A DNA stretch of 64,000 bases from Chitinophaga pendula (GTDB lineage Bacteria > Bacteroidota > Bacteroidia > Chitinophagales > Chitinophagaceae), in assembly GCF_020386615.1 (NCBI RefSeq), contig NZ_CP077769.1:2976001-3040000 (forward strand). The letters run 5' to 3'. Below, one piece after another: positions 1-64,000 of this stretch. Under the pieces are notes generated by a model, which was not told the DNA's origin, searched no databases, and worked only from the letters and a program-made list of their open reading frames with translations. A program made the translations under genes and the position numbers. How positions within the stretch are numbered: position 1 is the stretch's first letter; each line of letters opens with the position of its first letter.

Positions 1-17
1 GCGGGTGATTTAGGGGG

Positions 18-72
18 GATGGTTATAGGAATGCTATAGGTTAATTATACGAATGATACAGGAGAGGTGGAC
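18..72. repeat. 11-bp phased direct-repeat element, copy 1
   Basis: Four units in exact 11-bp register begin at 23, 34, 45 and 56: TTATAGGAATG, CTATAGGTTAA, TTATACGAATG, ATACAGGAGAG, followed by GTGGAC. A second copy with the same total span lies at 27030-27084; both start with GATGGTTATA and end with TACAGGAGAGGTGGAC. Spacing by one helical turn suggests a protein-binding array, but function is unknown. This copy lies just past the stop codon of the sigma gene at 119 and near the window edge, so its left neighbour is not visible. Confidence 0.6.
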
Positions 73-118
73 GTGATGCCAAGAGTGGCCATGGGAGTGC
101 ATTTGCCGGTAGGCACAT

Positions 119-682
119 TTACAACTTATTAATAGTCAACGTCATGCATTTCACAATATGTTTGGTTGCATGTGCCATATGGACATCGATAGTATTGACA
201 GAGATATCGAGTATCTGGGCGACTTCTTTGTAGCGGAGGCCATCTTCGCGGATTAGTTTATAGATTAATTTGCGTTTTGGGGAGAGGCTGTTGACGGCGA
301 TTTGGAGTTTGCGCATCATTTCGCGGGAGATGAGGAGTTCTTCCGGGGAGATATCGGAGAGAGATACTTCGACGGTGAGGTCATCGAGGCTGAAATGTTT
401 GGTTTTTTGTTCGCGGGCGAGATAGTTGAGGGCGGTGTTTTTGGTGGAGACGTAGAGGTATACTTTGATGTTAGCAATGTTGAGGAGGCGTTCGCGGTTT
501 TTCCAGACGTTCACAAAAACGTCGGAGGCCACTTCTTCGGCAGACTCTTTGTTTCTAAGGATGGAATCTGCGAATTGGCTGAGTGGTTTGTAGAAGGTAC
601 GGAACAGCTCCTTATAGGCATTTTGGTCTGCCAAGGTAGCGATCCTTTCTATTAGTAATTGTGTATAGGCTGTGTCCCCCAC
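119..682 (-). CDS. ECF RNA polymerase sigma factor, FecI-like
   Basis: 187-residue sigma-70 family protein of the extracytoplasmic-function type. Region sigma-2 covers about residues 24-90 (YKELFRTFYKPL, AEEVASDVFVNVW) and sigma-4 about 130-182 with a helix-turn-helix (YKEVAQILDISVNTIDVHMA). In Bacteroidota such factors usually work with a membrane FecR and switch on a SusC-type uptake receptor; here any partner would lie left of the window because the gene runs leftward. The reading frame opens with GTG at 682 and there is no early internal ATG, so the start is not certain. No TAnnTTTG box was seen upstream. The call is firm at family level; target genes are unknown. Confidence 0.88.
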   Translation of the reverse strand: MGDTAYTQLLIERIATLADQNAYKELFRTFYKPLSQFADSILRNKESAEEVASDVFVNVWKNRERLLNIANIKVYLYVSTKNTALNYLAREQKTKHFSLDDLTVEVSLSDISPEELLISREMMRKLQIAVNSLSPKRKLIYKLIREDGLRYKEVAQILDISVNTIDVHMAHATKHIVKCMTLTINKL

Positions 683-798
683 TCTGCAGGTTTAGGTTCA
701 TAAACTGTTCGAGATAAAAATACTAGGTAAAAGTAAAATTTCCAAGCATCGTATTGCGGCGATGTTTAATAAACCATAAGATTATATATATTGGGGTC

Positions 799-1128
799 AT
801 GCGTACCATTCTTTTGTTATTAGTATCGAATACGTTTATGACGTTTGCCTGGTATGGGCATTTGAAGTATCAGGGGACGGCTTTATGGAAGGTGATCCTG
901 ATCAGTTGGGGGATTGCATTTTTTGAATACTGTTTTATGGTACCGGCGAACCGTTATGGGGCACAGGAGGGGTTTAGCGGGTTTCAGTTGAAGACGATAC
1001 AGGAGGTGGTGACGCTGACGGTATTTGCGTTGTTTGCGATCTTTTATTTGAAGGAGCCATTACGTTGGAACTACCTGGTATCGTTTGCCTGTATATTGGC
1101 GGCGGTATATTTTATGTTCAAGAAATAG
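799..1128 (+). CDS. DMT-superfamily small membrane protein (DUF486)
   Basis: 109 residues with four predicted transmembrane helices and the DUF486 pattern: an N-terminal helix (TILLLLVSNTFMTFAWYGHL), a central CFMVPANRYG segment, and QLKTIQEVVTL before the third helix. DUF486 proteins resemble half-size drug/metabolite transporters and probably dimerise in the inner membrane; substrates are unknown. The ATG at 799 fits the usual family N-terminus and length; an in-frame start 45 bases upstream would add a polar tail that the family lacks. It stands alone, divergent from the sigma gene, and is followed by a hairpin terminator. Confidence 0.82.
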   Translation: MRTILLLLVSNTFMTFAWYGHLKYQGTALWKVILISWGIAFFEYCFMVPANRYGAQEGFSGFQLKTIQEVVTLTVFALFAIFYLKEPLRWNYLVSFACILAAVYFMFKK

Positions 1129-1154
1129 CGGAGGGGCTGTTGTTTTGGCAAATA

Positions 1155-1190
1155 AAAAGCCGGCAGTACGGGGGTACTAACCGGCCTTTT
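1155..1190. terminator. Bidirectional hairpin terminator
   Basis: GCCGG and AGTAC pair with GTACT and CCGGC around a short G-rich loop; the stem is flanked by an A-run on the left and TTTT on the right, so it can end transcripts of both the DUF486 gene and the convergent gene at 1253. Confidence 0.75.
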
Positions 1191-1252
1191 GTAGGTCCAA
1201 CTTTTTCTATCATGCCTAGAGAAAAGCTATTTTATCTGCGGGTGCAGGGTAT

Positions 1253-1570
1253 TTATTTTTCCAACCTTATTTCACCCAGGTCGGTGGCTTTGCCATCTTC
1301 TACCTTTACTTCCTGCAGGGTTGCATCTTTGTAGGGATCTTTACCATCAACGATGACGGTGTAGGTACCTGCTTTTGCATTCTGGAGGTTAAAGGCTCCA
1401 TCTGTTACTACTGTTTTGAGGGTATCTGTACCCTGTATGGCCCATACTTCCTGGGCGCCTTCAGCCGGTGTTACTTTACCGCTGATGCTTCCACCTTCTG
1501 CACCTTTGAATGCGAAAGTTCCAAATGCCAATGCGGCTAGTGCCAGCATACCGATTCTCGTCTTTTTCAT
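1253..1570 (-). CDS. Secreted carboxypeptidase-regulatory-like protein
   Basis: 105-residue protein with a signal peptide (about residues 1-21; KK charge, then GMLALAALAFGTFAF) and a single beta-sandwich domain like the carboxypeptidase D regulatory domain: SISGKVTPAEGAQEVWA, then VTDGAFNLQNAKAGTYTV and a closing LGEIRLEK. Such domains serve as cell-surface or periplasmic modules in Bacteroidota; alone they have no known catalytic activity. The gene is monocistronic and convergent with the DUF486 gene. A small hairpin (GCCTG-TTAA-CAGGC, 1637-1650) lies in its upstream region. Function beyond localisation is inference. Confidence 0.7.
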   Translation of the reverse strand: MKKTRIGMLALAALAFGTFAFKGAEGGSISGKVTPAEGAQEVWAIQGTDTLKTVVTDGAFNLQNAKAGTYTVIVDGKDPYKDATLQEVKVEDGKATDLGEIRLEK

Positions 1571-1952
1571 GGCGTTGACTTTTAGGTTTTTGTAATAAAG
1601 ATTACGTATAATAATTGTTGTGACTTTTTAATGGTGCCTGTTAAGCAGGCATTTGTATTGTCCCTTTACTAACTATACATCAGGTTGGTGGGTTACCATT
1701 AGCCGGTAGGTGTAAAAAGTGCGGCTTTAACTTTTTTTTAAGAAAAAAGGGGATTCTTTGTGATATCTGTAAGTTTTTGTGGGTATAACACTAATGTGGC
1801 ATCTTACTTGCTGCAAGATCGTGCTACGGTTGATAAATAATGGGCCTATTAATGATAATAATTTAAATTTGCCCAATTGTGATCTGCAAGCCCATAGCCC
1901 ACTGGAAGTCAAAATAACGATCAGAACCTATTAAATAAAAGCCAAAGAAAGG
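1571..1952. other. Divergent intergenic region
   Basis: About 380 bases between two outward-reading genes. It holds the hairpin at 1637-1650, an A/T-rich tract near 1732-1747, and a TAAATTTG box at 1864-1871. No open frame with gene-like content was seen. Confidence 0.6.
1864..1871 (+). promoter_or_regulatory. Bacteroidota -7 box (TAAATTTG)
   Basis: Exact match to TAnnTTTG, 81 bases before the sigma gene start at 1953; probably its promoter. No clear -33 TTG was checked. Confidence 0.5.
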
Positions 1953-2492
1953 ATGTTGCCGCTTAGTAATACAGAAATTGTGCAGGGTATCCGTAACAGG
2001 GATCGGGAGATATATGGGATTGTGTTTAAGGAATATTCGCCGGCTATGTTCAGTATTGCCTTTCGGTATTTGAAGGACCAGGATGAGGCGCGGGACATGG
2101 TACAGGATGTATTTCTCAATTTGTGGCGTACGGCGGACAATCTGGATGAGCGTGCGCCATTGCAGCATTATTTGGCGCGAGCCACGGTGAATACCTGTCT
2201 AAACCGTATCAAGAAGAACCAGCGACAGCAACAGTATACGAAGGAGCAGCTGCATACTACTGCGCCAGCTGCGGAGAGTTTATCCCTAGAGTACAAGGAA
2301 TTGGAAGCGAAATATCACGCAATATTAGAGAAGTTGCCGGACCAGTGCCGGCGGGTATTTGAAATGAGCCGTTTCAGTGGATTATCCCCTACTGAGATTT
2401 CGACCCAGCTGAATATATCTATTAATACGGTGTATACTCATCTAACGAATGCCTTAAAAAGGATCCGCGTGGAACTACTCAACCAACAATAG
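1953..2492 (+). CDS. ECF RNA polymerase sigma factor, FecI-like
   Basis: 179 residues. Sigma-2 lies at about 22-88 (FKEYSPAMFSIAFRYLKDQ, ARDMVQDVFLNLWRT) and sigma-4 at about 115-170 (LPDQCRRVFEMSRFSGLSPT, ISTQLNISINTVYTHL). It is followed 78 bases later by a FecR gene and then by a SusC-like receptor, the classic cell-surface signalling arrangement in which substrate binding at the receptor relieves FecR and frees the sigma factor to transcribe the receptor locus. The ATG at 1953 gives a normal family N-terminus. Expected targets are the receptor and protease downstream (inference from order). Confidence 0.92.
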   Translation: MLPLSNTEIVQGIRNRDREIYGIVFKEYSPAMFSIAFRYLKDQDEARDMVQDVFLNLWRTADNLDERAPLQHYLARATVNTCLNRIKKNQRQQQYTKEQLHTTAPAAESLSLEYKELEAKYHAILEKLPDQCRRVFEMSRFSGLSPTEISTQLNISINTVYTHLTNALKRIRVELLNQQ

Positions 2493-2570
2493 TCCTCCAG
2501 GTGCTGTTATTTTTTTTGGTGTTACCCTAATGGTAACTCCATTATTGATTGTATTATATTATGAAGCGTC

Positions 2571-3563
2571 ATGATGAACACGACACCCGATATTGATATA
2601 GTGATCCGCTACCTGGAGGAACCAGCATCAGAGGAGAACAAGCAGGCACTGGATGCCTGGTTGCAGCGGGACCCCTCTAACCTGGATATTTTCCTGGAAA
2701 CCAAGGCCTTATGGCAAGGGGAAGCGATCCCGGCGGCGCCTGCTTACCAGGTGGAGCTGGAATGGGAGTTATTGGCTCCGCAGTTGGTGTTGCCGGAAGA
2801 GGCGGTGAAGATACAGGAGGTACCGGCGGTGAGGACTGGTAAGGTCCGGTTGATGCGATCGCGTATATGGTGGGCAGCAGCGGCGGTAGTCGTAGTGGTG
2901 GGTGGTGTATTATGGTTAAAGCCACCGGCTTTGCGGGTGCAGCAGACGGCGCAGCATACGGACAGTTTGCGGTTGCCTGACGGGACGGCTTTGTATATGA
3001 ATGCGCATACTAAGGTAAAATATCCGCCTAAGTTCAAGGGTAACAGCCGTGATCTGTATGTGCAGCACGGGGAGGTATTCCTGGACGTGGCGCAAATGCC
3101 GGAGAAGCCATTTGTGGTGCATATGGAGGATGTGGATGTGCAGGTGTTGGGGACGGCTTTTGACCTCAAGCAGACGGCTGCGGGAGTGAAGGTGTATGTA
3201 CAGAGTGGTAAGGTGCAAGCTTATTTTCGGAAGACGAAAAAGTCCGTCATCTTAACGCCGGGGCTGGAGGCTTATATGTTGCAGGCGCATGAGACGATCA
3301 GTACGCGCGAGCATCTTAAGAACAGTAATGTCATTGCCTGGAAAACGGGGCGTTTGATATTTGAGGACACCCCTTTATCAGAGGTAGGTGAAGTATTATC
3401 AAATGTGTACCATGTACAGGTTAATATAAAAGACCCATCTCTGGCAGATAAAAAGCTGGTAGCTTCTTTCCAGCAGGAGTCGCTGCCGGAGGTATTACGT
3501 ACTATCTCAAAGGCCTTACAGGTCGAGGTAACACAAAAAGACAGTCTCGTAGAAATTTACTAG
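2571..3563 (+). CDS. FecR-family anti-sigma factor
   Basis: 330 residues with the Bacteroidota FecR layout: a cytoplasmic sigma-binding N-terminus (about 1-95), one transmembrane helix (about 99-117, WWAAAAVVVVVGGVLWL), a periplasmic FecR domain (about 130-225; SLRLPDGTALYMNAHTKVKY, VQVLGTAFDLK) and a C-terminal DUF4974 STN-like domain (about 250-330; KTGRLIFEDTPLSEV). It carries the signal from the receptor encoded next to the sigma factor encoded before it. Two adjacent ATG codons at 2571 and 2574 are possible starts. The receptor gene begins 10 bases after its stop, so the two are probably co-transcribed. Confidence 0.92.
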   Translation: MMNTTPDIDIVIRYLEEPASEENKQALDAWLQRDPSNLDIFLETKALWQGEAIPAAPAYQVELEWELLAPQLVLPEEAVKIQEVPAVRTGKVRLMRSRIWWAAAAVVVVVGGVLWLKPPALRVQQTAQHTDSLRLPDGTALYMNAHTKVKYPPKFKGNSRDLYVQHGEVFLDVAQMPEKPFVVHMEDVDVQVLGTAFDLKQTAAGVKVYVQSGKVQAYFRKTKKSVILTPGLEAYMLQAHETISTREHLKNSNVIAWKTGRLIFEDTPLSEVGEVLSNVYHVQVNIKDPSLADKKLVASFQQESLPEVLRTISKALQVEVTQKDSLVEIY

Positions 3564-3573
3564 CAGACCCGAT

Positions 3574-6500
3574 ATGGTGGCTATCCTACATGCATTATAT
3601 CAGGTGCTGCGCACTATGGCACGGCTATGCCCACGGTTTTTTTTGCCGATGGGCATCTCGTTATTTATGGCTATGCCGGTGATGAGCCAAGTGGTGCCGG
3701 CTGCGGATGGGAACGGCAAGGTGACGATCCGGGTGTACCGGGCGAACCTGAAGCAGGTGATCCGGCTGATAGAGCAGCAGACGGGGCTTACTTTTGCTAT
3801 CTCCACTACGGCGCTTGACAATGCGCCCCCTATTTCCTTACAAGTGAAAGACGCTCCTTTGGAGCAGGTGTTGGGTAAGATGTTTGCCTATACTAACTAT
3901 GCTTACGAGATCCGTAACAAGCAGATCATTGTGTATCCGCAGACGAGCTCTCCGCTTCTCTCCCGCTCTATCCGCGGGAGTACGAACCATGCGGAGGCAG
4001 TGACGGTGAGTGGTGTGGTGACGGACGGGGAGCATGTGCTGGCGGGGGTATCGGTGCGGGAGAAAGGCACGCGGAACGGGGCCAGCACTAACGGTAACGG
4101 TTATTTCAAACTGGAGGTGGGCAGTGGGGCGGCGGTGTTACAATTTTCGCTGATCGGCTATATTCCGCAGGAGGTGGTGTTGAAGGACCGGAAGAACCTG
4201 GCGGTGGTGTTGCAAGGGGATACGAAGGTATTGAACGACCTGGTAATCATCGGGTATGATCTGCAGAACCGGGCTAATATCACTGGTGCTATTGCGCGGG
4301 TGGAAGGGAAAAGGCTGAAGAGCCGGCCTGTTTCTAATGTGCTGGCGGCGTTGCAAGGTACTGCCCCGGGATTGCTGGTGACCCGTAGTAACGGGCAGCC
4401 AGGAAAGGAAGGGTTTAACATACAGATACGCGGTTTATCTTCTGTGAATAATAGTGAGCCATTTGTGCTGATTGACGGGGCGGTTGGGTCGCTGACGCTG
4501 CTGAACCCGGAGGATATTGAATCGGTATCGGTGCTGAAGGATGCGGCGGCGGTGTCTATTTATGGGCCGTTGGCGGCAGGCGGGGCGGTGCTGGTGACGA
4601 CTAAACGTGCCAAGGCCGGTAAGTTGAGTGTGGAGTATGGCAGTCTTGCCGGTGTGGAGCGGCCTATCAATCTGCCGAAGCGTTTGCATGCCTGGGAGGA
4701 GGCGGAGCAGTTGAATGTAGCCGCAGCGAATGCGGGCTTACCACCGTTCTGGAGTCCGGAGCAGCTGGTGTTGTTAAAAGATCCGGCTATCAATGCGATC
4801 CGGTTGCCGGACGGTCGTTTTGAGTATTACGGTGACTTGAACCAGTTGCAGGCGTTGACGAGAAGTAGCAGTACTACACAGAAACATAATATTACGGTCA
4901 AGGGCGGCAGTGAGCGACATCAATATTTGTTGTCTGTCGGGCATTTTGCCCGTATGGGGTTGTTCCGTATAGGACCGGATAATACTTCGCGTACGAATGT
5001 ACGCTTCAATATGAACAACCAGCTGAGTAGCCATCTGAGCCTGGAATCGGGGTTGACTTATGTGCAGAATCATACGGTATCACCCAGTTGGCCGGTGGAC
5101 GGTAACTATGGGATGCTGAACTACCTGTACCAGGCGCCCTCGAATATTCCGGTGTTTGTGCCTGGTACGGAGAAGTACACTGGGATATTCAATCCTTATG
5201 CGGTATTGAAGGACGGTGGGAAGCGGGATGAGATGACACGATATGCCAGTGGTGTGTTCACGCTGAAGGCGGAGCATCTGCTGCCCGGGTTGACGTTGAA
5301 GGCGGTGTATAGTCCGCAATGGCAGCAATATGATGACCGGCTGGCGCGGCGAACGATCCCATTATGGAACGGTGATTGGCTTGTGCGCAATCTGTACCGG
5401 CCTAATTCTTTGAAGGATACCCGTCTGACGACGGTGCAGCATAACCTGCAATTGCTGGCGGACTATGAGCTACCGGTTGCTGCGGATGATCATCTGCATT
5501 TGCTCGGAGGTTATTCGCTGGACAGTTATTCGCATGAGCTGACTACTTACCGGGCGACGCAGGTGAGTCCGACGGAGCTAACGAAACTTCGTATAGCAGA
5601 CCGGCAGCGGGCTACACAGACGGGGTATACGGGGAGTGGGTTCCTGTCTTCTTATTTTGCCCGTTTCAACTGGAACCATGACGAGCGTTATTTGTTGGAG
5701 GCTAACCTGGTGGCGGCTCATTTGGAGACTTTCGGCGGTATGCAAAACCCGACGGACCGGTGGCGATTTTTCCCCTCTATTGCGGCTGGGTGGCGTATCA
5801 ATAACGAGCGATGGTTCAAGGAGGCGATGCCTTTTGTGGATGAGTTGAAGTTGCGTGCTTCGTGGGGGCAGGTAGGTAGTTTTAATCGTTATGCGCGACT
5901 GAATGATTACCAGTACCGGGAGAACCTGTATTACCAGCAGGAGTTACCGCTGGAGGCTTATTTGCGTAATAACCGGTATATGCCTGGCGCCAGCAGCTGG
6001 GAAAAGATCACATCTGTCAATGCCGGGATAGATATTGGATTGTTCCGCAGCCGGCTTAATGTAACGCTGGATATGTTCCTGAAGCGCAATAACAATATGC
6101 AGGTATTGGTCCAAAATGCCTATGTGCCTGGTTTGTTGCCAGCGACTTATAATACGGCGGTGTTACGATCGAAGGGATGGGAGCTGAATGTAGGCTGGCG
6201 GGATCGTAAGGGTGCATTTAATTATTGGGTGAATGCGAACATTTTCGATGATAACAACAAGATACTCCGTAATGACGGGCCGATGCGTTACCAGGCGGGA
6301 TTGAACAGCGGGTTGGAAGGATATCCTTATAATTCGCTGTTTGGCTACAGGGCCAATGGTTATTTCCAGCAAGCCGGGGAGGTGGCTATGCATGCTTTCC
6401 AGTCGGATAAAACGGGCGCTGGTGATATCCGGTATGTGGATGTGAACGGGGACGGGCGTATCAATACGGGAGCTAATACGGCGTCGGATCACGGTGACCT

Positions 6501-6996
6501 GGTGTACCTGGGAAGTCCTGATCCCCGGTATGTGTATGGTTTTGATGCTGGATTTACGTATAAGGGATTTGATTTTGCCATTTTTTTCCAGGGGGTTGGC
6601 CGGCGTAAGTTACTGATCCCGCCGGTGTATAGTCTGCCTTTTACGGATAGCTGGCGGCAGCCCTGGGATATACAGCAGGACTATTGGCGGCCGGACAATC
6701 CCCAGGCGGCATTTCCCAGGCCATATGCGGGATATAATATGAACCAGGAGCCCTCTTCTCACTGGCTGATGAATGCGGCGTATATCCGGTTGAAGAATCT
6801 GCAGTTGGGTTATACCTTTAAATTCGGGCGGCCGAAGTCGTGGATAGAGCAGTTGCGGATCTATTTTTCGGGGCAGGATCTATGGGAGGTAAACCGGATG
6901 AAGATCCGGTATTATGATCCTGAGCAGAATGGAATCAACGGTTATGAGTATCCATTTTTCCGATCGTTTACGATTGGGGTGAATGCTAATTTTTAA
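3574..6996 (+). CDS. SusC/RagA-type TonB-dependent receptor with STN signalling domain
   Basis: 1140 residues. After a signal peptide ending near residue 39 comes an STN domain (about 50-121), then a carboxypeptidase-D regulatory-like domain (about 143-215; GVVTDGEHVLAGVSVREKGT), the plug (about 225-345; NVLAALQGTAPGLLV, IQIRGLSS, ESVSVLKDAAAVSIYGP) and a 22-strand-type barrel ending in FRSFTIGVNANF. The STN domain is the part that talks to FecR, which matches the sigma/FecR genes just upstream. Unusually, no SusD lipoprotein follows; the next gene is a secreted protease. The true start may be ATG 3616, which gives a more typical signal peptide. Substrate unknown; peptide uptake is a guess from the protease. 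Confidence 0.92.
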   Translation: MVAILHALYQVLRTMARLCPRFFLPMGISLFMAMPVMSQVVPAADGNGKVTIRVYRANLKQVIRLIEQQTGLTFAISTTALDNAPPISLQVKDAPLEQVLGKMFAYTNYAYEIRNKQIIVYPQTSSPLLSRSIRGSTNHAEAVTVSGVVTDGEHVLAGVSVREKGTRNGASTNGNGYFKLEVGSGAAVLQFSLIGYIPQEVVLKDRKNLAVVLQGDTKVLNDLVIIGYDLQNRANITGAIARVEGKRLKSRPVSNVLAALQGTAPGLLVTRSNGQPGKEGFNIQIRGLSSVNNSEPFVLIDGAVGSLTLLNPEDIESVSVLKDAAAVSIYGPLAAGGAVLVTTKRAKAGKLSVEYGSLAGVERPINLPKRLHAWEEAEQLNVAAANAGLPPFWSPEQLVLLKDPAINAIRLPDGRFEYYGDLNQLQALTRSSSTTQKHNITVKGGSERHQYLLSVGHFARMGLFRIGPDNTSRTNVRFNMNNQLSSHLSLESGLTYVQNHTVSPSWPVDGNYGMLNYLYQAPSNIPVFVPGTEKYTGIFNPYAVLKDGGKRDEMTRYASGVFTLKAEHLLPGLTLKAVYSPQWQQYDDRLARRTIPLWNGDWLVRNLYRPNSLKDTRLTTVQHNLQLLADYELPVAADDHLHLLGGYSLDSYSHELTTYRATQVSPTELTKLRIADRQRATQTGYTGSGFLSSYFARFNWNHDERYLLEANLVAAHLETFGGMQNPTDRWRFFPSIAAGWRINNERWFKEAMPFVDELKLRASWGQVGSFNRYARLNDYQYRENLYYQQELPLEAYLRNNRYMPGASSWEKITSVNAGIDIGLFRSRLNVTLDMFLKRNNNMQVLVQNAYVPGLLPATYNTAVLRSKGWELNVGWRDRKGAFNYWVNANIFDDNNKILRNDGPMRYQAGLNSGLEGYPYNSLFGYRANGYFQQAGEVAMHAFQSDKTGAGDIRYVDVNGDGRINTGANTASDHGDLVYLGSPDPRYVYGFDAGFTYKGFDFAIFFQGVGRRKLLIPPVYSLPFTDSWRQPWDIQQDYWRPDNPQAAFPRPYAGYNMNQEPSSHWLMNAAYIRLKNLQLGYTFKFGRPKSWIEQLRIYFSGQDLWEVNRMKIRYYDPEQNGINGYEYPFFRSFTIGVNANF

Positions 6997-7245
6997 TTTA
7001 TATTGCCAATAATTTTCTATATTCGACACAGAATTTCACGTGCCGGTACCCAGTGTGTAAAAGCCACCAATCGTTTGTATAACCGCAGCCAGCCTACAGT
7101 ATCAGCACCATCAACCAAACAACCATTTAATAACCAGTCGTTCTGAGATCCATATCATATCAACCAATGAGACTTTGTCTTAATCCTTCACTTATCACAG
7201 GAGTCCTCTCCTAGTGTGTTTTATTCACTTTAACTATAAAATCAT

Positions 7246-8727
7246 ATGAGAACTCGCCTATTGTTAGCCATTGCCCTATGCGTGAGCGTTATAGGGTGTA
7301 CCAAGAAGACGCAAGTCGACGCTCCCGATTCCCAGGAGGAGCGCACGTCTCCTCCAGTGGGTCTGAAGGGTCAGAACCAATTGCTGCCTGGAGTGAGCCA
7401 GTACCGTTTGCTGGTAAAGTTCAAAGCGGAGGAAGTATTGAATGTAGAAAAGGCTAAGCCGGTATTTTCCAATCAGCGATCTGCGGCGGTAGCGGAGCAG
7501 TGGGGTAAGTCCAAGCAAGGAATTTATTCTTTCAGTTATGAGCAGGTCATTCCTTTTACTGACCAGGAGAAATCTGCTATGACACAGGGCCGGGTGATGC
7601 CTGTTGGGCCCGGGCAGTTCAATCCTTATCCGTTCCGGGGTATGGTGTATGTAAAGGAAGCGGAGCAGATGCAGCCGGCGGAAGTGCTGGCATTGGCGAA
7701 CGAGTTTGAGCAACTGGATATGGTAGAATATGCGGTTGTATCGCCATTGACACCTCCTCCCCCTCCTGCTACACCGGATTTTACGGCGCAGCAATATTAC
7801 AAGAATGATGTTGATGGCAGCGGTACGAATGTACGCGGTATCAATGCGGAATATGCGTGGTCTATTGGTGTGACCGGCGGTGGTATCCGTATTGCGGATA
7901 TTGAGTGGGGATATAACAAGAACCATGAGGACCTGGTCGGTACGCGTGCGCAGGAGTTGTTGCCTCCCCCTGATGATCAGTTCAAGGATCATGGTACGGC
8001 GGTAGCGGGTATCCTTCTGGGGCAGAAAAACTCTTTTGGTGTGACAGGTATGGTATATGGTGCGGATGCACTTTATGTGGTATCTGAGCGTGTGAGAGGC
8101 AGAGCTGGTGGTATTGCTGAAGGATTGAAAAAATTAAGGCGGGGCGATGTGTTCCTGTATGAGATGCAGACCGGTGGTCAGGGAGGTCAGTATGTACCTG
8201 CTGATTATGACCAGTCTGTTTGGGATATTACGAAGGCGGCCACTGATTCTGGTATTGTGATTGTGGCGGCTGCGGGTAATGGTAACCAGGATCTGAACAG
8301 TGCGTTTTATGCCAGTTACCGTGCCAGGGGCGACAACGGTGCGATTATTGTGGGCGCCGGTACTAAGTCAGGCCGTAATAAGGCCAGTTTTTCTACTTAT
8401 GGTGACAATGTACATGTACAAGGTTGGGGTGACTGGACGGTGACATCTACGGGTTATACTTCTTTGTATAATGGCGGTGCGAATGCTGGTTATACGAAGG
8501 ATTTCTCCGGTACTTCATCTGCTACGCCTATTGTGGCATCTGCGGTGATCGCGGTACAGTCGTGGTATAAATCCAGGACGGGTAATGTACTGGCTCCTCG
8601 GGCTATCCGTACGTTGCTGATCAATACGGGTATTGCTCAGGGCAGTGGTGGTCATATTGGGCCACAGCCTAACATCAAGGCGGCTATTGAGTCATTGTCT
8701 GCCAGCACTGGTACTCCGATCAGATAG
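7246..8727 (+). CDS. Subtilisin-like (S8) serine protease, predicted lipoprotein
   Basis: 493 residues. A lipoprotein signal peptide ends at Cys18 (SVIGC), so the enzyme is probably anchored to the outer membrane. Residues about 50-170 look like a propeptide. The catalytic domain follows: Asp218 (IRIADIEWGYN), His249 (FKDHGTAVAGIL), oxyanion Asn345 (VIVAAAGNGN) and Ser424 (SGTSSATPIVAS). The Asp motif (ADIEWG) departs from the usual DTG, so activity is likely but not proven. It lies 249 bases after the receptor gene, with no terminator seen between, and takes the place where a SusD would be expected. It may release peptides for that receptor (inference). A strong terminator follows. Confidence 0.88.
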   Translation: MRTRLLLAIALCVSVIGCTKKTQVDAPDSQEERTSPPVGLKGQNQLLPGVSQYRLLVKFKAEEVLNVEKAKPVFSNQRSAAVAEQWGKSKQGIYSFSYEQVIPFTDQEKSAMTQGRVMPVGPGQFNPYPFRGMVYVKEAEQMQPAEVLALANEFEQLDMVEYAVVSPLTPPPPPATPDFTAQQYYKNDVDGSGTNVRGINAEYAWSIGVTGGGIRIADIEWGYNKNHEDLVGTRAQELLPPPDDQFKDHGTAVAGILLGQKNSFGVTGMVYGADALYVVSERVRGRAGGIAEGLKKLRRGDVFLYEMQTGGQGGQYVPADYDQSVWDITKAATDSGIVIVAAAGNGNQDLNSAFYASYRARGDNGAIIVGAGTKSGRNKASFSTYGDNVHVQGWGDWTVTSTGYTSLYNGGANAGYTKDFSGTSSATPIVASAVIAVQSWYKSRTGNVLAPRAIRTLLINTGIAQGSGGHIGPQPNIKAAIESLSASTGTPIR

Positions 8728-8751
8728 TTGTGCAGGTATGTTATAAGACAG

Positions 8752-8790
8752 GAAGGGCTGCTTTGATATGAAGCAGCCCTTCTTGTTTTT
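8752..8790 (+). terminator. Rho-independent terminator
   Basis: Perfect 12-bp stem: GAAGGGCTGCTT pairs with AAGCAGCCCTTC around TGATATG, followed by a T-rich tract. It ends the protease transcript and may also act on pyrB from the other side. Confidence 0.85.
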
Positions 8791-8814
8791 ATTGTACGGA
8801 TGATCGGGTTATGA

Positions 8815-9750
8815 TCATTGTTGTTCTGTTTTTTTACCGGCGAGCAGGTATAGGGCGGCCATACGGACGGCGACGCCATTTTCGACCTGATCGAGGATGA
8901 TGGATTGTCCGGAGTCGGCTACATCGGAGTTGATCTCTACGCCGCGGTTGATGGGTCCGGGGTGCATGATGACGATGTCTTTGCCGATGCTATCGAGCAA
9001 TTGTCTGTTGATGCCGTAAGCGAGGGAGTATTCGCGGAGGGAGGAGAACAGTGGGGTGTTCTGTCTTTCGAGCTGAATACGGAGTACGTTTGCTACATCG
9101 CACCAGCTGAGTGCTTCGCGGATGTTGTAGCTAACATGTACGCCTAATGCGGCGGCCATGTGTTTAGGTATTAATGTAGGGGGGCCTACTACCATTACTT
9201 CTGCGCCCAATTTGCGGAGGCAGTAGATGTTAGACAATGCTACGCGGGAGTGCATGATATCGCCGCAGATAGCTACTTTTTTTCCTTCGACGTTGCCTAA
9301 TCGTTCGCGGATGGAGAAGGCGTCGAGGAGTGCCTGTGTGGGATGTTCGTTAATGCCATCTCCTGCGTTGAGGATGGGTACGTTGATATGTTTGGCCAGG
9401 AAGTGGGGTGCACCGCTGGCGGAGTGTCGCATAACGACCATATCGACCTTCATGGACAGTATGTTATTGACCGTATCGATGAGGGTTTCGCCTTTGGAGA
9501 CGGAGGAGCCGGATGCGGAGAAGTTGATCGTATCGGCGCTGAGTCTTTTTTCGGCGAGTTCGAATGAGATACGGGTACGTGTACTGTTTTCGAAGAAAAG
9601 ATTAACGATGGTGGTGTCCCGGAGGGTGGGCACTTTTTTGATGGGTCTTTGCAGGACCTCTTTAAACTGGTCAGCTGTTTGAAAAATAAGCTCTATGTCC
9701 TGACGCTGCAGATCCCGAATTCCAAGTAGATGTTTTACTGAAAGTGACAT
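8815..9750 (-). CDS. pyrB: Aspartate carbamoyltransferase catalytic subunit
   Basis: 311 residues, the family's normal length. It joins carbamoyl phosphate and aspartate in the first committed step of pyrimidine synthesis, in the cytoplasm. Visible signatures are the carbamoyl-phosphate loop FENSTRTR (STRTR at 56-60), SVSKGE with Lys86, HPTQALLD (136-139) and HPGPINRG near the C-terminus. It lies 135 bases downstream of pyrR in the same direction, but a TATATTTG box sits only 7 bases before its ATG, so it probably also has its own promoter with a very short leader. Confidence 0.96.
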   Translation of the reverse strand: MSLSVKHLLGIRDLQRQDIELIFQTADQFKEVLQRPIKKVPTLRDTTIVNLFFENSTRTRISFELAEKRLSADTINFSASGSSVSKGETLIDTVNNILSMKVDMVVMRHSASGAPHFLAKHINVPILNAGDGINEHPTQALLDAFSIRERLGNVEGKKVAICGDIMHSRVALSNIYCLRKLGAEVMVVGPPTLIPKHMAAALGVHVSYNIREALSWCDVANVLRIQLERQNTPLFSSLREYSLAYGINRQLLDSIGKDIVIMHPGPINRGVEINSDVADSGQSIILDQVENGVAVRMAALYLLAGKKTEQQ

Positions 9751-9757
9751 TAAGATG

Positions 9758-9765
9758 CAAATATA
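9758..9765 (-). promoter_or_regulatory. -7 box (TATATTTG) for pyrB
   Basis: Match to TAnnTTTG on the minus strand, ending 7 bases before the pyrB ATG at 9750, which would leave an almost leaderless transcript. Confidence 0.5.
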
Positions 9766-9885
9766 AAGTCCAAAGACAAAAGACCAAAATCCAAATTCCC
9801 GGCGTTACGACACAACACGTTATAACTCATCACTTTTTTATGGCTGAGGCTAGTATGTATTGCATTCCTGATGGGTGGTATGCGG

Positions 9886-10422
9886 TTATTCTACCAGTAC
9901 GACTTCGTCGGCGCCATCTCTTTCCTGCCAGCGTACTTTTACTTTCTGGGAGATGAAGGCATCGATGGTGCGGCCGGTGTAGTCTGGTTGAATGGGCAGT
10001 TGGCGGCTAAAGCGCCGGTCTATCAGCACGAGTAGTTCTACAGCGGCGGGGCGTCCGAAGTCGAGCATGGCATCGAGTGCGGAGCGGATGGTGCGGCCGG
10101 TGTAGAGTACGTCATCGATCAGTACTACTTTTTTATTTTCTATGGAGAAGTTGATATCTGTTTCGTTGGGTACGTGGAGGGCGGTACCTTTATTGAAGTC
10201 GTCGCGATAGAAGGTGATGTCCAGTTTACCGTAGTTGATGTGGGTACCTGGCATTAATTGTTTGAGTTTATGATAGATCCTGTCGGACAGGAATATACCT
10301 CTGGGCTGTAGTCCTATGAGTACAGTCTCTTGAAAATTCAGGTGGTTCTCTATCAGCTGGTGACAAAGCCGGTCTACAGTGATAGCCAGTTGTGTACCAT
10401 TCAGTATGGTCTTCAAGCGCAA
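9886..10422 (-). CDS. pyrR: PyrR: pyrimidine regulator / uracil phosphoribosyltransferase
   Basis: About 178 residues, matching PyrR. The PRPP-binding motif VVLIDDVLYTGRT sits at 99-111, and the N-terminal LNGTQLAITVDRLCHQLIE and LIGLQPRGIFLSDRI are typical. PyrR senses UMP/UTP and, in Firmicutes, binds pyr leader RNA to cause attenuation; it can also make UMP from uracil and PRPP. Here it precedes pyrB. The start is a TTG codon (10422, or 10416); no ATG gives the family N-terminus. A terminator/antiterminator-like pair lies upstream at 10463-10498, which hints that RNA attenuation also operates here. Confidence 0.93.
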   Translation of the reverse strand: MRLKTILNGTQLAITVDRLCHQLIENHLNFQETVLIGLQPRGIFLSDRIYHKLKQLMPGTHINYGKLDITFYRDDFNKGTALHVPNETDINFSIENKKVVLIDDVLYTGRTIRSALDAMLDFGRPAAVELLVLIDRRFSRQLPIQPDYTGRTIDAFISQKVKVRWQERDGADEVVLVE

Positions 10423-10462
10423 AAGATTTTAAGCCTCAAAAATAATGATTAATCGAGCAGAC

Positions 10463-10498
10463 AAAAAACTTTCTGCGGAACAATCCGCATCTTATGCG
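10463..10498 (-). promoter_or_regulatory. Attenuator-like leader upstream of pyrR
   Basis: Reading toward pyrR, CGCAT-AAG-ATGCG can form a small hairpin whose right arm overlaps the left arm of a second hairpin, TGCGGA-TTGT-TCCGCA; five bases later comes TTTTTT. The upstream gene is divergent, so this terminator-like fold is not the end of another transcript. Both folds are read directly from the sequence; regulation is inferred. Confidence 0.5.
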
Positions 10499-10630
10499 TA
10501 GATAGTGTTTGTCAATCACCTGTTAAAATGCTTATACATTACAGTAAATTTATGGAAGTGTTTTCTTTTTAACCCAAGTTAAATCGTGGCATGTATTTAT
10601 GTACGAACTTCGAAGGTATAATCAATTACT

Positions 10631-11152
10631 ATGAACCTGATTAAAAGTTTGTTTATGTTAGTACTCGGTATGGGATTATTTTCTTTTTCGTCGAAGGCGC
10701 AGTTGAAGGTTGGGGACAAGGTGCCCACTTTTAAGTTGCAGGACCAGGACGGGCATGAGTTTGATGCGTCGACGGTATTGGGTAAGCAGCCGGCGGTGAT
10801 CTATTTTTATCCGAAGGATGAGACCAGTGGTTGTACGAAGGAGGCTTGTTCTTTCCGGGACGCTTATGAGAGTTTTAAGCAGTATGGTGCGAAGGTGATC
10901 GGTATTAGTTCGGACGGGGTGACGTCGCATAAAAAGTTTGCGGAGCATCACCGGTTGCCATTTACGTTGTTGAGTGATCCGGGGAATAAGGTACGTAAGT
11001 TATTCGGGGTGCCGAAGACGCTGATGATACCCGGGCGGGTGACTTATGTGGTTGACAAGCGGGGGGTGATCGTGCACCAGTTCAATTCGATGATGAATGC
11101 GGAGCAGCATGTGACGGAGTCGCTGGAGGCGTTGAGCAAGCACAAGTCTTAG
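10631..11152 (+). CDS. Secreted Bcp/PrxQ-type peroxiredoxin
   Basis: 173 residues with a signal peptide (about 1-23, ending SSKAQ) and a peroxiredoxin fold. The peroxidatic Cys68 and resolving Cys73 lie in DETSGCTKEACSFRD, the spacing of the Bcp/PrxQ class. YFYPKDETSG and SDPGNKVRKLFGVP are family signatures. It would reduce hydroperoxides in the periplasm, with a thioredoxin-like partner that is not encoded nearby. Most Bcp proteins are cytoplasmic, so the signal peptide is worth noting. Monocistronic; its stop lies 4 bases from the convergent gene at 11156. Confidence 0.9.
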   Translation: MNLIKSLFMLVLGMGLFSFSSKAQLKVGDKVPTFKLQDQDGHEFDASTVLGKQPAVIYFYPKDETSGCTKEACSFRDAYESFKQYGAKVIGISSDGVTSHKKFAEHHRLPFTLLSDPGNKVRKLFGVPKTLMIPGRVTYVVDKRGVIVHQFNSMMNAEQHVTESLEALSKHKS

Positions 11153-11155
11153 GTG

Positions 11156-11536
11156 TCATAATTTGCGTAGTTCGCGGAAGGAGGTAATTTCTTCTTTGAT
11201 GGCCCAGAGGCGCATGCCGTTGACGATGCCATATAGGAGCATGGTGACGAGTGGCAGGATGTAGAGTGTTTGGGCGAATATGCCTCTGCCGCCGTGGTGT
11301 GTGAGGATAAAATTGGACAAGATATAGATAAACAGTAAGGGTATTACGAAGGCCATGGCTGCCGTGATGCCCTTTTTCTTTAGTTGTTGGGAGAAGTATG
11401 TTTCGAAGGCGTTGAGTGCTTCCAGTGGCGCCTGTTCGGGGGGTACTCCTACTTTGATGAGTATCTGTTCCAGTTCGGCTACGCTTTTCTGTCTGGAGCT
11501 GTAGAGATACTTATTGGTTTCGGTGAGGATGTCCAT
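11156..11536 (-). CDS. Small membrane protein of unknown function
   Basis: 126 residues. The N-terminal half is soluble and helical (LYSSRQKSVAELEQILIKVG, EALNAFETYFSQQL), followed by two transmembrane segments (about 60-78 and 90-107) and a charged tail. Family not recognised. The frame can be extended upstream, but the extension would run through the terminator of the preceding aldehyde dehydrogenase gene, so ATG 11536 was chosen. A cytosolic domain on a two-helix anchor is all that can be said. Confidence 0.7.
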   Translation of the reverse strand: MDILTETNKYLYSSRQKSVAELEQILIKVGVPPEQAPLEALNAFETYFSQQLKKKGITAAMAFVIPLLFIYILSNFILTHHGGRGIFAQTLYILPLVTMLLYGIVNGMRLWAIKEEITSFRELRKL

Positions 11537-11549
11537 GATTATCGGCAAT

Positions 11550-11594
11550 AAAAAAACCATCGTCCGGCATACGGTAGGTATGCCGAGCGATGGT
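11550..11594 (-). terminator. Terminator of the P5C dehydrogenase gene
   Basis: On the minus strand ACCATCG and GGCATAC pair with GTATGCC and CGATGGT, followed by a run of seven T. It lies directly after the stop at 11611. Confidence 0.82.
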
Positions 11595-11610
11595 ATATCC
11601 ATGATATTGT

Positions 11611-13242
11611 TTATGCTTCATCGAGGAAGGAGTACCGGTAGTCGGTGGGTGGTACCAGTGTTTCTTTGATGGTACGAGCACTTAACCAGCGGTAGAGGTT
11701 GAGTTGTGAACCCGCTTTATCGTTGGTACCGGAGGCACGGGCGCCACCGAAAGGTTGTTGTCCTACTACGGCGCCGGTTGGTTTGTCGTTGATATAGAAG
11801 TTACCAGCGGCATTGACCAGTTTTTTGTTGGCTACTTCGATGGCGTATCTATCTTGTGAGATGATAGAGCCGGTGAGTGCGTATTCGGAGGTGCTATCTA
11901 CCAGTTTGAGGGTTTCTTCGAACTGTTCGGCCTCGTAAACATAGATGGTGAGTACGGGTCCGAAGATCTCTTCGCACATGGTGGTATAATTAGGATCGGT
12001 GGTTTCGATCACGGTAGGTTCGATGAAGTAGCCTTCTGTTTTGTTATAGTTACCACCAGCGATGACTTTAGCGGTAGGATCTTTTTTAGCGTTGTCGATG
12101 TAGGTGGCGATCTTATCGAAGGAACGTTCATCGATCACGGCGTTGATGAAGTTGCTAAAGTCTTCGGTGGAGCCCATTTTCATGGATTTGAGTGCTGCTG
12201 CCAGTTTGCTTTTTACTTCTTCAGCGATGTTGCTGGGGATGTAGGCGCGGGAGGCGGCGGAGCATTTCTGGCCCTGGTATTCGAAGGCGCCTCTTGCGAG
12301 GGCGGTTACTACGACGTCTACGGGGGCGGATTTGTGTACCATTACAAAGTCTTTACCACCTGTTTCGCCGACGATGCGGGGGTAGGTTTTGTAGGTAGCG
12401 ATATTGTTGCCGATGGTTTTCCACATGGTTTGGAATACGCCGGTGGAGCCGGTGAAGTGTATGCCAGCGAAGTCGGGATGAGCGAATGATACATCACCGA
12501 TGGTGGGGCCATCTGCGTATACGAGGTTGATGACGCCATCGGGGAGGCCTGCTTCTATCAATATTTTCATGATGATATTAGCGGAGTAGACCTGTGTGTT
12601 AGCGGGTTTCCACACGACAACGTTGCCGCAGAGGGCAGCGGATGTGGGGAGGTTACCGGCGATGGCGGTGAAGTTGAAAGGCGTGACGGCTACTACGAAA
12701 CCTTCGAGCGGGCGGTATTCCAGTCTATTGTGTACGCCAGGGGGGCTGTAAGGCTGTTGGCGGTATATTTCGCTGAGGTAGTGTACGTTGAAGCGGAGGA
12801 AATCGATCAGTTCGCAGGCGCTGTCTATTTCGGCCTGATAGGGGTTTTTGGATTGGCCGAGCATGGTGGCGGCGTTCATGTGATAGCGATATTTGGTCGC
12901 GATCAGTTCTGCTGCGCGGAGGAAGATGGCGGCGCGTTGTTCCCAATCGGTGTTGGCCCATTTTTCGCGAGCGGCGAGGGCGGCATCGATGGCGGCGCTG
13001 ACGTGGCTGGCATCTCCTTTATGGAAGTGGCCCAGTTTGTGTTTCAGTTCGTGGGGAGGTCTAAGGTCGACGGTTTTGCCGCTGCGGACTTCCTTACCAC
13101 CGATATACATTGGGATGTCAGCTTGTTCTGCTTTGAATGCGGCCAGCTGTTTTTTCAATGCGGCCCTTTCGGGGGAACCCGGTGCATAGTTTAAAACCGG
13201 TTCATTGTTTGGTGCTTTAAAATCGAAATATCCTGTATTCAT
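11611..13242 (-). CDS. pruA: L-glutamate gamma-semialdehyde (P5C) dehydrogenase
   Basis: 543 residues, the length of the stand-alone P5C dehydrogenase. It oxidises glutamate semialdehyde to glutamate with NAD+ as the last step of proline breakdown. Motifs: NAD-binding FTGSTGVFQ, general base Glu293 in VGETGGKDFV, catalytic Cys327 in YQGQKCSAASRAY, and EEIFGPVLTIYVY near the C-terminus. No proline dehydrogenase gene is adjacent. A TAAATTTG box lies 76 bases upstream and a strong terminator follows, so it is probably transcribed alone. Confidence 0.95.
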   Translation of the reverse strand: MNTGYFDFKAPNNEPVLNYAPGSPERAALKKQLAAFKAEQADIPMYIGGKEVRSGKTVDLRPPHELKHKLGHFHKGDASHVSAAIDAALAAREKWANTDWEQRAAIFLRAAELIATKYRYHMNAATMLGQSKNPYQAEIDSACELIDFLRFNVHYLSEIYRQQPYSPPGVHNRLEYRPLEGFVVAVTPFNFTAIAGNLPTSAALCGNVVVWKPANTQVYSANIIMKILIEAGLPDGVINLVYADGPTIGDVSFAHPDFAGIHFTGSTGVFQTMWKTIGNNIATYKTYPRIVGETGGKDFVMVHKSAPVDVVVTALARGAFEYQGQKCSAASRAYIPSNIAEEVKSKLAAALKSMKMGSTEDFSNFINAVIDERSFDKIATYIDNAKKDPTAKVIAGGNYNKTEGYFIEPTVIETTDPNYTTMCEEIFGPVLTIYVYEAEQFEETLKLVDSTSEYALTGSIISQDRYAIEVANKKLVNAAGNFYINDKPTGAVVGQQPFGGARASGTNDKAGSQLNLYRWLSARTIKETLVPPTDYRYSFLDEA

Positions 13243-13318
13243 CGGTTTAGATTTACTTCTTCCTAATTGGTATGTGAAGGTATGATGAAGGAAGGGAAAA
13301 GGGTGTTCTCCCCTATTA

Positions 13319-13326
13319 CAAATTTA
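13319..13326 (-). promoter_or_regulatory. -7 box (TAAATTTG) for P5C dehydrogenase
   Basis: TAnnTTTG match on the minus strand, 76 bases before the ATG at 13242. Confidence 0.45.
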
Positions 13327-13408
13327 CCACCTTTTGACAATCTGGGTATCCGGTGTTGTACTTCCGGACAGGATACGATGTATATAGAAGCGGCGAGAAG
13401 AAGAGGTA

Positions 13409-14504
13409 TTATTGTGTCTCTTCTTCTTTCTGCATCATGAGATATGCTTTGATAAAGCCTTCGAGTTCGCCATCCATCACGGGTTGTACGTTCCCTACTT
13501 CATAATCGGTCCTGTGATCTTTGATCATTTTATACGGATGGAATACGTAAGATCTGATCTGTGATCCCCACTCAATTTTCCGTTTATTAGCGTTGGTGGC
13601 GTTTTTGAGTTCTTCCCGTTTGCGGATTTCTTCTTCGTAGAGGCGAGATTTCAGCATGGTGAGTGCTTTTTCGCGGTTCTCTCCCTGGGTACGTGCCTGT
13701 TGGCATTCGATGATGATACCGGAGGGGATGTGTTTGAGCCGGACGGCTGTTTCGACTTTGTTTACGTTTTGTCCGCCTTTACCACCGGAGCGATAGAATT
13801 CCCATTCGAGGTCGGCCGGGTTGACGGATATCTCGATGGTATCGTCTACGAGCGGGTATACGAATACGGAGGCGAAAGAGGTGTGTCTTCTGGCGTTGGC
13901 GTCGAAGGGTGAGATACGTACGAGGCGGTGAACGCCGCTTTCTGCTTTGAGCAGGCCGTATGCGAATTCGCCATCGAATTCGAGGGTTGCGGATTTGATA
14001 CCTGCGCCATCGCCGTATTGTACGTCGATTTCGGAGACTTTCCAGCCTTGTTTTTCTCCGTACATGCGATACATGCGGAGGAGCATTTCGGCCCAATCCT
14101 GGCTTTCGGTACCTCCGGCGCCTGAGTTGATGGTGAGTACACCCGCCATTTCATCTTCCGGTTGGTTGAGGGTGCTTTTGAATTCCAGTTCATCGAGCGC
14201 GGTAACGGCCTTGTTATAGGCATCCTGCACCTCTTCTTCGGAGGCTTCGCCTTCTTTATGGAAATCGTTCAGCACGCTGCTGTCTTCTATGGCCGTTTGT
14301 ACCTGGTCATAGAGGTCCACCCAGAATTTGTTGACTTTGATCTCTTTCAGAATGGAAGTAGCCCTGGCGTTGTCATCCCAGAAACCGGGTGCCAAGGTAA
14401 GTTGTTTGTCGTTTTCTATTTTAGCTATGCGGTCCTGGACGTTAAAGAAAACCTCCCAGGACGTGTAAACGGTCCCTCATAGCCTTAAGTTGTTCTCCTG
14501 TCAT
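13409..14504 (-). CDS. prfB: Peptide chain release factor 2, made by +1 programmed frameshift
   Basis: RF2 ends translation at UGA and UAA. A short first frame starts at ATG 14504 ([20 protein letters not shown]) and meets TAA at 14444-14442; a +1 shift at CTT-T joins it to the long frame and gives 364 residues, the normal RF2 length. The tripeptide anticodon SPF is at about 198-200 and the GGQ catalytic loop at about 243-245 ([13 protein letters not shown]). The upstream GGGAGGT and slippery CTT match the known prfB frameshift design, but the in-frame stop is UAA rather than the usual UGA. A TACATTTG box lies 8 bases before the ATG. Confidence 0.95.
14441..14457 (-). promoter_or_regulatory. 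prfB programmed +1 frameshift site (UAA type)
   Basis: On the minus strand the order is GGGAGGT, TTT, CTT, TAA, C. The internal Shine-Dalgarno-like GGAGGT sits three bases before the slippery CTT codon, as in E. coli. The stop codon is TAA. Confidence 0.9.
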
Positions 14505-14512
14505 AACGGGCG

Positions 14513-14520
14513 CAAATGTA
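14513..14520 (-). promoter_or_regulatory. -7 box (TACATTTG) for prfB
   Basis: TAnnTTTG match on the minus strand, ending 8 bases before the prfB ATG; predicts a very short leader. Confidence 0.5.
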
Positions 14521-14702
14521 ATATAAAAAGCACAAAGGACGAAGGATAATTGTAAAAGAATAGATAAAAGTAATTGGAAAACAGTTAAATCGGACATTGA
14601 TAAAGGTAATGGCGGCGACGATTTTAATCAGGAACAATATTTGCAGTGCAAGGTTTTTACTGTTTCCTGTAAAGAGAGTTATTCAACAAAAAGACGCCAA
14701 GT

Positions 14703-15515
14703 ATGACGCCTACCCATGATACCCTACAGTTTAGAAAGAATGCTATTTTCAATACCATAGGATATATTGTAATTGTAGCGGTGAATGCCATGGCGGTGTT
14801 ATTACCGATCAACGGGCAGACGCCCGGAGAGATATCGGCTGCTTACCCTACTTTGTTTACGCCTGCCAACGTTACGTTTTCTATCTGGAGTGTGATTTAT
14901 GTTACGTTACTATGTTTTATCGTTTACCAATGCTGGCTGGCTTTTTCTCCGTCACAGGCGGAGCGTCTGCGGCATTTTATGGAGCGGATGAAAGGCTGGT
15001 GGTTATTGAGTTGTATGGCGAATGCCTGTTGGATATTTGCCTGGCATTATCATCTGATCCCGGTGGCATTCGGGATCATTCTGTTGTTATTGTTTTCGTT
15101 GGTGATGATACACCGGCGGTTCCGTATTGCATTTCAGAGTGAGGGGCGGGAGCAGGTGTTTATTCATGTGCCGTTCAGTTTGTACCTGGGCTGGATCAGT
15201 ATAGCGACGTTGGCTAATTTTGCGGTGTTGCTGGTATACTGGGGCTTTGATACGGCGGATGAGGCGCAGATACCGATCACTAATATATTGATCTGTATGG
15301 GTACTTTACTGGCGGTGTGGATGATATTGTGGCGTAACAATATTACGCACGGATTGGTAGCGATGTGGGCATTTTACGGTATCCTGTTGCGGCGTCGGGA
15401 GGGGAGTCCGTGGGAGCAGCATTTGATCACGGAGGTGTGTATTATTGCGATGGGTATTATTGCGATAGCGATCTCGTGGCAGTTGTACCGGCGGCGATTA
15501 CCGGCATCTTCCTAG
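14703..15515 (+). CDS. TspO/MBR-related tryptophan-rich membrane protein
   Basis: 270 residues with about seven transmembrane helices. The first two helices carry the family feature LPINGQTPGEISAAYPTLFT followed by PANVTFSIWSVIY, as in proteins annotated as tryptophan-rich sensory protein; many Trp residues line the helices (WLLSCMANACWIFAWHYH). Classic TspO has five helices and about 160 residues and binds porphyrins; this longer relative has no settled ligand. It stands alone between divergent prfB and co-directional pgi, 90 bases away. Confidence 0.75.
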   Translation: MTPTHDTLQFRKNAIFNTIGYIVIVAVNAMAVLLPINGQTPGEISAAYPTLFTPANVTFSIWSVIYVTLLCFIVYQCWLAFSPSQAERLRHFMERMKGWWLLSCMANACWIFAWHYHLIPVAFGIILLLLFSLVMIHRRFRIAFQSEGREQVFIHVPFSLYLGWISIATLANFAVLLVYWGFDTADEAQIPITNILICMGTLLAVWMILWRNNITHGLVAMWAFYGILLRRREGSPWEQHLITEVCIIAMGIIAIAISWQLYRRRLPASS

Positions 15516-15605
15516 CGGTTCTATTTTTTGAAAATATCCAAATGCAACATCTTATCTTTGAATCTTATAAGGCAAATACCTTTATTTCTTGATGTGCATT
15601 AATTT

Positions 15606-17267
15606 ATGAGTTTTATGTTTCCATCGATCAATCCGACTACTACCCAAGCCTGGCAAAAGCTGCAACAGCACGCCGCTGAAATGAAGCAGGTGCATATGAG
15701 AGATTTGTTTGCGCAGGATACGGAGCGATTTGCTAAATATTCGCTGCGATTTGAAGATATTTTATTTGATTATTCGAAGAACCGGATTACGGAAGAGACG
15801 TTGTCTTTGCTACAGGCGCTGGCGAGCGAGTGTGGTGTTGCGGACGGTATCCGAGCGATGTTCGGGGCGGAGAAGATCAATGCGACGGAGCACCGGGCGG
15901 TATTGCATACGGCGTTGCGTAATTTTTCCGGTAAGCCGGTGGTGCTGGACGGTGCAGATGTGATGCCGGCGGTACATGCGGTGCTGGAGAAGATGGAAGG
16001 ATTTTGTGCGCGTATACATTCCGGTGAGTGGAAGGGTTATACGGGTAAGCCGATCCGGTATATTGTGAACATTGGTATCGGCGGTTCTGACCTGGGGCCG
16101 GTGATGGTGACGGAGGCATTGAAGCCTTATTGGAAAGAAGGTATACAAGCATTTTTTGTTTCGAATGTTGATGGTACGCATATAGCGGAGACGCTGAAGC
16201 AGGTGACGCCTGACGAGACCCTATTCCTGATTGCCTCCAAAACTTTTACGACACAGGAGACGATGACGAATGCGCACAGTGCGCGTGCGTGGTTCCTGGA
16301 GCATGCTAAATCGGAGGCGCATGTAGCGCTTCATTTTGCGGCTTTGTCTACGAATGAGAAGGCGGTGAAGGCGTTTGGTATTGACCCGGCGAACATGTTT
16401 GAGTTCTGGGATTGGGTAGGCGGCCGTTATTCGTTGTGGTCTGCTATTGGTTTGTCTATTGCGTTGACCATTGGTTTTGATCATTTCAAGGCGTTGCTGG
16501 AAGGTGCGCATGCGACGGATCTTCATTTCCAGGAGGCCCCTTTTGAGCGGAACATACCGGTGTTGATGGCGTTGATTGGTTTGTGGTATGGTAATTTCTT
16601 TGGTGCTTCTACGGAGGCGATATTGCCTTACGACCAGTATATGCATCGTTTTGCGGCTTATTTCCAGCAAGGTAATATGGAGAGTAACGGTAAGTATGTG
16701 GACCGTACGGGTGTGCCGGTGTCTTATGAGACGGGGCCTATAGTATGGGGGGAACCCGGTACGAACGGGCAGCATGCGTTTTACCAGTTGATACATCAGG
16801 GGACTAAGCTGATCCCCTGTGATTTTATTGCGCCAGCTATCAGTCATAATCCGATTGGCGATCATCATGTGAAGTTGTTATCGAATTTCTTTGCGCAGAC
16901 GGAGGCGTTGATGAATGGTAAGGATGTGGACGTGGTGAAGGCGGAGTTGGAGAAGAGTGGTGCCAGTGCGGAGGAGATAGCGGCGGTGTCGCCCTTTAAG
17001 GTATTTACGGGTAACCGGCCTACGAATTCGTTCCTGCTGCGGCAGATTACGCCCCGTTCGCTGGGATCGCTGATTGCTTTGTATGAGCATAAGATCTTTG
17101 TGCAAGGGGTGATCTGGAATATCTATACGTTTGATCAATGGGGTGTTGAGTTGGGCAAGCAGTTGGCCGGCAAGATATTGCCTGAGTTGGAGACGCCGGA
17201 TGTTATCAGCAGCCATGATGCATCTACGAATGGTTTGATCAATGCATGGAAGCAGTGGCGTAGTTAA
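15606..17267 (+). CDS. pgi: Glucose-6-phosphate isomerase
   Basis: 553 residues, the length of the E. coli-type enzyme. It interconverts glucose-6-phosphate and fructose-6-phosphate in glycolysis and gluconeogenesis. Signatures: GIGGSDLGP (157-165), [24 protein letters not shown], the phosphosugar-binding NMESNGKYV with the catalytic Glu, [19 protein letters not shown] with the catalytic His, and the C-terminal helix [15 protein letters not shown] with the active-site Lys. Probably monocistronic; a GC-rich hairpin follows. Confidence 0.97.
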
Positions 17268-17292
17268 TTAAAGAATATACTAAAAGCAAAAC

Positions 17293-17314
17293 ACCCCCGG
17301 AGAAGTCCGGGGGT
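17293..17314. terminator. GC-rich hairpin between convergent pgi and the PUR-alpha-like gene
   Basis: ACCCCCGGA pairs with TCCGGGGGT around GAAG. The T-rich side faces the minus strand (TTTTGCTTTT), so it fits best as terminator of the gene at 17344, possibly acting for pgi too. Confidence 0.75.
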
Positions 17315-17343
17315 GGTCAACTATCTTTAGTTAAATAAATTGA

Positions 17344-17790
17344 TTACCATTTGTCCACGTCGTCGCTGTGAGATGCAGCAGCGGCGGAGGGGGTGGGTTC
17401 TGCGCTGGCGGCAACGCTGACAGCAGCGGTTTCCGTTTCAGCCACTACTTCACCAGCTTCTCCGTCTTCCAGCTCATCGCCGTCACGCACGTAGTCGTGG
17501 TTGTACGCATCGAAGTCGAAATCCGGCATCAACTCTGTCTTCACATAATTGATGGTCTCGGTCAGTGCGTTCAGGAATTTGTTAAAATCCTCCTTGTACA
17601 GGAACACCTTGTGCCTGTCATAGCCATTGTCATTGAAACGCTTCTTGCTTTCTGTGATAGTCAGAAAGTAGTCGTTTCCCCGAGTGGTCTTTACATCAAA
17701 GAAGTAAGTTCTTCTTTTGCCCGCTTTCAATCGTTTAGAAAAGATGCTGTCGTTGTTTCTTTCCTGTTGATTGTTGTTTTCGTACGCCAC
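17344..17790 (-). CDS. PUR-alpha-like nucleic-acid-binding protein (DUF3276)
   Basis: 148 residues. The conserved core (about 15-92: SIFSKRLKAGKRRTYFFDVK, YFLTITESKKRF, HKVFLYKEDFNKF) is the DUF3276/PUR-alpha-like fold found throughout Bacteroidota, proposed to bind single-stranded DNA or RNA. The C-terminal third is acidic and Ala/Ser-rich (DELEDGEAGEVVAETE) and probably disordered. A TATATTTG box lies 50 bases upstream. Exact role is unknown. Confidence 0.85.
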   Translation of the reverse strand: MAYENNNQQERNNDSIFSKRLKAGKRRTYFFDVKTTRGNDYFLTITESKKRFNDNGYDRHKVFLYKEDFNKFLNALTETINYVKTELMPDFDFDAYNHDYVRDGDELEDGEAGEVVAETETAAVSVAASAEPTPSAAAASHSDDVDKW

Positions 17791-17840
17791 AGTTGATAGA
17801 GTTTAAGTGTTAACGAATCAAACCAGTTTTCAATAAGCAA

Positions 17841-17848
17841 CAAATATA
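17841..17848 (-). promoter_or_regulatory. -7 box (TATATTTG) for the PUR-alpha-like gene
   Basis: TAnnTTTG match on the minus strand, 50 bases before the ATG at 17790, in an A/T-rich region. Confidence 0.45.
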
Positions 17849-17948
17849 CTATTGTTTTACAAATATCAAAATAATTTTAAATGATTTTGAAAGATCATCA
17901 AAACAGCCAATTCATGTACTAATTATAATATGTGTAGCAAAATAAATA

Positions 17949-19745
17949 TCATTCTATTATTGGCTCTTCTTCGCCTGATTGTTGTTTGGTGAACAACTCT
18001 GCGTAGTAGCCATTTAATGACAATAATTCTTCATGTGTGCCGGATTCTGCGATACGTCCGTCGTCGAGTACGATGATCTTATCGAATTCGAAGAGGGCGA
18101 ATATGCGATGTGTGATGATGATGGCTGTTTTATCTTTCAGATATGCGTAGAGGTTACCGATGATTTCTTTTTCTGTGCGGGCATCTACTGCGGAGAGGCA
18201 GTCATCAAACAGGAGGACGTTGGGATTGCGGATGAGGCCACGGGCGATGGATATACGTTGTTTTTGTCCGCCGCTGAGGGTGACGCCTCTTTCGCCGATC
18301 ATGGTATCGAATCCTTCGCGGAAGCCCTGGATGTCTTTTTCGACGGAGGCTTGTCTGGCTGCCAGTTTTACGGCTTCTATATCTTTTTCGGGTGCGCCGA
18401 ACCGGATGTTATTGGCGACGCTGTCGGAGAATAGGAATACATCTTGCGGCACGTAAGATATCTGGCTTCTGAGGCTTTCGAGGCGGATATCGCGGACATC
18501 TACTCCATCTGTGAGTACTTCTCCTTCCTGGGGGTCGTACATGCGGATGAGGAGTTGTGCGAGGGTGGATTTACCGGAGCCGGTGCGGCCGATGACGGCT
18601 ACTTTCTGGCCGGGTTTTATATCGAGGTTGAAGTCTTTGATGGCTTGTATGCCGGTATGCGGATAGGTGAATGATACGTTTCGGAAGGTGATACGACCTT
18701 TCAGATCGATGTTGCGGGCGTTGTCGCGGTTTCTGATGGCAGGTTGTACCTGCAGGAATTCGTTGAGGCGTTGTTGTGAAGCGGCGGCGCGTTGTATCAT
18801 GGAGGCGACCCAGCCGATGGAGAAGAATGGGAAGGTGAGCATGTTGACGTAGATCACGAATTCTGCGAGGTTACCTACGGTGATGTTACCTTGTATTACC
18901 TGTACGCCACCTACGAAGATGGTAACGATGACGCTGAGACCTATCATGAGGGCCATGGTGGGTTGGTAGAGTGCATCTGTTTTGGCGAGGCTGACGGAGC
19001 TTTGTTTGTATTCTTCGCTGGCCTCTTCGAAGTGTTGGGTGCTGGTATCTTCCTGGATGTATGATTTAATCACGCGGATACCGGAGTAGGATTCCTGCGC
19101 GATGGAGGTGATATTGGAAAGTTGTGTTTGAATACGTTCGCTTTTGCGGTGTATGATGCGGTTGACGTAGTAGATGGTGACTGCGAGGATGGGCAGTGGT
19201 GCGAGGGTGTAGAGTGTGAGCAGTACGTTGACCTTGAGCATGAGGTATACGATGATGACCAGCATGATGATGGTGCGGGTGGCGTACATGACAGCCGGGC
19301 CGACGTACATGCGTACGCGGGATACATCTTCAGTGATACGGCTCATAAGGTCGCCGGTGCGATGCATTTTGAAGAAGTTAAGGTCGAGGCGTTGGTAGTG
19401 TTCGTAGACTTCGTTTTTCAGGTCATATTCGACGAGGCGTGACATGACGATGAGTGTCTGACGCTGGAGGAACATGAAGAATCCGGAGAGCAGGGCGAAC
19501 AGTAGTATGCAAATGCCGTAGAAGGCCAATACTTTGGTAAAGTCGGACCTGAAGGCGCTTTTGAGGGAGGTATCGCTGATGATGCGGTAGCTATCGAGGT
19601 TTTGGGCCAGGAGGTCGAATATCTGGCGCACCATGATGGGTTGGAATACGCTGAATACGATGGAGATAGCTGTAAATAATAAACCCAGTCCGAAGCGCCA
19701 TTTATATAGGATGAAGTATTTATTGAGAGCCGCGAGATGTTTCAA
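17949..19745 (-). CDS. ABC exporter half-transporter (fused permease and ATPase)
   Basis: 598 residues: six transmembrane helices in about 1-320 and a nucleotide-binding domain from about 350. Walker A GRTGSGKST (386-394), Q-loop (VPQDVF), signature LSGGQKQR (from 490), Walker B LLFDD (511-515) and switch His in IITHRIFAL. The usual catalytic Glu after Walker B is Asp here (FDDCLSAVD), as in some multidrug half-transporters that pair asymmetrically. It would work as a dimer in the inner membrane, exporting a lipid or drug-like substrate. No peptidase C39 domain is present at the N-terminus. Substrate unknown. Confidence 0.93.
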   Translation of the reverse strand: MKHLAALNKYFILYKWRFGLGLLFTAISIVFSVFQPIMVRQIFDLLAQNLDSYRIISDTSLKSAFRSDFTKVLAFYGICILLFALLSGFFMFLQRQTLIVMSRLVEYDLKNEVYEHYQRLDLNFFKMHRTGDLMSRITEDVSRVRMYVGPAVMYATRTIIMLVIIVYLMLKVNVLLTLYTLAPLPILAVTIYYVNRIIHRKSERIQTQLSNITSIAQESYSGIRVIKSYIQEDTSTQHFEEASEEYKQSSVSLAKTDALYQPTMALMIGLSVIVTIFVGGVQVIQGNITVGNLAEFVIYVNMLTFPFFSIGWVASMIQRAAASQQRLNEFLQVQPAIRNRDNARNIDLKGRITFRNVSFTYPHTGIQAIKDFNLDIKPGQKVAVIGRTGSGKSTLAQLLIRMYDPQEGEVLTDGVDVRDIRLESLRSQISYVPQDVFLFSDSVANNIRFGAPEKDIEAVKLAARQASVEKDIQGFREGFDTMIGERGVTLSGGQKQRISIARGLIRNPNVLLFDDCLSAVDARTEKEIIGNLYAYLKDKTAIIITHRIFALFEFDKIIVLDDGRIAESGTHEELLSLNGYYAELFTKQQSGEEEPIIE

Positions 19746-19795
19746 TGGTATCCGTATTTTAAGCCGTAAAGGTAGTGCATTCTATGTATAAGCAG

Positions 19796-19840
19796 AAAGG
19801 TCCGGATGACAGGTGCTTAGCCGGTCTCCGAACCTTTTTG
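19796..19840. terminator. Hairpin between purC and the ABC exporter gene
   Basis: AAAGGTCCGGA pairs with TCCGAACCTTT (10 of 11) around a 20-base loop. The T-run is clear on the plus strand and weaker on the minus strand, where the genes lie, so its terminator role is uncertain. Confidence 0.5.
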
Positions 19841-19858
19841 TGCGGCGTGTCGGCCTGA

Positions 19859-20791
19859 TTATTTCTGTTCTGCGAGGGCAGATTCGATTTTTGTCTGTGC
19901 GTCGGCGGCGGAAACGTCTTCTTTCACGAATTGTTGACCGGTGATATTTTCGAACAGTTCGATATAGCGTTCGCTTACGCTGTTGATGAAAGCTTCGTCC
20001 ATTTCTGGTATCTGTTGTCCATCTTTACCCTGGAATCCGTTTTCCATGAGCCATTCGCGTACGAACTCTTTGCTGAGTTGTTTCTGCGGATTACCGGCGG
20101 CCTGGTTTTCTTCGAAACCGGCGGCATAGAAGTAGCGGGAGGAATCGGGTGTGTGGATCTCATCAATTACGTAGATGGTATCGCCTACTTTACCGAATTC
20201 GTATTTGGTATCTACGAGGATGAGGCCTTGTTTGGCGGCTAGTTCTTTACCACGTTCGAACAGGGCGAGGGTGTATTTTTCGAGTTGTTCGTAGTCTTCT
20301 TTGCTTACCAGGCCCTGGGCGATGATCTCTTCGCGGGAGATATCTTCATCGTGGCCTTCGTGGGCTTTGGTGGTAGGTGTGATAATGGGTGCGGGGAAGA
20401 AATCATTTTCTTTCAATCCTTCTGGGAGGGGTACGCCACACAGTTCGCGTTTACCGCTTTTGTATGTTCTCCAGGCGTGGCCGGTGAGGTTACCGCGTAC
20501 GACCATTTCCACGGGGAAGGTATCGCATTTGAGGCCTATGGTCACGTTGGGGAGTGGTACTGATTTTACCCAGTTAGGGACGATATCTTTGGTTGCTTCC
20601 AGCATGATAGCGGCTACCTGGTTGAGCACCTGTCCTTTGTAGGGGATTGGTTTAGGCAACACCACATCGAAAGCGGAGATACGGTCGCTTACAACCATTA
20701 CCATCAGTTTGTCATCAATGGTGTACACATCGCGTACCTTTCCTTTGTAAAACGCCGTCTGCCCGGTAAATTTGAAATTAGATTCTAACAT
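19859..20791 (-). CDS. purC: Phosphoribosylaminoimidazole-succinocarboxamide synthase
   Basis: 310 residues in the longer SAICAR synthase class. It joins CAIR and aspartate with ATP in purine synthesis. Signatures: [13 protein letters not shown] at the N-terminus, [33 protein letters not shown] and the LVDTKYEFG / [12 protein letters not shown] pair. An in-frame upstream start at 20845 would sit inside a TATTTTTG promoter box, so ATG 20791 was chosen; it also gives the standard N-terminus. Monocistronic, divergent from the Rof-like gene. Confidence 0.96.
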
Positions 20792-20842
20792 GGTATTATC
20801 GAAAATTAAGAATTGACAATCAATCCGGAAGATTCCGGTCCG

Positions 20843-20850
20843 CAAAAATA
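20843..20850 (-). promoter_or_regulatory. -7 box (TATTTTTG) for purC
   Basis: TAnnTTTG match on the minus strand, 51 bases before the purC ATG; it decides against a longer purC N-terminus. Confidence 0.5.
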
Positions 20851-20862
20851 CGTGGGTTCCCT

Positions 20863-20870
20863 TAATTTTG
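20863..20870 (+). promoter_or_regulatory. -7 box (TAATTTTG) for the Rof-like gene
   Basis: TAnnTTTG match on the plus strand, 15 bases before ATG 20886 and back-to-back with the purC promoter. Confidence 0.5.
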
Positions 20871-20885
20871 ATAGTAAATCCTGTT

Positions 20886-21134
20886 ATGAGTGAAAAAAAA
20901 TATCAGCCTATTGACTGTAATTACTATGACCGGCTGGAGGCCTGGGCTACGACGCAGGCGGAATGTGCGATAACGATTTATGGTCCGGAGGATACGCCGA
21001 TGACTGTTACGGCGCGGATCAAGGATGTGTACGCCCGTTCGGGCGAGGAGTTCCTGGAGTTGGATAACGGTACGGTATTCCGGCTGGACCGGCTGATCGC
21101 TATCAATGGCATCCCGGTGCCGGGCAATTGCTAA
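20886..21134 (+). CDS. Rof-like (Rho-binding antiterminator) protein
   Basis: 82 residues. The N-terminal [13 protein letters not shown] closely matches the start of E. coli Rof/YaeO (YQPINC..YDNLE), and the following strands ([19 protein letters not shown], then [12 protein letters not shown]) match Rof's beta-rich fold with its LRLD segment. Rof binds the primary RNA site of Rho and inhibits termination in E. coli. Whether this protein binds Rho here is inference. The promoter box at 20863-20870 favours ATG 20886 over an upstream in-frame codon. Confidence 0.72.
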
Positions 21135-21219
21135 CGGGACATTACCACTCACATAATTCTGCTTTTTAATATCAGTGGATTGTATAGTTTTAGGGGATAT
21201 CAAATTGATCCCTGAAACT

Positions 21220-22311
21220 ATGCATCGAGCCATTCCATTTACGACCTCTTTATTACTTAGTATTGCCACGCTACCTGTTTTTTCCCAGCGGATGGATTTT
21301 GAGAAATACGATCCTATCTCGACGCTGGTGGTGCCTCAACATCCGGTGAAGCGGGCGAAGTATCCCTTTATCGACGTGCATAATCATCAGTGGAGTATGG
21401 GTACGCAGCATCTGAATGAGTTGCTGAAGGATATGGACGTACTGAATCTGCAGGTGATGGTAAACCTGAGTGGTGGCAGCAGTGGTACGCTGAAGAAGAT
21501 GACGGATAATATCAAGGCGCATGCGCCGAAGCGGTTCCTGGTGTTTGCGAACATAGACTTCACCGGTATTGGCCGAGCGGGATGGACGGAGCAGGCGGTG
21601 AAGCAGCTGGCGGAGGATGTGCGGAATGGTGCTGCGGGCCTGAAGGTGTTTAAAAGCCTGGGATTATCGGTGAAGGATAGTAACGGTCAGCGGGTAGCTA
21701 TTGACGACAAGCGGCTGGATGCTATCTGGGATAAGTGCGGGGAGTTGAAGATACCGGTGCTGATCCATGCAGCTGATCCGAAGTCCTTCTGGGATGATAT
21801 GGACGAGCATAATGAGCGCTGGCTGGAGCTGGCTACGCATCCCGGCAGGCAGCGCGGCAAGGATAATCCTGCGCCGTGGCAGCAGATCATCGATGAGCAG
21901 CATCGTATGTTCAAGCGACACCCGGGCACGACCTTCATCAATGCTCACTTTGGCTGGTATGCGAATGACCTGGCGCATTTGTCGCAGCTGATGCAGACCT
22001 TCCCGCATATGTATGTGGAGTTTGGGGCGGTGATTGCGGAGCTGGGGCGGCAGCCTAAGATGGCGCGGCAGTTCTTCGAGCAGTACCAGGACCGTATCTT
22101 GTTTGGGAAGGATTCGTGGGTGCCGGAGGAATACGGTACGTATTTCCGGGTGTTGGAGACGGGTGATGAATATTTCCCTTATCACAAAAAGTATCACGCT
22201 TTCTGGCGTATGTACGGGATGCAATTGCCTGACAGTATCCTGAAAAAGATCTACTACAAAAATGCGTTGAAACTATTCCCGATGGTGGATAAGAGTGCTT
22301 TCCCGCAATAG
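21220..22311 (+). CDS. Secreted amidohydrolase (Amidohydro_2 family)
   Basis: 363 residues with a signal peptide (about 1-24, LLLSIATLPVFSQ) and a metal-dependent TIM-barrel hydrolase domain: the first metal motif DVHNHQW (HNH at about 54-56), a central His in PVLIHAADPKSFWDD, INAHFGW and LFGKDSW with the likely catalytic Asp. This group includes decarboxylases and lactonases; substrate cannot be told. Periplasmic location is predicted. The longer frame from 21175 lacks a signal-like start, so ATG 21220 was chosen. Terminator follows. Confidence 0.85.
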   Translation: MHRAIPFTTSLLLSIATLPVFSQRMDFEKYDPISTLVVPQHPVKRAKYPFIDVHNHQWSMGTQHLNELLKDMDVLNLQVMVNLSGGSSGTLKKMTDNIKAHAPKRFLVFANIDFTGIGRAGWTEQAVKQLAEDVRNGAAGLKVFKSLGLSVKDSNGQRVAIDDKRLDAIWDKCGELKIPVLIHAADPKSFWDDMDEHNERWLELATHPGRQRGKDNPAPWQQIIDEQHRMFKRHPGTTFINAHFGWYANDLAHLSQLMQTFPHMYVEFGAVIAELGRQPKMARQFFEQYQDRILFGKDSWVPEEYGTYFRVLETGDEYFPYHKKYHAFWRMYGMQLPDSILKKIYYKNALKLFPMVDKSAFPQ

Positions 22312-22341
22312 TGCCGGCATTTGTTTATTACGTTTATTACA

Positions 22342-22376
22342 CGAAACGGGGCATCGCTGATGGACGCCCTGTTTCG
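22342..22376. terminator. Bidirectional terminator
   Basis: CGAAACGGGGC pairs with GCCCTGTTTCG (10 of 11) between two convergent genes; a T-rich tract follows on the plus side. Confidence 0.72.
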
Positions 22377-22385
22377 CATATATTT

Positions 22386-23348
22386 TTACACAGAGAGTAC
22401 TATTTTACCCAATAGAGGTCTGTCCCGTTTTGCATCTTCTAATCGCTGATGGGCATTTTTCACCTTTTCCATGGGATAGCTGCTATCTATGACCGGTTTT
22501 ATCTGTCCGGTTTCAATTAACCCGGTAATATGATGGAGTTCGTCCCTGCTTTGGCGGGTAAAAACGAAATGATAGGTCGCATTTCGTTCCCAGGCGTGTA
22601 GGAGGTTTTGGGGCTGGGCGATATCTACCAGCGTTACAATTGCGCCGTAGTCGGCCAAGGCACGCGGGCTGTCTGAGAGAGTACTCCCTCCTACTGTATC
22701 AATAATTACATCTACTCCTTTTCCGTTAGTATGGGTCTGTATCTCTTCGATGTAGTTTTTACTATGATGGTCGATGACTACATCGGCACCCAGTCGCTGT
22801 AATTGCTCCTGTAAAACCGTCTGTCCTGTTGTGTATACGAAGGCTCCCAGTGATTTAGCGACCTGTATTGCCAGTGAGCCTACTCCACCTGCGCCACCAA
22901 GGATGAGGATGGTATCTCCTTTTTTCAATTTAGCCCTTACCACCAGCATTTCCCATACGGTGCCACCTATAAGCGGCATGGCGGCTGCTTCTTCATAGGT
23001 CAGGTTATTGGGCATCCTGGACAATGCGGACTCGTGTGTGAGGTGATATTCCGCGTAGCTGCCCGGGCCACCAAAGCGCGGGGAATAGTAGACTTTATCT
23101 CCCGGGCGCCAATTTTTCACGGCATCGCCTACTGCTATGACATCGCCTGCTATATCATGCCCCGTTATGATTGGTAACTCGAACAGGGAGGCATAGTCTC
23201 CTCTCCTCACCTGGTAATCGAGCGGATTGACGGCGGAGGCCCTTACTTTGACCAGCACCTGGGAGGGAGCTGTTATGACGGGAGTGGGTACTTCTTCCAG
23301 TTGGAGGACTTCCGGTCCTCCGTAGTTATTTATGACAACTGCTTTCAT
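22386..23348 (-). CDS. Zinc-independent MDR oxidoreductase (quinone reductase type)
   Basis: 320 residues, medium-chain dehydrogenase/reductase fold: GroES-like N-terminal half (HDIAGDVIAVGDAVKNW) and Rossmann half with ILGGAGGVGSLAIQVAKSLG. The structural and catalytic zinc Cys residues of alcohol dehydrogenases are absent, so NADPH:quinone reductase-like chemistry is likely. It follows the ArsR gene by 45 bases in the same direction; tandem ATTTCG repeats in that gap and again before arsR suggest shared control. Possible role: detoxifying electrophiles or quinones (inference). Confidence 0.88.
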   Translation of the reverse strand: MKAVVINNYGGPEVLQLEEVPTPVITAPSQVLVKVRASAVNPLDYQVRRGDYASLFELPIITGHDIAGDVIAVGDAVKNWRPGDKVYYSPRFGGPGSYAEYHLTHESALSRMPNNLTYEEAAAMPLIGGTVWEMLVVRAKLKKGDTILILGGAGGVGSLAIQVAKSLGAFVYTTGQTVLQEQLQRLGADVVIDHHSKNYIEEIQTHTNGKGVDVIIDTVGGSTLSDSPRALADYGAIVTLVDIAQPQNLLHAWERNATYHFVFTRQSRDELHHITGLIETGQIKPVIDSSYPMEKVKNAHQRLEDAKRDRPLLGKIVLSV

Positions 23349-23356
23349 ATTTTGAT

Positions 23357-23376
23357 ATTTCGCTTAATTTCGAAAT
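23357..23376. promoter_or_regulatory. ATTTCG tandem repeat, possible ArsR operator
   Basis: ATTTCG at 23357-23362 and 23367-23372, the second within the palindrome ATTTCGAAAT. The same hexamer is doubled upstream of the ArsR gene at 23723-23736. Confidence 0.4.
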
Positions 23377-23393
23377 CCTTACCTAAAAAAAGG

Positions 23394-23699
23394 TCAGAAT
23401 GCCTTTTTGATTAATTTATTCAGTGTATTGATGGCAGCTTCATTACGTTTGTAATAGGTCCACTGGCCGACGCGGGTGGCTTCAATCAGTCCGCATTTTT
23501 GCAATAAGCTCAGGTAGTCTGATGTTGTGGAGGGGGATAAACCAGTCTTTTGGGTGATGTCGCTTACGCAGACGCCCAGGTTGGGATCATAGTCCAGGAG
23601 TTCTTCTGCTGGAAAGTGGAGACGGGGCTCTTTGAGCCAGATGAGTATGTTTATCCTTGTTTCATTGCTCAGTGCTTTGAAAACCGTGATCAGTTCCAT
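23394..23699 (-). CDS. ArsR/SmtB-family transcriptional repressor
   Basis: 101 residues forming one winged helix-turn-helix: FKALSNETRINILIWLKEP, then the recognition region VSDITQKTGLSPSTTSDYLS and the wing GQWTYYKRNE. The metal-binding ELCVCD motif of ArsR/SmtB metal sensors is not present, so the ligand may not be a metal. A TATATTTG promoter box lies 4 bases upstream of the ATG and CGAAAT repeats overlap the region before it, which fits autorepression. Downstream target is probably the MDR oxidoreductase. Confidence 0.88.
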   Translation of the reverse strand: MELITVFKALSNETRINILIWLKEPRLHFPAEELLDYDPNLGVCVSDITQKTGLSPSTTSDYLSLLQKCGLIEATRVGQWTYYKRNEAAINTLNKLIKKAF

Positions 23700-23703
23700 G
23701 GGG

Positions 23704-23739
23704 CAAATATATCGGTATTATTCGAAATGCCGAAATAAT
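23704..23739 (-). promoter_or_regulatory. ArsR gene promoter (TATATTTG) with tandem CGAAAT operator
   Basis: The -7 box is at 23704-23711, 4 bases from the ATG. CGAAAT occurs at 23723-23728 and 23731-23736 inside an imperfect palindrome (TATTATTCG / CGAAATAATA). Confidence 0.5.
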
Positions 23740-23746
23740 AGAATAA

Positions 23747-23781
23747 AAAGGAAGGTGTCTTATGGGGACACCCTTCTTTTT
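23747..23781 (-). terminator. Terminator of the dehydrogenase gene
   Basis: GAAGGTGTC pairs with GACACCCTTC (one bulge); on the minus strand it is followed by CCTTTTTATT. It lies just after the stop at 23785. Confidence 0.72.
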
Positions 23782-23784
23782 GTT

Positions 23785-24660
23785 TTATTGTTTTTGTTGG
23801 ATGGTGAGTGCTACTGCGGTGACATCGTGATCGCCGAGGCCGGCATCTTTTGATTCTTGCAGGAGGCTGCGAACTTCTGCTCCCAGCGGCATGGCGGCCT
23901 TGACGGTGGCAGCCTGTTCCAGTACCAGGTTCATATCTTTCAGGCCCAGTGAGAGGCCGAAGAGGGCAGGCTGGAATGCTTCTGAGAGGATATGTTTACC
24001 ATAGTTGATATAGACCGGTGCGTTGAAGATGGTCTGTGTGATCATGTTAAACCAGGTATCGACTTCGATGTTGCTTCTTTTGGTCATGTTGATACTTTCT
24101 GACAAGGCGCTCATGGCGGTCAGGATGAGGTAGTTGGAAGCCAGTTTGGCGACGTTGGCGGCGCTTTCTTCGCGGCCATATTCCCATACGTTGATACCAC
24201 CAGCTTCTTGCAGCAGGGGTTTGATGGTTTTGATGGCCTGCTCCTCTCCTGCTACGAGGAAGTTGATCTTCCTGGCTTTAGCGGCATCGGGGCGTGCCAG
24301 CAGCGGGCAGGCGATATAGATGTTACCCTGTTGGCGGTGGACTGCTGTGAGTGTTGTGGCTGTTACGGGAAGAATTGTGCTCATGGAGACATGTATGCCC
24401 TCTTTTTTGAGGTGGGCGGCGATGCCATCCGGGCCATCGGTGATCTCTTTCAGTGCGGCATCATCGGAGACGATGCTGAATACGATATCACACTGTGCGG
24501 ACAATTCTTTTACCGATGTGCAGCTGATGGCGCCTTTTTCTATGAGCGGTTGTGCTTTGGCGGCGGTGCGGTTGTATACGTATAGGGGCTGGCGGGTGGC
24601 CAGGAGGTTTTCTGCGATGACGAAGCCTAAATTGCCTAATCCGATGAATCCTATTTTCAT
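23785..24660 (-). CDS. NAD(P)-dependent 6-phosphogluconate/3-hydroxyisobutyrate dehydrogenase-like protein
   Basis: 291 residues. Rossmann motif GLGNLG at 7-12 (family usual GLGxMG), then VFSIVSDDAALKEI, the substrate-binding ACPLLARPDAAKA region (family usual DAPVSGG) and helix ANVAKLASNYLI that carries the catalytic Lys in relatives (here LASN, with Lys one turn before). It belongs to the beta-hydroxyacid dehydrogenase superfamily, also home to imine reductases. It is the third gene of the TetR/monooxygenase transcript, 19 bases after the monooxygenase stop. ATG 24660 was chosen because it starts directly with the Rossmann strand. Confidence 0.85.
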   Translation of the reverse strand: MKIGFIGLGNLGFVIAENLLATRQPLYVYNRTAAKAQPLIEKGAISCTSVKELSAQCDIVFSIVSDDAALKEITDGPDGIAAHLKKEGIHVSMSTILPVTATTLTAVHRQQGNIYIACPLLARPDAAKARKINFLVAGEEQAIKTIKPLLQEAGGINVWEYGREESAANVAKLASNYLILTAMSALSESINMTKRSNIEVDTWFNMITQTIFNAPVYINYGKHILSEAFQPALFGLSLGLKDMNLVLEQAATVKAAMPLGAEVRSLLQESKDAGLGDHDVTAVALTIQQKQ

Positions 24661-24679
24661 GACTGTTCCTTTTTGATTG

Positions 24680-25819
24680 TTAGCTAAAAATTTCCAGCAA
24701 GTTAGGGATTGCGTCGGGAGCGTGCAAAACGTCGGTTTGGTGTAAGGTGAGGCGGGCGACATCGCCGGCGCGGGCGCGCATTTGTTGTTCGTAGTGGGCG
24801 ATGGCGGAGGCGATATCGGGGAGTGCGTTATCGAGCAGGCAGTTGCTCAGTTCGAGTGCATCGAGCATGGCCATGTTGACGCCTTCACCTGCGTATGGCG
24901 GCATGAGGTGTGCGGCATCGCCCAGCATGGTGAGGTTGGGCAAGGAGGTCCAGGTTTGATCTGGCGGCATGCAGTATTGTGGTCGGATTGTGAAGGCCTT
25001 TGCTTTTCTGAACAGGTTGTCCCAGTCGCTATGCCAGCCGGCGAAGGTGTTATGAAACCAGTTGAGCACCTGTTTATTGTCGGTGAAGTCGAGGCCGTTA
25101 TCTCGGTACCAGTATTCGGGGGTATGGCAGCCGGTGTAGAAGGCAACGCTGCCATCGCCTTTGGTGCTGAGGATAAGGGATTTACTGTCGCCCATGGCGA
25201 ACACCTTACCCCCTTTGAGCAGTTCGTGCAATACGGGGATGTTCGTTTCGGCATCGGCCACGGTCCCCTCTATGACGGTGACACCGGAGTAGAACGGTTT
25301 TATGTCTGTGATGTAGGGGCGGATGCGGGAGTTGGCGCCATCGGCGGCGACTACGATATCAGCGAAGGCGGAGGCGCCATTTTTGAACTGTAGTTGCCAG
25401 CCACCGTTGTCGGGATGTAGTGCGATGAATTGGCTATCCCATACGACGGTGTCGGGGTGTAGGGCGTTCAGTAATATTTTGCGCAAGGGGCCGCGATCTA
25501 TTTCGGGGCGATCTGATTGGCGGTTGTTGAGATGATCGTCGAATACGATGTGGGTGTGTTTATCGACGATGCGTGTTTTGTCGGCACCCGGACGGTAGTT
25601 TGCTTTGAAGGCTGCTGTTAGTCCGGCTTTTTCCAAAGCGGCCAGGCCTGATTCTTCGTGTAGGTCGAGGGTAGCGCCTTGTATGCGCACGTCGCTGTTT
25701 ATGTCTCTTTCATAAACTTTTACCTGTGCGCCAGCCTGCTCAAGGAGTCTGGCGAGGGTGAGGCCACCCGGGCCACCACCTACGATAGCGATCTGTTTGT
25801 CGGTTATGTTGTTGTTCAT
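24680..25819 (-). CDS. TetX-like FAD-dependent monooxygenase
   Basis: 379 residues, close to TetX length (about 380-388). FAD-binding GGGPGG at 14-19, KVYERD with Glu37-Arg38, GATLDLHEESG, EIDRGPLRKILL, DGANSRIR and GDAAHLMPPYAGEGVN with Gly300-Asp301 follow TetX order closely. TetX hydroxylates and inactivates tetracyclines using NADPH and oxygen; many relatives act on other aromatics. The middle substrate-binding sheet differs from TetX here, so drug inactivation is only a possibility. The upstream TetR gene (12-base gap) probably controls it. Confidence 0.88.
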   Translation of the reverse strand: MNNNITDKQIAIVGGGPGGLTLARLLEQAGAQVKVYERDINSDVRIQGATLDLHEESGLAALEKAGLTAAFKANYRPGADKTRIVDKHTHIVFDDHLNNRQSDRPEIDRGPLRKILLNALHPDTVVWDSQFIALHPDNGGWQLQFKNGASAFADIVVAADGANSRIRPYITDIKPFYSGVTVIEGTVADAETNIPVLHELLKGGKVFAMGDSKSLILSTKGDGSVAFYTGCHTPEYWYRDNGLDFTDNKQVLNWFHNTFAGWHSDWDNLFRKAKAFTIRPQYCMPPDQTWTSLPNLTMLGDAAHLMPPYAGEGVNMAMLDALELSNCLLDNALPDIASAIAHYEQQMRARAGDVARLTLHQTDVLHAPDAIPNLLEIFS

Positions 25820-25831
25820 GGTGTTTTGGTT

Positions 25832-26428
25832 TTAGCGCAGTAAACTTTTGATGACGGCGTTACAAGCGTCACTGCCAACTTTATCGGTAATAATTTGCTG
25901 ATCTCTTTCTGTGTGTTCGAAATATTCGGTGATGATATCAAACAGGGGTGCGAATAATAAGGCCCGCTGTACCTGGAAAGGCAGATCGATGATATGTCCT
26001 GCGGCGGTGTGGCGGGCGAAGAACTGATGTATGGGGACAAAGGCATCCCCTTCTACTCTATTGTTCTGCTGCAATGCGCTGACGAGTAACGGCGAAGACT
26101 TTCCGTACTGCATTAGTGTAAATGCCGGTTTGTTGGTTTTGAAGTATTGGAAGGTGTTTTGCCAGAGGGTGCGTACGCCCTCTGCGAAGTCCATAGAGGC
26201 ATGGAAGTTTTCGAGGACGGCTGTTTCAAAGGCACCTATCCCCTCTTCCACTATTAATTTGACGAGGAGGTCTTCTTTGTTCTCGTATTTGAGGTAGATG
26301 GTACGCGGGGATATGTTAGCTGCTTTGGCCAGTTTTTGCATGCTGAGGTTTTCGAGTCCTTCTTCAGCGATGATCTGTAGGGCGATGGTGCGGATGGCCT
26401 GTTCTTTTTCGAGGTTTTTTGGTCTCAT
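25832..26428 (-). CDS. TetR/AcrR-family transcriptional repressor
   Basis: 198 residues. N-terminal helix-turn-helix (about 10-55: AIRTIALQIIAEEGLENLSM, KLAKAANISPRTIYLKYENK) and an all-helical ligand domain. ATG 26428 was chosen over a codon 24 bases upstream because that codon overlaps the promoter box. A 20-bp perfect palindrome overlapping the -7 box is the likely operator, so the gene should be autorepressed together with the monooxygenase and dehydrogenase that follow. Ligand unknown. Confidence 0.9.
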   Translation of the reverse strand: MRPKNLEKEQAIRTIALQIIAEEGLENLSMQKLAKAANISPRTIYLKYENKEDLLVKLIVEEGIGAFETAVLENFHASMDFAEGVRTLWQNTFQYFKTNKPAFTLMQYGKSSPLLVSALQQNNRVEGDAFVPIHQFFARHTAAGHIIDLPFQVQRALLFAPLFDIITEYFEHTERDQQIITDKVGSDACNAVIKSLLR

Positions 26429-26449
26429 GGTATTTTCACATTGACCATG

Positions 26450-26472
26450 CAAAAGTAAATGAACATTTACTT
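26450..26472 (-). promoter_or_regulatory. tetR-operon promoter with 20-bp palindromic operator
   Basis: The -7 box TACTTTTG is at 26450-26457 on the minus strand. AAGTAAATG, two bases, then CATTTACTT form a perfect palindrome at 26453-26472 that overlaps the box, as expected for a TetR-type repressor site. Confidence 0.7.
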
Positions 26473-26648
26473 ACTAACAAATCTTATTTCTACAGTGGTT
26501 GGGTGGAGGTGTTTGGTCGATCCTGCGGGGGGAGGTCAGTTGGTGGGATTATCTTGGTATAGCAGGCATGTTTTCTCTTTTTTGGGGAGGCGGCAGCTTG
26601 GGTTAAGCACCTGTAATCGTTCATTTCTCCACACAAAATCTACTGTTT

Positions 26649-26867
26649 ATGAAAAAGAAGATGACATTCACCGATGCATTCAGCCGGGAGGCTTTGCGGT
26701 TTATCCGCGGCGGAGGCCGTGCGGCTTATGATACTTGTAGTATCATGCCCTGTAATGCGATCGGGCCGTTAAGCTGGTTGAGTTTTTGCAAAATGCACAC
26801 AGAGATCACGGGGGAATTATGTGTTTGTGGTGGTGTGGTACCGAATTCGATGTGTAAACTAGGTTAG
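26649..26867 (+). CDS. Double-glycine-leader, cysteine-rich peptide precursor
   Basis: 72 residues. Residues 11-22 (FSREALRFIRGG) fit the double-glycine leader used by C39-peptidase exporters: hydrophobic at -12, Ser at -11, Leu16 at -7, Ile19 at -4, Gly-Gly at -2/-1. The remaining 50 residues hold six Cys (30, 35, 47, 58, 60, 69), many Gly/Pro and few charges, as in bacteriocins or modified peptides. A strong terminator follows 32 bases after the stop, which supports real transcription. No C39 transporter or modification enzyme is encoded in the window, so it is an orphan here. The start codon is ATG at 26649. Antimicrobial or signalling role is inference. Confidence 0.62.
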   Translation: MKKKMTFTDAFSREALRFIRGGGRAAYDTCSIMPCNAIGPLSWLSFCKMHTEITGELCVCGGVVPNSMCKLG

Positions 26868-26898
26868 GCAGGATCTAGCTATTGTTGCCCAATGTGAT

Positions 26899-26934
26899 GG
26901 AGGCGTTCCTACTTGCAGGGGGCGCCTCTTTTTT
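26899..26934 (+). terminator. Terminator of the peptide gene
   Basis: GAGGCGTTCC pairs with GGGGCGCCTC (two G-T pairs) around a 9-base loop, followed by six T. Confidence 0.82.
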
Positions 26935-26941
26935 ATGGGGT

Positions 26942-27028
26942 GTGAATACGGTGCGGGAGGTGTTCTTTGTTTGTTTTGATCAGGAGAATCTGCGATTATA
27001 CGCGGCGTTGCTGGTAGGTAATAAGTAG
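26942..27028 (+). pseudogene. C-terminal relic of a macrodomain protein gene
   Basis: Reading from 26942, the frame encodes VNTVREVFFVCFDQENLRLY and a few more residues before TAG at 27026. The VREV-FFVCFDQEN-RLY pattern is the closing strand and helix of YmdB/O-acetyl-ADP-ribose deacetylase macrodomains (E. coli: VYFVCYDEEN). The rest of the domain is missing; upstream sequence is the terminator of the peptide gene. A 43-codon frame from ATG 26897 runs into it but its first part is the terminator hairpin, so a functional protein is unlikely. Confidence 0.6.
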
Positions 27029-27029
27029 C

Positions 27030-27084
27030 GATGGTTATACCTAGCTTATACGAATGTTATACCCTAACTACAGGAGAGGTGGAC
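27030..27084. repeat. 11-bp phased direct-repeat element, copy 2
   Basis: Units at 27035, 27046, 27057 and 27068: TTATACCTAGC, TTATACGAATG, TTATACCCTAA, CTACAGGAGAG, then GTGGAC. TTATAC occurs three times at exactly 11-bp steps. It begins one base after the stop of the macrodomain relic. The remainder, to 27189, has no gene; 27157-27174 resembles the leader of the peptide gene. Confidence 0.65.
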
Positions 27085-27189
27085 CTGAGCACTTATCTTA
27101 TTCGCTGCCAACAACTCAGACATCATTTATTTATAGTATAATTCGTACTGTGGCTATTCTCCACAAAATGTACTTCTTAACATATTCAT

Positions 27190-28557
27190 TTAGAACCGGA
27201 TGACTCCTTTGGGGAGGCCATCTGCCTGTACCCGGAGGAGATGAGAGATATATTCATTTTCCGGGTATGGGGTGAGGTGTTCTTTGAGGGCGGCGGGGTC
27301 GGTGATGGTTTCATCGCGGGAGAGGTATCCCATGCCATAGAAGCGGCCTTTTTCCACGAGGATATAGCTTTGTTCTGCGGGGTGCCGGCCTGCGCCGGTG
27401 ATGATGAAGGACGGCAATTGCTGGTGCAGGAAATTGATGGCGGTTTGCATGCGAAGGTTGTATTCGGTGACGCTTTCTCTTTTTTCGCAGGCGCCGTGGC
27501 AGATATGGCCGGTGAGGACGGTGCAGGGGCCATGTCCTTTCTGAAGGAAGCATAGTTTGGGGCAGAGGTCGAACTGGCGGATGAGTTTGCGCAGTACCTG
27601 TTGTCCATTGACGAGGAGGTTAAAGTCGTAGAGGGCGGTGGTGTATTTGCGTTTTTTTTCGATGGCGAGGCGGAGGTATCCGGCCTGGTCTTCGAAGGTG
27701 TAGAAGCCATACCGGAGTTCTACATGTTTCTGGGCGGCGTTGTAGGGAGGCCAGAGGCGTTTGATCTCGACGGATTCGAGGATATGGGCGATCAGTTCGG
27801 TGCCTGTTTCCTGGCAGGATATGCTGTATATATTGCGCAGGAATTCCTGTCGTTGCCGATTGGGTTTGTTGCCGGTAAAGTGGCTGTTGACCCTTTTTTT
27901 GATGTCTTTGGCTTTGCCTACGTAGACTACTTTTCCTTTTTGGTCGTGGAAGTAATAGACCCCTGGTGTCATGGGGAGTTGTTTGACCTGGTCGGGGGGC
28001 AGGTTGGGCGGCAGGAATTGTTCTTTGGAGCCCGCTTTGAGGGCGGAGGCGATGGCATGCTGATGGTCATCGGCGAGCATGCGTTCGAACAGTTTGACGG
28101 TGGCGGCGGCGTCGCCGGTGGCGCGGTGCCGGTCCTGGATGGGGATCTGCAGTTGCCGGCAGAGGTTGCCGAGGCTATAGGACGGCAGGCCGGGGAATAT
28201 TTTGCGGCCGAGGCGGACGGTGCATAGTTTTTTGCTGCGTAGTTCGAAACCTTCGGTATTGAGTTGGTATTTGACGAAGGAGTAGTCGAAGTTGACGTTA
28301 TGGGCGACGAATATTTTGTCTTGCAGGAGGTTGGCGAGGCGGGGTGCTATTTCGGAGAAGGCGGGTGCTGTTGCCACCATTTCGTCTGTGATGCCGGTGA
28401 GGGACTGGATGTAATAAGGGATGGGCATGCCGGGGTTGACGAGGGTATCGTATTGTTCGATCACTTCTTTTCCGTTATGGATGAAGACGGCTATTTCGGT
28501 GATGCCGTTTGCGCTGGCGTGGCCTCCTGTGGTTTCTATATCGACGATCGCGTACAT
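27190..28557 (-). CDS. DEDDh exonuclease fused to a UvrC-like GIY-YIG nuclease domain
   Basis: 455 residues. Residues 1-165 form a DnaQ-type 3'-5' exonuclease with Asp6-Glu8 (VDIETTGG), Asp91 in HNVNFDYSF, and His144/Asp149 in HRATGDAA. Residues about 199-280 form a GIY-YIG domain (GVYYF, VVYVGKAKDIKKRV, Arg/Glu region) as in UvrC and Cho, with a Cys-containing C-terminal region. This fusion occurs in several phyla, often annotated as DNA polymerase III epsilon-like; a DNA repair role is inferred. ATG 28557 was chosen because the upstream in-frame TTG lies inside a TATATTTG promoter box. Confidence 0.9.
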   Translation of the reverse strand: MYAIVDIETTGGHASANGITEIAVFIHNGKEVIEQYDTLVNPGMPIPYYIQSLTGITDEMVATAPAFSEIAPRLANLLQDKIFVAHNVNFDYSFVKYQLNTEGFELRSKKLCTVRLGRKIFPGLPSYSLGNLCRQLQIPIQDRHRATGDAAATVKLFERMLADDHQHAIASALKAGSKEQFLPPNLPPDQVKQLPMTPGVYYFHDQKGKVVYVGKAKDIKKRVNSHFTGNKPNRQRQEFLRNIYSISCQETGTELIAHILESVEIKRLWPPYNAAQKHVELRYGFYTFEDQAGYLRLAIEKKRKYTTALYDFNLLVNGQQVLRKLIRQFDLCPKLCFLQKGHGPCTVLTGHICHGACEKRESVTEYNLRMQTAINFLHQQLPSFIITGAGRHPAEQSYILVEKGRFYGMGYLSRDETITDPAALKEHLTPYPENEYISHLLRVQADGLPKGVIRF

Positions 28558-28575
28558 ATCATTTTCTAGTCTGTA

Positions 28576-28583
28576 CAAATATA
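28576..28583 (-). promoter_or_regulatory. -7 box (TATATTTG) for the exonuclease-GIY-YIG gene
   Basis: TAnnTTTG match on the minus strand, 18 bases before ATG 28557; it decides the start codon. Confidence 0.55.
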
Positions 28584-28891
28584 GGTCAGATCCTGCAAAT
28601 ACTAAAAATTTTAGCTTTTCTTATAATTTCGGTGGCTGGGTGAATATTTATATCTTCCGGTAAGGAGTTTGCGGGATAGTGGAAGGCGGTTTATTTTCTA
28701 TCTATCAGAATCTAAAAACTGTCCATGTGTGCGTTGCGGCAAATAGCTGATTTTTGTACCCGTTATCAGCAAACAAACCACGTAGCCGTCTGTTTTACAT
28801 TACACCCCAGCTATCCTGTGTGATGTCGGCGGATTGTTTTAAATAAACGCGAACTGTAATCAATTATCTTAAAAAATTTATAATTCAGTCT
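28584..28891. other. Divergent intergenic region before the YceI gene
   Basis: About 310 bases. GCTGAT and ATCAGC (28747-28771) could form a 6-bp stem. No TAnnTTTG box for the YceI gene and no convincing open frame were seen. Confidence 0.5.
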
Positions 28892-29428
28892 ATGGCAAAA
28901 AGAGTATGGGCAGCCGATCCGGCGCATTCCAGCATTGGTTTTAAGGTAAAGCATTTGATGATCACGAATGTATCGGGGACTTTCGGTAAATATGAGATCA
29001 ATGTGGAGACGGAGGAAGATGATTTTATGAGTGCGAAGGTTCATTTCAGTGCGGATACTACATCAGTGAATACGGGTAATGCGGAGCGTGACCGTCATCT
29101 TCGTTCTCCGGAGTTTTTTGATGACCATTCGTATCGTTATATCCGTTTTGAGGCGACGAAGTATGAGTCTGTTGATAATGACGGTTCTTATGAGTTGCAC
29201 GGGAATCTGACGATACGTGATGTAACGAAGCCGGTGAAGTTGTCTGTAGAATTTGGCGGTGTGGTGGTAGATCCATGGGGGAATACGAAGGCCGGTTTTA
29301 CGATCAACGGGAAGGTGAACCGGCGGGATTTCGGGTTGAACTGGCATGCGATGACGGAGGCTGGCGGCATTATGGTGAGTGAGGATGTTCGTATTGTGTG
29401 TGAGGTGCAGTTGATCAAGCAAAGTTAA
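28892..29428 (+). CDS. YceI-family lipocalin-like protein
   Basis: 178 residues of the YceI beta-barrel: WAADPAHSSIGFKVKHLMI, a DRHLRSPEFFD turn, YRYIRFEATKYE, and the closing RRDFGLNWH. YceI proteins bind isoprenoid or amphiphilic lipids in a central pore; E. coli YceI is periplasmic and base-inducible. This copy lacks a signal peptide (starts MAKRVWAADP), so it should be cytoplasmic. It heads a run of five same-strand stress-type genes, 41 bases before the next. Confidence 0.9.
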   Translation: MAKRVWAADPAHSSIGFKVKHLMITNVSGTFGKYEINVETEEDDFMSAKVHFSADTTSVNTGNAERDRHLRSPEFFDDHSYRYIRFEATKYESVDNDGSYELHGNLTIRDVTKPVKLSVEFGGVVVDPWGNTKAGFTINGKVNRRDFGLNWHAMTEAGGIMVSEDVRIVCEVQLIKQS

Positions 29429-29469
29429 ACCAGGGGGCTTTGTAGCCCTTTTAAATACAAGGAGTTTTC

Positions 29470-30417
29470 ATGGAAGACAAGATCCTGGGCATACATCATG
29501 TGACTGCGATTGCAGGGAAGGCCCAACGGAACTATGATTTTTATACGCGGGTGATGGGTCAGCGGCTGGTGAAGAAGACGGTGAATTTCGATGATCCTAA
29601 GACCTATCATTTCTATTATGGTGATGAGCGAGGTACGCCTGGTACTATCCTGACGTTCTTTCCCTGGGAGGATATTATGAGTGGGCGCAGGGGTACGCAT
29701 ATGGCTACGGAGGTTGGTTATTCGATACCGGAAGGCAGTATTGATTTCTGGGTGAATCGGTTAGAGGCGGCGCATTTGTTGTACAACAAGCCATCGCAGC
29801 AGTTTGGGGAGTTATATATTCCATTTTATGATCCTGACGGTATGAAGGTGGAGCTGACGGTGCCGGCGCAGGCGGATGAGCGTGTGCCCTGGACGGGCGG
29901 AGAGATTGGAGGGGAGCATGCGATACGCGGGCTGCATCATGTGACGTTGACGGTGGAGGATGTGCAGCCTACTGCGGATGTGTTAGTATCGTTGCTTGGT
30001 TATGAGTTGAAACTGCATCATGCGAACCGTTACCGGTTTTTCAATCCTGTGGATGTACACAACGGATACATTGATGTGGTGGAGGCTAAGGGCGAGGCTC
30101 GCGGGCATGTTGCCGGAGGCAGTATACATCATGTGGCCTTCCGGGTAGCTGACGGAGCGACGCAGTTACGTTTCCGGGAGCGTGCGGAGCAGATGGGGCT
30201 GCATGTGACGGAGCAGCTGGACCGGCAGTATTTCCGGAGTGTGTATTTCCGTGAGCCAGGCGGGGTGTTGTTCGAGCTGGCGACTGACGAGCCGGGATTT
30301 GCGGTAGATGAGCCAATGGCGGAGTTAGGCACTCATTTAATGTTACCCCCTCAATATGCTACGCAGCGTGCGGAGATAGAGGGGCATCTTTCACCTATTC
30401 AACAGACTGTAAAATGA
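29470..30417 (+). CDS. Ring-cleaving dioxygenase of the glyoxalase/VOC fold (MhqA/MhqO/LinE type)
   Basis: 315 residues with two vicinal-oxygen-chelate modules. Metal ligands are likely in LGIHHVTAI (first module) and GLHHVTLTVEDV (second), with the closing Glu in GGVLFELATDEPGF. Bacillus MhqA/MhqO are hydroquinone-specific dioxygenases induced by quinones; LinE cleaves chlorohydroquinone. The gene overlaps the OsmC gene by four bases and so is translationally linked to it. Electrophile or quinone detoxification is a reasonable inference. Confidence 0.88.
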   Translation: MEDKILGIHHVTAIAGKAQRNYDFYTRVMGQRLVKKTVNFDDPKTYHFYYGDERGTPGTILTFFPWEDIMSGRRGTHMATEVGYSIPEGSIDFWVNRLEAAHLLYNKPSQQFGELYIPFYDPDGMKVELTVPAQADERVPWTGGEIGGEHAIRGLHHVTLTVEDVQPTADVLVSLLGYELKLHHANRYRFFNPVDVHNGYIDVVEAKGEARGHVAGGSIHHVAFRVADGATQLRFRERAEQMGLHVTEQLDRQYFRSVYFREPGGVLFELATDEPGFAVDEPMAELGTHLMLPPQYATQRAEIEGHLSPIQQTVK

Positions 30418-30872
30418 CGAATACCTCCTTACCGGATCGGCCTCCTATTTCAAAAGGCGAGGCGATCGTGGCGACACCAGATGTGGTAGTAACGGGTACG
30501 GGAGCGCAGTACCAGGTGAATGTGTCGGCCCGTGGACATCACTGGCTGGCGGATGAGCCTGTGGAAGTTGGCGGTGCGGATACGGCGCCGCAGCCCGGGG
30601 AGTTGTTATTATCGAGCCTGGGAGCTTGTACGGCTATTACGTTGCAGATGTATGCCAATCGTAAGCAATGGCCGTTGGAGAATGTGAAGATCACTTTACG
30701 ATTTAACAAGGCGGATAAACCTGACGGGGATACGACGGTGATAGACCGTGAGATCGCTTTGTTCGGGCCATTGTCTGCGGAGCAGCAGCAGCGGTTGATG
30801 CAGATTGCGGATGCCTGTCCGATACATAAGGTGTTGACACATCCTGTGATCATCCAGACTAAACCAGCATAA
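30414..30872 (+). CDS. OsmC-family thiol peroxidase-like protein
   Basis: 152 residues. OsmC/Ohr fold: one Cys in SLGACTAITLQMYANRK and the second in ADACPIHKVL, the pair used to reduce organic hydroperoxides. It overlaps the dioxygenase gene by four bases and is one base from the next gene, so the three are co-translated. The N-terminal 20 residues are poorly ordered. Substrate preference (organic hydroperoxide or other) cannot be read from sequence. Confidence 0.9.
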   Translation: MTNTSLPDRPPISKGEAIVATPDVVVTGTGAQYQVNVSARGHHWLADEPVEVGGADTAPQPGELLLSSLGACTAITLQMYANRKQWPLENVKITLRFNKADKPDGDTTVIDREIALFGPLSAEQQQRLMQIADACPIHKVLTHPVIIQTKPA

Positions 30873-30873
30873 T

Positions 30874-31305
30874 ATGACCAACATAACAAAACATTATAGT
30901 AATGGTGAGGTAACGGTGGTATGGAAGCCGGATGTGTGTGTGCATTCCAAGGTTTGCTGGAATGGGTTGCCCGCTGTATTTGATCCGAAGGCGCGGCCAT
31001 GGATTGCTATCAACGGAGCGGAGACGGAGCGGATCGTGGAGCAGGTAAAGCGATGTCCGTCTGGTGCGCTGACCTATTACATGAACGAGGCGGCGGAGCA
31101 GGAAGGGGCGCCGGATATAAGTGCGGAGAGTGTTGTAGAGACGGTGCCCAATGGGCCGTTGTTAGTATATGGTAATATTGTGGTGAAGGATCATAGTGGT
31201 CAGGAGGTGCGTAAGCATAAGGTGACTGCTTTTTGCCGATGCGGGGCATCGGGTAATAAACCATTCTGTGACGGGTCTCATGTGAAGGCCGGTTTTCAGG
31301 GATAA
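30874..31305 (+). CDS. Fer4_19 plus CDGSH iron-sulfur protein
   Basis: 143 residues with two cluster domains. The first (about 5-68: VWKPDVCVHSKVCWNGLP and VKRCPSGALTYY) is a divergent mono-cluster 4Fe-4S domain. The second (about 118-140: FCRCGASGNKPFCDGSH) is a CDGSH 2Fe-2S motif with its three Cys and one His. Such fusions are common in bacteria beside OsmC and stress genes; a redox-sensing or electron-transfer role is inferred. One-base gap from OsmC. Confidence 0.9.
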   Translation: MTNITKHYSNGEVTVVWKPDVCVHSKVCWNGLPAVFDPKARPWIAINGAETERIVEQVKRCPSGALTYYMNEAAEQEGAPDISAESVVETVPNGPLLVYGNIVVKDHSGQEVRKHKVTAFCRCGASGNKPFCDGSHVKAGFQG

Positions 31306-31327
31306 TTGAACCATTAAATAAGTGCAC

Positions 31328-31609
31328 ATGGAGTTGAACATTAAACACAATGAGAAGCTGCATCGTTTTGAGGCAGAGATAGACGGCGAATTTGCTTTTA
31401 TAGAGTACAGCCGTTTCCCGGACGGGATTATTTTCAATCATACGGAGGTACCGCAAGCATTGGAGGGGCAAGGTATAGCTGCCCAGCTGGCGAAGTATGT
31501 GCTGGAGTATGCGCGTCGCGAGCATTTGCGGGTGGTACCGTTGTGTCCTTACGTGAATGCGTATGTTAAAAAGCATCCGGAATATAACGAGCTTACCCAG
31601 GGATTTTAG
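31328..31609 (+). CDS. GNAT-like N-acetyltransferase of the YjdJ type
   Basis: 93 residues. Short GNAT fold: FEAEIDGEFAFIEYSRF, then the acetyl-CoA loop PQALEGQGIAAQLAKYVLEY and CPYVNAYVKKHPEY. It matches the single-domain YjdJ family whose substrates are unknown. ATG 31328 was chosen; a GTG two codons upstream is equally in frame. Last gene of the YceI-dioxygenase-OsmC-CDGSH run (22-base gap). Confidence 0.87.
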   Translation: MELNIKHNEKLHRFEAEIDGEFAFIEYSRFPDGIIFNHTEVPQALEGQGIAAQLAKYVLEYARREHLRVVPLCPYVNAYVKKHPEYNELTQGF

Positions 31610-31615
31610 GGAGAT

Positions 31616-31686
31616 TACCGGAATATATACTTATTGGGGCTGAAATGTGTGAGGAATAGTCCACTAAAATTGTATATATTCCGGTA
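31616..31686. repeat. 15-bp perfect inverted repeat with 41-base spacer
   Basis: TACCGGAATATATAC (31616-31630) is exactly complementary to GTATATATTCCGGTA (31672-31686). It starts seven bases after the GNAT stop and ends 20 bases before the YeeE gene. No T-run follows, so it is not a typical terminator. Confidence 0.75.
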
Positions 31687-31706
31687 TTCTAAACCAACCG
31701 TATTTC

Positions 31707-32273
31707 ATGGAACTTCTCACACAACCCTGGCACTGGGCTGTTTCCGGTTTTCTTATCGGATTAGTGGTGCCTTTATTATTGTTGTTAGGCAATAAAGCCT
31801 TTGGAATATCTTCTTCTCTGCGGCATATCTGTGCTGCCTGTTTACCTGCCAACCTATCTTTTTTCAAATATGACTGGCGGAAAGAATCCTGGAATTTATT
31901 TTTTGTCGGCGGCATTCTGCTAGGCGGTTTTATTGCCGGGCATTGGCTGCGGGACCCGCATGCTGTGGAGATTGCGGCGGCTACGCGTGAGCGGCTGGCT
32001 GGTTATGGTATTTACGATCATTCGCGGTTATTGCCACCGGAGATCTTTTCGTGGTCGCAGTTACTGACCTGGAAGGGGTTGATCTTTTTTGTGATCGGCG
32101 GTTTCCTGGTGGGCTTTGGTACGCGTTACGCCGGCGGTTGTACGTCGGGGCATGCGATCATGGGCATAGCGAATCTGCAATGGCCATCTATGGTGGCCAC
32201 TGCTTGTTTTATGGCAGGTGGTTTTTTCTGCACGCATGTGATATTGCCCTGGGTATTCGGGCTAGTCTCCTAA
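31707..32273 (+). CDS. YeeE/YedE-family sulfur-transport membrane protein, first half
   Basis: 188 residues with four to five transmembrane helices. Key pattern GFLVGFGTRYAGGCTSGHAI, whose Cys lies in the pore of the thiosulfate transporter YeeE. In many bacteria YeeE/YedE is one longer protein; here it is split over two genes with an eight-base gap. Thiosulfate or a related sulfur compound is the likely substrate. No sulfurtransferase gene is adjacent. Confidence 0.88.
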   Translation: MELLTQPWHWAVSGFLIGLVVPLLLLLGNKAFGISSSLRHICAACLPANLSFFKYDWRKESWNLFFVGGILLGGFIAGHWLRDPHAVEIAAATRERLAGYGIYDHSRLLPPEIFSWSQLLTWKGLIFFVIGGFLVGFGTRYAGGCTSGHAIMGIANLQWPSMVATACFMAGGFFCTHVILPWVFGLVS

Positions 32274-32281
32274 CCAATTAA

Positions 32282-32704
32282 ATGTACTTGAAGATGAGCA
32301 ACATTAAATATTTACTAGCGGGCGCTTTTTTTGGTATTGTGCTGGTGAAGGCGGAGGTGGTGAGTTGGTTCCGTATACAGGAGATGTTTCAGCTGACATC
32401 TTTTCATATGTACGGGGTGATCTTTACGGCTATTCTGACGGCGATGTTGTCGTTGCAGGTGATCAAGCGGGCAGGTATAAAAACCATCTTGGGCGCCCCG
32501 ATATCGGTAGCGCCCAAGACGTTCAATAAAGGTCAGCTATTCGGCGGGCTGCTTTTCGGTCTTGGGTGGGCCATTACAGGCGCCTGTCCCGGACCTTTGT
32601 TTGCACTTATCGGCAATGGGTTCACGGTTGTCATTGTAACACTATTCAGTGCTATTGCCGGCACGTGGGTGTATGGAGCCGTTAAGAATCGATTACCTCA
32701 TTAA
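32282..32704 (+). CDS. YeeE/YedE-family membrane protein, second half (DUF6691)
   Basis: 140 residues with four transmembrane helices. GLLFGLGWAITGACPGPLFAL carries the second conserved Cys of the split transporter. It is co-transcribed with the first half (eight-base gap) and probably forms one channel with it. An internal ATG at 32294 is an alternative start. Confidence 0.88.
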   Translation: MYLKMSNIKYLLAGAFFGIVLVKAEVVSWFRIQEMFQLTSFHMYGVIFTAILTAMLSLQVIKRAGIKTILGAPISVAPKTFNKGQLFGGLLFGLGWAITGACPGPLFALIGNGFTVVIVTLFSAIAGTWVYGAVKNRLPH

Positions 32705-32710
32705 CCTTTA

Positions 32711-33280
32711 TTATTTTATTACTTCCCACACTGCTTTAGCAGAGTCCAGGTGTGCCCGGAGTGTGGGGAGGGTATTTTCTGCGAAGGCTTTGATCTCTGG
32801 ATCCTGTGCATCTTTCGCAGCTTTTTCAAAGAGGTCTATATCTTCTTTATGGTCGTCTACCATCATTTTGATATAGTCTTTATCGAAGTCTTTGCCATTC
32901 TTTTTGCTCAGGTTGTCGATGTGTTTCTGGTGATCTTCGCCGGCGGTAGCGGGTAAGGTGATATTCTTAGCTGCGGCCAGGTTTTTCAGTTCATCATTGG
33001 CTTTGGTATGATCGCGGTCCATCATGGCGCCGAAATCTTTCACCCGTTGATTCATACCTTTTTCCTGTGCCAATTTGCCCAAGGCTACTTCCATCATACC
33101 TCCGCTGGCTGCTTTGATAGCGAATTCCGAGGATTTTTCATCTACCGGTTTTACGGTTTCGTTGATGGTTTTGGCGCTGTCTACGCTGTCGCCGGTGTTA
33201 TTGTTTGTGTTACTGCCGCCGCAGGATTGTAAGGTCCAGGCGGTAATAGCTGCCAAGGCGAATACGCTTACTCTTTTCAT
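32711..33280 (-). CDS. DUF4142 lipoprotein
   Basis: 189 residues. Lipoprotein signal peptide (VFALAAITAWTLQSCGG) and a four-helix DUF4142 domain (FAIKAASGGMMEVALGKLAQ, VKDFGAMMDRDHTKANDEL, DYIKMMVDDHKEDIDLFEKA) with many Asp/His/Glu pairs that recall ferritin-like bundles; no function is established. The frame extends upstream by 40 codons, but only ATG 33280 gives a lipoprotein start. It is convergent with the YeeE pair, six bases apart. Confidence 0.88.
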   Translation of the reverse strand: MKRVSVFALAAITAWTLQSCGGSNTNNNTGDSVDSAKTINETVKPVDEKSSEFAIKAASGGMMEVALGKLAQEKGMNQRVKDFGAMMDRDHTKANDELKNLAAAKNITLPATAGEDHQKHIDNLSKKNGKDFDKDYIKMMVDDHKEDIDLFEKAAKDAQDPEIKAFAENTLPTLRAHLDSAKAVWEVIK

Positions 33281-33292
33281 AAGAATTCTTTT

Positions 33293-33356
33293 TTGGATGG
33301 TCATTACAGTTATTCCTTGTTTCTCGTATGAAAGAGACAAAAAGGATACCATCCAA
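33293..33356 (-). other. Long imperfect hairpin before the DUF4142 gene
   Basis: TTGGATGGT (33293-33301) pairs with ACCATCCAA (33348-33356); inside, CCTTG and TCTC face GAGA and CAAAAAGG. It lies 12 bases upstream of the ATG, in the likely leader. Confidence 0.35.
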
Positions 33357-33426
33357 GGTGTGTTGTACGCTTTACAGATGAGCTTTGTATCTCTCAACAC
33401 TTTACTGGCGGGCGTTTACATACGGC

Positions 33427-33449
33427 AGGGTCAGCTATTGGCTGACCCT
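33427..33449. other. 9-bp perfect hairpin
   Basis: AGGGTCAGC-TATTG-GCTGACCCT, with an alternative ACCCTA/TAGGGT pairing directly after it. It lies between the DUF4142 and GH20 genes. There is no T-run on the minus strand, so a terminator role for GH20 is uncertain. Confidence 0.5.
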
Positions 33450-33498
33450 ATGTAGGGTGAAATATTTATATCTGGTGTTGTAGATGGATTTCCCCAGG

Positions 33499-35775
33499 TC
33501 AGTCAACGATGATCTCATCGATCATCAGCCAGGTGTTGCCACCGGCGCCATATTCTCCTGCGGGGACTTTACCCTTTGAGGTACCTACTACTTTAAGGTA
33601 TCGGGCATTTATGGCTGGGATAGTAGCTGCTACGGTATTGATACCATTGAGCGGGAAGCTGGTATGTGTATAGACCTCTTTATAGTCAGTGCCATTTTCT
33701 GATACCAGGAAGGTGAGGCTTACGGGAGGCCACATGCGTTGCCAGTGATAGTTGAGGATGTGCGTACCCAATTGTGTGATGGATTGCGAGGAGCCGAGGT
33801 CTATTACGGCGATGAGGTCTTTGCCGGCGTAGCCGATCCATTGGTTATCGTTGTAGCGATGTGTACCGCTGAGGCCATTGACCAAAGTGGCTGCACCCGG
33901 ATCGTACGGGTTATTGGGCAGGTTGGTCAATGTGACCGGTTTGCCTACTGCTTTATGGATACGGACATCTTTTGTGTAGATACGTTGGGTTGGTTTGCCA
34001 TTTACGTATAGTTGTGCGCGTAAGCCGGCGGTATGAGTGATTTCCAAGGGCGTGGTATATAGTGTACCTGTTGCCGTTGGTGGTTGTCCGTTGAGCGAGT
34101 AGCGGATCTCTGCGTCCGGCAAGGTGCTATAGAGGTGGATGACGGGCATGCCGGCGGCGGAGGAGGTAATGCTATCGCGTATTTCGTCGAAGTTGGTGGC
34201 GTAGTTGACTCCTTTCCTTTTCAGTTCGGGCAGTTGCTTACGCAGGCGGCGGAGGAATGCGGGATAATCCTTGTTGTGCGGCGATGACCAGGCTACTTCT
34301 GCCAATGCGATGGCGCGCGGCATGAGCATATATTCGGCATGGGCTACGGTGGGCAGGTATTCGCTCCATAAGCCACCCTGTACGCCTATGATATGGCGGG
34401 CGACGGCAGGCTGCAGGGATGTAGGGGCGGGTTCGTAGTGATATACTTCATCGAGCGGGGTAAAACCCTGCGGCCCAGGTTTTTCGTCCGGGTAGCGGGA
34501 TTGGTAGTGATCGAGGTATACTTCGTGTTCTGGGGTCATGATGGCGTCGTGGCCTTGGGCGGCGGCGGCGATGCCTCCTTCTGTGCCTCTCCAGCTCATG
34601 ACGGTGGCATCGGGGGTGAGGCCACCTTCGAGTATTTCGTCCCAGCCGATGAGGCGACGACCTTTGCTGTGGAGGTATTTCTCCATACGTTTCATAAAAT
34701 AGCTCTGCAAGCCATGTTCGTCGCCGAGGTTTTCCTGGCGGATGCGTTGTTGGCATTTAGGGCAGGCTTTCCAGCGAGTTTTGGGGCATTCGTCGCCACC
34801 CAGGTGGATATATGCTGACGGGAACAACGGCAGTACTTCGTCGAGTACATTTTGCAGGAAGGTGAAGGTGCTATCGTTGCCGGCGCAGAATACATCATCG
34901 AAGACGCCCCAGAAGGTAGCCGGTGCGTAAGGGCCACCGGTGCAACCCAGGTTGGGATATGCGGCCAGTGCAGCCTGTGCGTGCCCCGGCATTTCTATTT
35001 CCGGGATGACATTGATCTGCCGGTCCTGTGCGTATCTGACGATTGTTTTTACTTCATCCTGGGTATAGTATCCACCGTAACGTTTGCCATCGAAGCGATG
35101 CGGTGTTTCTTTTTTATGGCCTATCATGGTCTCTTTACGCCAGGCTGCTATGCTTTGGAGGCGCGGATACTTTTTGATCTCGATACGCCAGCCCTGGTCT
35201 TCTGTAAGGTGCCAGTGGAAGTTGTTGTATTTATATGCGGCTAGGAGATCGATATATTTACGGATGAAGGATAGCGGGAACAGGTGGCGGCCTACATCGA
35301 GGTGCATGCCTCTATAAGCGAAGCGCGGGTAGTCGTCGACGGTAGCTGCCTGCAGGGGGCTGTTGCCCGCCTGTTGCACCAGTTGCAAGAGGGTCTGTAC
35401 ACCATAAAATACGCCTGCGGCATCATGGCCGGCGATCAGGACGGCAGTTGGTGTTATCTGCAGGCGGTATCCTTCTTTTTGGGATATGGATACGGAGTCG
35501 ATGATGAGGGAGATGCCCTGTTGTCCTCTCCCCTCTTTGATCACTATTCCATTTGGCACATTCTGTACGCTTTGGATGCCCTCCTTTAAAAGCCTGGCGA
35601 TGGTCAGGGTGTTATTGCCGGTGTGGATGGTGATCGCTTTGTTGAGCTGGAAATGCCCAGGGGTCCGTTCATACTTAACCGGTGCGGGAATGATGGGTTG
35701 CGACGGCTGTGCGATAGCGGTAGCTGTAATTAGCAAAGCGCAGGTGACGCTCCATAGGAGTCGTAATTTGTTCAT
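33499..35775 (-). CDS. Beta-N-acetylhexosaminidase, glycoside hydrolase family 20
   Basis: 758 residues. Signal peptide (about 1-22), GH20 N-terminal domain (about 27-150), catalytic TIM barrel (about 152-500) with the Asp328-Glu329 pair in HLGGDECPKTRW, substrate-binding HWHLTEDQGWR and EIEMPGHAQAAL, then a chitobiase/Fn3-like segment and a C-terminal discoidin-like domain (about 620-758). It removes terminal GlcNAc or GalNAc from chitin oligomers or glycans in the periplasm or outside. No SusC/SusD pair is adjacent. Fits the chitin-degrading habit of Chitinophaga-like bacteria. Confidence 0.93.
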   Translation of the reverse strand: MNKLRLLWSVTCALLITATAIAQPSQPIIPAPVKYERTPGHFQLNKAITIHTGNNTLTIARLLKEGIQSVQNVPNGIVIKEGRGQQGISLIIDSVSISQKEGYRLQITPTAVLIAGHDAAGVFYGVQTLLQLVQQAGNSPLQAATVDDYPRFAYRGMHLDVGRHLFPLSFIRKYIDLLAAYKYNNFHWHLTEDQGWRIEIKKYPRLQSIAAWRKETMIGHKKETPHRFDGKRYGGYYTQDEVKTIVRYAQDRQINVIPEIEMPGHAQAALAAYPNLGCTGGPYAPATFWGVFDDVFCAGNDSTFTFLQNVLDEVLPLFPSAYIHLGGDECPKTRWKACPKCQQRIRQENLGDEHGLQSYFMKRMEKYLHSKGRRLIGWDEILEGGLTPDATVMSWRGTEGGIAAAAQGHDAIMTPEHEVYLDHYQSRYPDEKPGPQGFTPLDEVYHYEPAPTSLQPAVARHIIGVQGGLWSEYLPTVAHAEYMLMPRAIALAEVAWSSPHNKDYPAFLRRLRKQLPELKRKGVNYATNFDEIRDSITSSAAGMPVIHLYSTLPDAEIRYSLNGQPPTATGTLYTTPLEITHTAGLRAQLYVNGKPTQRIYTKDVRIHKAVGKPVTLTNLPNNPYDPGAATLVNGLSGTHRYNDNQWIGYAGKDLIAVIDLGSSQSITQLGTHILNYHWQRMWPPVSLTFLVSENGTDYKEVYTHTSFPLNGINTVAATIPAINARYLKVVGTSKGKVPAGEYGAGGNTWLMIDEIIVD

Positions 35776-35825
35776 AGCGTGCTTTCAGTTTGGTTGTATG
35801 TATGCCAAGATACTACGTGCGGCGT

Positions 35826-35878
35826 AAAAAAGGAAACACCCACGTATAATCCGCAGGTGTCTGTTACGCAGGGTTTCC
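35826..35878 (-). terminator. Terminator of the DoxX gene
   Basis: On the minus strand ACACC pairs with GGTGT and flanking GGAAA with TTTCC across a bulge, followed by six T. It lies between the DoxX stop (35891) and the GH20 start. Confidence 0.6.
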
Positions 35879-35890
35879 GTTGACTGCGAT

Positions 35891-36373
35891 CTATCTGTTG
35901 GTTTTTAGGCGGGCGTAGTGTTGATCCCATGCATATTTTCCGCTACCGGTGGCTATCAGGGCGGCGCATATGCCGATGACGAGGAGGTGGTATTCGAATC
36001 CTTCTACGCCAGCGGGGCGGTTGCCGAACCAGTTCATAAAAAACCCCATACCGGCGTGGACTTTGAGGATGATACCGATAAAGAGTACGGCGACGGTGGC
36101 GGCGGTGAGGCGGGTGTGCCATCCGCAGAGCAAGAATAAGGCACCCAGGAATTCTATTAAGATGACGAGTATGGCGATGAAGGCGGGGAGGCCGGCGGCG
36201 TGAGTCAGGTGGTCCATTTCTTTGATGAAGCCCGGGCCACCGAACCAGCCGAATACTTTCTGCGCGCCATGTGGGAAGAGGACGCCACCGAGGGTGACAC
36301 GTAAGATGAGCCCTGCGTAGTTGTCGGTTGTTGCAGTGAGTTTATGGATCAGGGATCTATCTGTTTGGTTCAT
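35891..36373 (-). CDS. DoxX-family membrane protein
   Basis: 160 residues with four transmembrane helices. LILRVTLGGVLFPHGAQKVFG is the family's first-helix signature; LIEFLGALFLLCGWHTRLTA and MGFFMNWFG follow. DoxX proteins are often linked to oxidative or sulfur stress and thiosulfate:quinone reductase subunits. The reading frame extends upstream, but a TACTTTTG box at 36393-36400 favours ATG 36373 (or 36388). The Crp/Fnr gene lies upstream on the same strand. Confidence 0.88.
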   Translation of the reverse strand: MNQTDRSLIHKLTATTDNYAGLILRVTLGGVLFPHGAQKVFGWFGGPGFIKEMDHLTHAAGLPAFIAILVILIEFLGALFLLCGWHTRLTAATVAVLFIGIILKVHAGMGFFMNWFGNRPAGVEGFEYHLLVIGICAALIATGSGKYAWDQHYARLKTNR

Positions 36374-36392
36374 GTCTTTGTTTTTCATCCTA

Positions 36393-36400
36393 CAAAAGTA
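36393..36400 (-). promoter_or_regulatory. -7 box (TACTTTTG) for the DoxX gene
   Basis: TAnnTTTG match on the minus strand, 19 bases before ATG 36373; it argues against the longer N-terminus. Confidence 0.5.
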
Positions 36401-36456
36401 GCCTGTGCAGGTGGGCGGGGGCAAGCACCTGTGTTAACAAAAGACGTTCACCTATG

Positions 36457-37050
36457 TTAATGTTTACGCTGATTTCTTATACGGCTGAGGCTTTGAGGGG
36501 TGATGCCGAGGTAGGCGGCGATATGGCGATCGGGAATATGTTGAAGCAGTGAGGGGTAGCGGGCTATGAATTCTTCGTAGCGTTGTTGTGCTGGTTGGGA
36601 CATAGCGGAGAGGGTTCGTTGCTGGGTGGCGATCCAGGCTTTTTGTATCATGAGGCGGAAATATCTTTCGAGTCCGGGGCATTGCTGATAGGCCCAGTCG
36701 AGTTGTTCGCGGGTGATATTGAGTACTTCGGTATTTTCGAGGGCTTCAATATTGAGCTGGGAGGGTGTTGTATTAAGGAAGCTGTCGAGGTCTCCTATCC
36801 ACCATCCGGCGACGGCGAACTGGAGGATGTGTATTTTTCCCTTATCGTCTGTCTTATATGCCTGGAGGCAGCCATTGATTACGAAACTTTCCTGGCGGCA
36901 GATGTGTCCTTCCTGGAGGAGGTATTGTCTTTTCCGCAGGCGTTGTGGGGATAGCAATGGGATGAGGTCGGCTGCTGCCTGGTCGCTGAAATCTACATAG
37001 GAGCGAATGTGATTGATTATTTGTTGTGCTTTGTCCGGCGCTGATGACAT
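36457..37050 (-). CDS. Crp/Fnr-family transcriptional regulator
   Basis: 197 residues. Cyclic-nucleotide-binding-like beta-roll (about 30-120: LLQEGHICRQESFVINGCLQ) and a C-terminal helix-turn-helix (HIAAYLGITPQSLSRIRNQ). Fnr-type Fe-S cysteines are absent and the phosphate-binding signature of true Crp is degenerate, so the ligand is unknown. Same-strand and upstream of DoxX, which may be a target. A TAATTTTG box lies 5 bases before the ATG. A paralogue is at 44911-45516. Confidence 0.9.
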   Translation of the reverse strand: MSSAPDKAQQIINHIRSYVDFSDQAAADLIPLLSPQRLRKRQYLLQEGHICRQESFVINGCLQAYKTDDKGKIHILQFAVAGWWIGDLDSFLNTTPSQLNIEALENTEVLNITREQLDWAYQQCPGLERYFRLMIQKAWIATQQRTLSAMSQPAQQRYEEFIARYPSLLQHIPDRHIAAYLGITPQSLSRIRNQRKH

Positions 37051-37055
37051 AAGAT

Positions 37056-37063
37056 CAAAATTA
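37056..37063 (-). promoter_or_regulatory. -7 box (TAATTTTG) for the Crp/Fnr gene
   Basis: TAnnTTTG match on the minus strand ending 5 bases before the ATG at 37050; predicts a leaderless or near-leaderless transcript. Confidence 0.5.
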
Positions 37064-37114
37064 GCGTTTAGGAGCGGATATTTGTATCTTGTCTATTCAA
37101 AAGTCGTCCACGAT

Positions 37115-37957
37115 ATGAAGATCATTAATATTCTATCCATGGCATTATTATTCAGCGCGCCTTTGGCTGCTCAGCAGCGGGAGGTGATCCATTTATGGCC
37201 CGGCGCTGTGCCGGGGGAGCAGCGGAGCAAGCATGCGGCGGTGGTGACACCGGATACGAGCTGGGGTGTGAAGCGGCTGACGGATGTGACCGATCCTCTT
37301 CTGGAGGTTTATCCGGCGCCGGCGGGGAAGGGTAATGGCGGTGCGGTGGTGGTGTGTCCTGGCGGTGGTTATAATCTGCTGGCTATTAACCTGGAAGGTT
37401 ATGAGATTGCGGAGTGGCTGAACGGTCTGGGTTATACGGCGTTTGTGTTACAATACCGGGTGCCTCAGCAGCAGGCGGGTGCGTTGCAGGATCTGCAGCG
37501 AGCGTTGCGGGTGGTGCGATCTCAGGCCGTGCGTTGGCAGGTGCAGCCGGAGCGGGTGGGTGTGTTGGGCTTTTCTGCCGGCGGCAGCCTGGCGGCGAGG
37601 GCGAGTACCCGTTACCGGGAGACATTGTATGCTGCGGTGGACAAGGCGGATGAGCAGTCGGCGAAGCCTGCTTATGCGGTGTTGATCTATCCTGCTTACC
37701 TGGACAAGGGGCCTTCTAATACGCTGACTCCTGAAATACAGCCGGATGCGGAAACGCCCCCTATATTTTTATTTGGCACCAGCGACGATTCGCACGGTAA
37801 CAGTATCCCGGTGATGGCGGCGGCGTTACGGCTCGCCAAGTCACCGGTAGAAGCGCACCTGTATGCGACGGGCAGGCACGGATATGGATTAAGGCCAGGT
37901 AACCCAGCGGCGGCAGTATGGCCGGGATTGGCGGCGACCTGGTTAAAAAATAAATAA
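37115..37957 (+). CDS. Secreted alpha/beta-hydrolase esterase (BD-FAE-like)
   Basis: 280 residues with a signal peptide (about 1-20, LLFSAPLAAQ). The oxyanion motif is VVVCPGGGYNLLA and the nucleophile Ser lies in LGFSAGGSLAA; FLFGTSDDSHG and GRHGYGL supply the likely Asp and His. This layout matches bifunctional feruloyl/acetyl-xylan esterases of Bacteroidota, so a plant-glycan de-esterification role is plausible. ATG 37115 gives the signal peptide; the longer frame does not. First of three closely spaced genes. Confidence 0.85.
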   Translation: MKIINILSMALLFSAPLAAQQREVIHLWPGAVPGEQRSKHAAVVTPDTSWGVKRLTDVTDPLLEVYPAPAGKGNGGAVVVCPGGGYNLLAINLEGYEIAEWLNGLGYTAFVLQYRVPQQQAGALQDLQRALRVVRSQAVRWQVQPERVGVLGFSAGGSLAARASTRYRETLYAAVDKADEQSAKPAYAVLIYPAYLDKGPSNTLTPEIQPDAETPPIFLFGTSDDSHGNSIPVMAAALRLAKSPVEAHLYATGRHGYGLRPGNPAAAVWPGLAATWLKNK

Positions 37958-37977
37958 CTCATCGACAAACGGGCAAT

Positions 37978-38583
37978 ATGGCATCATTACACCTGGGGAG
38001 AGACACTTTTGGTGATCCGGCGGATCAGGGGAAGGTACTAACGAAAGCGGAAGCGAATACATTATTGGAGGAATGGGTGAAGAACTTACGATTGCAACTG
38101 CATATGCGGCAGGTAGGTCACCTAATGCGATGCTGGGCTGCGGAGCGGCTGGGGTTGTCAGCAGCGGAGCAGTGGCGTTGGGAGCTGGCGGGGTTACTAC
38201 ATGATGCTGACTGGGATCAGTGGCCGGAGCAGCATTGTAAGAAGATCGTAGAGGAGTTGGAGATGCGGCATGTCTGTCCGGAGGTGATCCGGGCGATCGC
38301 GGCACACGGTCATTTACATTTTGGAGTGGAGCCGGTAACAGATATGGACAAAATGCTGTATGCTTTTGACGAGTTATCGGGGCTGGTACATGCTTATTCG
38401 CTGATGCGTCCAGGCGGTTATGAGGGGATGGATCTAAAAGGCGTAAAAAAGCGGTTGAAGGAGAAATCCTTTGCCGCGAACGTATCGCGGGAGGATATAC
38501 AGGATGCCTGTAACCGCGCCGGGATAGAGCAAGATGACCTGATACAGTTCATTATCCGTCATCAGCCGGCCGTGGCAGCTTAG
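37978..38583 (+). CDS. HD-domain metal-dependent phosphohydrolase
   Basis: 201 residues. The HD pair is His75-Asp76 in GLLHDADWD, with further metal ligands likely at His47 (QVGHLM) and His110/His112 (AAHGHLHF), and Asp in YAFDELSGL. HD proteins of this small class hydrolyse nucleotides or related phosphate esters. The gene follows the esterase by 20 bases. Substrate unknown. Confidence 0.82.
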   Translation: MASLHLGRDTFGDPADQGKVLTKAEANTLLEEWVKNLRLQLHMRQVGHLMRCWAAERLGLSAAEQWRWELAGLLHDADWDQWPEQHCKKIVEELEMRHVCPEVIRAIAAHGHLHFGVEPVTDMDKMLYAFDELSGLVHAYSLMRPGGYEGMDLKGVKKRLKEKSFAANVSREDIQDACNRAGIEQDDLIQFIIRHQPAVAA

Positions 38584-38617
38584 CCTATTTTTAGCATACA
38601 TCTATAAAGCGGAGACC

Positions 38618-39193
38618 ATGTTAACGATCCAAGAGATCTTTGCCGACGATCATCCGGACGGCGGAAAGCATATTCATTTTACTTACACCAGTGATTATCA
38701 TTATAAGGTTGTGTTGCAGCGCGAAGCGGAAGGCTGGCAGATCCGGCTGCAGGCGGAGCGCCTGGCGGCTCCTTTTGTGAAGGCGCCGATGGAAGGACCT
38801 TTGTTTGAGGCGCATAAGACGGACCTGCGTGCTTTTGTGGCCTTGTGGGACGGTGTAGAAGCCGGATTAGTCGCTTACAATTTCCAGGAATGGAACAATA
38901 CGATCCGGGTATGGGATCTGTATATAGCCCCTGCATTCAAGCGGCGGGGCATCGGCAGTGCCTTGATGCAACATGTCAAAGAAGCTGCGAGGCAAGAAGG
39001 CGCGAGGGCTGTTGTACTGGAGTCGCAGAGTTCCAATTATCCTGCTATCCGCTTTTATTTGTCACAAGGTTTTGACCTGGTGGGGCTGGATACTATCAGT
39101 TATTCCAACGAAGACGTGCAGCAAGGAGAGGTACGGCTGGAGCTGGGGTGGGTGGTATCCCAGGCGTCAGCGTACGATCTCCATGGAGAGTAG
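38618..39193 (+). CDS. GNAT-family N-acetyltransferase
   Basis: 191 residues. Acetyl-CoA-binding motif A is APAFKRRGIGSALMQHV (RRGIGS at 109-114), preceded by VWDLYIAP and followed by LESQSSNYPAIRFYLSQGF. The N-terminal 60 residues are an extension before the GNAT fold. It lies 34 bases after the HD gene, and its last 27 bases overlap the convergent DUF389 gene. The acceptor is unknown. Confidence 0.88.
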   Translation: MLTIQEIFADDHPDGGKHIHFTYTSDYHYKVVLQREAEGWQIRLQAERLAAPFVKAPMEGPLFEAHKTDLRAFVALWDGVEAGLVAYNFQEWNNTIRVWDLYIAPAFKRRGIGSALMQHVKEAARQEGARAVVLESQSSNYPAIRFYLSQGFDLVGLDTISYSNEDVQQGEVRLELGWVVSQASAYDLHGE

Positions 39194-40501
39194 TAGGGTA
39201 TCTTTTGACAGTCGTGCCTGGAGCCATTGTTGTAATTTGTTTTTATCCTGCCGGTTCAGCGGTCGTTTGGTACGAGCTACAAAATAGGTGGCGGTATCGC
39301 GATTGTTGTCTGCTATGCGGACGAATGCGTTGTTACTGATGCTATATGCGGTGATAGACGGAAATAGTGTTTTTAATTCGGATGTAAGTGTGTTGGTGAT
39401 GGCCGTATCATGGGCAGGTGTTTTAGTGACGGCTGGTGTGGTGATGGCCTGCTGACGGAAGACATCTTCGAGTATGCTGGCTTTGATCTGTGAGAAGTCG
39501 ATTTCCTGTTTGGCATTAAGGCCTTGTTTGACCACGAGTTCGCATTGGCCGAGGTGATAATTTTTCATGTGTGCACTTAGTGTATCTATGGTCGTGTTTT
39601 CCAGCTCCTCTCCTATTAGCAGTAGTTCTATGCGGTTATTTTTTCCATTATAGGCGAATGTTTTATTGACTACCTGTGTGTTTTTGAAGTTGAATTCGTT
39701 CTTCAGGAAGTTGTTGGCATTAGCCATGAAGATGCTTCGGTTGACGATACGATACGCCAGGTAGATGCTAGGGATGATGGTGATGATGACCACTATCCAG
39801 ATATACCGGGCTACTTTTTTTTCGCGGGCGGGGTCCTGGAAGGATTTTTTTGGGAAGTGGAGATAACGTACGATGAGGATGGTAGCGAAACAAATGAATA
39901 CGCTGTTGATCGAGAAGAGATATAATGCGCCCAGGAAGTAGTACCAGTTGCCATTGGCGAGGCCGAAGCCGGCGGTACATAGTGGGGGCATGAGGGCGGT
40001 GGCGATGGCTACGCCTGGAATAACGTTTGTTTTCTCTTTTCTTGTGCCTGCTACGATGCCTGCCAGTCCGCCGACAAAGGCGATAAATACGTCCCAAATG
40101 GTGGGGGTGGTACGGGCCAGTAGTTCTGAGTTAGCTTCATGCAGTGGGGTAACGGAAAAATATATGGTGGAGGTGAGTATGCTGATGATGGTGGCAACGA
40201 GGAGGTTGTATGCTCCTTTTTTTACCAGTTCGAAGTCGTTGATGCCGATACCCAGGCCGACGCCCATGATGGGGCCCATGAGGGGGGATATGAGCATAGC
40301 GCCGATGATAACGGCGGTAGCGTTGACGTTTAGTCCGATAGAGGCGATGAATATGGCGAAAACGAGGGTCCACAGGTTAACCCCTTTAAAGTAGATCCCT
40401 TTAGTGATGGCGGTGATGATTTCTTCTGACTCTGCTTTATCGTCATCCAGGTTAAAATAACGATGCAGCCATTGGCGTAGTAGTCGAAATATTCTGTTCA
40501 T
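39167..40501 (-). CDS. DUF389 membrane protein
   Basis: 444 residues. DUF389 domain at about 40-210 with GAMLISPLMGPIMGVGLGIG and GVAIATALMPPLCTAGFGLA, eight or so transmembrane helices in all, followed by a periplasmic or cytoplasmic C-terminal region (about 260-444). Homologues are often called hydrophobic domain proteins TIGR00341/TIGR00271; function unknown. Its 3' end overlaps the GNAT gene in opposite direction by 27 bases. Confidence 0.88.
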   Translation of the reverse strand: MNRIFRLLRQWLHRYFNLDDDKAESEEIITAITKGIYFKGVNLWTLVFAIFIASIGLNVNATAVIIGAMLISPLMGPIMGVGLGIGINDFELVKKGAYNLLVATIISILTSTIYFSVTPLHEANSELLARTTPTIWDVFIAFVGGLAGIVAGTRKEKTNVIPGVAIATALMPPLCTAGFGLANGNWYYFLGALYLFSINSVFICFATILIVRYLHFPKKSFQDPAREKKVARYIWIVVIITIIPSIYLAYRIVNRSIFMANANNFLKNEFNFKNTQVVNKTFAYNGKNNRIELLLIGEELENTTIDTLSAHMKNYHLGQCELVVKQGLNAKQEIDFSQIKASILEDVFRQQAITTPAVTKTPAHDTAITNTLTSELKTLFPSITAYSISNNAFVRIADNNRDTATYFVARTKRPLNRQDKNKLQQWLQARLSKDTLLLSMEIVR

Positions 40502-40559
40502 GCATCATTTACAAGTCAGGTTACCGGAATGTTCACCTGATATGGGAGGTTTTTTAGTG

Positions 40560-40567
40560 TACCTTTG
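40560..40567 (+). promoter_or_regulatory. -7 box (TACCTTTG) for the methyltransferase gene
   Basis: TAnnTTTG match ending 8 bases before ATG 40576. Confidence 0.5.
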
Positions 40568-40575
40568 ACAACGAT

Positions 40576-41163
40576 ATGTTTAACCCAGGAGCTTATAAGA
40601 CGGACGACGCTTTTGATTGGTTGTACCCTGAGTGGGTGCAGCAGTTGTCCAAGAGACATTGGACCCCTATCGGGGTTGCCCGTAAGGCGGCACATTTTCT
40701 AGCTGACCGGCCAGGTGCGCGGATATTGGATATTGGCAGCGGGGTTGGTAAGTTTTGTCTTACTGGAGCGCAGCATTTCCGGGAGTCGATTTTTTATGGA
40801 GTAGAGCAGCGGGTAGAGTTGTATGAATGTGCGTTGATGGCGAAAGCGGCGATGCAGTTGGAGAATGTTCATTTTCTACACGCTAATTTCACGCAGTTGC
40901 AGTTAGATGATTATGATCATTTCTACTTTTATAATTCCTTTTTTGAGAATGTTGACACCAACGACCGGATCGATCATTTCTACCATCCCTCATTGCGACT
41001 GTACAAATACTACAGCCGTTATCTTTTCCAGGCGTTAGAGCAGCGTCCTGCCGGAACGCGGTTGGTGACGTATCACAACCTGGAGGAGGTGCCCAGTGGT
41101 TATGAGATGGTAGATTCTTCTCCGGACCTGTTGCTCAGGATGTATGTGAAGGGACCTATATGA
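40576..41163 (+). CDS. Class I SAM-dependent methyltransferase-like protein
   Basis: 195 residues. Motif I is ILDIGSGVGKF (50-60), with YGVEQRVELYECAL as the ribose-binding Glu region and HFYFYNSFFEN in the motif IV position. The likely cofactor is S-adenosylmethionine; substrate cannot be told. The DUF389 gene is divergent from it and the PfkB gene follows after 38 bases. The promoter box just upstream predicts a very short leader. Confidence 0.82.
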   Translation: MFNPGAYKTDDAFDWLYPEWVQQLSKRHWTPIGVARKAAHFLADRPGARILDIGSGVGKFCLTGAQHFRESIFYGVEQRVELYECALMAKAAMQLENVHFLHANFTQLQLDDYDHFYFYNSFFENVDTNDRIDHFYHPSLRLYKYYSRYLFQALEQRPAGTRLVTYHNLEEVPSGYEMVDSSPDLLLRMYVKGPI

Positions 41164-41201
41164 TGCTGTTATTTATTTAATACCATTTTATTTTACGATA
41201 T

Positions 41202-42116
41202 ATGATGCAACACCAGGAAGGCATTATACGTTCCTTTATCTGCTTTGGGGAGATGCTTTGGGATTTGTTACCGGAGGGCGCATCGCCCGGGGGTGCGCCT
41301 ATGAATGTGGCCTATCACCTGCACCGTCAGGGTATGCAGGTGACGCCGGTATCCCGGATCGGCCAGGATGAATTAGGCAAGCAGCTGGTCGCGTTCCTGC
41401 GTTCGAAGGAGGTGGCGATAACGTCGGTGCAGATCGACACGGTGCATGAGACAGGAAAGGTGTATGCGCATATGGACAACCGGCAGGATGTACGTTATGA
41501 GATTGTGGCGCCGGTGGCTTGGGATTTTATCAGTTGGGACCGGGAGTTTGAGCATTTGATGGCGGCGACGGCAGGCGGTTACTTTATATTTGGCAGCCTG
41601 GCGGTGCGGCATGATGTGAGCAGGGAGACATTGGCGCAGGCATTGCCGAGGGCCGGCATCCGGGTATTGGATATTAATCTGCGGGCGCCTCATTATACGC
41701 GAGAGCGGTTGGAATGGCTGTTGTCGCAATGCGATATTCTGAAGTTGAATGAAACGGAGCTGCAGCTGTTGGGAAGTTGGTATTTGCCGGAGGCGGCTCC
41801 TCGGGAGGTGGTGATATCGTTGAGCGAGCGGTTCCAGATACCGGAGGTGATTGTGACGATGGGATCGGAAGGGGCGTTATTGTACCGGGATGGGCAATGG
41901 CACCGGCAAGCGGCGTTTCCTGTGACGGTGGTAGATACTATTGGCAGCGGGGATGCATTTCTGGCCGGCTATTTATCGCAGCGTAATCTGGGTAGGCCTG
42001 CGGAACAATGTTTATCATATGCGGCGGCGTTGGGGGCACTGGTGGCTACTTTTCCCGGTGCGTGTCCGGATTACGATCCGGCAGACATAGACTCGCTTTT
42101 AGCTACTGTAAAATAA
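41202..42116 (+). CDS. PfkB-family sugar kinase (fructokinase-like)
   Basis: 304 residues. N-terminal CFGEMLWDLLPEGASPGGAPMN matches fructokinases, Gly30-Gly31 begins the substrate motif, and the catalytic Asp251 is in DTIGSGDAFLAGYL. It phosphorylates a sugar with ATP, most likely fructose. Two adjacent ATGs are possible starts (41202, 41205). A strong terminator follows directly. Confidence 0.9.
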   Translation: MMQHQEGIIRSFICFGEMLWDLLPEGASPGGAPMNVAYHLHRQGMQVTPVSRIGQDELGKQLVAFLRSKEVAITSVQIDTVHETGKVYAHMDNRQDVRYEIVAPVAWDFISWDREFEHLMAATAGGYFIFGSLAVRHDVSRETLAQALPRAGIRVLDINLRAPHYTRERLEWLLSQCDILKLNETELQLLGSWYLPEAAPREVVISLSERFQIPEVIVTMGSEGALLYRDGQWHRQAAFPVTVVDTIGSGDAFLAGYLSQRNLGRPAEQCLSYAAALGALVATFPGACPDYDPADIDSLLATVK

Positions 42117-42146
42117 AGAAAGCCTCCTTTTGCGGGAGGCTTTCTT
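42117..42146. terminator. Bidirectional terminator
   Basis: AAGAAAGCCTCC pairs with GGGAGGCTTTCTT around TTTGC, between the convergent kinase and helicase genes. Confidence 0.82.
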
Positions 42147-42163
42147 ACTAATATGCTCTTTTA

Positions 42164-43435
42164 TCAGGACGGTTTGTTGGTCTTGTTGCCATGACCTTTC
42201 CATTTTCTGCGAGGATTGGGTCCATTGCGTTTTCCCTCTTTCCTGGCCGGCGTGTTGCTTTTCGGTGCTGTCATGTGTTGAGGGACAGGTACTGTGGGCG
42301 GTGCGCCTGCGGACAGGTAGGGATGTTCGGTGATAACGGGGATGGACTGGGCGGTGAGTTTGTTGATATCGCGCAGGTATTCCCTTTCTTCGAAGTCACA
42401 GAAGGACAAGGCTTTACCGCTCCATCCGGCCCTTCCTGTACGACCGATGCGATGTACGTATGTTTCGGGGACGTTAGGCAGTTCGTAGTTGATGACGTAT
42501 GATAGTTCTTCGACGTCGATACCACGAGCGGCGATATCGGTGGCTACCAGTACGCGGAGGTCTCCGGATTTGAAGTTGGTAAGTGCGCGCTGGCGGGCAT
42601 TCTGGGATTTATCGCCATGGATGGCGTCAGCTTTGATATTGTGTTTATTGAGTTGTTTGGCTACGCGGTCGGCGCCATGTTTGGTACGAGTGAATACTAG
42701 GACGCGATCGATGGATTTGTCTTTGAGGACATATTGCAGGAGAGCGGCTTTGTCTTTTTTCTCGACCATATACACGCATTGCGCGACTTTTTCTGCGGTG
42801 GAGGAGACGGGTGCTACTTCCACTTTGACCGGTGCTGTGAGTATGGTATTTGCCAGTTTGGCGATCTCCGGTGGCATGGTAGCGGAGAAAAACAATGTCT
42901 GTCTTTTAGCTGGCAGTTGAGTGATCACTTTTTTCACGTCATGGATGAATCCCATGTCTAGCATACGATCGGCTTCATCGAGTATAAAAAACTCCAGGTG
43001 TCGGAGGGTGATGATGCGTTGAGCGATGAGGTCGAGCAGTCGACCCGGGGTGGCGATGAGTATATCAACACCTTTGCGGATGGCTTCTACCTGTTTTTGT
43101 TGGGATACGCCGCCGAAGATCACGGCATGTTTGAGTCCTGTGTTGCGGCCATATGCGGCGAAGCTTTCATCTATCTGTATGGCCAGTTCCCGGGTGGGTG
43201 TGAGGATGAGTGCGCGTATACTGCCGGCTGCCTGTTTGTGTTGATATAGAAGTTGCAGTATGGGTATGGCGAAAGCGGCGGTTTTACCGGTACCCGTCTG
43301 AGCACAGCCCAGGAGGTCTTTCCCCTGTAACACGACCGGGATGGCCTGTTGTTGTATTGGTGTTGGCGATGTGTATCCTTCTTCGTTCAGTGCGTCCAGT
43401 ATGGGCGCTATCAGTTGTAAATCTGCGAATGACAA
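42164..43435 (-). CDS. DEAD-box RNA helicase
   Basis: 423 residues with all core motifs: Q motif ([10 protein letters not shown]), motif I AQTGTGKT (45-52), Ia PTRELA, motif II DEAD (153-156), motif III SAT, and motif [10 protein letters not shown]. The last 50 residues are basic and disordered ([14 protein letters not shown]), as in RhlE-type enzymes that bind ribosomal RNA. Role: RNA unwinding in ribosome assembly or decay. The leader contains a 14-bp inverted repeat followed by a T-run on the coding strand, and a TACCTTTG promoter 115 bases before the ATG. Confidence 0.94.
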
Positions 43436-43467
43436 ACTCTTTTCTTTTATTTTATAACAGCTAAAAA

Positions 43468-43536
43468 AATAAAGTCACAAGGTCGGAAGCACCGGGGCAA
43501 GATGCCCGCTGTGAGTTGCCATCTTGTGACTTTATT
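43468..43536 (-). promoter_or_regulatory. Large leader hairpin of the DEAD-box helicase gene
   Basis: On the minus strand AATAAAGTCACAAG (43536-43523) is exactly complementary to CTTGTGACTTTATT (43481-43468) over a 41-base loop, and the right arm is followed by TTTTT. Inside the loop AAGATG and CATCTT can also pair. The shape resembles a terminator or attenuator sitting 32 bases before the ATG. Confidence 0.65.
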
Positions 43537-43550
43537 GCTTTTCGATGCCG

Positions 43551-43558
43551 CAAAGGTA
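43551..43558 (-). promoter_or_regulatory. -7 box (TACCTTTG) for the DEAD-box helicase gene
   Basis: TAnnTTTG match on the minus strand, between the EamA terminator and the leader hairpin; predicts a leader of about 110 bases. Confidence 0.55.
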
Positions 43559-43631
43559 CGGCTTATTTGGCAGAAAGACGTTTGACTTTATTTTAATCTA
43601 TATGATTATCATATTGAATCAGTATTAATAG

Positions 43632-43657
43632 AAGCCGGTGCCTGGGCACCGGCTTTT
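43632..43657 (-). terminator. Terminator of the EamA gene
   Basis: AAGCCGGTGC pairs with GCACCGGCTT over a tiny loop just after the stop at 43663; the T-run is stronger on the opposite strand. Confidence 0.65.
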
Positions 43658-43662
43658 GGGTA

Positions 43663-44574
43663 TTAGCGGCGGTTTTCCAGCCATTGTGGGGCGGACATGG
43701 CCCCGAGCATGATGACAATTCCCAGCCATTGCCAGGCGGAAATGGGTTCTCCCAGGAGGAGGTGTGCGCTAACGACGGCTACCGGGAGTTCTACGGTCAT
43801 GAGCATTGCGCTGATGGTCACTCCTACTCTGGGGATGCCAGCGGCGAAACAGAGCGGCGGGATAATCGTACTCAGCAATGCGACGACTGCCATCTGCCAT
43901 CCGAAAGGGGTGAATAGCAAGCCTGAGATGAGGAAGGTGGGGGTACCTACGAGGAGGATGCCCAATGTGGAGCCTGTGATCATCAAGGCGCTCTTTCGGA
44001 GGGCAGGTAAGCCATTTCCTACCCTGCCATTTACGACTACGTAGACGGCGTATACGATAGCGGACAGGAAGGCGATAGCTACACCTCTTATATCGGGCCA
44101 TCCGTTGTGTATACCTATTATCCCGCTAGCTAATACGGTGCCCAGCAGCAATATTGCCATGGTAATGAATTGTGTATTGGCGGGGCGTTTACTAAACAGG
44201 ATCCATTCTATCAGCATGCTGATCCAAGAGAACTGCATCAGCAATATGGCTGCCAGGGAAGCCGGGATATAGATGACGGACTGATAATAAATGTAGGTAG
44301 TCATTCCGATAGAAGAGCCTGCCAATATTACTTTCCATGCTGGTGTGGTTGGCGAGGCGGCTGTGGAAGTTGCTTGTTTATTATGTGGTAGCAGCTGCAG
44401 GGACCATAGCGCCAGCATGCCAAAAAAGGCCTGTGCTCCTGCGACATCCCCCATCGCATATCCTTTACTGTGAGCAATACTGGCTAATGTAGAAAGTACG
44501 CCATAGCAGCAGGCGCCTATGAGAACGAGGATCATTCCTTTGAACATGTCATTAAACGGTTGTCTGTTGCCCAT
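43663..44574 (-). CDS. EamA-family (DMT) exporter
   Basis: 303 residues with ten transmembrane helices in two EamA repeats (first about 10-140, second about 155-298; FKGMILVLIGACCYGVLSTL and AVYVVVNGRVGNGLPALRK). Such proteins export amino acids, purines or drug-like metabolites; substrate unknown. An internal ATG at residue 10 is an alternative start. The upstream 330 bases contain a proline-rich short frame and several mutually exclusive hairpins, suggesting RNA-level control. Confidence 0.88.
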   Translation of the reverse strand: MGNRQPFNDMFKGMILVLIGACCYGVLSTLASIAHSKGYAMGDVAGAQAFFGMLALWSLQLLPHNKQATSTAASPTTPAWKVILAGSSIGMTTYIYYQSVIYIPASLAAILLMQFSWISMLIEWILFSKRPANTQFITMAILLLGTVLASGIIGIHNGWPDIRGVAIAFLSAIVYAVYVVVNGRVGNGLPALRKSALMITGSTLGILLVGTPTFLISGLLFTPFGWQMAVVALLSTIIPPLCFAAGIPRVGVTISAMLMTVELPVAVVSAHLLLGEPISAWQWLGIVIMLGAMSAPQWLENRR

Positions 44575-44604
44575 GCGATCTGTGGCAACAGTGAATAAAG
44601 AATC

Positions 44605-44688
44605 TGACCCTATAAGAGACGGTCATGCGTGAGTGACCAGACGGCGATCAGCCGTCTGTATACGGGCATACGCCAGCCATGTATACAG
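44605..44688 (-). promoter_or_regulatory. Structured leader with alternative hairpins before the EamA gene
   Basis: CTGTATAC/GTATACAG (44656-44688, with an inner GGC/GCC), CAGACGGC/GCCGTCTG (44638-44658, sharing three bases with the former), and GGTCA at 44621-44625, which can pair with TGACC at 44634-44638 or at 44605-44609. No strong T-run follows, so control of translation or processing is as likely as attenuation. Confidence 0.45.
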
Positions 44689-44729
44689 GTGATGGTACTT
44701 CAGCAATATTTTAAATGGAAAATGTTGTC

Positions 44730-44861
44730 TTAAACAACAGGTGGAGGAGGCAGTACAGGAGGGGGCAGGTTATTTACGAGTACGGCTGCACATAATACAA
44801 CGGTACGACCACCGGGATATCCGGGGGCATGTTGTAAAATATGGTATGCAGCTGTTATCAT
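44730..44861 (-). CDS. Possible 43-residue proline-rich leader peptide
   Basis: A short frame from ATG 44861 encodes 43 residues; the middle is hydrophobic (TVVLCAAVLVNN) and the end is NLPPPVLPPPPVV directly before TAA. It lies 49 bases after the Crp/Fnr stop and before the structured EamA leader. Runs of Pro stall ribosomes in general, so a stalling leader peptide is imaginable, but short open frames also occur by chance. The remainder of the 336-base gap holds nothing else gene-like. Confidence 0.25.
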   Translation of the reverse strand: MITAAYHILQHAPGYPGGRTVVLCAAVLVNNLPPPVLPPPPVV

Positions 44862-44910
44862 GCGATAAAGATAACTATAGGAAATGGAATTAGCAAATCG
44901 GTGACGGCAG

Positions 44911-45516
44911 TTATTCTTCTTTACCAGTGTTTTTGGACCTGATCTGGCTGAGGAATACTGGTGTAATGCCCAGATAGGATGCGAGATATTTCTGTGGTAT
45001 ACGTTGTGGTAAAGCGGGGTATTTCTTCAGGAATGCTTCATAACGTTGGGCACCTGTCATACTGATGTTGTGCAGGATGCGTTCGTTTTGTGCGATGTAG
45101 GCATTCTGATGCAGGATGCGGAAATACTTTTCAAAGGCAGGGACCTCACGATATAGTTGTTCCAGTGCCGGCAGGTCCAGTTGCCATACTGTAACGGGGC
45201 TTAGTGCTTCGATATGCACAGCCGCAGGTTGTTGGCGAAGGTAGGACCCCAGGTCAGATATCCACCAATCTTCTATTGCGAAGTGTAGCGTATGTTCATC
45301 ACCGTTATCATCCACATAAAAAGAGCGGAGGCATCCTTCCACGACAAAACTTTCATACCGGCAGATCTCTCTTGCCTGGAGGAGATATTGTCGCCGGCGT
45401 AGTTTTTTGACCTGCAGGCAAGACAGGAAGTATTCCTGTTCGGCTGTGGTGAGGGTGATGTATCTATCTACCTGTGCGAGTATCTTTTGTCTGGCGGTGT
45501 CTACCTGTTCCTGCAT
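44911..45516 (-). CDS. Crp/Fnr-family transcriptional regulator
   Basis: 201 residues. Beta-roll sensor domain (LLQAREICRYESFVVEGCLR, DNGDEHTLHFAIEDWW) and C-terminal helix-turn-helix (QKYLASYLGITPVFLSQIRSK). Closely parallel to the regulator at 36457. No Fe-S cysteines. It is divergent from an Old Yellow Enzyme gene and probably controls it. ATG 45516 was chosen because the upstream in-frame TTG lies inside a TACCTTTG box. Confidence 0.9.
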   Translation of the reverse strand: MQEQVDTARQKILAQVDRYITLTTAEQEYFLSCLQVKKLRRRQYLLQAREICRYESFVVEGCLRSFYVDDNGDEHTLHFAIEDWWISDLGSYLRQQPAAVHIEALSPVTVWQLDLPALEQLYREVPAFEKYFRILHQNAYIAQNERILHNISMTGAQRYEAFLKKYPALPQRIPQKYLASYLGITPVFLSQIRSKNTGKEE

Positions 45517-45534
45517 GAACGCTTTTGTTTGGGG

Positions 45535-45542
45535 CAAAGGTA
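45535..45542 (-). promoter_or_regulatory. -7 box (TACCTTTG) for the second Crp/Fnr gene
   Basis: TAnnTTTG match on the minus strand, 18 bases before ATG 45516. An A/T-rich imperfect palindrome (TATTATAAC / GTTTATTATAATA) near 45570-45595 lies between the two divergent promoters. Confidence 0.5.
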
Positions 45543-45621
45543 CTAAAACGGGAGGGGGGGATACAATTATTATAACGCTGTTTATTATAATAGTTTAACG
45601 TTTGGCGGCCTGTTGTGCTAC

Positions 45622-45629
45622 TAATTTTG
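45622..45629 (+). promoter_or_regulatory. -7 box (TAATTTTG) for the Old Yellow Enzyme gene
   Basis: TAnnTTTG match on the plus strand, 23 bases before ATG 45653. Confidence 0.5.
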
Positions 45630-45652
45630 TGGGCACAATAAAACGAGCAGAT

Positions 45653-46684
45653 ATGCAAACGACACTTACTACTCATCCTGCTACGACGGTTACCCATATA
45701 GCACAATTGACATTAAAAAACCGGCTGGCGGTGGCTCCTATGTCACGTATCAGTGCGGATGCTGCCGGAGTGCCTGGGGCGGCGATGCTGGCATATTATC
45801 AAGGTTACGCTGCGGGCGGCTTCGGTTTAGTCATTAGTGAGGGTATCTATACCGACGATCATTTCAGCCAGGCTTATCCGCAGCAGCCGGGGCTTGTAAA
45901 TGAGGAGCAGGTGGCGGGATGGCAGGTTATTACGAAGGCGGTGCATGTGGAAGGTGCTTTTATTATGGCCCAGTTGATGCATGCGGGCGGACTATCACAA
46001 TATCATGCGGTACCGAAGGCCCCCTCTGCGTTGCAGCCTTTAGGCGAACGGTTGAAAGGATATGGCGGGGCCGGCCCCTACTCTGTTTCCCGTGCGATGA
46101 CGCAAGCGGATATCGATCAGGCAGTAGCTGGCTATGCGCAGGCGGCGCGATATGCGGTAGCTGCGGGTTTTGATGGTGTAGAGATACATGCTGCCAACGG
46201 TTATCTGCCTGATCAGTTCCTGACAGCCTATACGAATGAGCGGGAGGATGGTTACGGTGGGGATGTAGCTGGCCGTTTCCGTTTTACTGCGGAGGTACTG
46301 GCGGCGGTGCGAGCGGTGGTACCGGCAGGTTTTGTGGTGGGATTGCGTTTGTCAGAAGGCAAGGTCAATCATTTAGATTATCGCTGGCCGGACGGTGCGG
46401 CGACGGCACAAGCGGTCCTGACGGCGGTGAAAGCGAGTGCGCCGACGTATGTTCATATTGCGGCGGAAGGAGGTAACTGGGTTGCGGAGACACATTATCC
46501 GGACGGCAGTTCTTACAGCGGGCTGGCCAAGGCGATGCTGGGTGTGCCTGTTATCGCGAACGGCGGTTTGCATGATATGACGATCTCCCGGCGGGTATTG
46601 GAGGAAGGGCATGCGGACCTGGTAGCGATCGGCAGGGCGGCGTTGAAGGATCCATCCTGGCCCCGGCTGCAATTCGGGATATAG
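45653..46684 (+). CDS. Old Yellow Enzyme-family NADH:flavin oxidoreductase
   Basis: 343 residues of an FMN-binding TIM barrel: LTLKNRLAVAPMSRISAD, AQLMHAGG, GVEIHAANGYLPDQFLT, NEREDGYGGD, and the phosphate-binding VIANGG plus VAIGRAALKDPSWP near the end. It reduces alkenes or nitro-compounds with NAD(P)H. Divergent from the Crp/Fnr regulator. ATG 45653 follows the promoter box, so the longer frame from 45602 was set aside. Terminator follows. Confidence 0.92.
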   Translation: MQTTLTTHPATTVTHIAQLTLKNRLAVAPMSRISADAAGVPGAAMLAYYQGYAAGGFGLVISEGIYTDDHFSQAYPQQPGLVNEEQVAGWQVITKAVHVEGAFIMAQLMHAGGLSQYHAVPKAPSALQPLGERLKGYGGAGPYSVSRAMTQADIDQAVAGYAQAARYAVAAGFDGVEIHAANGYLPDQFLTAYTNEREDGYGGDVAGRFRFTAEVLAAVRAVVPAGFVVGLRLSEGKVNHLDYRWPDGAATAQAVLTAVKASAPTYVHIAAEGGNWVAETHYPDGSSYSGLAKAMLGVPVIANGGLHDMTISRRVLEEGHADLVAIGRAALKDPSWPRLQFGI

Positions 46685-46707
46685 TCAGCCTGTATATTTA
46701 AAAAAAG

Positions 46708-46740
46708 AGGCGGTCTCCTTTATGGGGAGCCGCCCTTTTT
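46708..46740. terminator. Bidirectional terminator
   Basis: GGCGGTCTCC pairs with GGGGAGCCGCC (one bulge), flanked by an A-run and a T-run, between convergent OYE and SusD genes. Confidence 0.78.
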
Positions 46741-46763
46741 ATGTGTAACAGTTATAGCTTATT

Positions 46764-48170
46764 TTATTGCCATTTAGGATGTTGTTTTATGACTTCGTTC
46801 GCCATGATTTCGGCATTGGGTATAGGTATGTAATACTCTCTGCGGTCGGTGGTCAGGTTCACGGCACCCTGTGCCTGTGCCACGTCGTTGGGTCCCCTGT
46901 TAATAGGCAGGTTGTTACGACGCAAGTCTACATAGCGATGGGCTTCGAAAGCCAGTTCTTTGAATCGTTCTTCGATCACGGCGGTAAGGAGAGCATCAGG
47001 TGTAGCGTAGGCTACGGGTACATATCCTGCGATGCGAGCTGTACGTAGTGTGGTGAGGTCGGCATTGCCTGACAGCAGACCGGCGGCACCTTGTTTTGCA
47101 TATGCTTCTGCACGGATGAGGTACATTTCTGCTACGCGGAACAATTTAGCATCGGCGAGATTGACGAGTGCTGCCTGTCCGCCGACGAACTTCTGCACGG
47201 TCCAGCGAGGGTTGGTGGGGCTGGTGTTGAGTGCTTTGAAGTAGCTGGCAAAACGGATATCATTTGTTTTATCGAATAGATCCATCAGTTTGAATGCAGG
47301 TGCGTAGATGATACGGCCGGTGAGATCGCGGTAGTTGGTACCGAGGCGTTCCTGTCCGTTATCTCTTTTCAATTTCCATATTACTTCGGTGTTGTCGGTA
47401 TCCAGCCAGATATTGGGGAACTGAGTACGGGAAGCCAGTGCTGCTTTGTTGATGATCTCGGTGGCGAAACCTATAGCGGCATCGTAGTTCTTTTGCAGCA
47501 GTGCTGCGCGGGCCTGAATGGCGGTGATTGCGTTCAGTGTGATGCGGGTGTTGGGGGTAAAACTTGTTGGTATCAGTGCTTTGGCATCTGTGAGATCTTT
47601 GTTGATCTGTTCGAGGACCTTACCCACTGTTTCGCGGCCAGGTTTGCTGAGCTGGGATACGGTCATGACCGGTACGCCCGGCGAAGTTGGTTCATAGTCT
47701 ACAGCGTAGTACCGTAACAATTCGAGGTGTGCAAAGGCACGTAATCCCAGTAGCTCTCCTTTCAATCTATTTTTGGTTGCCAGTTCGGCATCGGTGGCAG
47801 GGATGCCATCGATGACTTTCAGCAGTCTGTTTCCCCTGTCGATGACATCGTAATAGTTGGCCCAGGCCGGCGCTGTTTCTCCGCCGCCGGCATCATATTG
47901 CCAGCGATATACGATCACTCCCCTACCCGTATTATTTTCTAACGGCATGGTGGCTTCGTCGGTGAGCAATGAGGTGGCGTATTGGGTATTTGCTGCTGCG
48001 AAGCCGGCATATACACCGACTACGCCGGTATTCAGGTCACTGACTGTTTTGATAGACGTAGCCTGGTCTACTGAGTCGGTTGGTTTCAGATCCAGATCGG
48101 CCAGGCATCCGGTGGCAAGTACGGAGAAGGCGAGGCTGGTATATAGTAGTTTATTTATATTCAGTTTCAT
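46764..48170 (-). CDS. SusD/RagB-family nutrient-binding outer-membrane lipoprotein
   Basis: 468 residues. Lipoprotein signal with Cys22 (LATGC), SusD-like helical N-terminal domain (ANYYDVIDRGNRLLKVIDGI, LKGELLGLRAFAHLELLRYY) and C-terminal SusD/RagB half (FRVAEMYLIRAEAYAKQGA, ERFKELAFEAHRYVDLRRNN). It caps the SusC channel encoded 17 bases upstream and binds the glycan or peptide to be imported. No hydrolase lies beside it, so the ligand cannot be named. Confidence 0.94.
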   Translation of the reverse strand: MKLNINKLLYTSLAFSVLATGCLADLDLKPTDSVDQATSIKTVSDLNTGVVGVYAGFAAANTQYATSLLTDEATMPLENNTGRGVIVYRWQYDAGGGETAPAWANYYDVIDRGNRLLKVIDGIPATDAELATKNRLKGELLGLRAFAHLELLRYYAVDYEPTSPGVPVMTVSQLSKPGRETVGKVLEQINKDLTDAKALIPTSFTPNTRITLNAITAIQARAALLQKNYDAAIGFATEIINKAALASRTQFPNIWLDTDNTEVIWKLKRDNGQERLGTNYRDLTGRIIYAPAFKLMDLFDKTNDIRFASYFKALNTSPTNPRWTVQKFVGGQAALVNLADAKLFRVAEMYLIRAEAYAKQGAAGLLSGNADLTTLRTARIAGYVPVAYATPDALLTAVIEERFKELAFEAHRYVDLRRNNLPINRGPNDVAQAQGAVNLTTDRREYYIPIPNAEIMANEVIKQHPKWQ

Positions 48171-48187
48171 GGTTTATACGCTTAAGA

Positions 48188-51100
48188 TCAGAAATTAACT
48201 CTCACGCCGGCAGTGTAGGTACGAGCTGCAGGGTATTCAAATGTCGAAATATTGTTATTGTCTTCCGGATCGAAGCCATTCCAGTTGGTGATGGTAAAGA
48301 GGTTCTGTCCGGAGGCATAGATCTGCACATCGCTGAGCAGTTTAGTTGCTGCCAGCCATTTTTTAGGCAAGGAGTAACCGATGCGCAGGTTTCTGAAGCG
48401 GATATAGGAAGCGTCCTGGATGTCTTTGGAGGAGAATCTTCTCGGATCGCCGAATGCGGGGATATCGGTCTGGTCTCCTTTATTTTTCCAGCGGTTGAAC
48501 CACTGGGTAGATTGGTTGCTGGTAGCGAAGGACGGGTTCTGATTGAAGAAGTCTTCGTTATTGAACCGTTTGTAGCCGGAGGCGAAGGAGAATACGGCAT
48601 CGAGTGTAAGGCCTTTCCAGGATACGCTGGTATTAAAACCACCGAGGAATGGCGGGTTGTAGGTACCGAATTCTGCTACGCTCATGGTGGCGGTATTGTA
48701 AGCGGTGGATTTGGTTTTTCCATCTGCGGAGTAGTATTCTGCTTTACCTGTTTCCGGATTTACGCCTGCGTATTTCACTACGTAGTGCGTACCGATGGGT
48801 AGTCCTACTCTGATGATGCTGGTACCCTGAACGAATTCATTTACTTCACCCAGTTCGAGTATTTCATTTTTGTTGTAGGCGAAGTTGGCGCCGATGGTCC
48901 AGGTAACGTTTTTATTACTGATGACATCTCCGGCGATGTCTACTTCTATACCACGGTTGCGCATAACGCCCGCGTTGATCCTGCGGCTGGTGAATCCGGA
49001 AGTACGGGACAGCTGTTGATCGACGAAGAGGTTGCTGGTTCTTTTATTGTACCATTCTACGGTCACACGCAGCCTGTCTTTAAAGGCAGCGAGGTCGATA
49101 CCGAAGTTGAGCATATTGCTGTATTCCCAATCGTAGTCGGGGTTACCGATGTCGCTCGGTGTTACGCCCGGGGTACCATCATACCTGGTGGGTGCATAGG
49201 AGGCTACATATCCGAAGTCTCTGTCGGACGGGAACGGAGTAGCGGACAGGCCATAGCTACCTCTGAGGCGGATGGTAGAGAGGGCGTTTACGTTAGCCAG
49301 GAATTGTTCTTTTTTAAGGTCCCATCCGGCACCTACTGACCAGAAGGAATGCCAACGGTTTTTCTCCGGCACGGTGCTGGAGCCATCTCGGCGCCAGGTG
49401 AGGTTGAGGGTGTATTTGTCGTCGTAGGAGTATTTACCGATGGCGATTACAGAAGCCAGGGCATTACCTGTTTTCCTGCCACTGATTACGGGAATAAATC
49501 CGTTGGTATTGTTACCGGGGGTGATGCCTACCGGTGTTTCGGGGAATAATGGATTGAGTCCGTATCCTGTGAAACTGTTGTCGTTGTATTTCGCGCGGTT
49601 GAATTCGTATAATGCGGACACTTCAAAGTCGTGCTTATTGATGCTGTTGTGATAAGTCAGCCCTGAGGTGGAGGTGAATTGCATATAGCGGGAGAAGGAT
49701 TCGCCGTATGAACCCTGTCTTCCGGTGGCTTGTGATCCGGTATAGGAATTGGGGTTGATATAGCGGGAGCCGGTACGCTGGCGATAGTCGATACCGACGG
49801 TGGTACGTGCGTACAGGTGCGGATGCAGGTCGTATTTGAGACGAGCGCTGATCACGCCTTTCAGTTCTCCGCTTTTGCTGGTGGTGTTGAGTACGCGTTC
49901 GAGTGCATCGGAACCTTCGCGTTGGTCATAAACGTTGTAGGCAGCACTATTACTACTATTTACCAATACGCCATTGATGTAAGGGTATTCGTAAGGCAGT
50001 GCGTAGTATACGGCTGCGAATGGGTTTAAGATGGAGGTTGTATTTTCCTGTTCAATAAAGCTGAGGTTCGTGTATGCGATGGCGGAGCTTACGGAAGCGC
50101 TGAATTTATCTCCTTTAAAGTCAACGTTGGTACGGAAGCTATATCTTTCGAGGCCGGAGCGCAGGGCGATACCGTCCTGTTTGTAGTAATTGAGGGCGGT
50201 GTAGAACTGTGTTCTTTCATTACCACCGCTGGCGGTGAGTTCATGTTCCTGGAATCTGGCGTTATCGCGGAAGAAGATCTTTCTCCAGTCGGTGTTTAGA
50301 TTGCGTAAGCTATCGAGGACACCTTTGTTTTTAGCTTTATCTGCTTCGCTGAGGTTGGCGTTGCGTGGGTTGAGCGGAGAGAGGGACCATCCGGGGCCGT
50401 AGGTAGCGCCGGTTTCCTGTCCTATTTCTTCTTCGAATTTGAGGCGTTCTGCAGCGTTCATCATATCGAAGCGGGGGCGTGTCTGTGTGGAGATACCATG
50501 TTGGGTACGGAGACCGAATACGACGCGACCTTCTTTACCTTTTTTGGTGGTGATCACGATCACGCCGTTAGAGCCACGGGAGCCATATAATGCAGTAGCA
50601 TTGGCATCTTTGAGTACGGTGATACTTTCGAAATCGGCCGTATTGAGGGATGCGAACTGAGAGCCTTCGATGGGAATACCATCTACTATATATAAGGGTG
50701 TGGAGGAGCCACTGATGGTACCCTGCCCGCGTATTACCACTCTGTTGGCGGAACCAGGCTGCCCACTTCCTGCGGTGCTGTAAAGACCAGCTACGCGGCC
50801 TTGCAGGGCCTGGTCGAAGGTAGCAGCGGGGATATCTTTTAGTTTGCCTGCGCTTACAGTGGATACTGCACCAGTATACTTACGGCGTGTAGTAGCATCA
50901 TAACTGCTGACTACGATCTCATCGAGCAGTTTGTCGTTGCGCTGGAGGGCGACATCTATTACGGTGTTATTATTGATGGTGATCTCTTTGTTGTTATATC
51001 CCACGAAGGTGAACATAAGTGTAGATCTGGGAGGTACCTGGAGGGTATAGGCTCCATCGTTGTTTGTTACAGTACCTCTTTTGGTTCCTTTGATAGCGAT

Positions 51101-51223
51101 TGTTACGCCTGGCATAGCCGATCCATCAGTTGCATCGGTCACGCGCCCGGTGACTGACTGCGCCTGTACAAAGCCAGCTAGCAGCAGGCATGCGCTTAGC
51201 CACAAGCAAAACGTTTTCCTCAT
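48188..51223 (-). CDS. SusC/RagA-family TonB-dependent receptor
   Basis: 1011 residues. Signal peptide (about 1-22), carboxypeptidase-D regulatory-like domain (about 23-95; VTGRVTDATDGSAMPGVTIA), plug (about 113-220; FDQALQGRVAGLYSTAGSGQ, VLKDANATALYGSRGSNGV) and barrel ending in FEYPAARTYTAGVRVNF. Unlike the receptor at 3574 it lacks an STN domain, so it is not expected to signal through FecR. Works with the SusD encoded downstream. The sigma/FecR locus on the other side is divergent. Confidence 0.95.
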   Translation of the reverse strand: MRKTFCLWLSACLLLAGFVQAQSVTGRVTDATDGSAMPGVTIAIKGTKRGTVTNNDGAYTLQVPPRSTLMFTFVGYNNKEITINNNTVIDVALQRNDKLLDEIVVSSYDATTRRKYTGAVSTVSAGKLKDIPAATFDQALQGRVAGLYSTAGSGQPGSANRVVIRGQGTISGSSTPLYIVDGIPIEGSQFASLNTADFESITVLKDANATALYGSRGSNGVIVITTKKGKEGRVVFGLRTQHGISTQTRPRFDMMNAAERLKFEEEIGQETGATYGPGWSLSPLNPRNANLSEADKAKNKGVLDSLRNLNTDWRKIFFRDNARFQEHELTASGGNERTQFYTALNYYKQDGIALRSGLERYSFRTNVDFKGDKFSASVSSAIAYTNLSFIEQENTTSILNPFAAVYYALPYEYPYINGVLVNSSNSAAYNVYDQREGSDALERVLNTTSKSGELKGVISARLKYDLHPHLYARTTVGIDYRQRTGSRYINPNSYTGSQATGRQGSYGESFSRYMQFTSTSGLTYHNSINKHDFEVSALYEFNRAKYNDNSFTGYGLNPLFPETPVGITPGNNTNGFIPVISGRKTGNALASVIAIGKYSYDDKYTLNLTWRRDGSSTVPEKNRWHSFWSVGAGWDLKKEQFLANVNALSTIRLRGSYGLSATPFPSDRDFGYVASYAPTRYDGTPGVTPSDIGNPDYDWEYSNMLNFGIDLAAFKDRLRVTVEWYNKRTSNLFVDQQLSRTSGFTSRRINAGVMRNRGIEVDIAGDVISNKNVTWTIGANFAYNKNEILELGEVNEFVQGTSIIRVGLPIGTHYVVKYAGVNPETGKAEYYSADGKTKSTAYNTATMSVAEFGTYNPPFLGGFNTSVSWKGLTLDAVFSFASGYKRFNNEDFFNQNPSFATSNQSTQWFNRWKNKGDQTDIPAFGDPRRFSSKDIQDASYIRFRNLRIGYSLPKKWLAATKLLSDVQIYASGQNLFTITNWNGFDPEDNNNISTFEYPAARTYTAGVRVNF

Positions 51224-51821
51224 AGTTCTTGCTTTTTAGATTTTAGTTGACAGTAAAAAAATGTACCCTGGCAGGTATAAAAGCCCCACTACCGGCATAT
51301 CGGGTAAGACCGGTAAAACAGATTTTTTAAATACTCGGTTAATCAGCGAATGGCCAAGGCTGATGATTATAGATATTGAAGATCAGTGATCTGACAGTTG
51401 ATGGCTGGCGACAGATTCTCCCCTATTTTAGTGACGATTTCAGTTGTTCTGTTTGATGACGTTTTTTATGGTGTCCTTTCTGCTACACGGATGAGTAAGG
51501 CACCTGGATGATAAAATGGCATGTACCGCGTGACTGTCTATAATTCTGGCTCTTAAATTTATAATTATAGTACTATTTAGATTTTGGCATTGTCTCTCTG
51601 AGAGTTGCAAGATAACTTGAAATGCAACATGAATTATTACACTAACGTGTTAAAGTTGTACAAAGGGGTAATAAAAGGATTGTGCTTGCGATGTGCGGGG
51701 TTATTCTATGGGGGGAGGGCTAACTATTTGACTTAGAAACATTAAATTGCAGCGGGCATGTAACCCGGAAGATTTGCTGATCTTTCCAATTACCTCGCCA
51801 CTATATATCGAGACAGATTGC
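51224..51821. other. Divergent intergenic region between susC and the sigma gene
   Basis: About 600 bases, A/T-rich in places (51550-51650). No exact TAnnTTTG box, long hairpin or convincing short gene was seen. A near-match on the minus strand (TACCCCTTTG) has four rather than two spacer bases. Confidence 0.5.
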
Positions 51822-52397
51822 ATGCAAACGGAAAAAGACTACCAAGGAGAAGATATAACATACGGGTATTTCAGGGAAGCATTTGAGGTCCACTACGATG
51901 CCTTGTGTAACTATGCCTTTACTTTTTTGAAGTCGAGGGAGGCCAGTGAGGATATTGTGCAGGAGACTTTTATACGGATATGGGAGAAACACCGGGACAT
52001 TTTGCATAAGAAGGGGGAATGTAAGTTATACTTATATGTGGCTGTCCGTAATAATTGTTTTACTTATCTGAAGAAGGAGGGCCGGATGATCCAGGTGGAG
52101 TGGGACGGAGAGGATCTGGCGGATGAGGTGCCGGTGGAGAAGGGGCCGGATCATGGTTTTAGCGGGGATCTGGGGGCATTGATTGCGGAAGGTATTGCAT
52201 TGTTGCCTGAGCGTTGCCGGGAGGTTTTTACATTGAGCAGATCTGGCAATCTTACTTATCAGCAGATTGCCGACACGATGCATATTTCCATAAAAACCGT
52301 TGAGAATCAAATGAGTAAGGCATTAAAGGTCTTAAGGGCTTTTATGAAGGAGAAAGGTGTGCCATTGGCAATTTTAATTTTTTTAGGATTTTTTTAA
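51822..52397 (+). CDS. ECF RNA polymerase sigma factor, FecI-like
   Basis: 191 residues. Sigma-2 (about 18-85: FREAFEVHYDALCNYAFTFL, EDIVQETFIRIWEKHRD) and sigma-4 (about 125-175: LPERCREVFTLSRSGNLTYQ, ADTMHISIKTVENQMSK). A short hydrophobic tail (LAILIFLGFF) ends the protein, unusual for a soluble factor. The frame extends upstream only from a TTG, so the first ATG was used. FecR follows after 63 bases and a TonB receptor after that. Confidence 0.92.
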   Translation: MQTEKDYQGEDITYGYFREAFEVHYDALCNYAFTFLKSREASEDIVQETFIRIWEKHRDILHKKGECKLYLYVAVRNNCFTYLKKEGRMIQVEWDGEDLADEVPVEKGPDHGFSGDLGALIAEGIALLPERCREVFTLSRSGNLTYQQIADTMHISIKTVENQMSKALKVLRAFMKEKGVPLAILIFLGFF

Positions 52398-52460
52398 CGT
52401 GGCATAGGGGTGTCTCCTATTTTCATGTTATAAAGGCGATAGACCGTATTATTTTGTTCA

Positions 52461-53459
52461 ATGAATACTACCGAACATATTGTTACACTTATACACAAAC
52501 AGCTGAGCGGTCAGGCATCTGAGGCGGAGCAGCGGGAGTTAGCGCAATGGAAAGCGATCAGTGCCGAAAACCATCAGACCTATGAGTCTTTCAGGACTGT
52601 CTGGGAAGATAGTGCCCTGATATTTGACCGATCTACATATGATAAGGCGGCTGCCTGGCAGAAAATTGATCCCCGTAGGGTGGTGGTGGTTCCTGTGCCG
52701 GTTAGTGGGGGTCGTGTGGTCCGTACGTTGCGCTGGGGCTGGATGGCTGCGGCAGCGGTGACGTTGATTGTGGCGGTAGCGGCCTGGTTTACTATGATGG
52801 AGCATGGTCGGGACATGGAGTATATCACGGCATCGAAAAAGGATATGCGGGTAAAGCTGCCGGATGGTTCTATTGCCTTTCTCCGTAAGGGGGCTACTTT
52901 AGCTTATGCAAAGGACTTTAACCAAGCGCACCGGCAGTTACAATTAGACGGGGAAGGGTTTTTCGAGGTGGAGTTTGAGGCGTCTAAACCATTTACGATT
53001 ATTACTGAGCATGCTATTATCCGGGATCTGGGTACTTCGTTTTGGGTAAATGCGGAGCGTACGCGGGATGAGATGGCGGTTATTTCCGGGAAAGTCAGTT
53101 TTGCGAAAAAGCTGAGGGAGACGGATAAACTTATTTTAACGGCTGGCCAGAAGGCCAGTTTGGAAGCGGACAATTTCTCTCAGTCTGCGGTGGTTGATTC
53201 CAATTTTATTTCTTGGAAAACGGGTATACTTGACTTTAACCATACGCCTTTGTCGCAGGTATTAACTACCTTGCAGGTACATTACCAGATAGGGATCAGT
53301 ATAAGCCCCGAACTTGCAGCTGAAATTGACAGTTTTAACATTGTACTTCATATCAACAAGGGACAATCATGGGAAGAGGTAAAGGATGAGCTTCAGCTAA
53401 TGACGGGCTATACGATCGAAAAGTCTGATAGTCTTTACGTTGTAAAGAAGCGTAAATAA
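52461..53459 (+). CDS. FecR-family anti-sigma factor
   Basis: 332 residues. Cytoplasmic N-terminus (about 1-90), transmembrane helix (about 92-112), FecR domain (about 120-215: KKDMRVKLPDGSIAFLRKGA, IIRDLGTSFWVNAE) and C-terminal DUF4974 STN-like domain (about 255-330: KTGILDFNHTPLSQVLTTLQ). It should control the sigma factor encoded before it in response to the receptor encoded after it, 63 bases away. Confidence 0.92.
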   Translation: MNTTEHIVTLIHKQLSGQASEAEQRELAQWKAISAENHQTYESFRTVWEDSALIFDRSTYDKAAAWQKIDPRRVVVVPVPVSGGRVVRTLRWGWMAAAAVTLIVAVAAWFTMMEHGRDMEYITASKKDMRVKLPDGSIAFLRKGATLAYAKDFNQAHRQLQLDGEGFFEVEFEASKPFTIITEHAIIRDLGTSFWVNAERTRDEMAVISGKVSFAKKLRETDKLILTAGQKASLEADNFSQSAVVDSNFISWKTGILDFNHTPLSQVLTTLQVHYQIGISISPELAAEIDSFNIVLHINKGQSWEEVKDELQLMTGYTIEKSDSLYVVKKRK

Positions 53460-53522
53460 CATTAAAAGTAAGCGGTTCACCACCTGCTTTAGTACTGATC
53501 AAGTGGCATGTACACATCTTAG

Positions 53523-56126
53523 ATGAAGCTGTTACCAGCAGTTTTAGTTGTTTTATTTTGTATTCTTCCCTTTCTTTTAAGGGGGCAGCATTCTGCTGTC
53601 CTGCAGTCTCGCTTCTCTCCAGCTCAAAAGCGGGCTACCGTTGCAGACTTTTTATCGGATATTAATTCGCGTAGTGGTTACCGGGTAGAATATGCCATTG
53701 ACCATATTGACGGGAACCGCGTGATCCAGCTCCGGAAGCGTACCTATACGCTAGGAGGCTTATTGTTTTTGATATTGGAAGGGCAACAGGTCAGTATTGT
53801 GGAGCGTAATGGGAAGATCATCCTTACACCTGCGGCGGCTAGATTACCTATCATAGTGGAGTCAGGCAATCAATATGTCATATTCGGGATTGTGCGGGAG
53901 GCTGGCAGTGGGGAGCCGCTTATTGGTGCGACGGTGCGGGATGCTGTGACACAGCGTGGTACAGTTACCAATAATTCGGGATATTATAGTTTACAATTGC
54001 CCGAGGGTATGCACCGGATAGACGTGAGTTATATTGGTTATACTTCGAATGCGCCTGTTGTGGAATTGAAAGCGGATACACGGGCGGACGTGCATATGGC
54101 GAAGCGTACGGATCTGCCCGAGGTGATCGTATCTGCTACGCCGACGAGGCTACAAGGTATGGGCAGTAAAAACGATACGGTACGGCAGGCTTATTATGAC
54201 AATGTGATGGGTGAGCAGGACGTATTGCGGTCTTTGTACTTGTTGCCGGGGGTGAAGATGGCACCCAGCCTTTCCGGTGGTATGTTAGTAAGGGGTGGTG
54301 GGCCGGACCAGAATCTTTTTATGCTGGACGGTATTCCTATTTTTAACCCGACGCATATGCTGGGGGCGTTATCGGTGGTAAACAGTGCTACGGTAAAGGG
54401 GGCGGCTTTTTATAAAAGTGATTTTCCTTCCCGTTTTGGTGGTGGGGCCTCGTCGGTGATGGATGTGTATAGTAAGGACGGCAATATGGAACACTGGCGA
54501 GGGCAGGCTAACCTGAGTACGGTGGCTAGTTCGCTGACGCTGGAGGGGCCTATTAAAAAGGACAGGACGGCGTTGCTTCTCTCCTTCCGGAAGAGTCTTT
54601 TCGACCCGGTAACGCGGTTGCTGAACCAGGATACGCGGATAAAGTTCTACGACGCGCAATTGAAGGTAACGCACTGGATCAATCCCAATAATAAACTTGC
54701 TCTTAATCTTTATACGAGTCGGGATAAGCTGTCGTATACTTTTGACGATGGTTCTCTGAATACCCGGCAGCGCTGGGGGAATGCGGCTGGTTCTTTCAGC
54801 TGGTTTTCCATGTTGAAGTCGAAGTCGTTCATTACGACGTCTGTATTTTTCAGCAGTTATTACAATGCGACCGGTTATAAGTTGAATATGCCTGCAGACA
54901 GTACGGGTAAGCAGAAGGAGCATAGTTCTATCAATACGCTTTCTTCTATTTACTTTTTCAGCATCAAGTCGCAGTTGGAGCAATATATCAATGACCAGCT
55001 GAAGTTCAATGTTGGGATGCGGTTATCGTATACCAGTATTAATCCTTTTGAGAGCCTGGTGAGTGATGTATTACAGGATCTGGACCCCGGGGATTTCCGT
55101 AAGACGGATCAGTTGCCTTACGGGGAGGGTACGCTGTACCTGGAGGCGGAGGTGAAACCCAGTCCGCGGTGGTTATTCCGGCCGGGGTTACATTTTTCTT
55201 CTTACCGCTATAAGACTTTCCGTTACAAGGTGATGCAGCCTCGTTTTTATTTGCAATACAATATTAGTCCGGAGCATCAGCTGTATGGGTCTTTTAATAA
55301 GGTGGTGCAGTATTTGCATTTGGTGACCAATCCTTTTATGGATGTGAATACGGACTTGTGGGTGCCCAGTACGGCGCAGCTGGCGCCGGAGGAGAATCTG
55401 ATGGTTAATTTGGGTTACAGTTTCCGGAGCAAGAAAAAGTTCAGTCTGACGTTTGAGATCTATAAGAAGTACCTGAAGAATGTGACGAATTATGTGGAGG
55501 GTCGTAGTGTATTTTACAATGCGAACAATTGGGAGCGGAATGTGCAGTCGGGGTATGGTGGCAGTCAGGGATTGGAGATTGCGGCGATCAAGGATTTTGG
55601 TCCGGTGCAGTTGACGGGGGCATATACTTTGTCTTACAGCTGGCGTAAGTTTGCGGATATTAATGACGGCAAGCGGTTTCCTTTTAAGTATGACCGGCGG
55701 CATGATTTGAATCTTACGGCGACGGTTCGTTTTGATAAGACGAAAAGTGCTACCTTGCTATGGAATATTGCATCCGGGGATATGTATTCGTTGCCACAGT
55801 ACCTGGTACCGGACTTTGACAATACGCAGGGGATCCTTAATCCGAACCTGGGTTTTAACAATTATAAGTTCACGTATCATTATGCGTCTGTGAACCAGTT
55901 CCGTACGAGTCCTTACCAGCGGCTTGATTTATCGGGGCAGTATAAGCCCAAGAGTAAGAAGAAGTGGCAATGGACATTTACTGCCGGAGTGTATAATGTA
56001 TCTGGTGCACCCAGTCAGTATCTTTATAGTCTGACCAGCGACGAGTCGGGTACTTCCCGGTTAGATGTGATCAAGAACAAGTTATTGGATATAACGCCGT
56101 ATATTTCTGCCTCCCTGGCTTTTTGA
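53523..56126 (+). CDS. TonB-dependent receptor with STN-like N-terminal domain
   Basis: 867 residues. Signal peptide (about 1-22), STN-like domain (about 30-103), carboxypeptidase-D regulatory-like domain (about 119-195: FGIVREAGSGEPLIGATVRD), plug (about 215-330: EQDVLRSLYLLPGVKMAP, LVRGGGPDQNLFMLDGIPIF) and barrel. It is shorter than SusC receptors and has no SusD partner; its downstream neighbour is a DUF4249 lipoprotein, a pairing often seen in Bacteroidota. Ligand unknown. The STN-like part fits signalling through the FecR just upstream. Confidence 0.93.
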   Translation: MKLLPAVLVVLFCILPFLLRGQHSAVLQSRFSPAQKRATVADFLSDINSRSGYRVEYAIDHIDGNRVIQLRKRTYTLGGLLFLILEGQQVSIVERNGKIILTPAAARLPIIVESGNQYVIFGIVREAGSGEPLIGATVRDAVTQRGTVTNNSGYYSLQLPEGMHRIDVSYIGYTSNAPVVELKADTRADVHMAKRTDLPEVIVSATPTRLQGMGSKNDTVRQAYYDNVMGEQDVLRSLYLLPGVKMAPSLSGGMLVRGGGPDQNLFMLDGIPIFNPTHMLGALSVVNSATVKGAAFYKSDFPSRFGGGASSVMDVYSKDGNMEHWRGQANLSTVASSLTLEGPIKKDRTALLLSFRKSLFDPVTRLLNQDTRIKFYDAQLKVTHWINPNNKLALNLYTSRDKLSYTFDDGSLNTRQRWGNAAGSFSWFSMLKSKSFITTSVFFSSYYNATGYKLNMPADSTGKQKEHSSINTLSSIYFFSIKSQLEQYINDQLKFNVGMRLSYTSINPFESLVSDVLQDLDPGDFRKTDQLPYGEGTLYLEAEVKPSPRWLFRPGLHFSSYRYKTFRYKVMQPRFYLQYNISPEHQLYGSFNKVVQYLHLVTNPFMDVNTDLWVPSTAQLAPEENLMVNLGYSFRSKKKFSLTFEIYKKYLKNVTNYVEGRSVFYNANNWERNVQSGYGGSQGLEIAAIKDFGPVQLTGAYTLSYSWRKFADINDGKRFPFKYDRRHDLNLTATVRFDKTKSATLLWNIASGDMYSLPQYLVPDFDNTQGILNPNLGFNNYKFTYHYASVNQFRTSPYQRLDLSGQYKPKSKKKWQWTFTAGVYNVSGAPSQYLYSLTSDESGTSRLDVIKNKLLDITPYISASLAF

Positions 56127-56154
56127 TGATATGAAAGGGGACTAACTGATTAAC

Positions 56155-57204
56155 ATGCGTATTTTATCACCTCGCATAGCTTTCATTTTTTCATTAGCGA
56201 TGCTCTTCTTCTCCTGTAAGGAGAAGCGGCAGTTCATGAATACGCCCTTACCGGATAAGCTGGTGATCATGGCGGAGCTAAGTGCTGGTGATACGGTGTC
56301 GTTGCCTATATCGCGGAGTATGCGGGCGGGTACGGGGCAGGTTACTCAATTTGAGAAGGTGAAGACTGCGCGGCTGACCTTAACGAATGATGAGCAATTG
56401 CCGTTGCCGGTACAATTGAATAAGAATGCGATATATACTACAAATCCTGCGGCGGTGTATACGGGGCCTTCGGTGATAGAGAGCAGGCGTCGATATTTTT
56501 TGCGGGTGGAAGATACGGTGCGTAATGATGTGGCGACGGCCAGTGTCATGATGCCCTCTCCTATTACGATCCGGAAGGTAGATACTTCCAGTACGCTGTT
56601 GTTTGGTACATTGCGGGTATTTTCTTTCCGTTTCACGTTGCAGGATGATGCGCGGGAGAATAACTTTTACGTTGTTGAGGCGCTTAAGCAGCCGATGAAG
56701 CGCGTGCGTTATTTTATCTGGCAGCAGAAGCGGTATGATTATGATACGGAGGAGAACAAGGCGTTGTATGACCGGGTGAAGGGAGAGCCAGGGGTGCGAT
56801 TGTTGTCGGATACGACGACTAGTCCTCAGTATCAGCGTATGGAGCTATATAGTAAGAGCCGTGTATTTGACAATCGTCATTCGCCGTTATCGGAGGGGCC
56901 TTATAACCGATTATTTTATACTGACCGTACTTTTAACGGCGGTACGATCACCGACACTGTGTTTGTTAACAAGGAATTTTTCTCTACGACCGACCCGGCA
57001 CAGAAAGGGCGGATCATTATACAAGTGAAATCTGTTACGGAAGATCTCTACCGTTATCTGAAGTGGTATGAAGAGCAAAAAGAGAGCGGGGGTAATATTT
57101 ACTCCTGGTTACTGCGGCCGGGCGTTAACAATATCCATAATGGTATTGGTATTTTTGGCGGCTGCAGTAAGAGTAGTTTCATCTTTTATTACGACCGGCT
57201 GTAG
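56155..57204 (+). CDS. DUF4249 lipoprotein
   Basis: 349 residues. Lipoprotein signal (AMLFFSCKEK) and a DUF4249 beta-rich body (TPLPDKLVIMAELSAGDTVS near the start; the C-terminal NIYSWLLRPGVNNIHNGIGI and FGGCSKS are typical). DUF4249 proteins are thought to be surface partners of TonB receptors, in the place of SusD, but no ligand is established. It follows the receptor by 28 bases and is probably co-transcribed. Confidence 0.88.
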   Translation: MRILSPRIAFIFSLAMLFFSCKEKRQFMNTPLPDKLVIMAELSAGDTVSLPISRSMRAGTGQVTQFEKVKTARLTLTNDEQLPLPVQLNKNAIYTTNPAAVYTGPSVIESRRRYFLRVEDTVRNDVATASVMMPSPITIRKVDTSSTLLFGTLRVFSFRFTLQDDARENNFYVVEALKQPMKRVRYFIWQQKRYDYDTEENKALYDRVKGEPGVRLLSDTTTSPQYQRMELYSKSRVFDNRHSPLSEGPYNRLFYTDRTFNGGTITDTVFVNKEFFSTTDPAQKGRIIIQVKSVTEDLYRYLKWYEEQKESGGNIYSWLLRPGVNNIHNGIGIFGGCSKSSFIFYYDRL

Positions 57205-57411
57205 TTGATCTTCTTTATGCGGCGGTATGCTTTTTAGGCAACATTATCAATAATACAAATGCGAGTGCGAGGAGCAGCAGGTAGCTATATGCCTGTTTAC
57301 AGGAGATGCAGAATACTGGCAGGGCATATAATAAAAAAAAACAATACCAGGCGTAGGGGTATGGGTTATTTTGTTGTTAATACTATGGAGAAATACCATA
57401 AATTGGCATTC

Positions 57412-58161
57412 ATGAAGCGTAAACACTACCTGTACACTTTTCCGGTCATTACTTTGGCCTTTTTTGCCGTTTGCTTCGCGGCGAGTTGTAAAAAAGATGC
57501 TCCGGCACCTGCTGTCCGGCAACCTGCTCAACTAGCTATTTACAATACTGCTTATAATGTGGGTGCTTTGGATTTTCATATTAACGGGGAGAAGGTGACT
57601 TCCTCTCCTGTTAGTTATGCTCCGGAGGTGAGTAAGTTGCAGGCTACTTACCTGGAGGTAGCGCCTGTTAATTTTAAGGAGTTGATTGCGACGGATGCGG
57701 ATGACTATCCTATTATTGAGAGTCGTATTACATTGGAAAGCAATCAGCATTATTCACTTTTTGTATTTGGGGAGCAGGAGAATTCGGAGGCGGTGTTCTT
57801 TTTGCTGAATGATGTATTGAGTACTCCAGCTAAGGGGAAGGCGCAATTGCGTATCCTTCATCTTTCTACCAATACGCCTGCGGTTGATATAGAGCTTTCG
57901 AAGGGAACGGTGGTGAATAAGATCGCTACGCGTCTGCGTTATATCGGCCCTTCTCCTGATACGAAGGCATTGGAGAAGTTCACGCCTGTTAATGCGGGGA
58001 CTTTTGATCTGCGGGTAAAGACGTCGCGCACCCCGGCGCAGACCTTATTGGAGATGAGTGGTGTGGAGTTAGCGGAGGGAAAAAGTTATACTATTTACCT
58101 GGAAGGCTTGAATGATAGTTCAGATCCTGAGCTCGGGCTTCAGGTGATCCAACATAATTAG
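57412..58161 (+). CDS. DUF4397 lipoprotein
   Basis: 249 residues. Lipoprotein signal (LAFFAVCFAASCKK) then DUF4397 repeats: LAIYNTAYNVGALDFHINGE and LRILHLSTNTPAVDIELSKG, ending with SYTIYLEGLNDSSDPELGLQ. The domain is a secreted beta-sandwich of unknown function. Upstream in-frame codons lack a signal start, so ATG 57412 was chosen. A second member of the family follows at 58381 after a terminator. Confidence 0.87.
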   Translation: MKRKHYLYTFPVITLAFFAVCFAASCKKDAPAPAVRQPAQLAIYNTAYNVGALDFHINGEKVTSSPVSYAPEVSKLQATYLEVAPVNFKELIATDADDYPIIESRITLESNQHYSLFVFGEQENSEAVFFLLNDVLSTPAKGKAQLRILHLSTNTPAVDIELSKGTVVNKIATRLRYIGPSPDTKALEKFTPVNAGTFDLRVKTSRTPAQTLLEMSGVELAEGKSYTIYLEGLNDSSDPELGLQVIQHN

Positions 58162-58189
58162 CTGTCACCTTCTATTAATTATAATTGCG

Positions 58190-58220
58190 GCCAGTAAGCA
58201 TATGCTTACTGGCTTTTTTT
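58190..58220 (+). terminator. Rho-independent terminator
   Basis: Perfect 12-bp palindrome GCCAGTAAGCAT / ATGCTTACTGGC followed by seven T. Confidence 0.9.
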
Positions 58221-58380
58221 ATGTGCAGGGCTATTATTGTCAACTTAACAATTTTTTTACAGCGTATTGGCATAGGGGGATTGCATTAAGTATAGTTATA
58301 GCATCATAGTTCAAGTAGTATTCTCGTACTGTAGCACTCTTTTATCTGTAAATAACACGAGCGTTCAAAAAAAGTTGCCC

Positions 58381-59130
58381 ATGTATTACCCTACAACGTT
58401 AAAAATCCTGTATTCCACGCTGGCGATTTCGTTATTAGGTTTTTCCGCCTGTAAAAAGCAGGAACATCCTCCTCTTCCGGACATTCCCCGGTCTAATATT
58501 GCGTTGATCAATGGTGCTCACAATGCGCCACCATTGTTATTGTCGGTAGACGGTAAAAAAATTATTACCAGAGGTGTGGGTTCGGGTTATCACAGTGGTA
58601 AATCCGGTTCTCCTTATCTTTTGTCGAATGTGGTGGTGGACCGGGAGTTAAAGATAACGGATGATAGGGAAAAATTACTGCATAGTGGGCGGATCACTTT
58701 GGAGCGGGATCAATATTATACATTGGTTTCTTATGGAGAGGTGAAGGATTACCAGCTGACGCCATTTCTTTTGCGGGATACGGTGCCGGTGTTGAGTGGC
58801 AGTAAGGCGGGCCTGCGGTTGTTACACCTGTCGCCGGATATGCCGCCGGTGCAGATATGGCTGACCAGCGGCAATAGCCGGGTGCAGGTGGGAGGTATAC
58901 TTACTTATGTGGGTCGTTTGGAGCAGCAGCGGGTTTTTGCTCCATTTAATACGACCAACAGCGGTGCGTATACATTGGAGGTGAGCACGACGGAGGCGGT
59001 GCCGCGGACGCTGATCACATTACCTAATCTCATCCTGACGAATGGTAAGAGTTATACCCTGTATATAAAGGGGCTTGTGAACGGCGTTGGTGCGGCGAAG
59101 TTGTCTGCAGGCGTGGTGTCTTACAATTGA
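58381..59130 (+). CDS. DUF4397 lipoprotein, paralogue of the preceding gene
   Basis: 249 residues. Lipoprotein signal (LLGFSACKKQ), then IALINGAHNAPPLLLSVDGK and LRLLHLSPDMPPVQIWLTSG, closing with SYTLYIKGLVNGVGAAKLS; the order and spacing match the 57412 gene, so the two are tandem duplicates that have diverged. The terminator between them makes independent transcription likely. Start ATG 58381; a TTG two codons upstream is in frame. Convergent with the copper-storage-like gene, five bases apart. Confidence 0.86.
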   Translation: MYYPTTLKILYSTLAISLLGFSACKKQEHPPLPDIPRSNIALINGAHNAPPLLLSVDGKKIITRGVGSGYHSGKSGSPYLLSNVVVDRELKITDDREKLLHSGRITLERDQYYTLVSYGEVKDYQLTPFLLRDTVPVLSGSKAGLRLLHLSPDMPPVQIWLTSGNSRVQVGGILTYVGRLEQQRVFAPFNTTNSGAYTLEVSTTEAVPRTLITLPNLILTNGKSYTLYIKGLVNGVGAAKLSAGVVSYN

Positions 59131-59134
59131 TGTC

Positions 59135-59446
59135 CTATGCCTTGGTGCAGGCATCTGCGCATTTTCTGCACGCTTCGGCACACTCTTTACAATGCTGGTG
59201 GTGGGCGGCATGTTTTTCGCATTCGGCGGCGCAGGCGTCGCATATTTCGGCACAGAGGCGGCAGAGGGCCGCTAGGTGTGCGGAACCTCTTGCTTCAAAA
59301 CGTATGCAGAGTGCGCATATGTCGGCGCAATCGCGGCAAAGCTGACAGCAATTTAAGGGCTGTCCATCCCTGATACAACTTGTTACACAATTTTCGCAGG
59401 CAATCATACAAGCTACGCATGCTTCTATTACGGCTGAATGTTTCAT
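59135..59446 (-). CDS. Four-helix-bundle copper-storage-like protein (DUF326/Csp)
   Basis: 103 residues with 21 Cys spaced as CxxC and CxxxC along four helices (EACVACMIACENC, NCCQLCRDCADIC, LCRLCAEICDACAAEC, CKECAEACRKCADAC). This is the pattern of Csp proteins, which load many Cu(I) ions in a helical bundle. No signal peptide, so it resembles the cytosolic Csp3 type. It lies 42 bases after the efflux adaptor gene and is probably the last gene of that operon. Confidence 0.9.
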   Translation of the reverse strand: MKHSAVIEACVACMIACENCVTSCIRDGQPLNCCQLCRDCADICALCIRFEARGSAHLAALCRLCAEICDACAAECEKHAAHHQHCKECAEACRKCADACTKA

Positions 59447-59488
59447 GTGAATTACAGTTTATACGTGAATGGATAATATTCCTTGTAT

Positions 59489-60727
59489 TTAGTGGGTGTG
59501 GGCGGTCATTGCGGAGGAGCCATGTTTAAAAATATATTCGCTCTGGAGCAGGTATGCGCCGCTGGTGACTACTTGTTCTCCTGCTGTCAGGCCGGAAAGG
59601 ATCGTTATCTGGCGGCCTGTTTCGGGTCCGGTCTTTACCATGCGGTGTTGGTATTTTCCGGCAGCTGTTTTTATCCATATGGCGGCGCCTTTGCTATCGC
59701 GGAGTACGGCATCAATGGGCAGGCTGATCCCTTTATAGGGTTGTTGCCGGAGGGTGACGTATACGGGTGTTCCGGGGCGTAGCAGGCCGGAGGTGTTGTT
59801 CACTTTCACCCTGAGCAGGTTCAGGCGAGTGCCGGTATTTAGTTCCGGGTTGACGAAAGCGATGTGTCCGGAGGCGACGGTTTCCGTTGTTCCCTGTACG
59901 GTTACAATAGCCATGCCATCCAGGTCTACCTGTGGCAGCTGTGCGGCATAAAGCTGTGCTTCGGCCCATATGGAGGAGAGGTCTGCGATGCGTAGCAGGG
60001 TCCCTCCTTCCATGATATAGCTCCCTTCGGTGGTGGCTAATGTTGAGATATATCCGCTTACGGGGCTGTAGAAGGTGGTGAGCGGTGATGTTTTACGTTC
60101 TTTAGCCAGGGTATTGATCTGTTTATCGGAGAGGCCCCAGAGCTGTAGTTTATGGCGGGCGCTCTCCAGCAGTTGGGTGAAGTCGATGGTGGCGGTACCC
60201 AGTTCTTCTTTTTTCTCCAGTGCCAGGATATATTCCTGTTTAGCGTTGTTCAGTTCTTCGCTGTAAAGTTCGTATAGTGGTGCGCCCTGCTGTACGAAAT
60301 CGCCTTCGTTACGAAAGTACAGTTTATCTATTCGGCCACTTATCCTGGCGCTGATGGCGGAGATCCGTTCTTCGTCTGTGACCAGTCTGCCGGTGAGGAC
60401 TGTTTCGTCTCCCAGGTTCTTTTCCTTAACGGTATCTACTTGTATGTTGGCCAGGATCTCCTGTTCGCGGCTCAGTTGCAGGGTGCCCGGAGCGTTGTTG
60501 CCATTACGATGTACCTGGATGAGGTCCATGTGGCAGATGGGGCATAGTCCTGGTCCATGTTCTATGATCTGTGGGTGCATGGAGCAGGTGTAGTAGGTAT
60601 CTTGTTGTGCGGTATCCTTTGGCTGTTTGTTGTTATTGTTATTGCAGGCGACTACGGTGAAGAGCAGTACGCCTATCAGCAGGAGGTATATGTGGTATGG
60701 TTTGGCTGTTATCATTTTCATGATCAT
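59489..60727 (-). CDS. CusB-like efflux adaptor with heavy-metal-binding domain
   Basis: 412 residues. Lipoprotein signal with Cys28 (FTVVACN), then a heavy-metal-binding domain (about 44-68: TCSMHPQIIEHGPGLCPICH, Cys47, Cys61, Cys64), and a membrane-fusion adaptor with the usual hairpin, lipoyl and beta-barrel parts (LVTDEERISAISARISGRI, PVSGYISTLATTEGSYIMEG). It links the inner-membrane pump to the outer channel and may hand over Cu(I)/Ag(I). Its ATG overlaps the stop of the other adaptor gene (ATGA). Confidence 0.92.
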   Translation of the reverse strand: MIMKMITAKPYHIYLLLIGVLLFTVVACNNNNNKQPKDTAQQDTYYTCSMHPQIIEHGPGLCPICHMDLIQVHRNGNNAPGTLQLSREQEILANIQVDTVKEKNLGDETVLTGRLVTDEERISAISARISGRIDKLYFRNEGDFVQQGAPLYELYSEELNNAKQEYILALEKKEELGTATIDFTQLLESARHKLQLWGLSDKQINTLAKERKTSPLTTFYSPVSGYISTLATTEGSYIMEGGTLLRIADLSSIWAEAQLYAAQLPQVDLDGMAIVTVQGTTETVASGHIAFVNPELNTGTRLNLLRVKVNNTSGLLRPGTPVYVTLRQQPYKGISLPIDAVLRDSKGAAIWIKTAAGKYQHRMVKTGPETGRQITILSGLTAGEQVVTSGAYLLQSEYIFKHGSSAMTAHTH

Positions 60728-61890
60728 TCATTTACATTAACAAAGCTTTCGCTGTCGACCAGGTATTGTGCGTTGACGGCGACGGTATCTGTTGTGGTGA
60801 GTCCTTCTTTTATCTGTATCAGGTTGCCATTGCTGATGCCGGCGGTAATTTTTCTGGCGTGGAAGCTGGCGTCATGTTTTACGAAGACGGCTTTCTCCAT
60901 GCCGAGTGAGATGACGGCGGATTGTGGCAGGAAGTAGCCCTGCCGGCCATCGCTGAATACGGTGGCGCTCACTTCGCTGCCGATGGGGAGGTGTAGTTTG
61001 TTATTATCGAAGTATACCCGGGCGGTGAGTTGGCGGCTGTCTGCTTTGTAGAAGGGGGCGATGTAGCTGATCTGGGCCCGGAAGCCTTCCTGTTTGCCGG
61101 AGGTTGGAGTGATGCGTACGCGGTCGCCTAATTTGACCAATGTTTCCTGTTCGGGAAACAGGTATAATTCGGCCCATGCCTGTGCGGGGTTATTGACTTC
61201 GAATATGGCCTGTCCCTGTTCGATGTACATGCCTTCTTTGACCGGCAGTTCGGCGGTCTGTGGGATGGTGCTTGTCATGGGAGCTGCGGCTGTTGCTCCC
61301 ATGGTAGCGCCGGCGCCAGCTGCTTCATGTATATGACCGCTGTAGGGGCTATATACGGTGAAGGTGTAAACGGGTTTGCGGGCTGCGATGACCTGTTGCA
61401 ATTGCCGTGGGGCTACCCCCAGGAGGAGCAGTTTTTGTTTGGCTGCTTCGAGGAGGGGTGTATTGGAGGCCTCCTGTTGGAGGAGCAGTAGTAGTTGTTG
61501 TTGGGCATTGAGTAGTGCTGGGCTATATATTTCCATGACGGGGTCGCCTTTTTGAATGTCCTGGTAGCGGCGTTTGATATATAGTTTTTCTATCCTGCCT
61601 GCTACCCTGGCAGCGATGGTACCTATCTTCCTGGTATCGTAGCCGATGAATCCCTGTATGGTAAGTATTTCCGGCACTTCCTGTTGTTTGATGACGGTGA
61701 CTGGCAGCTGTGCCAGTACGGCCTTATTGGTAGGCTGTAGTTGTGCATCGAGGCTGATGCCTGCGGTAGCGATATGTTGCTGGTGTGCGGTATGCTTCTC
61801 TCCTGCTGGTTTGGAGGATTGGCGGCATGCGGCCCATCCGGCGACGATGAGGAGTAATGCGTATAGACGTTGATGATATTTTATCTGCAT
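60724..61890 (-). CDS. CusB-like efflux adaptor (periplasmic membrane-fusion protein)
   Basis: 388 residues. Lipoprotein signal with Cys22 (AGWAAC), adaptor domains including TIQGFIGYDTRKIGTIAARV and IYSPALLNAQQQLLLLLQQE, a Met/Ala-rich insert (AAGAGATMGATAAAPMTST) and a C-terminal KITAGISNGNLIQIKEGLTT. It has no Cys-rich metal domain, unlike the second adaptor. Two adaptors in one operon is uncommon. The TolC-like gene ends eight bases before its ATG. Confidence 0.9.
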   Translation of the reverse strand: MQIKYHQRLYALLLIVAGWAACRQSSKPAGEKHTAHQQHIATAGISLDAQLQPTNKAVLAQLPVTVIKQQEVPEILTIQGFIGYDTRKIGTIAARVAGRIEKLYIKRRYQDIQKGDPVMEIYSPALLNAQQQLLLLLQQEASNTPLLEAAKQKLLLLGVAPRQLQQVIAARKPVYTFTVYSPYSGHIHEAAGAGATMGATAAAPMTSTIPQTAELPVKEGMYIEQGQAIFEVNNPAQAWAELYLFPEQETLVKLGDRVRITPTSGKQEGFRAQISYIAPFYKADSRQLTARVYFDNNKLHLPIGSEVSATVFSDGRQGYFLPQSAVISLGMEKAVFVKHDASFHARKITAGISNGNLIQIKEGLTTTDTVAVNAQYLVDSESFVNVNE

Positions 61891-61898
61891 GGCGGATG

Positions 61899-63167
61899 TT
61901 ATTTAATTTCCAGTACTTTTTCGAGTTGTACCTGTGCCATCAGTACTTGCTGTAGTTGGTCGAGGTATTGCTGTTGTGCCATATTGAGTGTTTCCCAGGC
62001 GTCGAACAGCATGAATAGTTCTTCGGTATTTTGTTCGTAGGCCAGTTGCATGCTTTGGTAGTTTCGTTTCAGGGCGGGAAGGATATTGTTCTCGTACAGA
62101 GCAACCTGGCGGCGGGCGGTTTCCATTTCTGCGCGCATGCCGAAAGCCATGCCGGTGGCTTCATTGAGCAGCATATTTTTTTGTGCTGTCAGTGCTTCTT
62201 GTTTCCATTGGAGGCTTTCTATTTTGGCTTTGTTCATTTTTGATGCCCATGATACGAACGGGAGTTTGACCATTCCCATGAGGGAGAATTGTGCTGGTTG
62301 GCCACCGAATCCGAACATATGATCGTATTTGACGCCGAAGTCGGGTTTTAGTTTGGCTTTTTCTGCTACCTGCTGGAGGCTGGCGAGGCGGATATCCTGT
62401 TCGATGGCTTTGATATCGCTGCGAGCTTGCATCATGGTGGCGGTATCGATGAGTTGTGCGGAGTAGTCGTGGATGATATAGGCGGTATCTATATCGTATT
62501 CGGTCATGCTGTTGCGGTTCATGAGGGTGTTGAGGCGGATGCGGCGTTGTCTGATCTCGTTGCTGGTCATTTGCCGCATTTTGGCGACGTTGCCGAGGGC
62601 TGCCTGAGCTTTGTAGTAGCCATTGACTTTGTCGAGGCCATTTTTGAACCGTAGTTCTGCGCTACGGAGCATGAAATGGAGGAGGCGTTCATTTTCGTTG
62701 ATGACGGTTAGTTTTTTCTTCATGATGAGCCATTCGAAGTAGAATTGTTTGGCCTGGGCGAGCAGTTCGTTGAGGGCGGCACTTTTCTTTTCTTTTTCTA
62801 CGGCGGACATGGCGCCCATGAATGCTGCTTCGGTGTTTTGTTTCTTTTTTGACGGGATCATCTGTTCGCCGGAGATCATGAATGAGCCCATACCGGTGGT
62901 TCCCATCATGGGATCGCGTTTCCACATTTGTACATTATACGGTGTCATGAAGAATCCTGCGCCTACCTGTGGTGGCATCCAGCTACGGGCGCCTTTAGCG
63001 GCGGCATCCATGGACCGGGCTTCGGCGTCGTACATCTGGAGGGCCGGGTTGGCGGTGGCGATGCGTGACAGTATGTCTTCGAGGCGTTCTGTTTGTTGTG
63101 CCTGTGTCTGTGTGCGTGTTAAGGTGATTGTTAAGGTGAATGCTATTATTAAAAGGATCTGTTTCAT
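61899..63167 (-). CDS. TolC-family outer-membrane efflux channel
   Basis: 422 residues. Signal peptide (about 1-23) and the TolC helical repeats (RLEDILSRIATANPALQMYD, QEALTAQKNMLLNEATGMAF, LYENNILPALKRNYQSMQLA). It would form the outer-membrane exit for the CusA-type pump. ATG 63167 begins five bases after the pump gene's stop; a TTG three codons upstream is possible. Met-rich segments (MWKRDPMMGTTGMGSFM) may help bind copper. Confidence 0.9.
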   Translation of the reverse strand: MKQILLIIAFTLTITLTRTQTQAQQTERLEDILSRIATANPALQMYDAEARSMDAAAKGARSWMPPQVGAGFFMTPYNVQMWKRDPMMGTTGMGSFMISGEQMIPSKKKQNTEAAFMGAMSAVEKEKKSAALNELLAQAKQFYFEWLIMKKKLTVINENERLLHFMLRSAELRFKNGLDKVNGYYKAQAALGNVAKMRQMTSNEIRQRRIRLNTLMNRNSMTEYDIDTAYIIHDYSAQLIDTATMMQARSDIKAIEQDIRLASLQQVAEKAKLKPDFGVKYDHMFGFGGQPAQFSLMGMVKLPFVSWASKMNKAKIESLQWKQEALTAQKNMLLNEATGMAFGMRAEMETARRQVALYENNILPALKRNYQSMQLAYEQNTEELFMLFDAWETLNMAQQQYLDQLQQVLMAQVQLEKVLEIK

Positions 63168-63172
63168 ACTTA

Positions 63173-64000
63173 TCAATGTTTTACTTCCAGTACATCTATC
63201 TTTCCATGTTTGCGCAGTTCATATTCTTTTACCATCAGGAAGATGAGTGGGGTGACGAGGAGGATATGTGTGGAGGAGGTGAGTACTCCACCTATCATGG
63301 GCAGTACGATGGGTTTCATGACATCGCTGCCGATGCCATGGCTCCAGAGAATGGGTGCCAGTCCGAAGAGGGATACGCATACGGTCATGATTTTGGGGCG
63401 CAGGCGTTTGGCGGCGCCGGCGATGACATATTCGCGGAGGTCGTCCCGGGTGATGGTGTCGCGGGAGTTGCCTTTGAGGGTTACCAGTTGCTGCATGGCA
63501 TCGTTGAGATAGATGACCATGACGATACCTGTTTCTACGGCGAGGCCGAATAAGGCGATGAATCCTACGGCGACGGCGACGGACAGGTTGACGCCATAGA
63601 ACCATATCATGTAGGCTCCTCCTATCAGTGCAAACGGGATGGATATGAGGCTAAAGAAGGCTTCTCTGGCGGAGTGGAAGGCGAAGTACATGCAAGCGAA
63701 GATGATGAGTATTACGACCGGCAATATTAATTTGAGGGTACGTTCGCCACGGATGAGGTTTTCGTACTGGCCGCTCCATTCTATGAAGTAGCCTTTGGGC
63801 AGTTGTTTAACTAATGCTTCCAGCTGACGTTGTGCGTCGGTGACGGTGCTGCCGAGGTCTCTGCCGCGGACATTGAACAGTACGGTGCCTCTGAGCAATG
63901 CGTTTTCGGAGCTGATCATGGGGGCTCCTTCGGAGAGTCTGATATCGGCGACGGCTTCGAGGGGTACGGGGCCGAAGTCCATGGTGTTGACCGGGAGGCG
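63173..64000 (-). CDS. CusA/CzcA-family heavy-metal RND pump, partial
   Basis: Only the C-terminal 275 residues are in the window; the N-terminus lies beyond 64000. Visible are the end of the periplasmic domain (FGPVPLEAVADIRLSEGAPM, GRDLGSTVTDAQRQLEALVK) and the last transmembrane helices (ALFGLAVETGIVMVIYLNDA, RPKIMTVCVSLFGLAPILWS). These match CusA-type proton-driven Cu(I)/Ag(I) pumps. It heads the operon pump-TolC-adaptor-adaptor-Csp, all on the minus strand with gaps under 50 bases. Upstream control is outside the window. Confidence 0.93.
   Translation of the reverse strand, partial: RLPVNTMDFGPVPLEAVADIRLSEGAPMISSENALLRGTVLFNVRGRDLGSTVTDAQRQLEALVKQLPKGYFIEWSGQYENLIRGERTLKLILPVVILIIFACMYFAFHSAREAFFSLISIPFALIGGAYMIWFYGVNLSVAVAVGFIALFGLAVETGIVMVIYLNDAMQQLVTLKGNSRDTITRDDLREYVIAGAAKRLRPKIMTVCVSLFGLAPILWSHGIGSDVMKPIVLPMIGGVLTSSTHILLVTPLIFLMVKEYELRKHGKIDVLEVKH

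Follow-up and report, generated by a model that had tools for sequence, protein, structure and literature searches.

A small gene in a 64,000-nucleotide stretch of the Chitinophaga pendula genome (the whole stretch analysed, here called the window) encodes a peptide precursor with a double-glycine (GG) leader and six core cysteines. The earlier note on this DNA called the peptide an orphan. It is instead one of about eighty paralogues in the 7.66 Mb genome that share their order of cysteines; nine of them adjoin a C39-ABC exporter and a disulfide-making fusion at 4.21 Mb. The gene probably encodes a precursor from which a disulfide-rich mini-protein is exported, with the one station at 4.21 Mb serving about eighty scattered genes in trans.

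The precursor gene and its surroundings

The coordinates of the gene and of related features are given in Table 1. The leader has Gly at -1 and -2, Ile at -4, Leu at -7, Ser at -11 and Phe at -12, and so shows the GG end and the hydrophobic residues at -4, -7 and -12 of C39-type leaders. The core cysteines are residues 30, 35, 47, 58, 60 and 69. The 72-codon frame, C39-type leader, six-Cys core and terminator 32 bases downstream described in the earlier note were all confirmed from the sequence, and the gene is real. It was the only window frame to combine a GG leader with six or more core cysteines. In 60 shuffles of the whole window that preserved dinucleotides, three GG/six-Cys frames arose in total (0.05 per window). 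The terminator-like site alone is weak evidence because shuffles of the scanned 761 bases had a mean of 0.7 such sites (sd 0.8). The window has just one other frame that combines a GG-type leader pattern with four or more cysteines, at 46779 on the plus strand; it had no family match and is probably due to chance.

Table 1. Positions of the precursor gene, its parts and neighbour, and related features of the genome
Feature	Position	Strand	Basis or remark
Six-Cys GG-leader precursor gene, 72 aa	26649..26867 (stop included)	+	Frame without internal stop
22-residue leader with FIRGG at its end; cut proposed after residue 22 (GG)	26649..26714	+	Paralogue consensus; leader-only model
Core, 50 residues, Cys spacing 4-11-10-1-8	26715..26864	+	Frame translation
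AAAA (-14 to -11), within the A-rich start signal of the genome	26635..26638	+	
Terminator-like stem, 12 pairs, then T-run	26899..26929	+	Begins 32 bases past the stop codon
RNase_T/GIY-YIG gene, 455 aa	window 27193-28557	-	Open frame
Proposed station locus, with nine family members	G000:C1:4210495-4214598 (4.210-4.215 Mb)		1.2 Mb from the window gene
C39-ABC exporter, 733 aa	4.21-Mb locus		Beside the nine members
HlyD protein, 171 aa	4.21-Mb locus		Beside the nine members
C39-like/VKOR/thioredoxin fusion, 548 aa	within G000:C1:4210495-4214598		
Members with other Cys order	G000:C1 near 2895662, 4747839, 7328955, 821156, 3482844, 2497082		L065, L077, L083, L051, L255, L063

Searched as a single sequence against its own genome, the window gene had weak matches, some with the same leader and Cys order. 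A profile of 61 paralogues built with the window gene left out ranked it best of 1181 window frames (E 2.2e-7; runner-up 0.073). A leader-only model also found it (E 4.5e-5), and it was absent from the best five window frames of a core-only model. It is therefore chiefly the leader that places the gene in the family, and the Cys order lends support. The gene has the family leader and the six-Cys order including Cys4-x-Cys5, and its core loops of 11 and 10 residues are unusually long for the family. Its reading as a C39/GG-type precursor was borne out by the leader motif and the leader model. A single-sequence search of 5.8 billion proteins with the window protein returned only itself. Pfam gave no match to it, and NCBIfam gave one chance match and none to NF047798 leader_Chryseo.

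The earlier note placed the gene at an accessory-type site between a TetR operon and a decayed gene. The decayed gene was not confirmed; the right-hand neighbour is an open frame with RNase_T and GIY-YIG domains. The accessory part of the claim is plausible. TetR and FAD-monooxygenase were kept together in 26 of 29 other loci of the genus, and the RNase_T/GIY-YIG gene lay beside them in none of the 29, judged from flanks of only 1.5 kb.

A family of paralogues with a constant leader and a variable core

A profile of six members gave 81 own-genome matches at E<=10. Six of these were outside the stretches used and four were dropped (two with internal stops, one without ATG and one degenerate), leaving 71. 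A profile of 62 members gave 93 matches at E<=10 and 76 at E<=1e-5. Eleven precursors from this search brought the number read out to 82, and the remaining weak matches were left uncounted. The 82 precursors fall into 40 sites separated by more than 10 kb. Exactly six core cysteines were present in 80 and Cys4-x-Cys5 in 69. The profile itself favours six cysteines, which makes the six-Cys count partly circular, unlike the leave-one-out test of the window gene. Of 63 Cys4-x-Cys5 members, further analyses drew on 62, 60 or 24. The nearest Pfam matches of the family were leader motifs, namely ComC (15/62) and Bacteriocin_IIc (12/62) at E<=0.1. NCBIfam NF047798 was matched by 24/62 paralogues at the same threshold, the one shown scoring 19.6 bits against a curated cut-off of 23.5.

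Mean pairwise identity was 43% (0.43) for leaders and 10% (0.10) for cores with shared Cys pairs set aside. Core dN was below dS in all ten near-duplicate pairs compared (six own, four from genome G030), with dS often saturated. These were pairs of other members, the window gene itself lying outside the comparison. The frames are thus under constraint, and the ten pairs gave no sign of recent diversifying selection. Two clusters, at G000:C1 311618-313210 and 7388024-7390032, have near-duplicate members in common (311618/7389286 and 312704/7389835), which points to block duplication. In six members the cysteines are arranged differently: Cys2 and Cys3 are separated by three residues, Cys5 and Cys6 by one (4-3-9-4-1, for example). 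The arrangement is similar to the one in scorpion toxins and CS-alpha-beta defensins.

No specific constant neighbour gene was found around the scattered members, nor any recurrent neighbour able to be an immunity gene. SusC-type genes and regulators, both common in general, recurred near them by raw count. A shared promoter was considered and rejected. The candidate was a T-rich then A-rich stretch, mostly ending within 16 bp of the ATG, with a log-likelihood ratio of 126 compared to 75-87 in three control sets. We read it mainly as a start signal, because the A part was also present in control genes. The motif TAnnTTTG was rarer upstream of members (2/71 compared to 65/328 controls, whose starts are rough).

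Family matches at 1e-5 were found in 7 of 79 genomes of the genus: 76 in the own genome, 24 in G030 and one in each of five others. Thirteen distinct precursors were read out from the G030 loci examined, 12 of them with Cys4-x-Cys5. Four of the five single matches had six cysteines and Cys4-x-Cys5; that of G031 did not. The narrow family was present in at least 3 of 396 genomes of the order, own included, with at most 16 candidates scored per genome. A profile search of 5.8 billion proteins gave four matches: two members from the own genome, and two sequences in other records that closely resemble own members. The earlier note had named a lack of homologues with the Cys and GG conserved as one result that would refute its claim; such homologues exist in the own genome and in one sister species.

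In a profile search of the PDB with 24 cores, knottins made up 12/14 hits, and 0/10 hits when the same cores were reversed. PDB profile E-values were weak (0.0014 at best), and a further profile search also brought up chains of the scorpion KTx and EGF types. An EGF fold was considered and set aside, as it accounted for 7/28 hits of that further search but for less than knottins in the 24-core search. A typical core had no significant structural matches. The structure model of the window protein was poor (pLDDT 66.8) and a structural search with it gave two meaningless matches only. The profile hits, weak but consistent, suggest that the family cores are probably knottin-like.

The locus at 4.21 Mb and the linkage of the fusion to cysteine-rich peptides

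No exporter adjoins the window gene. The earlier note had expected it elsewhere in the genome, and seven PF03412 matches to C39 were indeed found there, with five C39 loci other than the one at 4.21 Mb. The exporter beside the nine members keeps the C39 Cys, His and Asp and is intact. The region examined around another C39 exporter contains, at L265 9303-9530 (near 5.069 Mb of G000:C1), a frame of GG type with six core cysteines and a different leader.

The fusion was the only match in a PF07884 search of the own genome, which gave no second VKOR. All 21 aligned fusions keep the two VKOR Cys pairs and the CxxC of thioredoxin unchanged. The catalytic C39 His was replaced in 20/21, the own fusion among them. 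The C39 Cys column held Cys in 0/21, and by eye the own fusion and six others have a Cys one residue away. From these substitutions the C39-like domain of the fusion appears to be inactive.

Relatives of the fusion were collected by a genome scan, and the best 80 of 269 represented 79 distinct loci. Frames were counted if they had a GG-type leader (G then G, A or T), at least four core cysteines and a start no more than 700 bp downstream on the same strand. Such a frame followed the fusion in 44 of the 79 loci among these best 80 relatives. About 1/79 was expected by chance because the rest of the same loci held 32 such frames, or 0.011 per 700 bp of strand. Most of the fusion-linked GG peptides differ in Cys type from the family of the window gene. 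In the same set of best relatives, an exporter N-terminus match outside the fusion was present in 59/79 loci and an HlyD match in 43/79. By the names of the loci, the pairing of fusion and GG peptide recurs in Chitinophaga, Mucilaginibacter, Pedobacter, Niastella, Flagellimonas and others, and for this reason may be a general Bacteroidota route to disulfide-rich peptides. Among the Cys-rich GG peptides that adjoin the fusion in further Chitinophaga genomes are L151 3155-3466, L167 3179-3508 and L149 3582-3770, some of which we take, by eye, to look like hevein-type or WAP-type domains.

Fusion relatives were found in 39/79 genomes of the genus and 21/117 genomes sampled at family level, own included. 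All seven genus genomes with a family match had the fusion compared to 39/79 overall (p 0.005, relatedness ignored). In G025, G026 and G028 the single family match follows the fusion match by about 100-145 bp, and in G030 two family matches lay after a fusion match. The family match of G031 was 2.9 kb from the fusion, and that of G029 was on a different contig from its fusions.

Proposed pathway, alternatives and relation to known systems

The precursor is presumably expressed and recognised by a C39-ABC exporter, which would read the leader, cut after GG and move the core out. The likeliest exporter for the window gene is the one at 4.21 Mb, beside nine sister precursors. At the membrane the fusion would oxidise the six core cysteines to three disulfides, while its apparently inactive C39-like domain would perhaps hold the leader. 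The product would leave the cell as a locked mini-protein, probably with a knottin-like fold. One station would thereby supply about eighty scattered precursors in trans. Counting against a shared station, the window gene is far from the 4.21-Mb locus and has no partner gene. The disulfide-bonded product that the earlier note named as a possibility is supported as the best reading. As a guess, the target could be rival microbes, fungi or foreign proteases, with antagonism or enzyme inhibition as the activity. We also suggest, tentatively, a venom-type repertoire of about eighty variable knottin-type mini-proteins made with one oxidase, in which the inactive C39 domain would be a leader receptor and the disulfides leader-guided.

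Four other explanations were weighed. The peptides could be unmodified bacteriocins of class II type whose disulfides form unaided, the fusion being unrelated. The class II and ComC leader motifs, as the best Pfam matches of the family, fit this, but no recurrent immunity-like neighbour of the scattered members was found and the fusion shows close linkage to Cys-rich GG peptides across many genera, which makes it unlikely. It is quite improbable that the genes are lanthipeptide precursors in which Cys is joined to dehydrated Ser/Thr by a LanM acting in trans, in the manner of prochlorosins. Such a system would fit the GG leaders and the scattering of the precursors, the own genome has five LanC-type domain matches over the cut-off, and the window core has seven Ser/Thr for its six Cys, enough for lanthionine. 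Against this, Ser plus Thr were fewer than Cys in 50/71 cores and numbered two or fewer in eight. The LanM and LanC regions examined (L085, L086) held no family members, while nine members adjoin the VKOR-thioredoxin fusion. At G000:C1:4389245-4390777 (4.389 Mb) a C39 match has as its direct neighbour a 1108-aa frame carrying a LanC-type domain, and this pair is probably a separate class II lanthipeptide system.

A role as cell-cell signals, their number reflecting many receptors, is very improbable. ComC-type leader matches occur in the family, and several members have, by raw count in the regions examined, response-regulator or sensor genes nearby, which are common; a constant receptor partner is absent, however, and the cores are very variable. 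That the window copy is a decaying relic is the least credible explanation, as it keeps an open frame, six cysteines, an intact leader, a start signal and a terminator-like site, although its loops are atypical, the core-only model missed it, it stands alone and two other members (2361044, 3526157) carry stops inside the match.

In the literature covered, taken by title and start of abstract and including few subscription papers, no C39-like/VKOR/thioredoxin fusion with GG peptides and no six-Cys GG peptides in Chitinophaga were described. The available part of PMC10352776 does not mention VKOR, thioredoxin or disulfide, and that of PMC9248904 does not mention bacteriocin or disulfide. If the mini-protein reading is true, the genome holds a naturally occurring library of disulfide-locked mini-proteins, spread over many genetic sites, together with a portable station for export and oxidation. 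Leader-guided disulfide folding would then become directly testable, in parallel to leader-guided RiPP modification.

Like inhibitor cystine knots (squash trypsin inhibitors, cyclotides and PA1b), the family has six cysteines with Cys4-x-Cys5 and gives weak profile matches to them. Some members presumably share the spacing of PA1b or bracelet cyclotides. The family differs in being bacterial and in its GG leader, and the loops of the window gene are longer. Knottin disulfides join cysteines 1-4, 2-5 and 3-6, a pattern that is hypothetical for this family. The leader resembles those of C39/GG class II bacteriocin and ComC precursors (PF03047, PF10439; NF047798, TIGR04149) in its GG and hydrophobic -4, -7 and -12 positions, and some paralogues match class II/ComC leader families weakly. 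Unlike those precursors the window gene has a six-Cys core and no adjacent exporter or visible immunity gene. Judged by its sequence it is a C39/GG precursor, and bacteriocin activity is putative. The 4.21-Mb fusion has both domains and the Cys pairs of VKOR-thioredoxin (DsbA-like) fusions. It differs from them by the added N-terminal C39-like domain, from which the catalytic His is gone in 20/21, and by the GG-peptide linkage. The arrangement as a whole is similar to that of the prochlorosins and synechococsins, with many scattered precursors, a conserved GG leader, a variable core and one enzyme acting in trans; 29 substrates for ProcM and 79 putative precursors for SyncM are given in the part of PMC10783134 available. 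Compared to the prochlorosins as described there, disulfide machinery rather than a lanthionine synthetase is located beside the precursors, the six cysteines are fixed, and the leader type and the phylum are different.
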